Source: Acidobacteria bacterium RIFCSPLOWO2_12_FULL_65_11
Lineage (GTDB): Bacteria; Acidobacteriota; Vicinamibacteria; Vicinamibacterales; CAVVIG01
Reading direction: 5' to 3'
Length of the DNA stretch: 40,908 nucleotides
NCBI GenBank assembly: GCA_001767495.1
Contig: MELA01000006.1
Location: 1-40,908, forward strand
The first letter of the stretch is position 1. Every line of letters begins with the position of its first letter. Below the pieces are notes generated by a model, which did not search any database, was not told where the DNA came from, and worked only from the letters and a program-made list of their open reading frames with translations. A program made the position numbers and the translations under genes. Shown here in pieces: positions 1-40,908 of this stretch.

Positions 1-73
1 TGAATCAGCGATCGAGGGGCGTGACTGCGGCGGTCCGAAGAAAACTCACCGAGCGATTGTACCTTCTCGGCTC

Positions 74-102
74 CTGTCGCGCGGGCGGCTGGGACCTATA
101 AT
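74..102 (+). promoter_or_regulatory. Putative leaderless promoter of the mntA-hepT pair
   Basis: A perfect TATAAT lies at 97-102, only 6 nt before the ATG at 109. A weak -35 (CTGTCG, 74-79) sits 17 bp upstream. Transcription would start at or next to the A of the start codon, giving a leaderless mRNA, and no Shine-Dalgarno sequence is present. The same spacing recurs before the Uma2 gene (12081) and the hypothetical gene at 36178. Confidence 0.5.
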
Positions 103-108
103 GGGCCG

Positions 109-504
109 ATGGATTCTGCTCGGCTCGCGGCGGTGTGCCGCGCGCACGGCGTCCGGCTGCTGGTGCAGTTCGGGTCGACGGTATCGGGCCGTTCGCACCC
201 GGCCAGCGACATCGATTTGGCCGTGCTGCTGGAACGGCGGCTGGAGTCCATGACGGCAGAGGCCGAACTCGTCACCGATCTTCAGGCACTCATATCCGGT
301 CAGGACGTCGACGTGGCGCTGCTCAACGGCGCCGATCCCCTTCTCCTCAATAGGATCGCCGAGCGATGCCGACTTCTGTACGGCTCGCCGCGAGCGCTGT
401 GCGAGTTGAAGATGTACGCCTTCAAGAGGTACCAGGACCACCGCCGGTTCCTGGCGATGGAGCGCTCCTATGTGAGCGGGAAGATCAGAGCGCTGGCACA
501 ATGA
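109..504 (+). CDS. mntA: MntA-like minimal nucleotidyltransferase (antitoxin of a HEPN/MNT module)
   Basis: The 131-aa protein carries the minimal nucleotidyltransferase signature GS-X10-DxD (G22-S23, then D34-I-D36) that coordinates metal and ATP. In characterised MntA/HepT systems (family knowledge) this enzyme AMPylates a tyrosine of the HEPN toxin and so neutralises it. The next gene starts inside the stop codon of this one (ATGA, 501-504) and encodes the matching HEPN protein, so pair assignment is strong. It is a cytosolic protein. The start at 109 is supported by a perfect -10 box 6 nt upstream. The general alternative is an orphan nucleotidyltransferase, but the adjacent RX4HXY partner makes that unlikely. 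Confidence 0.85.
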   Translation: MDSARLAAVCRAHGVRLLVQFGSTVSGRSHPASDIDLAVLLERRLESMTAEAELVTDLQALISGQDVDVALLNGADPLLLNRIAERCRLLYGSPRALCELKMYAFKRYQDHRRFLAMERSYVSGKIRALAQ

Positions 505-935
505 CGGTCGATCGCGAGCTCATCACGCGCAAACTGCTTCTGATCGCCCAGGACCTGGATACGGTCGCGCCGTTCGCCACAAAGCCGGCCTCGACGTTTC
601 TGGGGAGCCGGATCGATCAGGCCGTCGTCGAGCGGCTCCTGGAGCGGATGATCGGCCGGATGATCGACGTCAACTATCACCTGATCACGGAGAGCGGGCA
701 GCCGCCGCCGGCCGATTATCACGCGTCGTTTCTGAAGCTCGCGGAACTGAGCATCGTCGATCCCGAGTTCGCGCGGCGGATCGCGCGCTGTGCCGGCTTG
801 CGCAATCGCCTCGTGCACGAATACGAGGACATCGATCCGCGCAAGGTGTTCGACTCGCTTCAGGCCGCCAGAAACGACATCCTCACGTACATGCGCTGCG
901 TGGAGACGTACCTCAACGGCCTTCCGGAACGCTGA
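501..935 (+). CDS. hepT: HepT-like HEPN-domain toxin (DUF86 family)
   Basis: A 144-aa, mostly alpha-helical protein. Near the C-terminus it carries RNRLVHEY (residues 101-108), the RX4HXY motif of HEPN RNases: R101 and H106 are the expected catalytic residues and Y108 the expected AMPylation target of MntA. The ATG at 501 overlaps the mntA stop by 4 nt, which implies translational coupling. An in-frame ATG at 366 would lie inside mntA and is not needed. The length and motif position fit the DUF86 family. The pair is apparently intact, so it is likely a working toxin-antitoxin or phage-defence module at the edge of the CRISPR island. Confidence 0.85.
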   Translation: MTVDRELITRKLLLIAQDLDTVAPFATKPASTFLGSRIDQAVVERLLERMIGRMIDVNYHLITESGQPPPADYHASFLKLAELSIVDPEFARRIARCAGLRNRLVHEYEDIDPRKVFDSLQAARNDILTYMRCVETYLNGLPER

Positions 936-951
936 GCGCGGGCGGAGCGCG

Positions 952-1077
952 AACTCGTCGTCCCTCCTTCCGCTGTTGCGGACGATAGCGGAGCTATCGA
1001 TCGAGAACGACGACGTGCTGACGTCGCCTCTCCTGCCGGGTCTCGAGCTGCGGCTCGCGAAGGTGTTCGAGGACTGA
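952..1077 (+). pseudogene. C-terminal remnant of a Uma2-family (DUF820) endonuclease-like gene
   Basis: The frame ending at the TGA at 1077 encodes ENDDVLTSPLLPGLELRL and then AKVFED. This matches the last about 30 residues of the intact Uma2 protein at 12093-12677 (ENDDVLTTPLLPGFELRL, then PKIFED). Over the final 76 nt the two copies differ at 10 positions by my hand count. No start codon, N-terminal half or nuclease core is present, so this is a 3' fragment lying directly behind hepT. It has the same orientation as the intact copy 11.6 kb away. Confidence 0.7.
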
Positions 1078-1080
1078 TGC

Positions 1081-1305
1081 TTAGGCGCCGGGCGCGGGAG
1101 ATACCTGGGGCAGGAGTTCGTCCAGGGTGATCAGTCCGTCGCGAACGGCCATGCAGGCACGAAGCACGTGCAGCTCGAACAACATGTCGTCGTGAGGAAA
1201 CTCCGCCCGCAGAACCTCTCTCAGTGAAGCCAGCTTGTCGGGTGGGATCCGTGCCTGTTCGGCCACGGGCTCGTAATCGAAGTAATCGACGGAAGCCATC
1301 TTCAT
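1081..1305 (-). CDS. Small hypothetical protein coupled to the PIN toxin
   Basis: A 74-aa acidic protein that I do not recognise as a named family. Its ATG (1303-1305) overlaps the stop of the upstream PIN gene in an ATGA arrangement, so it is cotranscribed and translationally coupled. Position and size suggest an antitoxin or accessory partner of the PIN protein. However, the usual order is antitoxin first, and no DNA-binding motif is evident. The function is therefore an inference from context only. Confidence 0.6.
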   Translation of the reverse strand: MKMASVDYFDYEPVAEQARIPPDKLASLREVLRAEFPHDDMLFELHVLRACMAVRDGLITLDELLPQVSPAPGA

Positions 1306-1751
1306 ATTTCAGACGGCGCGAGAATCTCGATGGTGCGAACGCCGACCGTGGCATTCAGCGCATTGATCTCCGCGCGCCGGCGTCGGTTCACCAAGTGCTT
1401 GAAGTTCCACGATAGTAGCACGTCCTGATCGGAGACCACGGCCGCCGCAACGTGGAGGGCGTCACTCACCATCAACGGCGTGAAAATGCCACGGTCGACA
1501 TAGCGCCTTGCCGGCGTGTTCATTTCCTCGGTAACTCGATGAACGGTGATGGCGTTCAACAACCGAAGAAGCCTGGAGCGTAGGGCCCCATCGGAAGCCT
1601 GCGCCAGCTCTTGTTGCGCAAGGTCGGAGGTTGACGCAACGAACTGGCCCAACCGCTGCCAGAACTCTTGAGTGTCTCGCTGGCGTTCAGGCGCGCGCAC
1701 GTCATGGTAGGCGCTGAAGACGGAGGTGTCGAGATACACGCGGAGTCCCAT
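1302..1751 (-). CDS. PIN-domain protein, VapC-like RNase toxin
   Basis: A 149-aa protein with the N-terminal beta strand and acidic residue typical of PIN domains (MGLRVYLDTSVFSAYHD, D8) and a later SDALHVAAAV helix with a conserved acidic residue. The segment VLLSWNFKHLVN is characteristic of a VapC-like PIN subgroup. The family consists of metal-dependent RNases, often type II toxins. I chose the ATG at 1751 because it begins right before the conserved strand. It also lies 2 nt after the TAG that ends a Csb2 fragment (1754-1756), which may allow coupled re-initiation. A longer open frame to 1928 reads through that Csb2 remnant in another frame and is rejected. Confidence 0.75.
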   Translation of the reverse strand: MGLRVYLDTSVFSAYHDVRAPERQRDTQEFWQRLGQFVASTSDLAQQELAQASDGALRSRLLRLLNAITVHRVTEEMNTPARRYVDRGIFTPLMVSDALHVAAAVVSDQDVLLSWNFKHLVNRRRRAEINALNATVGVRTIEILAPSEI

Positions 1752-1753
1752 GC

Positions 1754-1969
1754 CTATCTTGACGCCGAGAAGAGTCCGCCGCCGAAGTGTCGATTCCTGC
1801 CGAGAATGATGGGGCCCGGGACGGCCACGTCGAAGATCAGACGCGCGCGGCCGACCAGCCCAACCCCCGGCACTCCATGCAGATCGCGCGGCGTCACGCC
1901 TGGCTCGGGGAAACCGCGTCGGCGGCATTCGGCGGCAACATCGGCGTGCAGGCGAGTGCGCCCGTCTTC
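1754..1969 (-). pseudogene. Chimeric remnant: RhuM fragment joined in frame to a Csb2 C-terminus
   Basis: On the minus strand an open frame of 72 codons begins with EDGRTRL (1949-1969), identical to the RhuM segment at about 3759-3779. It then continues without a break into HADVAAECRRRGFPEP, GVPGVGLVGRARLIFDV and PGPIILGRNRHFGGGLF before TAG at 1754. The GPIxLGRxxHFGGGLF block is the glycine-rich C-terminal motif of the Csb2 (GSU0054, type I-G Cas5/Cas6) family. It resembles the remnant at 3186-3500 more than the intact csb2 of this locus. No usable start codon is evident. Confidence 0.7.
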
Positions 1970-1998
1970 GGCCCCGACCGTCGCCCGCGGTGGGACAC

Positions 1999-2238
1999 CT
2001 AACCGATCAAGCGGATCTCCCGCCGGTCGCCAATCGCCTCATTGACCACAACGAGCGCGCCGTCGTCGCCCGCCCGCAACTGCTCGTTGGCGTTGAGCAA
2101 CTCGACGCCATAGACGGTGCCGTCTGGGGCGAGATCAACATTCAACTCCTCGCTAACGCGAATGGTTTCGACTTCCCCGCTCTTTTCTTGAAGCCTGAGA
2201 TAGGCAATGTTCCGGCGCGGGTCGTAGGTGAGCTTCAT
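1999..2238 (-). CDS. DUF2283-family small protein
   Basis: A 79-aa protein beginning MKLTYDPRRNIAYLRL and containing VSEELNVDLAPDGTVYGVEL, the typical pattern of DUF2283: short beta-rich proteins with a conserved N-terminal YD..NIAYLRL and a following xxDxxxxGxVxGxE turn. The molecular role is unknown, and members often sit among toxin-antitoxin genes. The ATG at 2238 is embedded in a perfect 7-bp inverted repeat (2238-2257), so expression may be controlled at a start-overlapping operator or hairpin. A longer frame to 2403 runs into a RhuM remnant and is not a real N-terminus. Confidence 0.7.
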   Translation of the reverse strand: MKLTYDPRRNIAYLRLQEKSGEVETIRVSEELNVDLAPDGTVYGVELLNANEQLRAGDDGALVVVNEAIGDRREIRLIG

Positions 2239-2257
2239 GATACGGAAGATCGTATCA
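2238..2257 (-). promoter_or_regulatory. Inverted repeat overlapping the DUF2283 start
   Basis: TGATACG-(6 nt)-CGTATCA is a perfect 7-bp-arm inverted repeat whose left arm touches the start codon at 2236-2238. On the minus strand it contains TACGAT, a plausible -10 box 10 nt before the ATG. It could be an autoregulatory operator of the type found at toxin-antitoxin promoters, or an mRNA hairpin hiding the start. Confidence 0.4.
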
Positions 2258-2321
2258 CTTGGCGGCCTCAACAAGTCACTACGGGACAATCCGAACGAAC
2301 CCGCGCGAACGAATGTCGCGG

Positions 2322-2499
2322 ATGCGCTCGAGCACGGAGATGATGACGCCGAGGACTGGACGCGTCGTTCGACCTGCCGGGAGCCTTCGATGTGAACCGT
2401 CAAGTAATCCTTGACGGTTGCCGGTGTCTATTCCCCTTCGTCGAGGATGTTCTGAGTGTGGAGGTTGGCGTTCTGCTTGGTGGCCTGGAACAGCTCCGC
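2322..2499 (-). pseudogene. Second RhuM-family remnant, with stop and frameshift
   Basis: The minus strand reads AELFQATKQNANLHTQNILD, then EGE, an in-frame TAG, TPATVKDYLTVHIEGSRQVERR, and after a shift LGVIISV. This aligns with the better-preserved RhuM fragment at 3502-3825 (AELFQTTKQNVNLHIQNIFD ... VKDYVTVQTEGSRQVERRV ... LDVIISV). It therefore has one nonsense codon and at least one frameshift. It lies between the DUF2442 and DUF2283 genes and is clearly non-functional. Confidence 0.75.
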
Positions 2500-2589
2500 C
2501 GAAGTGGGCGCGCCGCCTGCCGTCGCTCAGCAGTATCGCTCCCTATATCGAACTCCCGGTTTGCAGCGACATCTGCGCGTTCGGTAGGT

Positions 2590-2874
2590 TTATCGCTCAT
2601 TGGCCACGACTGCTGCCCGAGGTGGGATACCCTCCCGCAGCGGGCCGTTCCAGATCAGCACGTCAGGACACAAGTCCGCCCCGTTCGGCCAGACGACGGT
2701 ACCGTGCTCAACCCGCGCGGACTGGAAGAGCGCGCGATCACCGCGAACCGGTTCGAACACAGGCCCGATGAGCAACCGCTCGACGTCCCGCTCAACTACT
2801 GAGCCATCCGTCAACGCCAAGCGAAGATGGAAGCCATCGAGCGGCGTGACGCCGACAATTCGAAGAAGAGTCAC
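2590..2874 (-). CDS. DUF2442-family protein
   Basis: A 94-aa protein with the DUF2442 pattern: an N-terminal strand, LRLALTDGSVVERDVERLL, GPVFEPVRG and the diagnostic TVVWPNGADLCPDVL near the C-terminus. The family is small and cytosolic with unestablished activity. It is very often encoded directly after a DUF4160 gene, as here (9-nt gap). The pair has been suggested to behave like a toxin-antitoxin module, but that is not shown by this sequence. The gene appears intact. Confidence 0.75.
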   Translation of the reverse strand: MTLLRIVGVTPLDGFHLRLALTDGSVVERDVERLLIGPVFEPVRGDRALFQSARVEHGTVVWPNGADLCPDVLIWNGPLREGIPPRAAVVANER

Positions 2875-2883
2875 TGCGCCATT

Positions 2884-3105
2884 CTACTCCAGCGGGGCGA
2901 TGGGTTCAGGCGCGCGGCCGCTGCGGGCAAGACTCCAATCCGTGCGCAGATCTTCTTGATGAGCCGCCGCCCATTCGCGAACGAGAGCCAGAGCCCTCGG
3001 CGGCAGGCTGCCCGCGTAGACGGCACGCGTCTCGATCTCCATGAGTACTTCGTGCTCGCCGTACTCCGCATGAAAATGCGGCGGCGCGTGGTCGTTGTAG
3101 AACAT
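2884..3105 (-). CDS. DUF4160-family protein, N-terminus probably replaced
   Basis: A 73-aa protein starting MFYNDHAPPHFHAEYGEHEV and continuing with GSLPPRALALVREWAAAH, the hallmark of DUF4160 (DH.PPHFHA plus a C-terminal EWA..H..DL). Usual members have roughly 14 more residues before MFYNDH (a start like MPxI..F.GI.I.). Here the upstream in-frame sequence is unrelated and has no start codon. The protein is therefore slightly N-truncated at the junction with the Csb2 remnant upstream. It is probably paired with the following DUF2442 gene. Whether it still folds is uncertain. Confidence 0.65.
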   Translation of the reverse strand: MFYNDHAPPHFHAEYGEHEVLMEIETRAVYAGSLPPRALALVREWAAAHQEDLRTDWSLARSGRAPEPIAPLE

Positions 3106-3185
3106 GGAACCGCTAACCTTCGCGTGGGCGCCCTTGAAGATCCGGTTCGTAGTTCACCGGCGTCCGGAAGCAATCTCGGACCTGC

Positions 3186-3500
3186 TCACCGAGCCGTTCC
3201 CGCGAATAGCCCGCCGCCAAAATGACCGCTCCTACCGAGGACGATGGGGCCCTCGACGGCGAACGTCAGGCGAGCGCCGCCAACCAAGCCTATCCCGGGC
3301 ACGCCGCGCAGCCCGCGAGGCGCGACGCGCGGCTCGGGAAGACCACGACGACGGCATTCCGCGCGAAGGTCGGCGGAAAGAGCTTCCGCGGCGCCAACCT
3401 GTTTTGTGTGACGCGTGACCTGATAGGGCGTCACGCTCTCCAGGTCCGCGATGCTGCGAAGAGTGGATCCGTATCGGCGTCAATGGACGTCGCACGCAAC
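3186..3500 (-). pseudogene. Csb2 C-terminal remnant of a second lineage, frameshifted
   Basis: The minus strand first reads DTDPLFAASRTWRA and then, after one frameshift near 3432, SVTPYQVTRHTKQ, LRAECRRRGLPEPRV, GVPGIGLVGGARLTF and GPIVLGRSGHFGGGLF. WRSVTP, the GLPEP block and GPxxLGRxxHFGGGLF are landmarks of the C-terminal part of Csb2 (Cas5/Cas6 of type I-G). The remnant matches the fragment at 1754-1969 closely but differs from the intact csb2 (GPLVIGAGRHCGFGLMAG), so it comes from another Csb2 lineage. It directly abuts the end of the RhuM fragment at 3502. Confidence 0.7.
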
Positions 3501-3501
3501 A

Positions 3502-3825
3502 TCAAACACGCAGGGACTTGACGCGGTAGCCGACGGAGATGATGACGTCGAGGTTGCAGTGGGCGACGCGTCGTTCGACCTGCCGGGAGCCTTCGGTTTG
3601 AACCGTCACGTAATCCTTGACGTTTGCCTCCGGCGTCAATTCCCCTTCGTCGAAGATGTTCTGAATGTGGAGGTTGACGTTCTGCTTGGTGGTCTGGAAC
3701 AGCTCCGCCATATCGCGATGGGAGAGCCAGACGGTCTCGCCTTCCATGCGGACTTGCAGGCGAGTGCGCCCGTCTTCGGTCTGGTAGAAGAGGAATTCGC
3801 CGGGGTCGGCCCGGCACGAAGTCAT
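3502..3825 (-). pseudogene. RhuM-family gene, N-terminal third only
   Basis: This 107-codon frame encodes FLFYQTEDGRTRLQVRMEGE, VWLSHRDMAELFQTTKQNV, NIFDEGELTPEANVKDYV and LDVIISVGYRVKSLR before a stop. This is the conserved N-terminal part of RhuM-family proteins (KilA-N-like virulence/phage-related proteins, usually around 300 residues or more). The break falls right after GYRVKSLR, where intact members continue with the rest of the protein. Here a Csb2 remnant follows instead. The gene begins 21 nt after the end of csb2, so it could be cotranscribed with the CRISPR genes. A truncated N-terminal domain could still be translated. Confidence 0.75.
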
Positions 3826-3846
3826 TCGCCATATGCGCGGCTCACT

Positions 3847-5379
3847 TCAGCGGTCGACTCCAGCCATCAGCCCAAAGCCGCAGTGCCGACCAGCGCCGAT
3901 CACAAGCGGGCCTGGCACTTCAAGGCCGCCCTTGAAGCGCAGCTTCAAGTGAACGGCGGACTGGGTCAGTAGATGATTAGGCCGGATGTAGCCGGTCGGG
4001 CGCTTGTCGCGGCCATACTTGTGAGCCGAGAGGGACTTCGGAAAATGCGAGAGCGAGCTTGACTCGAACTCACACTGCTGATCGATACCCGCCTGTGCGA
4101 GCGCCTTCTCGATCAGCTTGCGGGCCTTGTCGGGCTTGTGATCGTCGTGACCGGGAAGGATGACCGGGGTGACACTGGCCCAAGCGTTGGCGGGTTGTGT
4201 ATAGAGGCGGGCGACCTTGTCGCCCTGCACGCGCACCAGCGTCGGCGGGTGATCGAGCTTCGTTTCTGGCGTTGGCTTGAGTGGCTGACCGCCGAGCAGC
4301 ATCGCCAGATCCCGCAGCACCTGGTCGTCGCCAAGCGGCGCCGCGATCATCACGCGACGCACCGACTGATCAGTCTGAGCGTGCCCGATCGAAGGCATGG
4401 GCAGATACGACAACTGCCGGTGCTCCGTCCCGCCGGCCCGGGCATGGCCGGCGACGTACGTCTTGACCCAATCTTTATCCACATCCCCAGGTCGGGATCG
4501 CCCCATCGCCTCGATCGCCAGATGGCGAACCATGCCGGCAATGTGGATCAGCCTGTCCTGCGGATAGGAGAAGAGAGTCCCATCCCGCTGCAATTCGAAC
4601 ACCTCCGATGGGCGCTGCGCCGGATCGCCGTGGCGGCGGTAACCCACCATGCGAAAGACTGACAGCGATGGAACGGGAGAATAGGACTCGTCCCCCTTCG
4701 AATCAACGCTAATACGACTGAGGAACGCTTGGTGTGTTGCGATGAGAGCATCGAGTGTTCCGTCGATCGGTGTGCGCAGAACCACTGGACTTGAATCGGA
4801 GACTGGCCGCCAATACTCGCCTGGCAGTGCCACACTCTCTCGCTCCGAGAGAACCGACACATCCGCAGCAACCATGTCAACACCCCAACCCAAGTGGGTA
4901 ATCGATCGCGCGGCAACGGTAAGGGTTTCAAGGTCCGGACAATCTCCATTCCCAAGGGGAAAGAGGTAGTGAATGTGACTGCCTTGTGGAATGTCCGCGA
5001 GACACATCCGCGAGGAGCCAACGGTCTTCATCGTCTTCAGATCTACCGGACGGTGCGGCTTCGATGGCTCCTGGCGTTTGGCCCAGTACGAGCCGGGCAC
5101 ATCCATGTCATTGTTGGGAACTGCGATCCGGAACGGAACGCTGACATGATGTCTCGGGGCCACGATAGTCGGAGCATCCTGTCGCTGCAGCCAAGCCAAT
5201 ACAGGCTGCGCGCTTTCCTTGAACCGCTCCCGCTGCCAACGACTCGCCGCAGCCGCGACGAGTGCCTGGAACAACCGCAGCGGCGATGGCGGCCATTCCG
5301 GTTGATCAGCATCGGCGCGACCGTGGAAGGACGGAGCCGGATCAAGAAACGTAACCGAGACGCGGAGAATGTTGAGCAT
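3847..5379 (-). CDS. csb2: Csb2, fused Cas5/Cas6-like protein of type I-G CRISPR
   Basis: A 510-aa protein of the GSU0054 family. The N-terminus has the Cas5-like ferredoxin strand and the family motif FHGRADADQPEWPPSPLRLF. The C-terminal third carries WASVTPVILPG and the glycine-rich loop GPLVIGAGRHCGFGLMAG of RAMP/Cas6-like folds. By family knowledge it is thought to process crRNA (Cas6 role) and to hold the 5' handle (Cas5 role) in the Cascade complex. It starts 12 nt after the cas7 stop as the last intact gene of the effector operon. Both the length and the C-terminal loop are complete, so it looks functional. The two Csb2 remnants downstream belong to another lineage. Confidence 0.9.
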   Translation of the reverse strand: MLNILRVSVTFLDPAPSFHGRADADQPEWPPSPLRLFQALVAAAASRWQRERFKESAQPVLAWLQRQDAPTIVAPRHHVSVPFRIAVPNNDMDVPGSYWAKRQEPSKPHRPVDLKTMKTVGSSRMCLADIPQGSHIHYLFPLGNGDCPDLETLTVAARSITHLGWGVDMVAADVSVLSERESVALPGEYWRPVSDSSPVVLRTPIDGTLDALIATHQAFLSRISVDSKGDESYSPVPSLSVFRMVGYRRHGDPAQRPSEVFELQRDGTLFSYPQDRLIHIAGMVRHLAIEAMGRSRPGDVDKDWVKTYVAGHARAGGTEHRQLSYLPMPSIGHAQTDQSVRRVMIAAPLGDDQVLRDLAMLLGGQPLKPTPETKLDHPPTLVRVQGDKVARLYTQPANAWASVTPVILPGHDDHKPDKARKLIEKALAQAGIDQQCEFESSSLSHFPKSLSAHKYGRDKRPTGYIRPNHLLTQSAVHLKLRFKGGLEVPGPLVIGAGRHCGFGLMAGVDR

Positions 5380-5391
5380 GATGCCCCTCCG

Positions 5392-6789
5392 CTATTTCTT
5401 GCCCTTGACCTTAACAGCGATGCCCCCGCTGACTTCCACGTCGATCTTGGCACCGATGGCCAGTTCATCGAAGGTCACTTCGACCTTACCTCTGTGGAAG
5501 GTGGTACTGTCGGCGGTGGCAACCTCGATCTCTTTCGGCTGGTCTTTACCGCCCTTCTTCCCACCCTTCAGAGTGAACTTCCTTTCTGTCGCGTCAATCG
5601 ACACGACAACGCCACTGAGCTTCTCTCCGTCACCCTTGATGTCCTTGGCCGCCAGCGCCTGCTCAAACGGAACGTCCCGATCGGGTCCGTCCTCTGATGA
5701 CTTGATTACCCGTTTGGGATTGAGACCGAACGCGTTGGCGGCTGCCTCCGCGTACTGTTTAGCCTCTACATGAGTGAGATGACAATGTTCGCGCCTGCCG
5801 GTCGCGTGCACAATCTCGAAGGTCTTGGACTTCCCTTCGTCCGCTGGAACAAGGTTGCACCCCTGGCGCAGATAGGTGTCTTGGGTCGCAGTGAGGACGG
5901 TAAGCGCCAGCCCCAGAATGTACCGCCGGAGGACCAAGGTCTGCTCGAGAGACAGTGACCCGTCGGAATCGAGAACTGCGAGGCGACGGAGCGCGGCAAG
6001 CCCGAGTATCGCGTCGCGGCGAATGCTACCCTGATGCTTGTCACCCCTCATTAACTGCACGCCGCCGTGCGTCGGGTCCGGCTTGCCTGGCTGCTTGCCG
6101 ATCGGCTGACTCACATAGCCCTTCGCCGCGAGGTCATTGTCACTCGCATCGATGCCGTCTAGTAGACCTTCCTTGTTGAAGTTGATGACGGGGTTGTATT
6201 GAGCGTGTCGGGAGTGGCGATGGACATTGAACGCTCTGATCGTCGCCGACACCAGCCGCGGCCACTTGGCCTGACTGCCGCGCGAATCCCACACGCCGAA
6301 TACGAGCGAGGTAGGAGCGACCTTCGCCAGCGGCTGGGCATTTCCCTTGAGCAACTCCTGGAATGCCGCGTCCAAGATCACCTTCAGCGATGAGCATCGA
6401 ACGATGGCATCACCAGAGCGGTGTCCTGCGTCCAGGAGGTTGACCGTTTGCTGTTCGTTGATCTTGATGTTCACCTGTGGCACGAGCCCGGCATATTCCG
6501 GCTTGGTGAACAGTGGCTCCATCCGGTTCCCTTGTGAACCGACGGTGTCCAGCAGGCAGACATTCGTGCCGTCCGGGAATGTGTCGACGTTGTAACCACC
6601 CTGGAAACGGCCGGGATCGGTCCCTAGCTCTCCGGCGAAAGTGGCCGGGAAGAATACACCGTCGGGACCTTCGACCGGTTCCAGTGACTCGCGGATGACC
6701 AAGGCCGCTGGACCACCATCTTGTAGCCACTCGTCGTACCTCTTAAGAAGGCCTTCTTGCTCCGGCGTCAATTCGTGGGATTCACTCAC
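5392..6789 (-). CDS. csb1: Cas7 (Csb1, GSU0053 family) with extra C-terminal domain
   Basis: A 465-aa Cas7 backbone subunit of type I-G. Recognisable family segments are FFPATFAGELGTDPGRFQGG, CLLDTVGSQGNRMEPLF, DAGHRSGDAIVRCSSL and LVFGVWDSRGSQAKWPRLVS. By family knowledge it would polymerise along the crRNA spacer. Its ATG overlaps the csb3 stop by 8 nt. After about residue 385 comes an unusual 80-residue tail: GVVVSIDATERKFTLKGGKK, Lys/Gly-rich turns, FDELAIGAKIDVEV and a KVKGKK end. It reads like a small beta-barrel of OB/DUF5666 type. It is in frame with no sign of a sequencing artefact, so it appears to be an added domain. Confidence 0.9.
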   Translation of the reverse strand: MSESHELTPEQEGLLKRYDEWLQDGGPAALVIRESLEPVEGPDGVFFPATFAGELGTDPGRFQGGYNVDTFPDGTNVCLLDTVGSQGNRMEPLFTKPEYAGLVPQVNIKINEQQTVNLLDAGHRSGDAIVRCSSLKVILDAAFQELLKGNAQPLAKVAPTSLVFGVWDSRGSQAKWPRLVSATIRAFNVHRHSRHAQYNPVINFNKEGLLDGIDASDNDLAAKGYVSQPIGKQPGKPDPTHGGVQLMRGDKHQGSIRRDAILGLAALRRLAVLDSDGSLSLEQTLVLRRYILGLALTVLTATQDTYLRQGCNLVPADEGKSKTFEIVHATGRREHCHLTHVEAKQYAEAAANAFGLNPKRVIKSSEDGPDRDVPFEQALAAKDIKGDGEKLSGVVVSIDATERKFTLKGGKKGGKDQPKEIEVATADSTTFHRGKVEVTFDELAIGAKIDVEVSGGIAVKVKGKK

Positions 6790-7618
6790 AGTCGGCTCCT
6801 TTCCGAACGAGGCTGGAACGCTCTAGCGCGGCGTAGCTGCCGCGGCTCACGACGCGACACCGAAGATGTCTAAGAGGCGGCACACTGATGGCCCCCGCGA
6901 CGGCAGCCGCTGCAACCATCGGGGATAACGGCGAGCCCCAAGTGAAGTAGTCGAAAGATTGACGGTCATCAGCCATTTCTGGGTGGAATCGCTGGATGCC
7001 CACGGCAGCAAGTAGTTCCACGGCGGCCGACGACGCAACTTTCATCCCCTGTTCGTTGGGCGAAAAACCAACATCGAGGGCATTCCACGCAGCACCGGGG
7101 TCGAACCCAAACCGACCGGACAGCAAGATACGCTGGTCGTACAGACTTTCGAACTGATCGAACTGGAGGCTTTGCATCTGTTCCGCGAGGGCGGTTCGCA
7201 ATCCGAGCCAGATCCCTATCGACGTTTGCTGCCCGGACCAGAAATTCCATGGTGGATTGCCCGTAGCAACAGCTTGGCCCTTCTCGCTGCGGATCTGCAT
7301 CCACGCATCAATGGTCATGCTCTGCGTGGCCCCACCATCGAACGAGAAACGCAGTGGGGCGATCAGCGGCTTCACCGACAATCCGTTGTCGAGCGTAGCG
7401 ATCGCTTCCGGCGGGTGCGTGACGACGACAGCCAGGAGATCGTGCAATGAACCCTGGCCAGCGACTCTGAAGACTCCACCCTCAAACCACCCTTCTGCTC
7501 CCGGCCACAGGCGATCCGCCAATTCAAGCAGGCCACAACAGGCCAAGAATTGGCCGGGATTGGTCACGTCGACGGTGATGCGGATGGTGCTCTGCTCACG
7601 GTCACGATCACCACTCAT
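6782..7618 (-). CDS. csb3: Csb3 (GSU0052 family), putative Cas8-like subunit of type I-G
   Basis: A 278-aa protein. ITVDVTNPGQFLACCGLLEL followed by ADRLWPGAEGWF is the family-defining N-terminus, and WNFWSGQQTS and SFDYFTWGSPLSPMVAAAAV are further conserved blocks. It takes the position of the large/Cas8-like subunit in Geobacter-type operons, so a role in Cascade assembly or target recognition is inferred from family and synteny. The start at 7618 forms an ATGA overlap with the cas3 stop. A longer frame to 7891 is only antisense read-through of cas3. The C-terminus overlaps the cas7 start. Confidence 0.88.
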   Translation of the reverse strand: MSGDRDREQSTIRITVDVTNPGQFLACCGLLELADRLWPGAEGWFEGGVFRVAGQGSLHDLLAVVVTHPPEAIATLDNGLSVKPLIAPLRFSFDGGATQSMTIDAWMQIRSEKGQAVATGNPPWNFWSGQQTSIGIWLGLRTALAEQMQSLQFDQFESLYDQRILLSGRFGFDPGAAWNALDVGFSPNEQGMKVASSAAVELLAAVGIQRFHPEMADDRQSFDYFTWGSPLSPMVAAAAVAGAISVPPLRHLRCRVVSRGSYAALERSSLVRKGADCE

Positions 7619-10365
7619 GTCTGGTCCTCCCCGAGCGCGGAGGGACTGGCGCTGGCTGCCCAGTCCGCGGCGCGGAGCAGGGATTCGAGATACGCAATGC
7701 CCCAGCGGCCGTACTTGCGTTGGAGCCGGGCAAAGCGTCGCGGGACCTCGATAACCAGCGCAGCAGCGGAACGGCGCTCGCCATCCGGGTCGAACGCTTC
7801 TTCCTGCGGAAAGTGTGGCCGTCCGCGGCCGTGGTGAGCCGCAATCAGGTGAAGCACAACGTCTTGCATCTCGGGCGTCAGTTGCCGCCACTCGGCTGCG
7901 TCTCGTTGAACATCCAGGAGCGAGCCGAACTCGTGGCGGTAGTCTGGACAGATGTTGCGTTGCTTCCAGTTCTTGCCGGACTTGGCGTGCCAGTCAATGG
8001 GATTTGGATTGCCGATGCTTCTCTGCCAGATTTCTCGCTTCTTGCCGAGGTCGTGAAGCATGGCAGCGACAATCAGGGCGCGCCGCAGGTCGTCCGGAAG
8101 GCCGAGGCGCTCGACGATCAGCGTGACGTTCGCGGTGACGTCGTGGGTGTGATGGCCCCAGCGGACCGGCCTTGTGAAGGTCTTCGTCAGGTCATCGTCA
8201 GCCGAGCGAGGCTGGGTGTACCAGTGCCAGTATCGCCGGCCGGTCGGCTCGTCGGTATCGTGCTCATCGGCATCAGGCTTCGTATCGATGGGAGGACAGA
8301 CCAGCCGCATTCCTTCGGACTTGGCATCGAACTGCGGGTCGTCGTCCCACAGGCGCCGGCGGCGGTGGATCTTCTGTTCCTTATCCTCATACCATTCGTC
8401 CGCCACGTCGTACATGACGCCCGCGTCGTCACCCGCAGTCCGTTCGTCGTTCGCCGCATCAACTGACTTCGACCTCCTCCGCATGGCTTCGCTGTCGAGC
8501 GTACCCTTCGGTGTCAGTCCTCCGACGCACGGCGGCAGAAGGACGGTCATGTGGCTGATGGCGACCTTCCCGCCACGGCTCAGTTTCTCGAGTGTGGTAA
8601 CAGCGATCCGATCCCGCGAATCCACGAGCCACACCGGGGCTTCCGGATGCTCGGCAGCAATTTTCTGAAGGTGATCAAAGACGCGGTCGCTCCGATCCCG
8701 CAGCAGTTCGTGGGGCTTGAGTGGATATTCATCGAGCAGCTCTTCCAGGTCTTCGGGGCTATAGCGTTCGAGCAATTCGCCCGTGATGACCTCGACCTCT
8801 TCGCGCCAAGCAACGTGCGTTTCTGGCGGCTGCCAGCCGCTGATACCGTGCAGATACGGATCGACCGGCGGGCGACCAGGCAACTTCTCGCGGATCGTGG
8901 TCAGCGCCCACGCGTCAAAGAGGATATCGGTGGCGGGCAGGACAGTGGGAAGCGGGGCAAAGGCGGCGAGACGGGCTGCCGGATCGAGCTTCTCGAGGGC
9001 GGCAGGGCTGACGTCACCGTCCAGTTGCTTCACGTGCTTCAAGAGTTCGAGTGTCTTTAGCCGCCGCTGGTCGAGGTCGTCAGCCTTGAACCTGCCGCTC
9101 TTGTCCTTCTTGCCGAATTCCTTCGGATGAACGACGTCGACCCGCGTGTCGTCTCGGTCCCCGAAGCGGTTCACTCGGCCGAAGCGTTGAATCATGCTCT
9201 CGAACGTGGACAGGTCGCAGACCATGTGATCCGCCGAGATGTTCACGCCAACTTCGCCAGCGCTAGTGCAGACGAGGTAGACGGTGCCGTCCGCCGGAGC
9301 GATGTTCTTGTCACGATTCGACTCGGGTAGGAACCGTTGAAAGATCGCCTTCTTCACCAACCCATCACGTTCCATGCCGCGAAGGGTGCCTGTCAGTTGC
9401 TCGGTCGATTCCTTGGGCAGCTTCTTTACGATCTTCTCGACATCCTTGACCGTCCGCGCGAAAAGCAGCACGGCGCGCCCGGAATCGTCGTGCCTCAATG
9501 CAAGCTCACCTAATTCATCGGCCAGCTTCTGATCGTCTTCGTTCCCGTGCAGGTGAATAACCTTCTTGGCCTTCTGCCGTCGCCACACATGGTGAATCGG
9601 CTCGGTCGGGGGATCGGGAAGAACAGCCGGCGGACTCTGCTCCGCTTCAGTGAGCCCAAACGGCTTCTCGATGTCCTGACTGTGTCCATTCCTCCGCGAT
9701 GTCGCCGACAACTCCATGACACGTAGCTTGGGCCAAGGCAGTTCTCCGGTGCGCTCGCCTTCTCGTTGTTCGCGCTCAATTGTGGTAAGCAACTGCTGAA
9801 ACGCCGGCTCCAGGTGGGCTTCGTCATGAACCAGCAGCGCATCTTGCCCTAGGAATCCTGCATACAGCGGCTTCGCCTTGAAACCTGCCCTGTAGCCGCT
9901 GAAGAGCAACCGGCTGCCGATCATGTCGACTGTTCCGCAGATGACCGCCGGTCGCGAAGGGTCTGCGGACCACTCGCGGTTGTCGGCGAAGTGACCACGG
10001 AGCGTACTGATAGCCAATGGCGATTCGTCGGCCCTGAGAGGGATCGAGCACCTCCGCCCTAGCGCCTCGATCAGCCCCGCCGCTTGGAGGTTCTTTCGCA
10101 GCTTCTCCACTTCGTCCGTTGTCTGATCAACAACCGTCCGCCAGTTTACGACGTAAACCAGCCGGCGGGGCACCTTGTCGGGTTTGCTGACAAGGGCTAT
10201 CAGCCATATGGCAATGATTGAGGTCTTACCTAAGCCCGTCGGCATACTGCATGACGATGGGAATTCGCCCTTGGCGAACCACTCCTCGTACAGACCGATC
10301 TGCCATGGAAACGGCGCGTGGTCCGTCAGTGCTTCAAACCGAGCCTTGAATGTGTCGTCGGCCAT
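7615..10365 (-). CDS. cas3: Cas3 helicase-nuclease, type I-G (GSU0051 type, HD domain at C-terminus)
   Basis: A 916-aa protein. The N-terminal part is a superfamily 2 helicase: Walker A MPTGLGKT (residues 41-48), DEAH box (181-184), SAT motif (220-222) and motif VI QRFGRVNR (393-400). The C-terminus is an HD nuclease: LHDLGKK with H771-D772, a further His in RHEFGS (about 811), the AAHHGRGRPHF pair (844-845) and Asp in AADW (about 901). The helicase-then-HD order is typical of this subtype. By family knowledge it unwinds and degrades target DNA recruited by Cascade. All catalytic motifs are intact. It is followed by csb3 with a 4-nt overlap and preceded by a 58-aa ORF 32 nt upstream. Confidence 0.93.
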   Translation of the reverse strand: MADDTFKARFEALTDHAPFPWQIGLYEEWFAKGEFPSSCSMPTGLGKTSIIAIWLIALVSKPDKVPRRLVYVVNWRTVVDQTTDEVEKLRKNLQAAGLIEALGRRCSIPLRADESPLAISTLRGHFADNREWSADPSRPAVICGTVDMIGSRLLFSGYRAGFKAKPLYAGFLGQDALLVHDEAHLEPAFQQLLTTIEREQREGERTGELPWPKLRVMELSATSRRNGHSQDIEKPFGLTEAEQSPPAVLPDPPTEPIHHVWRRQKAKKVIHLHGNEDDQKLADELGELALRHDDSGRAVLLFARTVKDVEKIVKKLPKESTEQLTGTLRGMERDGLVKKAIFQRFLPESNRDKNIAPADGTVYLVCTSAGEVGVNISADHMVCDLSTFESMIQRFGRVNRFGDRDDTRVDVVHPKEFGKKDKSGRFKADDLDQRRLKTLELLKHVKQLDGDVSPAALEKLDPAARLAAFAPLPTVLPATDILFDAWALTTIREKLPGRPPVDPYLHGISGWQPPETHVAWREEVEVITGELLERYSPEDLEELLDEYPLKPHELLRDRSDRVFDHLQKIAAEHPEAPVWLVDSRDRIAVTTLEKLSRGGKVAISHMTVLLPPCVGGLTPKGTLDSEAMRRRSKSVDAANDERTAGDDAGVMYDVADEWYEDKEQKIHRRRRLWDDDPQFDAKSEGMRLVCPPIDTKPDADEHDTDEPTGRRYWHWYTQPRSADDDLTKTFTRPVRWGHHTHDVTANVTLIVERLGLPDDLRRALIVAAMLHDLGKKREIWQRSIGNPNPIDWHAKSGKNWKQRNICPDYRHEFGSLLDVQRDAAEWRQLTPEMQDVVLHLIAAHHGRGRPHFPQEEAFDPDGERRSAAALVIEVPRRFARLQRKYGRWGIAYLESLLRAADWAASASPSALGEDQT

Positions 10366-10397
10366 TCAGCGTCTCTTTCAGGAGGGGCGGCCGGATT

Positions 10398-10574
10398 CAG
10401 GCGACGAGGAAACGGCGTTTGCCCTTGGATCCGTCATCGCGTCCCCCCTGTGCCAGGCTCCGCCTCGATCTCCTCAGCTGCGGGCAGGGTGCCGTTCGCC
10501 TCTTCGCGTAGCTTCTCGACGATCTGCGTCTCCCGGTTGGTCGCCCGCGAGACCCGACGAGACGCACCCTTCAT
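10398..10574 (-). CDS. 58-aa hypothetical ORF between the ORF6N gene and cas3
   Basis: The minus-strand frame starting [20 protein letters not shown] continues with acidic and glycine stretches to KGKRRFLVA. Its ATG overlaps the stop of the ORF6N gene (ATGA, 10571-10574), a strong sign of translational coupling, and cas3 begins 32 nt after its end. I recognise no family. The basic N-terminus and acidic middle suggest a small nucleic-acid- or protein-binding peptide, which is inference only. It could instead be a non-functional extension of the upstream gene. Confidence 0.45.
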
Positions 10575-11089
10575 CTGTCCTCCCCTCGAAACCCGATGCG
10601 CGTCTTTGGCGTGCCGGGCGGCGCCATCAGCTCGCGGATGGCGTCGAACACGACGCGGAACTGCGCGTCGTATTTCTGCTCGAGAGCGGCGAGCTTCTTC
10701 GCCAGTTCCGCGTTGGTCTGAAGCATTTGCCGAAGACGCACGAACGCCCGCACGATCGTAATGTTGACCTGCACCGCGCGGGCGCTACCCAGCACGCTGG
10801 AGAGCATCGCGACTCCCTGCTCGGTGAACGCGTAGGGTAGGTGGCGCCGACCGCCCCAGGAACTTGAGGTGCCAAACTGGCGCCTCAAGTTCTCGAACTC
10901 GTCCGCGGAAAGCCGAAACATGAAGTCGGCGGGAAACCTCTCAATATTCCGCGTCACCGCTCGCACGAGGGCCTTGGTCTCCACCTGGTAGAGGGCTGCC
11001 AAGTCGGCATCGAGCATGACCCTGTGCCCGCGCAGCACCAGGATGGCCCGCTCGATGCGCTCCATCGGGACGAGGCTCGGCTCACTCAT
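10571..11089 (-). CDS. ORF6N-domain (KilA-N-like) DNA-binding protein
   Basis: A 172-aa protein. [54 protein letters not shown] and [17 protein letters not shown] are the consecutive signature blocks of the ORF6N domain, a phage-type DNA-binding domain. A C-terminal helical tail (about residues 110-150) looks like a coiled coil. The ATG at 11089 precedes the domain, and the longer frame to 11134 lacks support. A perfect palindrome sits 26-40 nt upstream (11115-11129). As the first gene of the same-strand cluster leading into cas3, it may regulate the CRISPR operon. Free-standing genes of this family are also common in bacteria, so that role is a hypothesis. Confidence 0.8.
10861..10891. repeat. 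Intragenic inverted repeat in the ORF6N gene
   Basis: AACTTGAGGTGCCA (10861-10874) faces TGGCGCCTCAAGTT (10878-10891), giving 14-bp arms with one mismatch and a 3-nt centre. Each arm contains CCTCAA/TTGAGG, the same half-site found in the upstream palindrome at 11115-11129. It encodes the conserved [11 protein letters not shown] region, so protein coding alone may explain it. Confidence 0.4.
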
Positions 11090-11114
11090 GTCGGTCTCCC
11101 GGCTCGAAGAGTAC

Positions 11115-11129
11115 ACCTCAACTTGAGGT
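11115..11129 (-). promoter_or_regulatory. Palindromic operator candidate upstream of the ORF6N gene
   Basis: ACCTCAA-C-TTGAGGT is a perfect 7-bp-arm palindrome with a single central base, located 26-40 nt before the ORF6N start. Its position and symmetry fit a binding site for a dimeric regulator, possibly the ORF6N protein itself. If so, it would control the whole run of genes into cas3. Confidence 0.45.
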
Positions 11130-11252
11130 ACCAATCTGTGACCTCAGACATGCGGCGACTTCCAGCTGGTCCGCTTGCCTTCGTCGGGCAAGACTACTCA
11201 GCGCCAGTGACAGCCTGGGTCACACGTGCGAGTCGTGGTAAACATACCCGAT

Positions 11253-11384
11253 TCAACCCGGAGTCATAGACGCTGATACCGCACGCATCAGCAACGACTC
11301 CAGCGAGGGATCGATGCCTGCACATCGCCGGCCGATCTCGGCGAGGTCGTGGGGCCCGACTGTCCGCCGCCCGGATCGGATCAT
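11253..11384 (-). pseudogene. Remnant of a HEPN-domain gene partnered with the nucleotidyltransferase
   Basis: The frame starts with an ATG overlapping the nucleotidyltransferase stop (ATGA, 11381-11384), as HEPN partners usually do. After only eleven unrelated residues it reads HDLAEIGRRCAGIDPSLESL then LMRAVS, the pattern of a C-terminal HEPN helix, and ends at residue 43. The usual central region with the RNase motif is missing, so an internal deletion has removed the toxin core. The nucleotidyltransferase would then be an orphan antitoxin. Confidence 0.55.
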
Positions 11385-11713
11385 GCGGCATGGAGCAACC
11401 TCCCTTCACGCAAGACGGTGCCCGGGAGCGACGCCTTGAGGTGCGTCCTGGCGTGGAACCATCCGCTCGTACAGACCACCGCGTCCACGGCGGTTCCAAC
11501 GCCCCACAGCGCGCGGTAGGCCAGGCCGCCATCTCGCTGTTCCGGCGGCGCATCGTTCGGCACGATGACGAGCAGGTCGTAGTCGCTGTCCGGCCCGCTG
11601 TCGCCCCGGGCGACCGAGCCGAACAGGTAAATGCGCTCCGGCCGGTACGCCGCGACGAGCCGCCGTACGGTGTCGGCAAGCTTCGGCTTCTGTTCGAGGA
11701 TGGGATCCGTCAT
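11381..11713 (-). CDS. Minimal nucleotidyltransferase domain protein (MNT type)
   Basis: A 110-aa protein with FGSVARGDSGPDSDYDLLV. This is the GS-X10-DxD signature of minimal nucleotidyltransferases, preceded by RPERIYLFGS, which is typical of the subgroup paired with HEPN proteins. A further acidic residue in VDAVV can serve as the third metal ligand. The following gene has lost its core (11253-11384), so this enzyme probably has no cognate toxin here. It sits on the right side of the CRISPR operon, mirroring the intact mntA-hepT pair on the left but belonging to a different subgroup. Confidence 0.8.
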   Translation of the reverse strand: MTDPILEQKPKLADTVRRLVAAYRPERIYLFGSVARGDSGPDSDYDLLVIVPNDAPPEQRDGGLAYRALWGVGTAVDAVVCTSGWFHARTHLKASLPGTVLREGRLLHAA

Positions 11714-12080
11714 GGCTCAAGTTACCTCATCGCTCACAACGTTGAAATCGGCGCCCGAGCGAACACGCCCGGTGCCGGCTCGCAGAAGCTTCTATCACAG
11801 CCGTGACAGGATAGGTCACTGCTCAGCGCAAGCACAATCCGCGTCCAGTTAACGTCGGTGTTCGTCCTACGCCGATGGCTCACCCGGGATCACGTGGACC
11901 ACAGCGCACAGATTGCGAGCGGACCACTCCCCCCCTCGCGAGCTCGCCCCTCGTACGCAGATTCTGCCACCCGGCCGGAGGCTGAGATTGAATTGCCTGC
12001 AATCTCGTTGGTGAGGGCGAGCGAGTTCACGCCTGGAATCAAGACCGACAGGTCGGCACAGTTGTTGATGGCAGGAGGGA
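11714..12080. other. Intergenic stretch without recognisable gene
   Basis: These 367 bases lie between the nucleotidyltransferase (minus) and the Uma2 gene (plus) and must contain the promoters of both. I see no conserved protein fragment in six frames, no tandem repeat and no CRISPR-like spacing. Short open frames here have no recognisable domain. Confidence 0.5.
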
Positions 12081-12086
12081 TAGAAT
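12081..12086 (+). promoter_or_regulatory. -10 box of the Uma2 gene, leaderless type
   Basis: TAGAAT ends 6 nt before the ATG at 12093, the same geometry as the TATAAT before mntA. No convincing -35 was found. A purine-rich GGAGGGA lies within and upstream of the box, too far from the ATG for a normal Shine-Dalgarno role. Confidence 0.4.
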
Positions 12087-12092
12087 GAGCGC

Positions 12093-12677
12093 ATGTCTGG
12101 GAGTCGGGACGTGAGACCGGCCGTTCCTGGCGTGAAGCTCACCTACGAGGATTACGTACTGTTTCCGGACGACGGGAAGCGGCACGAGTTGATCGACGGG
12201 GAGCACTACGTGACGCCAACGCCAGTCCGCAAGCATCAGGCGGTCGCCGGCAACCTCCATGGCTCGATCTGGTCGTATCTGCAGCAGCGGCCGATCGGCC
12301 GCGTCTTCACAGCGCCGTTCGACGTCATCTTCTCGGATTTCGACGTGGTCGAGCCGGACCTTATCTACGTCTCGCACGAACGTGCGCGGACCATCGAGAC
12401 TACCCCGTGGGTGCGCGGCGCGCCGAGTCTGGTGGTCGAGGTTGGATCGCCGAGCACCCGGAAGCGCGACGAGACCGTCAAGCGCCGCTTGTACGAACGG
12501 TTCGGGGTGGACGAGTATTGGGTGGTCGATCCCGAGATCGATGCGATCAAGGTATTCCGCCGCGCCGGCGATCGCTACGAGCGGGTTGCTGAACTGCTGC
12601 TCGAGAATGACGACGTACTGACGACGCCGCTCCTGCCGGGCTTCGAGCTGCGACTCCCGAAGATCTTCGAGGACTGA
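12093..12677 (+). CDS. Uma2-family (DUF820) PD-(D/E)XK endonuclease-like protein
   Basis: A 194-aa protein with the typical Uma2 layout: LTYEDYVLFPDDGKRHELID (15-34), the core EPDLIYV with D89, then SLVVEVGSP with E116 and nearby K124, followed by YERFGVDEYWVVDPE. These residues form the PD-(D/E)XK-like fold, which suggests a nuclease, but no substrate is established for the family. The C-terminus ENDDVLTTPLLPGFELRL matches the remnant at 952-1077. The gene appears intact. Uma2 genes occur as multiple paralogs in many genomes, and a link to defence is only contextual. Confidence 0.85.
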   Translation: MSGSRDVRPAVPGVKLTYEDYVLFPDDGKRHELIDGEHYVTPTPVRKHQAVAGNLHGSIWSYLQQRPIGRVFTAPFDVIFSDFDVVEPDLIYVSHERARTIETTPWVRGAPSLVVEVGSPSTRKRDETVKRRLYERFGVDEYWVVDPEIDAIKVFRRAGDRYERVAELLLENDDVLTTPLLPGFELRLPKIFED

Positions 12678-12754
12678 TGCAGAGGCCGCGCCGGCCGCGA
12701 CCGCCCGGCGCGTGACACCCCTTCCGACACCGGCTCGTCGTCGTTCGACTTCGC

Positions 12755-14608
12755 TCAGGCGATGGCGGCAATCTCCCGGTCCAACCGCGTGACCAAGCCG
12801 TCGAGCTGATCCACCACAGCGCGGACCGTGGCGGGCTTGCTCAAATCAATGCCCGCGCGCGCGAGCAGTGTCATCGGATGGTCGCTCCCCCCCGACTTGA
12901 GCAGCGTCAGGTAGCGGGCGATCGCCTCGGCGCGATCCTCGCTGGACCCGCCCCCGAGCTGCCTCATGAGCTCGGCGCTCGACGCAAAACAGGTTGCGTA
13001 CTGATAGACATAGAACGGCGTGCTGTAGAAGTGCGGAATCCGCGCCCACGTGACGCGCGCCAGATCGTCGTACTCGACGGCATCGCCGTGATACGTCTTG
13101 AGCAGCCCGAGGTAGATCTCGGCGAGGGTCTCGGCCGTCACCGGCCGTCCCTCTTCGACCAGCCGGTGCGCCTGCAGCTCGTAGTCCGCAAACAGCACCT
13201 GCGTGTAGAAAGTCGAGACGATGCCGTCGATCGCGTGCTGCAGGAGCACGATGCGCTCGCGCTCGTCGGTCGCCTGCCCGAGCATGTACTCGAGAAAGAG
13301 CGCCTCGCTCAGCGTCGACGGCACCTCGGCCACGAAGATCGTGTAGGCCGAGTACACAAACGGCTGGTGCGCATTCGCCAGCAGCGTGTGCATCGAATGC
13401 CCCATCTCGTGCGCCAGCGTGAACGCCGCGTCGAGCGTGTCGTTGTGGTTGAGCAGCATGTACGGATAGACGCCGTACACCGGCGCCGAGTAGGCCCCGC
13501 TGCGCTTCCCCGTGTTTTCGTACACGTCGATCCACCGCCCCGCTAACACGTCGCGCACCTGCCGCTCGTAGTCGGCACCGAGCAGTGCCACCGACGGCGG
13601 CAGCCACTTCGCCACCTGCTCGTAGCGGTACTTCGTGTCGTGCTCGACGAGCGGAATCGTCGCGTCGTAGGAATGGTAGGTCCCGAGGCCGAGCACGCGC
13701 TTGCGCAGGCGGTGATACCGGCGCAGCGGCTCGGTGCCCTCCTTGGTGGTCTGAATCAGGTTCTCCACCACCGACGGCGGGATGTTGTTGCCGTGGAGCG
13801 CCGCATCGAGCGTCGAGGGGTAGCCGCGCGACTGTGCGAGGAACCAGTCGCGCTGCAGGACGGCGTGATAGAGCGACGCGTACGTGTTGAGGCTCGCATG
13901 GTAGAGCTTGTGATACTCGGTGAACGCCGTGGCCCGGTCCTGCTGGTTTCGGTTGGTCGCGAGGATGGCGCGGTACTGTCCGTAGGTCAGCACCATGTTT
14001 CCGCCCGTCGAGAAGCGAACCGTCGGACTCTTGAGGTCGGCGGTCGAGAGCGCCGCGTAGGCGTCATGTGGAGTTGACGCGAAGCGGCTCGCAAGCGACA
14101 GCAGGTGCTCGCCCTTGTCGTCGAGCACGTGCTCCTGCTGGCGATAGAGATCTTCGACCGCAAACCGGTAGACGGCCAGCTCGTGGTTCTTCGCCATCCA
14201 CTCCTGGACCGTGCTGAGGGGTATCGTCAGCAGCTCGGGGTTGAACCAGGCAGCGGCCTGACTCGCTTTGGCAAACAGGACCTGCACCTGCTGGCGCTTC
14301 GCGTTGATCTGGTTGTCCCGCTGGTCCTGGTCGTACCAGAGCGAGGCGAAGTACCACACCTTGTAACTCAACTGGCCGATGTCGTCCGACAGCCTGAGCG
14401 CGGCGAGCAGCCGATCCGGTCCCTCGGCGAGCGTGCCTCGCAGCAACGCGTACGCCACGATCTGGGTGTCGAGGTGGTCGTAGGCCGCCTTCCACGCGTC
14501 CCAGTCCGAGAAGATGGGCGTGAGGCTCCACTTGAAGCGATCGGGAATCGCCTCGCGACTGCGGAGCTCAGGGGCGGCGGCGGCTTCAGCGGGTGCGAAG
14601 GCATCCAT
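12755..14608 (-). CDS. pepF: M3-family zinc oligopeptidase, PepF type
   Basis: A 617-aa cytosolic metallopeptidase of the oligoendopeptidase F group. FTLAHEMGHSMHTLL contains the HExxH zinc site (H404, E405 and H408, numbered from the alternative ATG at 14620). The downstream SEALFLEYML supplies the third-ligand Glu region, and HFYSTPFYVYQYATCFA is the typical C-terminal substrate-binding block. It cleaves short peptides during protein turnover. Two in-frame ATGs are possible, 14620 and 14608. I prefer 14608 because a TAGAAT box (14621-14626) abuts the first ATG, so transcription should start inside it. The gene is single and divergent from the broken lipoprotein gene. Confidence 0.9.
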   Translation of the reverse strand: MDAFAPAEAAAAPELRSREAIPDRFKWSLTPIFSDWDAWKAAYDHLDTQIVAYALLRGTLAEGPDRLLAALRLSDDIGQLSYKVWYFASLWYDQDQRDNQINAKRQQVQVLFAKASQAAAWFNPELLTIPLSTVQEWMAKNHELAVYRFAVEDLYRQQEHVLDDKGEHLLSLASRFASTPHDAYAALSTADLKSPTVRFSTGGNMVLTYGQYRAILATNRNQQDRATAFTEYHKLYHASLNTYASLYHAVLQRDWFLAQSRGYPSTLDAALHGNNIPPSVVENLIQTTKEGTEPLRRYHRLRKRVLGLGTYHSYDATIPLVEHDTKYRYEQVAKWLPPSVALLGADYERQVRDVLAGRWIDVYENTGKRSGAYSAPVYGVYPYMLLNHNDTLDAAFTLAHEMGHSMHTLLANAHQPFVYSAYTIFVAEVPSTLSEALFLEYMLGQATDERERIVLLQHAIDGIVSTFYTQVLFADYELQAHRLVEEGRPVTAETLAEIYLGLLKTYHGDAVEYDDLARVTWARIPHFYSTPFYVYQYATCFASSAELMRQLGGGSSEDRAEAIARYLTLLKSGGSDHPMTLLARAGIDLSKPATVRAVVDQLDGLVTRLDREIAAIA

Positions 14609-14620
14609 GTGAGAAATCAT

Positions 14621-14626
14621 ATTCTA
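14621..14626 (-). promoter_or_regulatory. -10 box of pepF
   Basis: TAGAAT on the minus strand, 12 nt before the ATG at 14608 and directly adjacent to the ATG at 14620. A start site 6-7 nt downstream would leave only the inner ATG usable. No clear -35 is visible. Confidence 0.35.
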
Positions 14627-14651
14627 ACTTCCGAGTTCTACCTTTTCACTT

Positions 14652-14671
14652 CCGGCTGCTTCGGCAGCCGG
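14652..14671. other. Perfect 8-bp hairpin with a UUCG tetraloop
   Basis: CCGGCTGC-TTCG-GCAGCCGG on the plus strand closes as C(UUCG)G, the very stable tetraloop type. It lies in the divergent region between pepF and the lipoprotein gene, 22 nt before the lipoprotein ATG. No U-tract follows on either strand, so a 5'-UTR structure is more likely than a terminator. Confidence 0.45.
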
Positions 14672-14692
14672 ATCTGTGGCATCGTGGTAGGC

Positions 14693-15502
14693 ATGCGTTC
14701 TGTGCAGCATGTCCAGCGGGTTCTCGTGTTTCTGGCCGCGATCGTGTGCGGCGGCTGTTTTCACTTCCAAACGGTGATCACTCTCAACGGCGACGGCAGC
14801 GGCACCGTTAACGAGCGCGTGCTGTTCACCTCGGCTGCGCTCGCCCAGATCCGGCAGTTTACGGCCCTTGCCGGTGGCGGCGTACCGTAGAACTTTGAGC
14901 CGCTGTCGGAGCAGCAGGCGCGCGACGCGGCCGGCACCATGGGCCCCGGCGTCACGTACGTCTCTTCCGCTCCCATCGACACGTCTGAGGGACAGGGACG
15001 GGACATCACGTACGCCTTCACCGACATCAATCAACTGCGGCTCGACGCACAGCCGCCTTCTCCCGGCGGCCTGATGGGCGGCGCCCAGGGGCTCGGAGCG
15101 GCCACCCGCACGACCTTCAGCCTGACGCGCCAGCCTGGTGGTCTCGCGATACTGCGCGTCACGGCGCCACAACTGTCGCTCCCGGGCGACCGCCGGATTG
15201 GGCCTGCCGGCAACGTGTCACCCGATCAGATCGCCATGGTGAGGCCGCTCGTCGCCGGCGCCAGACTGGCCATGGCCATCGAGCCGGTCGGACAGCTCGT
15301 ACGGACGAGCAGCCCGTGGGTCGAGGGTCCGCGCGTGAGCATCGTCGACATCGAGTTCGACCAGTTCCTGCACGACGACACGCTACGGCGACTCCAAGGC
15401 GCGCGAACCGTCGATGACGCCAAGGCCGCACTGAAGGAATCGCCAGGCGTGAAGATCAGCTTCGACCCAGAGATCACCATCGAGTTCACGCCCACCAAGT
15501 AG
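14693..15502 (+). pseudogene. Lipoprotein gene interrupted by one in-frame TAG
   Basis: The start codon is followed by a hydrophobic signal (VLVFLAAIVCGGC, probable acylated Cys22) and FHFQTVITLNGDGSGTVNER, typical of a small exported lipoprotein. Codon 66 (14888-14890) is TAG, and the same frame then runs on without shift through NFEPLSEQQARDAAGTMGPG to a TAG at 15500. A one-base change from CAG would restore about 269 residues. The part after the stop could be expressed from the internal ATG at 14939 but would lack the signal peptide. No enzymatic domain is recognised. It is a recent nonsense mutation, recoding or a sequence error. The final stop lies in the double-hairpin element. Confidence 0.7.
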
Positions 15503-15550
15503 TGTCCGCCTTTAGGCGGACCTCCAGGTCCGGCTGAAGCCGGACACTAC
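15499..15550. repeat. Double-hairpin palindromic element, copy 1
   Basis: The ends GTAGTGTCCG (15499-15508) and CGGACACTAC (15541-15550) are perfect inverted repeats. Inside are two hairpins, GTCCGCCTTTAGGCGGAC and GTCCGGCTGAAGCCGGAC, separated by 6 nt. Copy 2 at 25763-25817 is nearly the reverse complement. Its left end supplies the TAG of the lipoprotein gene, and it lies 2 nt beyond the stop of the convergent MFS gene. It may therefore work as a bidirectional 3'-end structure. Confidence 0.8.
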
Positions 15551-15552
15551 AG

Positions 15553-16836
15553 CTATGAACGGCGATAGTGCCGCAGCGCCGGCGTGCTCACGGCGACCCA
15601 CGCGGTCGCCACCAGACATCCGACACCGCCACTCACGACTGAAAACGTCGCGCCGAGCCAGTTGGCCACCGCACCCGCCTCGAATTCGCCGAGCTGCGGG
15701 CCTCCGATGAAAAAGACCATGTTGACGCCCGTCATCCGGCCACGGAGCCGGTCGGGTGTCTCGAGCTGCCGGACGATGTTCCGAATGACCATGCTCACCG
15801 TGTCGGCCGCGCCGACCAGCGCCAGACAGGCGAAGGTCAACCAGAACGATCGCGAGAGGCCGAAGGCCACCGTCGCCAGGCCGTAGGCGGCGACCGCCCA
15901 CAGCAGCGTCGGTCCGCGCCGCCTGATGCCGGCGGTGAGCGGCACCATCGCCGCGCTCGTCACGAAGGCACCAACCGCCGGCGCCGCGACCAGCCATCCG
16001 TAGCCGCGCGGGCCGACCTGCAGGATGTCCTGCGCGAAGATCGGCAGCAGCGCCGTCGCCGAAGAGAAGAACGTCGCAAAGAAATCGAGCAGCATCGTCG
16101 ATCGAATGAGCGGCGAGCGGAAGACGAACCGCAGGCCTTCGAGCGCGGCTTTGAGCGAGATCTCGTCTCGAGTGTCACCATCTGTCGTGTCCGCGTCCGG
16201 GCTGGCGACGGTCCGTCCTGAGATGGCGGCAGGACGGCCCGTGACGCCGCGCATCAGCAGCAACGCGACGATGACCGACAGAAACGTCGCGGCGTTGGCC
16301 ACATAAGCCCAGCCCACGCCGGCTGCCGCAATCAAGGTTCCGCCGAGCGCGGGGCCCGTCACGGCGGCAACCTGAAACATGATCGTGTTGAGGGTGATGG
16401 CGTTCGGCAGGTGCTCGCGTGGCACGAGCGTCGGCAAGAGCGCCTGGCGGGCCGGCAGATCGAAGGTGCTGACAGCGGCGCCAACCGCCGCCAGCGCGTA
16501 GATCGGCCAGACGACGGCCACCCCCCGAAAGGCGAGCACCGCCAGCGCCAGTGCCACCAGCGCGCCGCCCGTCTGGGTGACGAGCATGAGCACGCGGCGG
16601 TTCCATGCGTCGGCGACCACACCGCTCAAGATGGAGAAAAAGACGATGGGCACGACCCGTACGAGGCCGACCAGGCCCAGCGCCAGGCCTTTTCGTTCCG
16701 GCGGCACGAGCAGCGACACGTGCCAGAGGAGCGCCGCGTTCTGCATCATCGACCCGGTCATCGAGACGAGAAGCCCGATCCAAATCAGCCGGAAGTTGCG
16801 ATGCTGGAGCGCAACGAATGACTGGGGAGCAATCAA
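15553..16836 (-). CDS. MFS transporter, EntS/MFS_3-like
   Basis: A 427-aa protein with about twelve hydrophobic segments. FVALQHRNFRLIWIGLLVS is the classic start of MFS_3/EntS-type exporters, and the loop VVADAWNRRVLMLVTQT carries the MFS motif A between helices 2 and 3. It is an inner-membrane exporter whose substrate cannot be read from the sequence. The start is TTG at 16836, overlapping the quinone oxidoreductase stop (TTGA). The conserved N-terminus begins immediately after it, and the first internal ATG lies inside TM1. The long open frame back to 17565 is antisense noise within the upstream gene. The gene is second in a two-gene operon. Confidence 0.85.
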   Translation of the reverse strand: MIAPQSFVALQHRNFRLIWIGLLVSMTGSMMQNAALLWHVSLLVPPERKGLALGLVGLVRVVPIVFFSILSGVVADAWNRRVLMLVTQTGGALVALALAVLAFRGVAVVWPIYALAAVGAAVSTFDLPARQALLPTLVPREHLPNAITLNTIMFQVAAVTGPALGGTLIAAAGVGWAYVANAATFLSVIVALLLMRGVTGRPAAISGRTVASPDADTTDGDTRDEISLKAALEGLRFVFRSPLIRSTMLLDFFATFFSSATALLPIFAQDILQVGPRGYGWLVAAPAVGAFVTSAAMVPLTAGIRRRGPTLLWAVAAYGLATVAFGLSRSFWLTFACLALVGAADTVSMVIRNIVRQLETPDRLRGRMTGVNMVFFIGGPQLGEFEAGAVANWLGATFSVVSGGVGCLVATAWVAVSTPALRHYRRS

Positions 16837-17819
16837 CGGCGATCCGTGACGAGGACGATCTTGCCGATGTGCTGGCTCGATTCCATCAGGCGGTGCGCCT
16901 CGGCGGCGGCACGTAGCGGAAACGTCGTGTGAATCACCGGCTTGACGCCGCCCGATTCGATGAGCGGCCACACGGTGGCCCTGAGCGAGGTGGCGATGGC
17001 GCCCTTTTCGGCGACCGACCGCGGGCGAAGCGTGGATCCTGTAATCGTGAGGCGCCGCCGCATGACGACGCCCATGTTCACCTGAGCCGTGGATCCGCCG
17101 AGCAGGGAAATCTGGACGAGCCGCCCATCGAGGGCCAGCAGATCGAGGTTCCGCCGCACGTAGTCGCCGCCCACCATGTCCAGCACGACGTCGACGCCGC
17201 GCTCGCCCACTATCTCCCGTACGGCGGCCACGAAGTCTGTCGTGCGGTAGTTGATGGCCCGCTCGGCGCCCAGTCGCTCGCAGGCCGCGCACTTCTCCGC
17301 CGAGCCAGCCGTCGCCAGCACTCGCGAGCCGAGCGCCCGCGCCAGCTGGATGGCTGTCGTGCCGATGCCGCTCGATCCGCCGTGGACGAGGATCCACTCG
17401 CCGGGCTTGAGCCGGCCGCGCTCGAAGACGTTGGTCCAGACGGTGAAGAAGGCCTCCGGGATCGCCGCGGCGGCGACCAGGTCGAGTCCGCGCGGCACCG
17501 GCAGGCACTGCGGCGCGGGCGCCGCGCAGTACTCGGCGTATCCCCCACCCGCCACGAGCGCGCACACCTGGTCCCCTGTGCGCCAGTCACGAACATCGGG
17601 CCCAACCTCGACGATCGTGCCTGCCACTTCGAGTCCTGGGATGTCGGAGGCGCCCGGCGGCGGCGGGTATGCGCCGCGCCGCTGCGACACATCGGGACGA
17701 TTGACTCCGGCGGCGGCCACCTCGATCAGTACTTCGCCAGCGGCCGGCTTCGGTTGCGGGCGTTCGACGGGCACGAGGACTTCGGGGCCGCCAAAACTGG
17801 AAATCTCGATAGCAGTCAC
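16833..17819 (-). CDS. NAD(P)H:quinone oxidoreductase, zeta-crystallin/PIG3-like
   Basis: A 328-aa medium-chain dehydrogenase/reductase without zinc ligands. GEVLIEVAAAGVNRPDVSQR, PGLEVAGTIVEVGPDV and the cofactor loop VHGGSSGIGTTAIQLAR identify the quinone oxidoreductase (PIG3) subgroup, which usually binds NADPH. The C-terminal HIGKIVL block is also conserved. It probably reduces quinones or enones in the cytosol. It is first of two genes, with the MFS exporter starting within its stop codon. Joint control suggests removal of a reactive compound, which is inference. Confidence 0.88.
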   Translation of the reverse strand: MTAIEISSFGGPEVLVPVERPQPKPAAGEVLIEVAAAGVNRPDVSQRRGAYPPPPGASDIPGLEVAGTIVEVGPDVRDWRTGDQVCALVAGGGYAEYCAAPAPQCLPVPRGLDLVAAAAIPEAFFTVWTNVFERGRLKPGEWILVHGGSSGIGTTAIQLARALGSRVLATAGSAEKCAACERLGAERAINYRTTDFVAAVREIVGERGVDVVLDMVGGDYVRRNLDLLALDGRLVQISLLGGSTAQVNMGVVMRRRLTITGSTLRPRSVAEKGAIATSLRATVWPLIESGGVKPVIHTTFPLRAAAEAHRLMESSQHIGKIVLVTDRR

Positions 17820-18136
17820 TCAGGAGTCTCCAAACGCTGCGTGGGTCGTGGCGGCCTCGAGCAACCCTTCGGTAGGTTCTCCGTCACGATTTTCGGCCCA
17901 ATTGTAGAGCCTGATCGGCATCCAGCCGCCAATTTGATCCAGACCGGGGACCGAGAAAGCCATGACTATGACAGGGGCTGACGTTAGAGAATCCGTGAGG
18001 AACCGCGGATCGACCGTGATGCTCGAATGGCGTTTCTACGAACGGGTCCGTCCCTGCCGCACTCGCAGATCAACGCGACGCGTATCTGCCTTATAGTTGG
18101 TCTCGTTCGTCTGACGGCCGGAATAGAGGAGCGTTC
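17820..18136. other. Divergent intergenic region with tatT promoter and ribosome binding site
   Basis: This 317-bp region separates the minus-strand quinone reductase and the plus-strand TRAP operon. On the plus strand TATAGT (18092-18097) is a plausible -10, and AGAGGAG (18125-18131) is a good Shine-Dalgarno sequence 5 nt before the ATG at 18137. I see no repeat or coding fragment in the rest. Confidence 0.4.
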
Positions 18137-19126
18137 ATGGGACCGATTCAACAATTCAGGAGATCGGTGAGAACGGGTGTCGCCGCGGTGTGGCTGATCC
18201 TGCTCGCCGTGGCCGGCTCCGGCTGCTCGGTGAAAACGTACGCCATTAATATGGTCGGTAATGCTCTGGCCTCGGGCGACTCGGTGTACGAGACCGACGA
18301 CGATATCGAGCTGGTCGGGCAGGCGCTGCCGTTTGGGCTGAAGCTCACCGAGAGCCTACTGGTGCAATCCCCCAGGCATCGAGGCCTTCTGCTCACGGCG
18401 TGCCGAGGATTCGTGTTGTATTCCTACGGCTACGTGGACTACGCGTCGCAACTGGCCGCCGAAGACGACCTCGATCGGGCGCGCGCGTTACGCCTTCGAG
18501 CCCGAAAGCTGTATCAGCGGGGCCTTCGCTACGGCTTTCGATCGCTCGAACAGTCCTACCCGAGGCTGGAAGCGGCGCTCCTGACCGATCCAAAGGCGGC
18601 GGTGGCGACAATCGGCGCGAAAAAGAAGGATCGGACACGCGACGTGGAGCTGCTGTATTGGAGCGCCGCAGCGCTCGGCCTCGCCATCTCGGCCTCACCC
18701 GACGATGCCGCGATGCTGGCTCGGCTGCCGGAGGTGGAAGCGATGCTCGACCGCGCGCTCGCGCTCGACGAGAGCTGGGACCGGGGTGCGCTCCACGAGT
18801 TCAAGGTGATTTTCGCCGGCGCCAACCCTGGCGCGCCGGCGGATGTCGAGTTGATCAAGAAGCACTACGACCGAGCCTTCGAGTTATCGAAGGGCTCGAG
18901 TGCGGCCTTGTACGTCGCGTATGCGGAGGCTGTCGCCCAGCCAGGCCAGGACAAGGCCGAGTTTCGCGCGCTCCTCGAGAAAGCGATCGCGATCGATCCA
19001 GACTCGGTGCCCGCCGACCGGCTGACCAACCTGGTATCACAGCGGCGAGCCCGGTGGCTGCTCGGCCGCATCGACGACTTGATTCTCGATGACGAGGGGA
19101 CGGCCCCCCGAGGAGCTCGGCAATGA
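18137..19126 (+). CDS. TatT, TRAP-associated lipoprotein
   Basis: A 329-aa exported lipoprotein. The signal peptide ends in the lipobox AVAGSGC (Cys30), followed by YAINMVGNALASGDSVYETD, the start typical of the TRAP transporter TatT component family. The rest is helical and TPR-like (for example ALYVAYAEAVAQPGQ and FRALLEKAIAIDPDS). By family knowledge TatT forms a ligand-binding helical trimer that cooperates with the DctP protein in the periplasm. A strong AGAGGAG ribosome site precedes the ATG. The stop overlaps the dctP start (ATGA), so the three TRAP genes form one operon. Confidence 0.85.
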   Translation: MGPIQQFRRSVRTGVAAVWLILLAVAGSGCSVKTYAINMVGNALASGDSVYETDDDIELVGQALPFGLKLTESLLVQSPRHRGLLLTACRGFVLYSYGYVDYASQLAAEDDLDRARALRLRARKLYQRGLRYGFRSLEQSYPRLEAALLTDPKAAVATIGAKKKDRTRDVELLYWSAAALGLAISASPDDAAMLARLPEVEAMLDRALALDESWDRGALHEFKVIFAGANPGAPADVELIKKHYDRAFELSKGSSAALYVAYAEAVAQPGQDKAEFRALLEKAIAIDPDSVPADRLTNLVSQRRARWLLGRIDDLILDDEGTAPRGARQ

Positions 19127-20160
19127 TCGCTCGACTGATTCGTGCCACTTCATGCGTGGTTCTACTGGTCTTGGGGACCGTCACGGCAACCGCCCAGGGC
19201 CCCATACGGATTCGCGTGGGCACCGTCGTTCCGCAGGGATCCCTCTGGCACGAAACCCTGCAGCGCATCAGTCAGGAGTGGCGGCGCGTCGTCGGGGCCC
19301 GGTTGACCATGACGATCCTCGCGGGCGGGACGCTCGGCGACGAGGCTGAAATGGTGCGCCAGGCGCGGCAGGGCCGCATTCAGGCGGTCGGCCTGTCGTC
19401 GGTCGGACTGTCCCGTATCGACGCCGGCGTCGCGTGCCTGCAGGTGCCGATGCTGCTCAAATCCTATGAAGAGCTGGACTACGTCCGCGATCGGGTCGCG
19501 CCGGAGCTGGAGCGCCGAATCGAGGCCAAGGGCTTCAAAGTGCTCCACTGGGCTGACGGCGGATGGGTCTATGCTTTTACAAAGAGGCCGGCGACGACGC
19601 CCGCAGAGCTGCGTCAGATGAAGCTCTTCACGTCGGCGGGCGATCCGGAGGCCGAGGCGCTCTACAAGGACTTCGGCTACAGCGTCGTGCCGCTTTCGAT
19701 GACGGATCTGGTGCCGATGCTGCAGAGCGGCACGGTTGACGCGTTTGCCATCGTGCCGCTCTTCGCGCAGCTTCAGGAGCTGTTCAAGCTGGCTCCGAAC
19801 ATGACCGACGTCAAGTGGACGCCGCTCGTCGGGGGGACCGTGATCACCCAGGTCGCCTGGGACAGCCTTCCGAACGAACACAAGTCTGCGCTCCTCGAGG
19901 CCGCTCGCACACAAGGCGCCCTGCTCCGCAACGAGATACGCCGCATGGACGGAGTCGCTATCGTGGAAATGCAGAAGCGGGGGCTGAAGGTGGTCGCCGT
20001 CGATGACGCGACCGATCGAGCCTGGCAGGCTGAAGCCGAGAAGGCCTATCCGAAACTGCGCGGCCGATACTGTCCGGCCGATCTGTTCGACACAGTGGTA
20101 CGCCTGCGCGACGAGTACCGCCGCAGCCGGCCGGCGGCGGGTGCAGCAACCGGGCGATGA
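19123..20160 (+). CDS. dctP: TRAP transporter solute-binding protein DctP
   Basis: A 345-aa periplasmic protein with a signal peptide (LIRATSCVVLLVLGTVTATA). The DctP-family sequence includes IRVGTVVPQGSLWHETLQRI, ILAGGTLGDEAEMVRQARQG and VDAFAIVPLFAQLQELFKLA. The conserved Arg and the GGTV region that contact carboxylate ligands appear to be present (MKLFTSAGDPEAEALYKDFG replaces the usual KMRV segment). Likely ligands are organic acids, and the exact substrate is unknown. The start overlaps tatT and the stop overlaps the permease gene, each by 4 nt. Confidence 0.88.
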   Translation: MIARLIRATSCVVLLVLGTVTATAQGPIRIRVGTVVPQGSLWHETLQRISQEWRRVVGARLTMTILAGGTLGDEAEMVRQARQGRIQAVGLSSVGLSRIDAGVACLQVPMLLKSYEELDYVRDRVAPELERRIEAKGFKVLHWADGGWVYAFTKRPATTPAELRQMKLFTSAGDPEAEALYKDFGYSVVPLSMTDLVPMLQSGTVDAFAIVPLFAQLQELFKLAPNMTDVKWTPLVGGTVITQVAWDSLPNEHKSALLEAARTQGALLRNEIRRMDGVAIVEMQKRGLKVVAVDDATDRAWQAEAEKAYPKLRGRYCPADLFDTVVRLRDEYRRSRPAAGAATGR

Positions 20161-22013
20161 CAGGGCCTGCCGGGCCTCCTGACGCGCAACCCGTTCCCGG
20201 GCGCTTCTCCTTTGTCGTTCGTGCCGCCGAAGACACGATTGCCATCGCCGTGCTCGCGACCATGGCGGCGCTGCCGCTCATCGAGATCGCCGGCCGGGCC
20301 TGGTGGGGACGGGGCGTGCCGGGCTCGATCGTCCTGGTCCAGCATCTGACGCTCTGGATCGCGTTACTCGGCGCCGCACTGGCGGCCCGCTCCGACCGGC
20401 TGCTGGCGCTGCCCACACCTCACTTTCTTCCCGAGCGGTGGCGCGCCCCGGTTCAGATCGCGACCAGCGGCCTCGCAGCCGGCATCACGACGGCGCTTTT
20501 CTTCGCGAGCCTGGATCTCGTGCGCATCGAGCGGGAGGCGGGCGACCTGATCGCGTGGCGCATTCCCTCGTGGGCGATCCTCGCCGTCCTGCCGGTCGGC
20601 TTCGCGGCGATCGCGGGCCGCCTGGTCTGGCGAGCGGCCCCCGGCCGAGCGGGCCGCCTGATCGCCGCCCTCGGCCTCCTCGTCCCGCTCCTCTTCCAAT
20701 CGATCCCTTCCCCGGCCGACAGCGGCCTTCTGATTCCCGCAAGCCTGGTAATTGTGGCGGCGACCGCGCTCGGGTTGCCGGTCTTCACGGCGATCGGCGG
20801 CACCGCCCTCTTGCTGTTCTGGCTGGATGGGACCCCGATTAATGCGGTTCCGGGCGAAACCTACCGCCTGACGACGTCGCCGATGCTGCCGGCGATCCCG
20901 CTATTCGCGCTCGCCGGGTACCTGTTGTCGGAGGGGGGCGCGAGCACACGCCTGACGCGCCTCTTCGCGGCGCTCTTCGGCTGGATGCCTGGCGGGCTGG
21001 CGATTGTCACCACGGCCGTGCTGGCGTTCTTCACGCCGCTCACCGGCGCGTCCGGTGTGACCATCGTCTCGATGGGCGGGTTGCTCCTCCCCGTGCTCGT
21101 CCAGGCACGCCACGCCGAACGGACGTCGCTCGGACTGGTGACGGTGTCGGGCTCGATTGGCCTGCTGTTTTTCCCCAGCCTCCCCGTCTTCCTGTATGCG
21201 TTCTACGCCAACGTGGAGTACGAGCGGCTGTTTGTCGGAGGGTTCCTGCCGGGCATCCTGCTCGTCGTGGTCGTGGCCGCCTGGGCGGCGGTTCATGGCT
21301 GGCGCGGAGGGGCGAGGCGGACGCCGTTTCGAGGTCGCGAAGCGGCCGCAGCCATCTGGCAGGGGAAATGGGAACTGGCGCTGCCGGTTTTCGTGCTGGG
21401 GGCGCTCGTCGGCGGCTGGGCCACGCTGGTGGAGGCCGCTGCTCTTACGGTGGCGTACGCCTTGGTGGTCGAGTGCGTGGTGCACCGGACACTTCATGTG
21501 TCGCGCGATCTGCCTCGCATCCTGATCGAGTGCGCCACGCTCGTCGGCGGCTTCATGATTATCTTGAGCGTCGCCCTGGGATTCACCAACTACCTCATCC
21601 TCGTCGAGGCGCCCACCACCATCCTGTCGTGGGTGCAAACGCACGTCGACTCGCCGACGGTCTTTCTCCTGGCCTTGAACGTGCTCCTCATCGTCGTCGG
21701 CGCGTTGATGGATATCTACTCGGCCATCGTCATCATCGTGCCGCTCATCGCACCGATTGCCGCGGCCTATGGCATCGACCCCGTGCACCTGGGGATCATC
21801 TTCCTGGCCAACATGGAATTGGGATACTTGATGCCGCCGATGGGAGAGAACCTGTTTCTGTCGTCGTACCGCTTCGGCAAGTCGCTTCCGGAAGTCTATC
21901 GATCGACGCTGCCGTACACGGCGATCCTGCTCGTTGCCGTCCTGCTCATTACGTACGTCCCCTCGCTGACGCTCTGGCTCGTAAGGCTCTACGACGCCGC
22001 CGGCGTGCAATAG
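20157..22013 (+). CDS. TRAP transporter fused permease (DctQ + DctM)
   Basis: A 618-aa inner-membrane protein in which the small DctQ-type permease (about residues 15-185, with four hydrophobic segments and IEIAGRAWWGRGVPGS) is fused to the large DctM permease. The DctM part shows PMLPAIPLFALAGYLLSEGG, FFTPLTGASGVTIVSMGGLL and GIIFLANMELGYLMPPMGEN. It uses an ion gradient to import the ligand delivered by DctP. The start overlaps the dctP stop. The stop lies 23 nt from the convergent hydroxyacid dehydrogenase gene. No transporter domain is missing. Confidence 0.9.
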   Translation: MTGPAGPPDAQPVPGRFSFVVRAAEDTIAIAVLATMAALPLIEIAGRAWWGRGVPGSIVLVQHLTLWIALLGAALAARSDRLLALPTPHFLPERWRAPVQIATSGLAAGITTALFFASLDLVRIEREAGDLIAWRIPSWAILAVLPVGFAAIAGRLVWRAAPGRAGRLIAALGLLVPLLFQSIPSPADSGLLIPASLVIVAATALGLPVFTAIGGTALLLFWLDGTPINAVPGETYRLTTSPMLPAIPLFALAGYLLSEGGASTRLTRLFAALFGWMPGGLAIVTTAVLAFFTPLTGASGVTIVSMGGLLLPVLVQARHAERTSLGLVTVSGSIGLLFFPSLPVFLYAFYANVEYERLFVGGFLPGILLVVVVAAWAAVHGWRGGARRTPFRGREAAAAIWQGKWELALPVFVLGALVGGWATLVEAAALTVAYALVVECVVHRTLHVSRDLPRILIECATLVGGFMIILSVALGFTNYLILVEAPTTILSWVQTHVDSPTVFLLALNVLLIVVGALMDIYSAIVIIVPLIAPIAAAYGIDPVHLGIIFLANMELGYLMPPMGENLFLSSYRFGKSLPEVYRSTLPYTAILLVAVLLITYVPSLTLWLVRLYDAAGVQ

Positions 22014-22036
22014 GGTCGTAGTACGCAAAACGCGAA

Positions 22037-22975
22037 CTACTCGAAGCGCGGGACGTCGCGTCCGTCGAGATAGGCCAGCAGCACGTCGCAGGCCGCGTCC
22101 GCGAAACGCGCGTAGCCCTCGTCGGTCGGCCAACCGATATGGGGTGTCAGGACCACGTTTGGCAGTGCGGTCAGCGGATGGCCGGACGGCAGCGGCTCCT
22201 GGTCGAACACGTCGAGCGCGGCGCCACCGAGGCGATGCTCGGAGAGCGCCGTCACCAGAGCGTCCTCCACGACCAGCGGCCCGCGTGACGTGTTGACAAG
22301 CACCGAGGTGGTCTTCATGAGCCGGAGTCGCCGATCGTCGATAAGGCCGCGCGAGGCGGGCGTGAGCGACGCGTGCAGCGATACCACGTCGGCCTCCGCC
22401 AGCAAGGCGTCGAGCTCCCGGCGCCCGGCACCCGCCTCGGCCGCCGACGCGTCCGTCAGCCGCGGACTCCAGGCAATCACGCGCATCCCGAATGCAGCGC
22501 CCAACCGCGCCACGTGCCGGCCGATCCTGCCGAGGCCGACGATCCCCAGGACCTTGCCGTGGAGGACGCGCGTGGACGGCGCGGGCCACTCGCCGCGCCG
22601 GACGGCGGCGTCCGACGACGGGATCTGCCGCATGAGCGCGATCGCCAGGCCGATCGCCAGCTCCGCGGCGCCCACCGAGTACCCGCCGGAGGCGCGCGCG
22701 ACGATGATGCCGCGCTCGCGCGCTGCGTCGAAATCGATATGGTGGGCGTGGTTGCCCGTCTGCGCGATGATGCGGACGTCGGGAAGCTGTGCGAGCCACT
22801 CGCGCGTGAAGCGCGTCCGTTCCCGGTTGGCGATGAGCGCGTCGAACCCGCGCAGAGCCGCGGGGCCGCCGATCGGCGAGGTGAAGATCTGGACCTCGGC
22901 GCGCTCCCGCAGCCGGCGCACGCCGCTCGTGCCCTCGTAGGCGTGGTGGATGTCGTCGAGGATCGCAACCTTCAC
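22037..22975 (-). CDS. D-2-hydroxyacid dehydrogenase family protein
   Basis: A 312-aa cytosolic dehydrogenase with the NAD-binding motif GKVLGIVGLGRIGRHVARL. Catalytic blocks are NTSRGPLV (Arg), ALDVFDQEPLP (Glu region) and VVLTPHIGWPT (His). It would interconvert a 2-hydroxy and a 2-oxo acid using NAD(P)H, and the specific acid is unknown. The gene follows the MatC-like carrier by 31 nt on the same strand, and MmgE/PrpD precedes that, so it probably acts on a product of an imported carboxylic acid. Confidence 0.88.
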   Translation of the reverse strand: MKVAILDDIHHAYEGTSGVRRLRERAEVQIFTSPIGGPAALRGFDALIANRERTRFTREWLAQLPDVRIIAQTGNHAHHIDFDAARERGIIVARASGGYSVGAAELAIGLAIALMRQIPSSDAAVRRGEWPAPSTRVLHGKVLGIVGLGRIGRHVARLGAAFGMRVIAWSPRLTDASAAEAGAGRRELDALLAEADVVSLHASLTPASRGLIDDRRLRLMKTTSVLVNTSRGPLVVEDALVTALSEHRLGGAALDVFDQEPLPSGHPLTALPNVVLTPHIGWPTDEGYARFADAACDVLLAYLDGRDVPRFE

Positions 22976-23006
22976 GCCAGTGTCTCGGACCAGAGATTCG
23001 GTGCCA

Positions 23007-24254
23007 CTACCGGAACCCGAACAGCATCCAGCACAGAGCGGCGCCGACCACCGACATCGATAGCCCCCACACGAGCAGCCCGTTGAAGAGCGCGCGTGTG
23101 TCGCTGCCGGGCGTTGCGCCCGCGATGTAGAGTGCCCCCACGGTGGACAGCGACGACAGGTCCACGAGGCTGGCCGACACGTTTATCGACCACGCGATCG
23201 GCAGCGGGTCGAGCCCGCCCAGGTGTGTCGCAAGGTCCGGCGCCATCGGCAGGAAGGCCGGCAACACCACGCCCGAGGTGCTGCTGTAGACGGACACCAG
23301 ACCGGTGCCGAACGCGACAATCGGCGCGATCGTTTCGCGGGTGGACAGGCTGGCGATTCCGCGCGTGATGAGCGCCAGACCCTGCGTCTCCTGCATCATC
23401 GAGACGAGCACCGTGACGCCGGTCACCATCAGGATGACGCCCCAGGGCATCGCCTTGATGGCTTTCTGCTCGTCCACCGTCCGGAGCAGCGTCAGCGCCA
23501 CCGCGGTCACGAGGGCCACCAGGCCCACGTCGAGCCCGAACCCCGCCACAGCCACGACGAGCGCCGCAATCCCCGCCGCCGTCAGCCAATGCCTGGCCCC
23601 CATCGGGCCCGCATCCGGCTCCTGGGCCGCGGCGGCGCCGGCGCGCCGCCCGAACAGGCGCCAACCGCCCAGGAGGAGGAATCCGCCGACGGCGACGATG
23701 GCGTGGGCGAGCGCGTTGAACGCGAAGGTCTCCCACTCGACCCCGCCCAGCCCGATGCGCGCCATCACGCCGTGCGCGACGATCCCGGTAGGCGCAAACG
23801 GCGACAGCGTGCCCGCGAGCGCGCCATTGCCCGTCATGATCGCCATGAGCAGGGGTGGCACACCCGCGCGTCCCGCCACCGCCATGGCCGGCCCCGCGAG
23901 CAGCGCGCTGGCTGGCGTGGCGCCGGCACCGATCGTGGCGATGATGAAGCCCAGCACGAAGAACATAATCGGGAGCAGCCCCGCGTGCCCACGGCAGAGA
24001 CGGACGGCGCGCGCCGTGAGCCGCTCGAGGGTGCCGTTGCACTCGGCGATGCTGAAGAGGAGCGTGACGCTGATGAGCGTCACCAGCAGCGACACCGGAA
24101 AGCCGTTGAGCACGGTGTCGAGCGACATGCCGCCCAGATACACGCCGACCAGCATGGCCATGGCCAGAGACAGCAGACCCACGTTGATCGTCGTGAAGCA
24201 GCTCAGGAGGACCGCCACGACGAGCGCGGCGATCGAGATCCAGGCCAGGCTCAC
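23007..24254 (-). CDS. MatC-like dicarboxylate carrier
   Basis: A 415-aa membrane protein with about twelve hydrophobic segments. The N-terminal half (INVGLLSLAMAMLVGVYLGG, FPVSLLVTLISVTLLF, TGNGALAGTLSPFAPTGIV) resembles the MatC N-terminal domain of dicarboxylate carriers in the ion transporter superfamily. The C-terminal half has a similar repeat (VSVYSSTSGVVLPAFLPMAP). It probably imports malonate- or malate-like acids, with the substrate inferred from the family only. The GTG start (24254) overlaps the MmgE/PrpD stop as GTGA. The longer frame to 24833 is antisense-like read-through of that gene. Confidence 0.83.
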   Translation of the reverse strand: MSLAWISIAALVVAVLLSCFTTINVGLLSLAMAMLVGVYLGGMSLDTVLNGFPVSLLVTLISVTLLFSIAECNGTLERLTARAVRLCRGHAGLLPIMFFVLGFIIATIGAGATPASALLAGPAMAVAGRAGVPPLLMAIMTGNGALAGTLSPFAPTGIVAHGVMARIGLGGVEWETFAFNALAHAIVAVGGFLLLGGWRLFGRRAGAAAAQEPDAGPMGARHWLTAAGIAALVVAVAGFGLDVGLVALVTAVALTLLRTVDEQKAIKAMPWGVILMVTGVTVLVSMMQETQGLALITRGIASLSTRETIAPIVAFGTGLVSVYSSTSGVVLPAFLPMAPDLATHLGGLDPLPIAWSINVSASLVDLSSLSTVGALYIAGATPGSDTRALFNGLLVWGLSMSVVGAALCWMLFGFR

Positions 24255-25690
24255 CGTGCGGCCACCGCCGGGGACGTGGATGGAGAGAGGAGGCGAACCA
24301 GATCGGTGACGTCGGCCGCCGCATCGAGCGACTCCACCGCGCCGAGCACCGCGGTCATGGCCGACCGATCCAGCACCGCCGATGCGCAGTCGGTGAACTT
24401 CTCGTGCAGCTCCTCGCGCGTGAAAGGCCGGTCGGGGCCGCCGCGGTAGCGCTCGTCCGCCGCCTGCACGAGCGTACGGCCGTCCACGAGATCCACCTCC
24501 ACCGTGCTGCGGATCTTTTCGAACCCGCGCGCCTCGATCTCCGGGTCGAGCACGGTCTCGACCTTCGCCATCATCGCCTGCACGGGCGCGCTGCGGACGA
24601 ACTGGTCGGTGAACTCGTGGATCCCGGCCTTCCGGCGGAGCGCGATGCTCGCGAGCATGAACGGCGGGCTGAACTTGGCCTCCAGCTCGCTCTGCGCCAC
24701 CGTGTAGCGGAGCGGGTTGAGGATGTTCGAGCCGGCGCGGAGACGGATGGCGCGAATCTGCTCCGGCCGCACGTCGTAGGTCACAACCAGCGTGCGCATC
24801 GCGTCCATGCTGGCGTGCCCCAGCACGCCGCACGGATACGGCTTGATCGAGACGCCGGGGCTCACGATGGTGTGGGGGTTCCCCAGCACGCCGACGATCC
24901 GGGCCGGGTCGAAGCCGTCCCCGAAGCTGAGCACCTCAAAGAAGCCCCAGGGCCCGTCGAGGGCCTCGCCGCCGCCGGTGAACCCCTTTGCGGCCAGCTC
25001 CGCGGCCATCACGCCGTTCTGCGCCGCGCGGCCCACGTGCAGCGGCTTGGTCATCGTCCCGAAGTTCACCCGGATGCCCGACGCCATGCTGGCCGCGATC
25101 GCGATCGCGTGGGCCGTCGCCTCGGGCCCCAACCCGAGCAGCTTCGCCGTGGCCGCCATCGCCCCGAAGGTCCCCACGGTGCCAGAGGAATGAAAGCCCT
25201 TCTTGTAGTGGTGCGGATGGATCGCCTCGGCGATCTTGCACTCCACTTCGAAGCCAGTCAGGAACGCCTCGAGAAACTGCGCGCCCGACGCGCGCTGCCG
25301 CTCCCCTACCGCCAGCGCCGCGGCCAGCGGGGGAATCGTCGGGTGCGTCAACAGGCCGAAGATGCGGTCGGAGGTCGTCGACAGCTGCGTGTCGTCGAAG
25401 TCGAGCGCATGCCCACTCGTCCCGTTGAGGAGCGCCGCAGACGACGCGCTCGTGCGAAACGGGGCCGGTCCGAGCGAGGTGGCCTCAGGTGTCTTCTCGC
25501 CCGCGTGCACGTACTGCCGGAGGATTGAGGCACCCTGGGAGGTGGAGCCCGCGAGCATCACGCCCAGCCCGTCGATCACGCACCGCTTCGCCAGCCCCAC
25601 CGCCTCGGCCGGGAAATCCCGCCAGCGCGCCCGGGTGATGAAGTCGACAACCGCGCCGGTGGCGCGAATCTCCTCGCTCAACTGCGACAC
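24251..25690 (-). CDS. MmgE/PrpD-family protein (2-methylcitrate dehydratase-like)
   Basis: A 479-aa protein of the family that includes 2-methylcitrate dehydratase, cis-aconitate decarboxylase and related enzymes. Landmarks are GTSGHALDFDDTQLST, HHYKKGFHSSGTVGTFGAMA, MASGIRVNFGTMTKPLHVGRAAQNG and KPYPCGVLGHASMDAM (the last two are each conserved active-site regions). No prpB or prpC lies nearby, so a classical methylcitrate cycle is not supported. Its operon with a dicarboxylate carrier and a hydroxyacid dehydrogenase points to breakdown of a di- or tricarboxylic acid. It is the first gene of the operon. Confidence 0.87.
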   Translation of the reverse strand: MSQLSEEIRATGAVVDFITRARWRDFPAEAVGLAKRCVIDGLGVMLAGSTSQGASILRQYVHAGEKTPEATSLGPAPFRTSASSAALLNGTSGHALDFDDTQLSTTSDRIFGLLTHPTIPPLAAALAVGERQRASGAQFLEAFLTGFEVECKIAEAIHPHHYKKGFHSSGTVGTFGAMAATAKLLGLGPEATAHAIAIAASMASGIRVNFGTMTKPLHVGRAAQNGVMAAELAAKGFTGGGEALDGPWGFFEVLSFGDGFDPARIVGVLGNPHTIVSPGVSIKPYPCGVLGHASMDAMRTLVVTYDVRPEQIRAIRLRAGSNILNPLRYTVAQSELEAKFSPPFMLASIALRRKAGIHEFTDQFVRSAPVQAMMAKVETVLDPEIEARGFEKIRSTVEVDLVDGRTLVQAADERYRGGPDRPFTREELHEKFTDCASAVLDRSAMTAVLGAVESLDAAADVTDLVRLLSPSTSPAVAAR

Positions 25691-25737
25691 TCCTTCAATG
25701 GGAATCGTGTGTATCGACGGGCGCTCGCGACACCTAC

Positions 25738-25835
25738 AGCGTTTTTCACAACGCCGTAGTACGTAGTGTCCGGCTTTAGCCGGACCAGCGGGCGGTCCGC
25801 CTGAAGGCGGACACTACAGCGTTGTGAAAAGCGCA
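25738..25835. repeat. Double-hairpin palindromic element, copy 2, inside larger inverted arms
   Basis: The core 25763-25817 has the ends GTAGTGTCCG and CGGACACTAC and two inner hairpins, GTCCGGCTTTAGCCGGAC and GTCCGCCTGAAGGCGGAC. This is nearly the reverse complement of copy 1. Outside the core, GCGTTTTTCACAACGC on the left faces GCGTTGTGAAAAGCGC on the right with few mismatches, so the whole is a nested palindrome of about 98 bp. It occupies the gap between the cupredoxin gene and mmgE/prpD, both on the minus strand. Confidence 0.75.
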
Positions 25836-25880
25836 TTAACGCTGTTCTCATCACCGCGTCGGCGGGGCTCCTGTGGTCGG

Positions 25881-26585
25881 CTAACGCTGTTCTCCGAAGG
25901 GATAGGGGCGGACGACGAGATCGCGTGGATAGGGGATCGCTTTCTTCTGCACGATATCCTGCGACGCGCAGGCGCCGAGGATGACGGCAGACGAGGGATA
26001 CATCGGCGCGCGCCCCTCGCGGGCCCCGTACCCCGGCTCCTTCTCGCCTGGGCCACCCGGCCTGCCAACCACGATACGCCCCACCATCCCGATCGCTTCA
26101 TGGGTCGAGCTGAAGTAATCGTAGGTGCCTTCGACGTCGAAGGTCTGCTCGAAACGGATGAAGCCGTCGGCCGCCCTGTTCATCGGGCCGGAGTCGAACG
26201 GCTTGGCGGTCTCCGGGATGCGCAACTCGTGATTCTCATTGGCAGGGTGGAACGCGGTGACGCTCACGCCCATCAGGGCGCCCACGCCGCCGCTGAAGGC
26301 AAATTCCCACCGGACGGTCCCGCCCTTCGGCACAAAGACCCCGGCAGGGTCGAAGAAATACTGGCCGCGGGGAAACGCCAGGCCCACGCGCACCACGGCG
26401 GGTTGCCCCGGCCCCGCCGGCTGCGCGGGACCCCCTGCGCCGCGTCCTCGCTGGCCGGGGCCACGTGCGCGCGCGCCCGGCACCTGCTCCTGGGCCGAGG
26501 CCGCACGCGCCCACCAAGGAAGGGTCGCCACCAGCGCGGCGGCGCCGCAGCGTTCAAGAACGGTTCGACGAGAGACAAGGGCCAC
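25881..26585 (-). CDS. Exported cupredoxin-domain protein lacking the copper-ligand Cys
   Basis: A 234-aa protein with an N-terminal Tat-like signal (SRRTVLERCGAAALVATLPW ... ARAASA) and a Gly/Pro/Arg-rich linker (35-62). A plastocyanin-like domain follows: FVPKGGTVRWEF, AFHPANENHELRIPE with a candidate His ligand, and YDYFSSTHEAIGMVGRIVV. In type-1 copper proteins the last motif is CxxH...M. Here H162 and M167 remain, but the Cys position is Ser159 (codon AGC). A normal type-1 site is thus unlikely. The start is GTG at 26585, placed by a GGAGGGGAG ribosome site, 4 nt after the PQQ protein stop. It is probably cotranscribed with that periplasmic protein. Confidence 0.8.
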   Translation of the reverse strand: MALVSRRTVLERCGAAALVATLPWWARAASAQEQVPGARARGPGQRGRGAGGPAQPAGPGQPAVVRVGLAFPRGQYFFDPAGVFVPKGGTVRWEFAFSGGVGALMGVSVTAFHPANENHELRIPETAKPFDSGPMNRAADGFIRFEQTFDVEGTYDYFSSTHEAIGMVGRIVVGRPGGPGEKEPGYGAREGRAPMYPSSAVILGACASQDIVQKKAIPYPRDLVVRPYPFGEQR

Positions 26586-26589
26586 GTCG

Positions 26590-28035
26590 TTATCTCCCCT
26601 CCGGGGTAAAGCAGTAGACCGCATGGGCGTACGGCGTCTTCTCGCCCTGCCACGCACCGGTTTCCCCATTGCTCGCGTAGAGCGCGCCGTTGGCCACCGT
26701 CATGCCACCCCGCACGGCGCTCGGCATCGCGAATTCCCAGAGCCGCTGACCGGTGTTCGCGTCGAGCGCTTCGAGTTTCGCCGGATTGGTGATCCCCTGA
26801 TACATGACGCCGTTGGCCACCGCGATCGGCGACGCCTGCAGGCCCGGGTTCGGCACGAGCCACTCGATGTCGCCGGTATAGGCGTTGAGCGCGGCTGACA
26901 CGCCGAGCGAGGGCACGCTGGACGGCGATGCGCTCTGGAGGTACACCCGGTTGTAGGCCACGGCGGTGGCGCAGATGAGCGGCCCCGAACTGGCGCTCGG
27001 CGCATTGAGCGCCACCTTCCAGTACAGCTCGCCGGTGTGCCGGTTCAGGCAGACGAAATTGGCCTTGTTGCCCGCGCCGACGCACCGCCGCACGTCGCCG
27101 CGCGACCGCTGCGGCGCCACCGCATCGAACACCATCGGATGCGCGCAGAAATCGAGGTCGTGGATATCCTGCGGGTGCGCCTGATACGCCCACAGCAGCT
27201 CCCCCGTATCCACGTCGTGCGCGATGAGGCTGTTGGCGTACAACGTGGGACCGTTATAGGCCTTCGCATTGCCGGTGACGTTGAAGACGACGTTCTGCTG
27301 CTCGTCGATCGCGGCGGAGGTCCACATCGACGCGCCGCCCGTCTGGTACTTCTCCGGCACGTCCTTCACGACGCGGAACCGCCAACGGACCGCACCGGTC
27401 TCGGCGTGCATGCAGACGACCTCTGTCATGCTCCCGCTGTAGCCGACGATCACATTGTCGCGGTACACGACGGGCGAAAACATCATCGACGCCATCATTT
27501 CCTTGCGGGGCTCGACGGCCGTCTTCCAGATCTCCCTGCCGGTTGCCGCATCGAGACAGTGCACGTTGCACAGACCGGTGCCGAAGTAAATGCGGCCGTT
27601 CTCGTAGTGCGCGGAGGAGCGCGTGCCGGGCAGCAGGTAGTTGGCCAGCCATTCGCCGCCCACCCCGGTCTCGAAGGACCAGTTCAACGTGCCCGTCGCG
27701 CTGTCGAGGGAGTAGTAGTACCCGCCCGCGCCGAAGAACAGCGTGTTGCCAATCACGGTGGGCGTGGACTGGATCGGCCAGCCGTCCTTTGTCCCGAACG
27801 CCCACTTCATTTTCAGCTGCCCGACGTTGCCCGGGCCGATCGCCTTCTCGTTTCGATTGAAACGCGTGTTGTGGAGGTCGTACCCGAATCGCGTCCAGTC
27901 GGCCTGCCCCGGCTTGGGCAACCCCTCAGCACGAAGCAGCTGCGGGAAGACGTTCGAGAGCACGCTCGCCGCAGCGACGCGCCCGGTGCCGTCCAAGAAC
28001 TTTCTCCGCGAAACGCCTTCGATCAGCATCGTCAT
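26590..28035 (-). CDS. PQQ-type beta-propeller protein with Tat signal
   Basis: A 481-aa protein starting with a twin-arginine signal (EGVSRRKFLDGTGRVAAASV). Repeated propeller blades end in motifs such as YYYSLDSATGTLNWSFETG, VHCLDAATGREIWK, VVCMHAETGAVRWRF and VCLNRHTGELYWKV, the pattern of PQQ-dependent dehydrogenases. It is shorter than a full PQQ alcohol dehydrogenase and has no heme motif, so it may be a dehydrogenase relying on a separate electron acceptor or a non-catalytic propeller. The acceptor could be the cupredoxin encoded 4 nt downstream, although that protein lacks its Cys ligand. An AATAAT lies 5 nt before the ATG. Confidence 0.82.
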   Translation of the reverse strand: MTMLIEGVSRRKFLDGTGRVAAASVLSNVFPQLLRAEGLPKPGQADWTRFGYDLHNTRFNRNEKAIGPGNVGQLKMKWAFGTKDGWPIQSTPTVIGNTLFFGAGGYYYSLDSATGTLNWSFETGVGGEWLANYLLPGTRSSAHYENGRIYFGTGLCNVHCLDAATGREIWKTAVEPRKEMMASMMFSPVVYRDNVIVGYSGSMTEVVCMHAETGAVRWRFRVVKDVPEKYQTGGASMWTSAAIDEQQNVVFNVTGNAKAYNGPTLYANSLIAHDVDTGELLWAYQAHPQDIHDLDFCAHPMVFDAVAPQRSRGDVRRCVGAGNKANFVCLNRHTGELYWKVALNAPSASSGPLICATAVAYNRVYLQSASPSSVPSLGVSAALNAYTGDIEWLVPNPGLQASPIAVANGVMYQGITNPAKLEALDANTGQRLWEFAMPSAVRGGMTVANGALYASNGETGAWQGEKTPYAHAVYCFTPEGR

Positions 28036-28286
28036 CTTCCATTATTGGTGCGGTGGCGTGCATTCGGGACGCCAGCAGCTGTCTTCGCTGCGGCCCCTGA
28101 GCCCTGACACGGGGCATCTTACACCCGGTGCCGACTGTCGCGCACGAGAACGCGACGAGCCGGCAAGCCAAGAACGCGCTGCGTCTCAGATCCGCCCGAC
28201 GGCTCTTCCGCTGGCGCGCTTCGCCAAGTCCCTGTGGTATCGTGTCGTCGCGCAAGAAAAAGCTTCTATTGTGGGAGGAAGACGCG
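28036..28286. promoter_or_regulatory. Divergent promoter region of the two PQQ genes
   Basis: This 251-bp region lies between two divergently transcribed PQQ-protein genes. On the plus strand GGGAGGAA (about 28273-28280) is a strong Shine-Dalgarno sequence that fixes the GTG start at 28287. On the minus strand AATAAT lies just before the ATG at 28035. No operator symmetry was obvious to me. Confidence 0.4.
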
Positions 28287-30434
28287 GTGAAGATCTCAAG
28301 ACAGATACTGATCGTCGGCGCTATCGCGGGCATGGCCGGACTCGCGCTCGCCTCCCGGTTCTCGTGGAGCGTCGTTGCGCAGTCGCTGGTCAGCCCGTCG
28401 TTCACCGAGGCCCAGGCCACCTCCGGCCAGGCGACCTACGCAGAGAGGTGCGCGTCGTGCCACGGCGCGAACCTCGACGACGGCGCGTTTGGGCCGCCCG
28501 TGAAGGGGGTTGAATTTCGCCAGAGCTGGTTCGGGCGTCCCGCCGACTCGCTCTTCAGTAAGCTGGAGGCGATGCCGCCGGATGCCCCCGGGTCGCTCGG
28601 GGCGCAAAAGCACGCGGAGCTGCTCGCGTACATCATGTCGCAGAACCAGTTGGCCGCGAGCGACAGGCCGGTCTCGTCGGATCCGGAGACGCTGAAGTCG
28701 ATGCTGCTGCCGGGAGCGGTTGGCGGGCCGGGCGGCGGCCTGACGGCGGGCGTCGCGCTTCCGCCGCCCCCGCCGAAGACGAACCCGCTCGACCGGTACA
28801 CGCCGGTCACCGATGCGCTGCTGGCCACGCCGCCCTCAGGCGAGTGGCTCACCTGGCGCCGCGGCGACGACAGTCAGGGCTTCAGCCCGCTGAAACAGAT
28901 TACCAAGCAGAACGTCGCCGAGCTCCGCGCCGTGTGGAGCTGGTCGTTGCCGAACGGCCCCAACGAAGGCACGCCGCTCTTTCACGATGGCGTGCTCTTC
29001 GTCCACGCCTACGGCGACAAGGTACAGGCGCTCGATGCCGCCACCGGCGACCTGCTGTGGCAGTACTCGCGCCGGTTGCCGGCCGGGCTCAATCCCAGCG
29101 TGAAGCGCGCCATCGCGTTGTACGGCGACAAGGTCTTCACGGGCACATCCGACACCCACGTGGTGGCGCTCGACGCGAAGACGGGCAGGGTCGTCTGGGA
29201 TCGCCCGGTCGCCAGCCAGAAGGACGGCTACGGGCTGACCGGCGGCGTGACGGTCGCCAAGGGGAAAGTGATCGCGAGCACGACCGGCCGCGCGCCGGGC
29301 GGCAACTTCATCGTCGCCTTCGACGCGAACACCGGGCTCGAGGCGTGGCGCTTCCACACGATCCCGAAAACCGGCGAGCCGGGTGGCAACACCTGGAATG
29401 GTGTGCCGGACGAGCAGCGCAACGGCGGGTCGGGGTGGGTGCCGGGCAGCTACGACTACACGACAGGGCTTGTGTACTTCGGCGTCGCCCAGACCTACGA
29501 CACCGGCCCGTACCGCAATCTGGTCGCCGGGCAGAACAACGACCTGCTCTACACCGACGCCACGGTCGCGCTCAATCCCGACACCGGCAAGCTGGTGTGG
29601 CACTTCCAGCACCAGCCAAACGACCAGTGGGACTACGATTGGTCGTTCGGCCGCGTGCTGCTCAAGCTGGCGCCCAACGGGAAGACGCTCGTTCTGACCG
29701 GCGGCAAGCAGGCCATCTTCGATGTCGTCGAGGCCGACAGCGGCAAGTACGCGTTCTCGATGGACCTCGGCGTGCAGGACGTCGTGATCGGGATCGATCC
29801 GGTGACCGGCGCCAAAGCGATCAATCCCCGCCTGATTCCCGGCGGCCGCGACGCCATCACGACCTGCCCGCACGCCGGCGGCGCGAAGAACTGGCTGCCC
29901 GAGTCGTACAACGCCGATACCAAAGTGATGTTCGTGTCGCTGGTGGAGGCGTGTATGGACCTCACCCCGGTGGCGCCGGGCGGTCGCGGGAGCCTGTCGA
30001 CCGGCGTCCGCTGGACGCTGCGCCCACGCCCCGACAGCGACGGCAAGTACGGCCGCGTGCAGGCCATCAACCTCGAAACGAAGAAGACCGTCTGGACCAT
30101 GCGCCAGCGCGCGCCGCAGTCGAGCGGCGTGCTCGCCACCGCCGGCGGTGTCGTGTTCGCGGGCGCACTCGACCGCGTGTTCGCCGCGTACGACGATGCG
30201 ACCGGCAGGCAGCTGTGGCGGGTGCGGCTGAACGACGTGCCGAACTCGGCGCCGATCAGCTACGCCGTCAATGGCAAGCAGTACGTGGCGGTCGTGGTCG
30301 GCAACGGCGGCGCGCAAGCCGCCACGTTTCCGGTGCTCGTGCCGGAGATCAAGAATCCGCCGGACCGCGGCGCGGCGATCTGGGTGTTCGAGCTGCCGGA
30401 CCGGCTGACCGGCGCCAGCCGCACCGCGCGGTAG
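28287..30434 (+). CDS. Cytochrome c-PQQ dehydrogenase fusion
   Basis: A 715-aa exported protein. An N-terminal signal anchor (IGAIAGMAGLALAS-like, residues 8-30) is followed by a class I cytochrome c domain with CASCH (55-59) and the axial ligand in EAMPPDAPG (M96). A Pro/Gly linker follows. From about residue 185 comes a PQQ dehydrogenase propeller with VQALDAATGDLLWQYSRRLP, NDQWDYDWSF, TTCPHAGGAKNWLPESYN and ALDRVFAAYDDATGRQLWRV. It would oxidise an alcohol or aldehyde in the periplasm and pass electrons to its own heme. The heme-first order differs from most quinohemoproteins, which have C-terminal heme domains. The GTG start is chosen by GGGAGGAA 6 nt upstream. The longer frame to 28128 has no support. 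Confidence 0.87.
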   Translation: MKISRQILIVGAIAGMAGLALASRFSWSVVAQSLVSPSFTEAQATSGQATYAERCASCHGANLDDGAFGPPVKGVEFRQSWFGRPADSLFSKLEAMPPDAPGSLGAQKHAELLAYIMSQNQLAASDRPVSSDPETLKSMLLPGAVGGPGGGLTAGVALPPPPPKTNPLDRYTPVTDALLATPPSGEWLTWRRGDDSQGFSPLKQITKQNVAELRAVWSWSLPNGPNEGTPLFHDGVLFVHAYGDKVQALDAATGDLLWQYSRRLPAGLNPSVKRAIALYGDKVFTGTSDTHVVALDAKTGRVVWDRPVASQKDGYGLTGGVTVAKGKVIASTTGRAPGGNFIVAFDANTGLEAWRFHTIPKTGEPGGNTWNGVPDEQRNGGSGWVPGSYDYTTGLVYFGVAQTYDTGPYRNLVAGQNNDLLYTDATVALNPDTGKLVWHFQHQPNDQWDYDWSFGRVLLKLAPNGKTLVLTGGKQAIFDVVEADSGKYAFSMDLGVQDVVIGIDPVTGAKAINPRLIPGGRDAITTCPHAGGAKNWLPESYNADTKVMFVSLVEACMDLTPVAPGGRGSLSTGVRWTLRPRPDSDGKYGRVQAINLETKKTVWTMRQRAPQSSGVLATAGGVVFAGALDRVFAAYDDATGRQLWRVRLNDVPNSAPISYAVNGKQYVAVVVGNGGAQAATFPVLVPEIKNPPDRGAAIWVFELPDRLTGASRTAR

Positions 30435-30480
30435 TCTGGCCGGAGCCTTCTCATCTGGTCTATCGACGAGCGCCGGGAAT

Positions 30481-32286
30481 GTGACCATGAACGATCGGGC
30501 CGCCGCCGTCGCATTCATCCTGCTCACGACGGCTCTGCCGTCTCGGGCGGTCGCGCAGCACGATCTCTCCGGCGAATGGAGCGCCCGGTACCACGAAGAC
30601 CAGGAGCATCGAATCCCGGGGCCTCTGCTCGGCGACTACACCGGTCTTCCGATTAACGATGCCGCCCGCCTCAAGGCCGACAGCTGGGACGCGTCCATCC
30701 TTGCCTTGCGCGAGCATCAAGCCAAACCCCACCCCTCGACGTACTCGCTTCGTGGCCCGGCGAACATCCGGATTCGCAAAGAAGTCGATCCGGTCACACT
30801 TGAGACCATCGCCTACGAGCTGTTCGGCACGTTCGGACAGGCGACCCGCACGATTTGGCTGGACGGCCGGCCGCATCCGGGACCCTACGCCGCGCACACG
30901 TGGGCTGGCTTCTCCACCGGCGTGTGGGACGGCGACACGCTGAGGGTGACGAGCACGCACTTCAAGGCTGGCTGGATCCAGCGCAACGGCGTCGCGCACA
31001 GCGACGAAGCGACGATGACAGAGCATTTCATCCGCCACGGCGACCTGCTGACGGTCGTCAGCTTCGTCCACGACCCGATGTATCTCGAGGAACCGTTCGT
31101 CCGAAGCACGAATTTTGTGCTGAGCCCCGCTCAAGAAATCGGCCGCACGCAGTTCGACGTCGTGGACGAAGTCGTGGGCCGGCCCAAGGGCCACGTCCCA
31201 CACCACCTGCCCGGGTCGCCCGGTGCGCAGCTCAAGCTGACTGAGTTCGCGTCGGCCCACCGGCTGCCGCCCTCAGCGGCCAGAGGCGGCGCCGAGACGA
31301 CGTATCCCGAGTACCAAGTCAAGATGTTACGGCCACCGTCATCATCGGCCAGCGCCGCCAGCGTCGCGCGGGTCGAGGCGACTGAGGTCCCGCGGCGCGC
31401 CCAGGGCGAGCAAACCCGCGACGAACAGATTCTGCTGATGCCCGTGCAAGGCAACGTGCACATGCTCGTCGGCGCCGGCGGCAACATCACCGTGCAAATC
31501 GGCGACGAAGGCGTGCTCCTCGTGGATACCGGATCGGGCGGGCCGAACGACAAGGTGCTCGCGGCCATTCGACAAGTCACCGACAAGCCGATTCGTATCC
31601 TCGTCAACAGCCACGTTCATGCCGACCATGTGGGCGGGAACGAGGAGTTCGCGAAAGCTGGCAGGTGGTTCGGCGGCAATGCGCCCGGCAACTTCGGCCT
31701 GCCCACGACCAACGCGCGCGTAATCGCGCACGAGCGCGTGCTCGCCAGGATGAGCGCACCGACCGGACAGAGGGCGCCAAGTCCCTTCGGCGCGTGGCCG
31801 ACCGAGACGTTCTTCGGCAGCGACAAGGAGATCTTCTTCAACGACGAAGCCATTCAACTCCTGCATCAACCCGCCGCCCACACCGACGGTGATGTCGTCG
31901 TGTTCTTCCGCCGGTCGGACGTCGTGGTTGCCGGCGACCTGTTCGTCACGACGAGCTACCCGGTCATCGACGCCGAGAACGGCGGCAGCGTTCAGGGGAT
32001 CCTCGACGGGTTGAATCGAATTCTCGACCTCACCATCCCCAAGGACAAGCAGGAAGGCGGCACGTACGTGGTTCCCGGCCACGGACGGCTGTGCGACGAA
32101 GCCGATGTCGTCGAGTACCGAGACATGGTCACGATCGTGCGCGATCGCATTCAGAATCTGGTTCAGAAAGGGATGACGCTCGCGCAGATCAAGGCTGAGA
32201 AGCCCACGCTCGATTATGACGGCCGTTACGGATCGAGCGACACCTTCATCGAAGCCGTCTATCGAGACCTCACGCGGCCACGGTAG
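30481..32286 (+). CDS. Exported metallo-beta-lactamase-fold hydrolase with an unrecognised N-terminal domain
   Basis: A 601-aa protein with a signal peptide (AAVAFILLTTALPSRAVAQ). Residues 26-230 form a domain I cannot name (HDLSGEWSARYHEDQEHRIP ... HTWAGFSTGVWDGDTLRVTS ... TMTEHFIRHGDLLTV). From about residue 320 comes a metallo-beta-lactamase fold: VLLVDTGSGGPNDKVL, the zinc motif HVHADHVGG (H378, H380, D382, H383), HTDGDVVVFF and VPGHGRLCD. The hydrolase part lies in the periplasm, and the substrate is unknown. It follows the cytochrome-PQQ gene by 46 nt on the same strand, so it may act in the same oxidation process. A second ATG at 30487 is possible. Confidence 0.83.
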   Translation: MTMNDRAAAVAFILLTTALPSRAVAQHDLSGEWSARYHEDQEHRIPGPLLGDYTGLPINDAARLKADSWDASILALREHQAKPHPSTYSLRGPANIRIRKEVDPVTLETIAYELFGTFGQATRTIWLDGRPHPGPYAAHTWAGFSTGVWDGDTLRVTSTHFKAGWIQRNGVAHSDEATMTEHFIRHGDLLTVVSFVHDPMYLEEPFVRSTNFVLSPAQEIGRTQFDVVDEVVGRPKGHVPHHLPGSPGAQLKLTEFASAHRLPPSAARGGAETTYPEYQVKMLRPPSSSASAASVARVEATEVPRRAQGEQTRDEQILLMPVQGNVHMLVGAGGNITVQIGDEGVLLVDTGSGGPNDKVLAAIRQVTDKPIRILVNSHVHADHVGGNEEFAKAGRWFGGNAPGNFGLPTTNARVIAHERVLARMSAPTGQRAPSPFGAWPTETFFGSDKEIFFNDEAIQLLHQPAAHTDGDVVVFFRRSDVVVAGDLFVTTSYPVIDAENGGSVQGILDGLNRILDLTIPKDKQEGGTYVVPGHGRLCDEADVVEYRDMVTIVRDRIQNLVQKGMTLAQIKAEKPTLDYDGRYGSSDTFIEAVYRDLTRPR

Positions 32287-32303
32287 CGGGATCGCAACAC
32301 CGC

Positions 32304-33725
32304 TCAGCGGGTCACGGCGTCCTTGACCGCCTCCAGCGTCCCGTCGATTCGCAGGATGCGACGTGGGCGTGACAGCGCGTCGCCGAGCGGCTGCGGTTTG
32401 AGGACCGGCCGGCCGATGATGGGCTCGACGATTTCGCCGAACTTCGCGGGGTGCGCCGTTGCGAGGAAGACAGCAGGGCCGGCGGACCTCGTCACGGCCC
32501 GACTAAAGCCGGACACGACGTCAGCTTTCAGGTGCGCGTCAGATTGCAGGAACGATTTCAGCCCTAAATAGGCGACCGCGGAATGCGGGTCGAGCAGGTA
32601 GCCGCGCTCGTCGTAAATGCGCCGGATGGTCGCGCGGACCTCATCGTCGTCATGGCGACTGCCCACGAGGTCGCGCTTGAGGGCCTCCAGATCGCCCGCA
32701 TACAGCCACATCAGCCGCTCGAAGTTGCTCGGGTTGCCGACGTCCATGGCGTTCGAGAGCGTGTGCACCGATGCCCGCGGCTCGAAGCGGCCGGTCGCCA
32801 GATACGCCGGCACCACGTCATTGGCGTTGGTTGCCGCGACGAATCGCCCAATGGGAAGGCCCGCGCGCTTCATCATCAAGCCGGCCGTCAGGTTCCCGAA
32901 GTTTCCGCTCGGCGTCGAAAAGGTCACATCCGATCCCGTTGGTCCGGCTGAAGCCGGACCCCACGTACGCGACGTGCGCATGCGGGCGACGGCGTGCGCG
33001 TAGTAGATCATCTGCGGCAGCAGCCGGCCGATGTTGATGGAGTTGGCCGACGTCATATGGCGGGCCAACTCGGGATCGGCGAAACCGGCCTTGGCCAGCC
33101 GCTGACAGTCGTCGAAGCGCCCGGCAACCGCGTACGCACTGACGTTGCCCGCCTCACCGTTGAACATCGTCAACTGCGCTTCCTGCGTGGGGCTGACGCG
33201 GCCGTCGGGGTACAGCACCACGACTCGCGTATGCGGAACGGCGTGGAAGGCATGCGCGACGGCGCTGCCGGTATCCCCGGAGGTCGCCACGAGCACGGTC
33301 AGCGGCTCGTCCCCAACCCAGAGCGCGGCCATCAGCCGCGCCATCACGCGCGCTCCGATGTCCTTGAACGCGAGCGTGGGGCCGTGGAAGAGCTCGAGCG
33401 CGTGGACGCCCGGCTCGACCTCGACCAAGGGAATCGGAAAGTCGAGCGCGTCGACGAGCACCGCCCGCAGGGCCGCCGGATCGAGCTCATCGCCCACAAA
33501 CGGGCGCAGCACGCGAAAACCGACCTCGGGGAGCGAGAGCGACGGCAGCTCAGCCAGCTCGCCAGGCGACCAGCGAGCAATCGACTCGGGGACGTACAAG
33601 CCACAGTCTGGCGCCAGTCCGTCGAAGATCGCCGCGGCCAACGACACGGCCGGCCCGCCGCCGCCCCACGATTCGCTCGGGACGCCCTGAGCCGGCCGAA
33701 AGGCTCGCGTGGTTACGAAACGCAT
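32304..33725 (-). CDS. thrC: Threonine synthase with two in-frame palindrome insertions
   Basis: A 473-aa PLP enzyme converting O-phosphohomoserine to threonine. HGPTLAFKDIGAR carries the PLP lysine K121. LVATSGDTGSAVAHAF, SANSINIGRLLPQ and FSTPSGNFGNLTAGL are the other active-site blocks, and FLATAHPAKFGEI is the C-terminal signature. Two extra segments interrupt conserved sequence: residues about 251-266 (TSRTWGPASAGPTGSD) and about 402-413 (DVVSGFSRAVTR). Both are encoded by copies of the palindrome core. The N-terminus also has about 16 extra residues (AFRPAQGVPSESWGGG). The gene overlaps thrB by 13 nt and ends a four-gene operon. It probably remains functional, since both insertions keep the frame. 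Confidence 0.92.
   Translation of the reverse strand: MRFVTTRAFRPAQGVPSESWGGGGPAVSLAAAIFDGLAPDCGLYVPESIARWSPGELAELPSLSLPEVGFRVLRPFVGDELDPAALRAVLVDALDFPIPLVEVEPGVHALELFHGPTLAFKDIGARVMARLMAALWVGDEPLTVLVATSGDTGSAVAHAFHAVPHTRVVVLYPDGRVSPTQEAQLTMFNGEAGNVSAYAVAGRFDDCQRLAKAGFADPELARHMTSANSINIGRLLPQMIYYAHAVARMRTSRTWGPASAGPTGSDVTFSTPSGNFGNLTAGLMMKRAGLPIGRFVAATNANDVVPAYLATGRFEPRASVHTLSNAMDVGNPSNFERLMWLYAGDLEALKRDLVGSRHDDDEVRATIRRIYDERGYLLDPHSAVAYLGLKSFLQSDAHLKADVVSGFSRAVTRSAGPAVFLATAHPAKFGEIVEPIIGRPVLKPQPLGDALSRPRRILRIDGTLEAVKDAVTR
32496..32518 (-). repeat. Palindrome core inside thrC, copy A
   Basis: On the coding strand GTGTCCGGCTTTAGTCGGGC matches the left half of the double-hairpin element (GTGTCCGGCTTTAGCCGGAC) with two changes. 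It is read as VSGFSRA in thrC, between SFLQSDAHLK and the conserved FLATAHPAKF block, where an extra loop is expected to be tolerated. Confidence 0.7.
32941..32969 (-). repeat. Palindrome core inside thrC, copy B
   Basis: GGTCCGGC-TGAA-GCCGGACC is a perfect 8-bp hairpin identical to one arm of the intergenic elements. In thrC it is read as GPASAGP, a different frame from copy A, just before the conserved FSTPSGNFGN motif. Confidence 0.75.
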
Positions 33726-34666
33726 GAGACCACGCGAGCCCCTTGCGGGGCAATGGAGGAGATGTACGCCTGCGGCTCGCCGCCGATGTGGGCCTTGACC
33801 GCGCGCACCATGGCCTCGACGATCCGCGCGGCCACGTCGGTGCCACGGCAGAGCGCGAACAGCGACGGCCCCGATCCGGACAGGCTGCAGCCGAGCGCCC
33901 CCGCATCGAGCGCTGCGCGCTTGATGGCCGCGAGCCCTGGGACGAGCGGTGCCCGGCGTGGCTCGGCGATCGTGTCCTCGAGCGCGCGCGCGATGAGCGC
34001 AAAGTCCGACCGGTGGAGACCGTCGACGAGCGCCCCAAGATTCGCCCACTGCCGGATGGCATCGCCAAGCGGTACGGTGGTACCGAGCAGCGCGCGTGCC
34101 TTCGCGGTCTCGATCTCGAGATCGGGATGGACGACGACCGCCGTGAGTCCCGAAGGAATCGGCAAGCGGACGATGTCGGGGGGATTGGGATGACGGACCA
34201 GCACGAACCCTCCGCAGATGGCCGGTGCGATGTTATCCAGATGCGCCGACCCGGCGCCAAGTCGCTCGCCCTCGAACGCCGCCGTGACGAGCATCTCGAT
34301 GGGCGCGTGCGCGTCGAAGAGCGCATCGACGGCGACGACGGCCGCCGCGGCGCTGGCGGCGCTCCCGCCAAGACCACTCGAGAGCGGCAGCCCCTTCGCA
34401 ATGCTGAGCGCCACGCCGCGCCGCTCGCCGATGGCGGTGAGCAGCGCCTGCGCCGCCACACCGGCCGTGTTGCGAGACGCGTCGCGCGGCAGGCGGCCCG
34501 CGTCGCCCGTGATGGCATCGATTCGAATGCCGCGCACGCCCCAGGGCGCGAGCCGCGCGCTCACTTCGTCGCCCGGACGCTCGAGCGCGAAGCCCAGCAC
34601 GTCGAACCCGCACGCGACGTTGCTGACGGTGGCCGGCGCAAAGGCCGTCACGACGCGGTCAGTCAC
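33713..34666 (-). CDS. thrB: Homoserine kinase
   Basis: A 317-aa GHMP-family kinase that phosphorylates homoserine, giving the substrate of ThrC. FAPATVSNVACGFDVLGFAL is the homoserine-kinase N-terminus, GLPLSSGLGGSAASAAAAV the ATP-binding glycine-rich loop, and GCSLSGSGPSLFALC the third GHMP motif. It overlaps the upstream dehydrogenase gene by 8 nt and thrC by 13 nt, so expression is coupled. All motifs are present and the length is normal. Confidence 0.93.
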   Translation of the reverse strand: MTDRVVTAFAPATVSNVACGFDVLGFALERPGDEVSARLAPWGVRGIRIDAITGDAGRLPRDASRNTAGVAAQALLTAIGERRGVALSIAKGLPLSSGLGGSAASAAAAVVAVDALFDAHAPIEMLVTAAFEGERLGAGSAHLDNIAPAICGGFVLVRHPNPPDIVRLPIPSGLTAVVVHPDLEIETAKARALLGTTVPLGDAIRQWANLGALVDGLHRSDFALIARALEDTIAEPRRAPLVPGLAAIKRAALDAGALGCSLSGSGPSLFALCRGTDVAARIVEAMVRAVKAHIGGEPQAYISSIAPQGARVVSCVS

Positions 34667-35675
34667 GGCCGTACCGCCGCCGAACGGCGGGAATCAGGTA
34701 GTCGCGAAACGCACTTTGGAAATCGTACATCGGTTCGAACCCCCAGTCGGTCCGCGCCGCCGAATCGTCGACGTCGGCCGGCCACGAGTCGACGATCGCC
34801 TGCCGCTTCTCGTCGACCGCATAGGTAATCGTCGCCTCAGGGAACGCCCGCAATACGACGGCACGGATCTCGGCTGCCGACGCACTGAACGCCCGCAGGT
34901 TGTACTCCGTGCGCGTGAGGCACGCGCGCGGCACCGAGGCCAGCTTCAGGAGCGCCTCGACGCCGTCGGGCATCGTCATGAACGGCACGGTCGTGTCGGG
35001 CCTGACAAAACAGACATACGACTCACCCCTGGCGGCCGCGTGAATCATCTCGGACGCATAGTCCGACGTGCCACCCGAGGGCACCGTCTCGGCGGAAACC
35101 AGTCCCGGGAATCTCACCGCGCGAAAGTCCACGCGGCGCGTCACGTCGGCCGACAGCTGTTTGTAGTGCCGCGTGTAGTATCGGCCGAGCTGCTCGCAGG
35201 ACAGCTTGTTGCACCCGTAGAGCGTCACCGGATGAGTGTACTCGTCTTCACGCACGCACCCGGCGCGCGCCTTCGTCGCGGGATCGGCGAGGCCGTAGGC
35301 GGCGACCGATGACGGATAGACGAACAGGACGGGCCGGCCGTGCGATTCGCCTTGCCGTTGGGCAAACTCGAGCAGGTTGAGAGTGCCCTCGACGTTCACG
35401 TGGTGGGCGGTGGCCGGCGTGAACTCCGACCTCGTCGAGAGCCGGGCCGCGAGATGAAAGACCCGATCGACCTCGAACTCGGCCAGCACGCGCTCGAGGA
35501 GGCTCGTGTCGGTCACCGAGCCCACGAACTGGCGCGACACCCGCCGCGCGAGCCGAGGGTCGAGCGGCATCACGTCGAGCGTGACGAGCACCGAGCCCGA
35601 CGAGGCAAGCCGCGCGATCAGTTCATGACCGATCTCGCCGCCCGCACCAGTGACGATGGTGACGGGTTTCCGCAC
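34659..35675 (-). CDS. SDR-type NAD-dependent dehydrogenase, probable L-threonine dehydrogenase
   Basis: A 338-aa extended short-chain dehydrogenase. PVTIVTGAGGEIGHELIARL binds NAD, FVYPSSVAAYG supplies the Ser/Thr region and LYGCNKLSCEQLGRYY the YxxxK catalytic pair. The C-terminal block IVDSWPADVDDSAARTDWGF closely resembles that of SDR-type L-threonine 3-dehydrogenases (as in the animal TDH family), which separates it from sugar epimerases. Its position beside thrB and thrC supports threonine as substrate. It may alternatively be an uncharacterised epimerase. The GTG start (35675) shares one base with the stop of the preceding gene, and its end overlaps thrB. Confidence 0.75.
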   Translation of the reverse strand: MRKPVTIVTGAGGEIGHELIARLASSGSVLVTLDVMPLDPRLARRVSRQFVGSVTDTSLLERVLAEFEVDRVFHLAARLSTRSEFTPATAHHVNVEGTLNLLEFAQRQGESHGRPVLFVYPSSVAAYGLADPATKARAGCVREDEYTHPVTLYGCNKLSCEQLGRYYTRHYKQLSADVTRRVDFRAVRFPGLVSAETVPSGGTSDYASEMIHAAARGESYVCFVRPDTTVPFMTMPDGVEALLKLASVPRACLTRTEYNLRAFSASAAEIRAVVLRAFPEATITYAVDEKRQAIVDSWPADVDDSAARTDWGFEPMYDFQSAFRDYLIPAVRRRYGRD

Positions 35676-36178
35676 TAGGCTCCGGGCTCGAGTGTCTGCA
35701 CAACGGCGGCCAGGCTCCCCCACGTCTGCGGATCCTGACAGAGCAGCGTGCGCAAGTACAGCCCGACGACGTCGGGCGGGAACTGCCCCGCAATGCGCGC
35801 CACGGCCGGGCCGAGCTTGGCGGCATCGGGCATCACCTCGTCCTGCTGGATCAACCCGTTGTCATGCGCGATCCCGAGCGCGTCGAGAAACGCACCCATC
35901 ATCGGCCGCTGTTCGGCCAGGTGATACAGCACCAAGACCCGGGCCGCCACCGGATCGGGAAGCGAGGGGAGGCTCGCCAGATGTCGCGCCTTGTGTTCGA
36001 GGTCGAGGCCGATGACGGTTTTCGGACGGAATTTTTTGTGCTGCGCGATGAGAAGTGCCGCCTGCGCCTGATCGCCCTTGGCCTCCTGGTCGGCCCAGAA
36101 CGCGCGAGCGGCAACGAGCCGTAACGCGGCAGTCATGCTCTTCCACAATCGTGAAGGCGTCAACGTCGAGTCGATCAT
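35675..36178 (-). CDS. Hypothetical protein, first gene of the threonine operon
   Basis: A 167-aa helical protein (MIDSTLTPSRLWKSMTAALR ... FWADQEAKGDQAQAALLIAQ ... VLVLYHLAEQRPMMGAFLDA). I do not recognise the family and see neither signal peptide nor membrane segment. A TAGAAT box at 36186-36191 lies 7 nt before the ATG at 36178, so I chose that start. Upstream in-frame ATGs reach 36199 but lie in or above the -10 box. Its stop shares one base with the GTG of the dehydrogenase, which places it in the threonine operon without revealing its function. Confidence 0.65.
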   Translation of the reverse strand: MIDSTLTPSRLWKSMTAALRLVAARAFWADQEAKGDQAQAALLIAQHKKFRPKTVIGLDLEHKARHLASLPSLPDPVAARVLVLYHLAEQRPMMGAFLDALGIAHDNGLIQQDEVMPDAAKLGPAVARIAGQFPPDVVGLYLRTLLCQDPQTWGSLAAVVQTLEPGA

Positions 36179-36185
36179 CATGCAC

Positions 36186-36191
36186 ATTCTA
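36186..36191 (-). promoter_or_regulatory. -10 box of the threonine operon, leaderless type
   Basis: TAGAAT on the minus strand with 7 nt to the ATG at 36178. The geometry matches the boxes before mntA and the Uma2 gene. No Shine-Dalgarno sequence is present. Confidence 0.4.
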
Positions 36192-36278
36192 TGACTCATC
36201 TCACAAAGCCGTGGCCCCTGGTCCCTCTGGCGCCTCCGGGCCCGGTTTCATTGTGGTATTCTCACGTCTTGGCTGACG

Positions 36279-36902
36279 ATGGACGAACCCACTGCCCACA
36301 TCGACCCTGAGCCGTCGGGCCTCACGGCGCCCGCCGCGTCGGTCGACGACGCGCTGGCCGACGTTTCTCCGGGGTGGGCCCGATGGGCACAGCTTGGCCG
36401 GGATATCCTCTCGGGGGCGCAGACGCTCATGTCGGCAGCCGTCTACGCCACGCTCATCGTCACCTTCGGGTTTCAGGTGGCCCGCGTGGATGGCATGAGC
36501 ATGGCGCCGACGCTCGAGGACCACGACCGCCTCATCGTCAACAAGCTCGTGTACGAGCTGGGCGACCCGCGTCCGGGCGACATCGTCATGCTGTACTACC
36601 CGGTGAACCCGGAGAAGATGTTCGTCAAACGCGTGATCGCGCAAGAGGGCGATACGGTGCGCATCGTCGACGGGCGTGTGTTCGTCAACGACGTCCCCCT
36701 GCACGACGACTACGTCCCGGCCGAGTTCCGCAGCCACGACGACTGGGGGCCGCAGGTAATTCAGCTCGGGTACTATTTCGTCATGGGCGACCATCGGAAC
36801 AACAGCTCCGACAGCCGTCACTGGGGACCGGTGCCCAAGAAATATATCGTGGGTAAGGTCAAAGTCCGGTGGTGGCCGCTCCAGGAGGCGCGCATCTTCT
36901 AG
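36279..36902 (+). CDS. lepB: Signal peptidase I
   Basis: A 207-aa S26A serine protease that removes signal peptides at the outer face of the cytoplasmic membrane. After a cytosolic N-terminus, one membrane segment spans about residues 46-68. The nucleophile lies in DGMSMAPTL (S74) and the general base in KMFVKRVIA (K117). GDHRNNSSDSRHWGPV is the conserved C-terminal box. All catalytic elements are intact. It stands at the head of a plus-strand pair with the PilZ gene (26-nt gap) and is divergent from the threonine operon. Confidence 0.93.
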   Translation: MDEPTAHIDPEPSGLTAPAASVDDALADVSPGWARWAQLGRDILSGAQTLMSAAVYATLIVTFGFQVARVDGMSMAPTLEDHDRLIVNKLVYELGDPRPGDIVMLYYPVNPEKMFVKRVIAQEGDTVRIVDGRVFVNDVPLHDDYVPAEFRSHDDWGPQVIQLGYYFVMGDHRNNSSDSRHWGPVPKKYIVGKVKVRWWPLQEARIF

Positions 36903-36928
36903 GTCGAGGGCCCTCCTGCGATTCTGCA

Positions 36929-38455
36929 ATGCCGGAATCTGAACGTATACTTGACCCCGTGTCCCAGCGCTGCATGGTCCTCATTGCCGCGCCCGACTTG
37001 ATGCCCAAGCTCAAGGCGCGCGCGGCCGACGCCAACGCCGAGCTTCTCACCTTCTCGGACACCGACGCGCTGCGCGCGCTCGAGGCCATCTTGAAGCGAC
37101 GGCCCGACGTGGTGGCACTCGAGCGCCTGTTTTCGGCCACCCCTCGCGGCACCGCGCTCATCAATCGCATCAAGGCCGATCCAACGCTGACCCAGGCGGA
37201 AATCCGGATCATCTCGCAGGACGGCGTACAGGCGGTGCTGGCGTCTGAACCGGCAGCCGCGCCAGCCAAGCCCGCGCCAGCCACACCTGTCACCACGACG
37301 CCGGCGCCCTCTGTTGACGTGTGGAGCGGCAACCAGCCGCGGCGCGTGGAGAGCGTGACGACTCCGGCAGCGGCCCACGCACGACCCGTCGCATCGGTCG
37401 CGCCGGTGGCCACGCCTTCGGTCAGGTCCGCGCCATCACCCGTCGCGCCGTCCAAGCCGGTCGCTCCGGTCAAGCCCGCGCCACCGCCGGCTGCCGCAGA
37501 CAAGCCGATCGTGGCGACTCCGCCAGCCGCTCCTCCGCCGCCCTCTGCCGCAGTGAAGCCGATCGTGACGGCTCCGTCCGCCGTCGCCGTACCGCCTGTG
37601 GCCGTGGCGAAGCCCGTTGCGGCGGCCGCACCGCCACTCGCACCACCGAAGCCGATTGCGGCGGCCTCAGTCGCCCGGGTGCCTGCTGTAGCTGCCGAGC
37701 CCGTCATCGACGCCATGCCAGCCGATGACGAGCCGCCGGTCGACGCGATCGGGCTGGTCGCTGAATTCGAATCGGCTGCCATGAATCTACCGGTTGAATG
37801 GATCGAAGCAGCCCCTGAGGCCGAGCCGACCGCGGAGGCCATCCTGACCCCTGAGACCGAACTTCTAGCGGAAGTCGAACTGGTCGCTGAGGTCGAGCTG
37901 GTTGCCGAGACGATGGCACCGGCGACAACCAAGGCGTCTGATGCGTTCGAAGTGATCACGAACGCGGGAGAAGTTGTCGCGCTCGAGCCGCCGGCGGCCA
38001 TCTCAGCCAAGCCGGTCATCGAGGCCGCACCGCCAGAGCCCGAAGCGCCGCCGGGTCCCACGGCCCCACCGGCAGCGGCCGCTTCTGCTCCCCCGGTCGC
38101 CGCGCCACCTGCCCCGCAAGCTCCACCGGAGATCGTGCCGCGGCTCGATCAAAAAGGGACGCGCCGCGCGCCGCGCTTCAAGATCGCCGAAACGGCGGGC
38201 TTGCTGCTCGATGGAACCGCCGGCACGCTCGTCGATTTGTCGAGGGTCGGTGTGCAAGTGCTCTCGAAAGGCGTGCTGAAGCCCAATCAGCGCGTGCGCA
38301 TGGCGCTCACCGACAAGCAGGGCGCGGTGAAGGTCAGCGGATCGGTCGCCTGGGCGTTATTCGAGATCCCGCCGCGCTACCGGGCGGGCATCGCGTTTCT
38401 CGACGCCGATCCCGCTGCGATCGATGCCTTCTGCGATCGACACAAACAGGGGTGA
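36929..38455 (+). CDS. PilZ-domain protein with receiver-like N-terminus and Ala/Pro-rich linker
   Basis: A 508-aa protein in three parts. Residues about 16-105 resemble a response-regulator receiver fold (VLIAAPDLMPKLKARAADAN ... RPDVVALERLFSATPRGTAL), but the phospho-acceptor pocket is not convincing. Residues about 110-400 are a low-complexity Ala/Pro/Val linker with an acidic stretch near 290-340. The C-terminal PilZ domain has RRAPRFKI and DLSRVGVQVLS, the c-di-GMP-binding RxxxR and (D/N)xSxxG motifs. It is probably a cytosolic c-di-GMP effector with a long tether, and the output is unknown. An internal ATG at 36974 is a possible alternative start. Confidence 0.8.
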   Translation: MPESERILDPVSQRCMVLIAAPDLMPKLKARAADANAELLTFSDTDALRALEAILKRRPDVVALERLFSATPRGTALINRIKADPTLTQAEIRIISQDGVQAVLASEPAAAPAKPAPATPVTTTPAPSVDVWSGNQPRRVESVTTPAAAHARPVASVAPVATPSVRSAPSPVAPSKPVAPVKPAPPPAAADKPIVATPPAAPPPPSAAVKPIVTAPSAVAVPPVAVAKPVAAAAPPLAPPKPIAAASVARVPAVAAEPVIDAMPADDEPPVDAIGLVAEFESAAMNLPVEWIEAAPEAEPTAEAILTPETELLAEVELVAEVELVAETMAPATTKASDAFEVITNAGEVVALEPPAAISAKPVIEAAPPEPEAPPGPTAPPAAAASAPPVAAPPAPQAPPEIVPRLDQKGTRRAPRFKIAETAGLLLDGTAGTLVDLSRVGVQVLSKGVLKPNQRVRMALTDKQGAVKVSGSVAWALFEIPPRYRAGIAFLDADPAAIDAFCDRHKQG

Positions 38456-38467
38456 GACTTCTGAATC

Positions 38468-38547
38468 GCAGGATTGCAGAATGGCAGGATTGCAGAATCG
38501 CAATCCCTGCATTTCAATCCTGCAATCCTGCAATCCTGCCGTCCTGC
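38468..38547. repeat. Tandem inverted repeat at the convergent PilZ/purA junction
   Basis: GCAGGATTGCAG occurs twice on the plus strand (38468-38479, 38484-38495) and is answered by three CAATCCTG-type units and a CCGTCCTGCAAT unit on the other arm (about 38515-38547). The whole can fold into a long hairpin between two converging genes, so it may act as a bidirectional terminator. The last codons of purA lie in its right arm. Confidence 0.7.
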
Positions 38548-39821
38548 AATTTCATGATGTCGTCTCTGATAATGGTGTCGTCGCGCTCCGAGCCGGTCGA
38601 GACGATCGCCGCCCGCACGCCCGACACCTCTTCCAGCCGCGCGATGTAGCGCCGCGCCGCCTCCGGCAGGGCCTCGAACCGCCTGATGCCCCTGGTCGGG
38701 GCCGACCAGCCGGGCATCGACTCGTACACCGGCTCGCAGGCAGCCAGTTGCCCGACATCGGACGGAAAATCGGTGAGCGTGCGGGAGCCGCAACGATAGG
38801 CGGTGCAGATCTCAATCTGCTCGAGGCCGTCGAGGACGTCCAGCTTGGTGAGCGCCAGCACATCGAGCCCGTTGATGCGGACGCCGTACCGCACCGCCAC
38901 CGCATCGTACCACCCGCAGCGGCGCGGCCGGCCGGTGACGCTGCCGTACTCCTGTCCACTCTCACGCAACCGCTGGCCCTGCTCGCCGAACAGTTCGGTT
39001 GGCAACGGCCCTTCGCCGACGCGTGTCGTGTACGCTTTTGCGACACCAACGACCGCACCAATCGCGCGCGGACTGACGCCGAGGCCCGTGCACACGCCGC
39101 CGATGGTCGCGCTCGAGGAGGTCACGTAGGGGTAGGTGCCGTGGTCGATGTCGAGCAGCGTGCCCTGCGCGCCCTCGAAAAGAATGGGGCGGCCCTCGCG
39201 CATGGCCTGATGGAGCATCACCGACACGTCGCGGATCCAGGGACGCAGCCGCTCACCGTCGGTGAGCAGCTGTTCAACCACGGGACGCCAGTCCATGGTG
39301 CTGTCCTGGATCAGTCGATTCCTGGCGGTCACGTTATCGCGGACGGTCGCTTCGAGCCCGACCGGATCGGCCAGGTCGCCGACGCGGATGCCGCGGCGCG
39401 CGATCTTGTCCTCATAGGCGGGGCCAATACCCCGCGACGTGGTACCAATCTTGCGGTCACCGCGCCTCGCTTCCAGCAGCAAGTCCAGATCCCGATGGTA
39501 CGGCAGGATGAGGTGCGCTTTGTCGCTGATCGCGATGCGGCCGTCGACCTCGACGCCGTTCCGTGCGAGCTCATCGACTTCGGCGAAAAGCGCCTGCGGA
39601 TCGACGACGACCCCGTTGCCGATGACGCACGTGACGTGCGGATGCAAGATACCGGACGGGATCAACCGCAGGATGAATTTTGTGCCGTTGACGTACACGG
39701 TATGGCCGGCGTTGTGCCCGCCCTGGTAGCGCGCGACGATCGAGAAGCGCGGCGTCAGCAGATCGACGATCTTTCCCTTGCCTTCGTCTCCCCACTGCGC
39801 GCCAAGGACTGCGAGATTCAT
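38514..39821 (-). CDS. purA: Adenylosuccinate synthetase, with C-terminus encoded by a repeat
   Basis: A 435-aa enzyme catalysing the GTP-dependent first step from IMP to AMP. VLGAQWGDEGKGKIVD is the GTP-binding P-loop, GGHNAGHTV and TTSRGIGPAYEDKIAR are the IMP and catalytic segments, and FEGAQGTLLDIDHGTYP is conserved. The normal family end is close to VSTGSERDDTIIR. Here about 15 further residues (DDIMKLQDGRIAGLQD) are encoded by the inverted repeat before a stop at 38514. The tail is unlikely to matter for catalysis. The start is preceded by TAGAAT at 39834-39839 and no Shine-Dalgarno sequence. Confidence 0.93.
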   Translation of the reverse strand: MNLAVLGAQWGDEGKGKIVDLLTPRFSIVARYQGGHNAGHTVYVNGTKFILRLIPSGILHPHVTCVIGNGVVVDPQALFAEVDELARNGVEVDGRIAISDKAHLILPYHRDLDLLLEARRGDRKIGTTSRGIGPAYEDKIARRGIRVGDLADPVGLEATVRDNVTARNRLIQDSTMDWRPVVEQLLTDGERLRPWIRDVSVMLHQAMREGRPILFEGAQGTLLDIDHGTYPYVTSSSATIGGVCTGLGVSPRAIGAVVGVAKAYTTRVGEGPLPTELFGEQGQRLRESGQEYGSVTGRPRRCGWYDAVAVRYGVRINGLDVLALTKLDVLDGLEQIEICTAYRCGSRTLTDFPSDVGQLAACEPVYESMPGWSAPTRGIRRFEALPEAARRYIARLEEVSGVRAAIVSTGSERDDTIIRDDIMKLQDGRIAGLQD

Positions 39822-39833
39822 AAGCGAAGTAAG

Positions 39834-39839
39834 ATTCTA
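39834..39839 (-). promoter_or_regulatory. -10 box of purA
   Basis: TAGAAT on the minus strand, 12 nt before the purA ATG. The predicted 5' leader is only about 5-6 nt and has no ribosome binding site. An AT-rich block (39851-39872) lies upstream. Confidence 0.35.
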
Positions 39840-39872
39840 CGCGAGTCAAGCAAAAAAATATTTATTTTCAAA

Positions 39873-39901
39873 TTGACAACGTGCGCGCCGCTTCTTAAGG
39901 T
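39873..39901 (+). promoter_or_regulatory. Putative promoter of the AAA ATPase gene
   Basis: A perfect TTGACA -35 (39873-39878), a 17-bp spacer and a weak -10 TAAGGT (39896-39901) end 12 nt before the ATG at 39914. The AT-rich tract just upstream could act as an UP element. The position again implies a very short leader. Confidence 0.4.
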
Positions 39902-39913
39902 CTAGTCTTCCGC

Positions 39914-40908
39914 ATGCTCACGCCCCGTACTGCCTTAACGCGCCGCATCCTCACAGCGCTCGACGCCTCGCCGTCCAGGATTCCGGTGTTGGTCGGCGGG
40001 TGCGGCAGCGGGCGCACGACGTTGCTCCACCAGCTGCGCGATCGCCTCGGCCGGACCGCGTGTCAGCACATCGACGTCGAGCGGACCGCCACCACGCCCG
40101 AGCGCTTTCTCCGCGCCGTGGCCGCCACCTCGCCCTTCCCGGTGAGCGAAGGCCCCCCCAAGGGCGCCCGCGCCGCGTTCGAGACGACGCTGGCGTTCTT
40201 TACCCGCGCCCGCACCGGAGCCGGCGAACCGGCGACCTTCCTGCTCGACGAATTCCTTGAGTTGCGCACCTTTGAGAGCTTCCCTGGATTGCGCCGCGTG
40301 CTCGGCGAACTTGTCGACGGCCTGTCGGCCACGCCGAATCGCTTCGTGGTCACGAGCCGCTACGTCGCCCGCGCCTTGCGGCTGCTGCGCGATCGCTCCT
40401 CACGCTTTGAAGTCATTCATGTACCACCCCTTACGGCCGAAGACACGCTCGACATCCTGGGGCCTTCACCGTCAACCAACGCCCAGGCCAACGATCTCAT
40501 CGCCCGCGCCGTCCAGGCGCTTTCTGACGGCCGGCCGGCCTACGTGCGGGCGCTGGTCGACGAGCTGCACGCCCAGGGCGGGACGGCCCCCGACCCGGTG
40601 GGCGCGCTCTCAGCGCTCCTCTCGCCCGGCGGCCGGCTCGCCAGCAGTTGCGGCTTCTGTTACGAGCTGCGGCTGCATCGCGCGCGTGGCTACGGCGCGC
40701 TCAAAGCGATTCTCGAGATCCTCGCAGATGAAGAAGGCCTGACGCTGACCGAGATCTCGCGGCGCCTGCAGCGAACGCCGGGGTCAACCAAAGATTACCT
40801 GTCGTGGCTCGAAGACGTCGATCTCGTGACGTTCCGTCAGAAGCGCTACGCCTTCAGCGATCCCTTGCTGCGCGTGTGGGTGCGATTGTACTGCCGCGTG
40901 TCGACGCC
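39914..40908 (+). CDS. AAA ATPase (archaeal-type/DUF234-like), truncated by the window end
   Basis: At least 331 codons are open to the window edge. The N-terminal ATPase has a Walker A-like loop, VGGCGSGRTTLL (27-38), in which the usual Lys is Arg34, and a Walker B, ATFLLDEFLEL. VVTSRYVARAL is a sensor-1-like segment. From about residue 265 a winged-helix region (ALKAILEILADEEGLTLTEI ... YLSWLEDVDLVTFRQKRYAF) is followed by DPLLRVWVRLYCR, the start of a DUF234-type C-terminus. Members of this P-loop family are signalling or regulatory ATPases without a fixed role. No partner is visible in the window. Confidence 0.78.
   Translation, partial: MLTPRTALTRRILTALDASPSRIPVLVGGCGSGRTTLLHQLRDRLGRTACQHIDVERTATTPERFLRAVAATSPFPVSEGPPKGARAAFETTLAFFTRARTGAGEPATFLLDEFLELRTFESFPGLRRVLGELVDGLSATPNRFVVTSRYVARALRLLRDRSSRFEVIHVPPLTAEDTLDILGPSPSTNAQANDLIARAVQALSDGRPAYVRALVDELHAQGGTAPDPVGALSALLSPGGRLASSCGFCYELRLHRARGYGALKAILEILADEEGLTLTEISRRLQRTPGSTKDYLSWLEDVDLVTFRQKRYAFSDPLLRVWVRLYCRVST

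Follow-up and report, generated by a model that had tools for sequence, protein, structure and literature searches.

The threonine synthase gene (thrC) of Acidobacteria bacterium RIFCSPLOWO2_12_FULL_65_11 (genome G000; 3,554,754 bases, or 3.55 Mb, in 153 contigs) contains two copies of a short palindromic element, both translated as part of the enzyme. These palindromes are very probably GTAG-type REP insertions that were spread by a RAYT transposase and survived where loops of the protein tolerate an in-frame insertion. The GTAG or GTGG tag, together with the association with a RAYT, places the element in the GTAG REP superfamily. The analysis started from a window of 40,908 nucleotides, which is the whole stretch of DNA examined around thrC.

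The two copies in threonine synthase

The thrC gene lies at 32304–33725 on the minus strand and encodes 473 amino acids from an ATG at 33725. A profile search identified two domains, Thr_synth_N (PF14821) and PALP (PF00291), both above the cut-off. The best solved relative is the E. coli threonine synthase (1vb3, E=6.7e-93). The genome has no further thrC homologue, and the reading frame is open across both palindromes; the protein is presumably an active enzyme. Identity to the closest genomes compared, all from other genera, is at most 75%. In one of the other genomes (G004; L023/L046), a single TAG stop interrupts the homologous gene in the draft assembly.

Copy 1 lies at 32942–32964 on the minus strand (GTGGGGTCCGGCTTCAGCCGGAC), carries a GTGG tag, and forms a perfect hairpin that is read as WGPASAGP. 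Its core at 32942–32959 is an exact match (GTCCGGCTGAAGCCGGAC; coding strand ACGTGGGGTCCGGCTTCAGCCGGACC), with the minus-strand reading TWGPASAGPTG. As single-stranded DNA, this copy folds at −12.1 kcal/mol (z −4.4). Copy 2 lies at 32497–32519, also on the minus strand (GTCGTGTCCGGCTTTAGTCGGGC), and is read as VVSGFSR; both its tag, now GTCG, and its stem have decayed. The core at 32497–32514 is GCCCGACTAAAGCCGGAC, with two mismatches and the reading VVSGFSRAV, and the hairpin is no longer clearly above shuffled sequences (z −1.3). Both copies are single units and not pairs. The preliminary description of this DNA stated that thrC shares its core with elements between genes, which is exact for copy 1 and true of copy 2 only with two mismatches. 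Its observation that the two copies are read in different frames (GPASAGP and VSGFSR) and leave the gene unbroken was borne out. Taken alone, the evidence for copy 2 would be weak, as about 1.7 near matches are expected per 373 kb. Its position in a loop, the remnant of the tag, and the reading argue against a chance origin.

GPASAGP corresponds to residues 256–262 of ThrC and VVSGFSRAV to residues 403–411, and both peptides fall in a gap of the alignment with 1vb3. An AlphaFold2 model computed with 16 relatives has a mean pLDDT of 86 and a pTM of 0.89. Only residues 16–19, 257–263, and 398–414 have a pLDDT below 50, and two of these three segments are the REP inserts. In the model, each insert is predicted to sit between a helix and a strand, and the strand continues into a conserved motif (PSGNFG and TAHPAKF, respectively). 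The proximity to active-site motifs noted earlier thus holds in the sequence, and the model places the inserts in predicted low-confidence loops ahead of the strands that run into these motifs. From the fold type, both loops appear to lie away from the active site.

The REP and its probable transposase

The core, GTCCGGCTNNAGCCGGAC, is 18 bp long with any two bases in the middle. We found 383 exact copies in the genome and none of a reversed-pattern control, so that the genome-wide enrichment on which the idea of an inserted element depended is clear. Within the window there are eight core-like sites with at most two mismatches, compared to 1.1 expected. A sample of 373 kb contained 60 exact and 15 near cores, and three repeats of shuffling yielded no exact core and five with one or two mismatches. 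In the same sample, GTAGT directly precedes the core on its 5′ side in 50/61 cases. The sample of stretches was enlarged to 620 kb for the tag, pairing, and intragenic counts. There, a G[TAC][AG]G tag stands on one side of 87 of the 91 exact cores, and 22 close pairs were found among 69 units (about a third), 18 of them inverted, that is, REPINs. The unit is about 23 bp long and is made of a GTAG or GTGG tag, a stem of 7–8 bp, and a loop of four bases. A second hairpin, CGGGTCC-NNNN-GGACCCG, occurs eight times in the sample (L065–L131) and may be another REP family.

The two intergenic elements in the window are not single hairpins; each proved to be a pair of inverted units (15504–15545 and 25768–25812) with GTCCGGC and GTCCGCC stems. 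With their tags, they form REPINs at 15500–15550 (TAGTGTCCGCCTTTAGGCGGAC-CTCCAG-GTCCGGCTGAAGCCGGACACTA) and 25764–25817 (TAGTGTCCGGCTTTAGCCGGAC-CAGCGGGCG-GTCCGCCTGAAGGCGGACACTAC), neither of which is assigned a strand. Both fold as one long hairpin, at −22.5 kcal/mol (z −7.8) and −20.3 kcal/mol (z −5.6), respectively. The ORF 14939–15502, which lies upstream of the former, takes its TAG stop codon from the left tag of that REPIN (15500–15503).

The genome encodes a single Y1_Tnp gene, a RAYT (Y1/HuH tyrosine transposase; L064:1447–1950) with the motifs DHVH, WQ, and YVLENP. Among solved structures, TnpAREP is the best match to it (4er8, E 1.5e-5). The gene is flanked by two GTAG REPs upstream and two downstream in inverted orientation, and these are the same REPs as the dispersed ones. 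We infer that this RAYT moves the REPs of the genome. The TGA stop codon of the RAYT gene comes from the first downstream REP (L064:1361–1993; contig C123, about 34200–34830). This contig also holds a valyl-tRNA synthetase (ValRS)-like gene with a REP, some 5 kb upstream of the RAYT gene. In G024, a RAYT lies amid GTAGGCCGGGTCC REPs (L106). Y1_Tnp was not detected in seven genomes of the family that have some copies of the core (for example, G022 with 45 copies and G011 with 38), and in these the transposase may have been lost, been missed in the drafts, or not be needed.

Copies inside genes and known REP systems

Genes were called with a simple codon-usage caller of our own, which gave 570 genes and 86.9% coding sequence in the 620-kb sample. 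Only 12/91 of the exact cores (about 13%) are fully enclosed by a gene of at least 450 bp (binomial p about 1e-56). Given the large coding fraction, this shows that the REP is purged from genes. The sample contains 17 credible intragenic copies; two more near matches look like chance. When the frames were tabulated, as the preliminary description had suggested, five of the six readings turned out to be used: VVSGFSRT in seven copies, VRLKPDTT in five, GPAEAGHY and GPASAGP in two each, and SVRLQPDQ in one. The sixth, in which the usual loops produce a TGA or TAA, was seen in none of the 17. The GPASAGP reading requires the loss of TAG from the tag, and both cases carry GTGG. The GTGG-tagged subfamily is overrepresented inside genes (9/17 vs. 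15/94, p 0.002). A GTGGGG-tagged variant, found in 17 places of the genome (L085–L101), is intragenic about three times as often as the rest. Several of its copies are read as VRLKADPT on the reverse strand, and avoidance of a stop is thus only part of the explanation.

Four genes carry two copies each, compared to 0.38 expected (p 0.00015). The hosts are conserved genes: ThrC, valyl/class I tRNA synthetase-like, Lnt, Maf, MqnA-like, and NrfD proteins, and also an Lhr-like helicase, a protein kinase, a histidine kinase, MFS, and PpiC. For all five host proteins compared with a solved relative (1vb3, 1gax, 4p0e, 7ahr, and 5n6m), the alignment shows a gap in that relative opposite the REP peptide. 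The range of readings agrees with the earlier view of a tiny mobile element that tolerates several frames. Its mobility is inferred from the number of copies, from the RAYT gene with REPs on both sides, and from a pair of genomes within one genus that differ in the presence of a copy.

We suggest the following mechanism. The RAYT would disperse the REPs, and single units would land within or between genes. Selection would then remove the copies that break the frame, that lie in the reading that always meets a stop, or that strike the folded core of a protein. Where a copy lengthens a permissive surface loop by a multiple of three bases, it could persist as a peptide of 7–10 residues. Such peptides would need no function and are presumably neutral.

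The tag, the inverted pairs, and a RAYT gene amid the same REPs are the features by which GTAG REPs and RAYTs are defined (PMC3733652, PMC6006769, PMC3116915). Published GTAG REPs and REPINs mobilized by a RAYT (TnpAREP; Di Nocera 2013, PMC3733652; Bertels and Rainey 2011, PMC3116915) resemble the element described above in the GTAG/GTGG tag, the 7–8 bp stem, the inverted doublets, the mostly intergenic location, and the RAYT flanked by the same REPs. Further shared features are intragenic copies, some genes that are hit twice, and the TAG of the tag serving as the stop of a neighboring ORF. The stem sequence differs from those of published GTAG REPs, and so does the host, a member of the Acidobacteriota, probably of the class Vicinamibacteria. 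In the portions of PMC3733652 consulted, this phylum is mentioned only for TIR-flanked tyrosine transposases. The intragenic share is also different. In P. fluorescens SBW25, 14/1067 REP 16-mers overlap genes (PMC3116915), whereas about 13% of the exact copies lie strictly inside genes here. Dimers or groups make up over half of the intragenic inserts in the literature (PMC3733652), in contrast to the mostly single units of this genome.

Also close are the GTAG REPs of Opitutus terrae (PMC3733652), with many intragenic copies, a GTGG variant, and double insertions in a gene (uvrA), although they belong to a different family and phylum. The preliminary description had likened the thrC copies to the palindromic elements of Rickettsia. 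The likeness holds for the effect, as the Rickettsia RPEs, too, are small palindromes that entered conserved proteins without shifting the frame, but not for membership. RPE-4 and RPE-6 are CGTC REPs (PMC3733652), and the RPEs have no associated transposase, whereas the element here has a GTAG/GTGG tag and a RAYT; assignment to the CGTC REPs was rejected on the tag. Intragenic GTAG REPs, double hits, tags as stops, and the GTGG variant are already known (Di Nocera 2013, PMC3733652). The REP family and the host lineage are new; in the literature searched, we found no REP/RAYT family from this lineage.

The same loops in relatives

Alignment with thrC from the same family and from more distant genomes showed that both sites are length-variable loops in which the peptides of G000 are absent. 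Other hairpins occupy these loops in other genera. In loop 1, G017 carries GTAGGGGCCGAC.. (in reversed orientation GTAGGGGCCGACCCATGTGTCGGCCC; 12 copies), G014 carries GGGGCGGAG.. / ATAGGGGCGGAGCTTGCTCCGCCC (five GTAG-tagged copies in G014 and 20 in G016), and G023 carries GTGGCGCAGGAC.. / GTGGCGCAGGACTTTAGCCCTGC (73 copies). In loop 2, G010 has GTAGGGCCCCGC.. / GTAGGGCCCCGCTTCGGCGGGGCC, with 13 copies in that genome and 0 in 26 others, and G023 has GTGGCGTCCGAC.. / GTGGCGTCCGACTTTAGTCGGAC (six copies). A decayed loop-1 copy is common to G023 and G013, which are of the same genus, and G013 is without the loop-2 copy, thus indicating one older and one recent insertion. For the same reason, it is unlikely that G000 and G023 inherited their loop-2 copies from one insertion in a common ancestor. 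The peptides NVAQ[DG]FSPA, which we had considered as ordinary sequence, proved to be a second REP family. A loop-2 hairpin in G017 (GCGCCGGGG..CCCCGGCGC) has no clear tag and was left out of the counts.

A scan of 23 thrC genes of the family found four perfect tagged hairpins, all within the two loops, which make up 5.7% of the sequence; after codon shuffling, the entire genes gave 0.57 such hairpins on average. For the ValRS-like gene, three of five perfect tagged hairpins are in one loop, and they come from three genera and have two stem types. As thrC was picked for its two copies, those of G000 have to be excluded from any test. Without them, there are five thrC insertions in 21 genomes compared to 0.85 expected at the G000 rate (p 0.002), a rough and post hoc estimate. 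Use of the same loops by unrelated REP families across genera has been described once before: in two Xanthomonas species, different REPs lie at about the same site of recB (PMC3733652).

These results bear on three other explanations. That the GC-rich codons of low-complexity loops simply resemble palindromes is conceivable in a genome of 65% GC, where loops of small residues are common. The 383 exact copies against none in the control, the shuffles without an exact core, and the tag and pairing make it hardly credible, and for copy 1 a chance origin is already refuted by the counts and controls. The core could also be a functional DNA word (an uptake signal, a Chi/KOPS-like sequence, or a nucleoid site) that point mutation created and that genes retain because of a function at the DNA level. 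The high copy number and the presence both in genes and between them would fit. Such a word is nonetheless very unlikely, as the gaps in relatives and in solved structures imply arrival by insertion, the core is depleted in genes, occurs in inverted doublets, and flanks a RAYT, and the words found at these loops differ from one sister genus to another.

The insertions might instead have been domesticated, with the peptides or an mRNA hairpin selected for a role in the regulation of translation or in protein contacts. Repeated hits on the same loops in several genera and the perfect hairpin kept in copy 1 speak for such a role, which we nevertheless consider improbable. The frame and sequence of the peptides differ between genera, copy 2 has decayed, and the loops are predicted to be disordered. 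Permissiveness of the loops explains the recurrence without any role for the peptides. Tolerated insertion of a RAYT-dispersed REP remains the preferred reading.

More tentatively, RAYT-driven REPs in this Acidobacteriota family may be a standing source of loop lengthening, with unrelated REP families of different genera having independently entered the same loops of housekeeping enzymes where insertions are tolerated. The GTGG subfamily, free of the TAG stop, would then be enriched in genes partly through one extra surviving frame. We consider this extension possible, though somewhat less likely than not. Two loops, several hairpin families, and intact, decayed, and absent states offer a clean natural experiment on the entry of selfish DNA into proteins, and the growth of protein loops by tolerated transposition becomes testable. 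The data also indicate where threonine synthase already accepts insertions, and they widen the known range of GTAG REP/RAYT systems to a little-studied phylum, here with an unusually large proportion of intragenic copies.

Loops 1 and 2 of the G010 enzyme (L017) also contain short-repeat peptides, QDRQDRQDGQDG and VGHIGQVGQVG, which suggests slippage as a second route of growth in the same loops.
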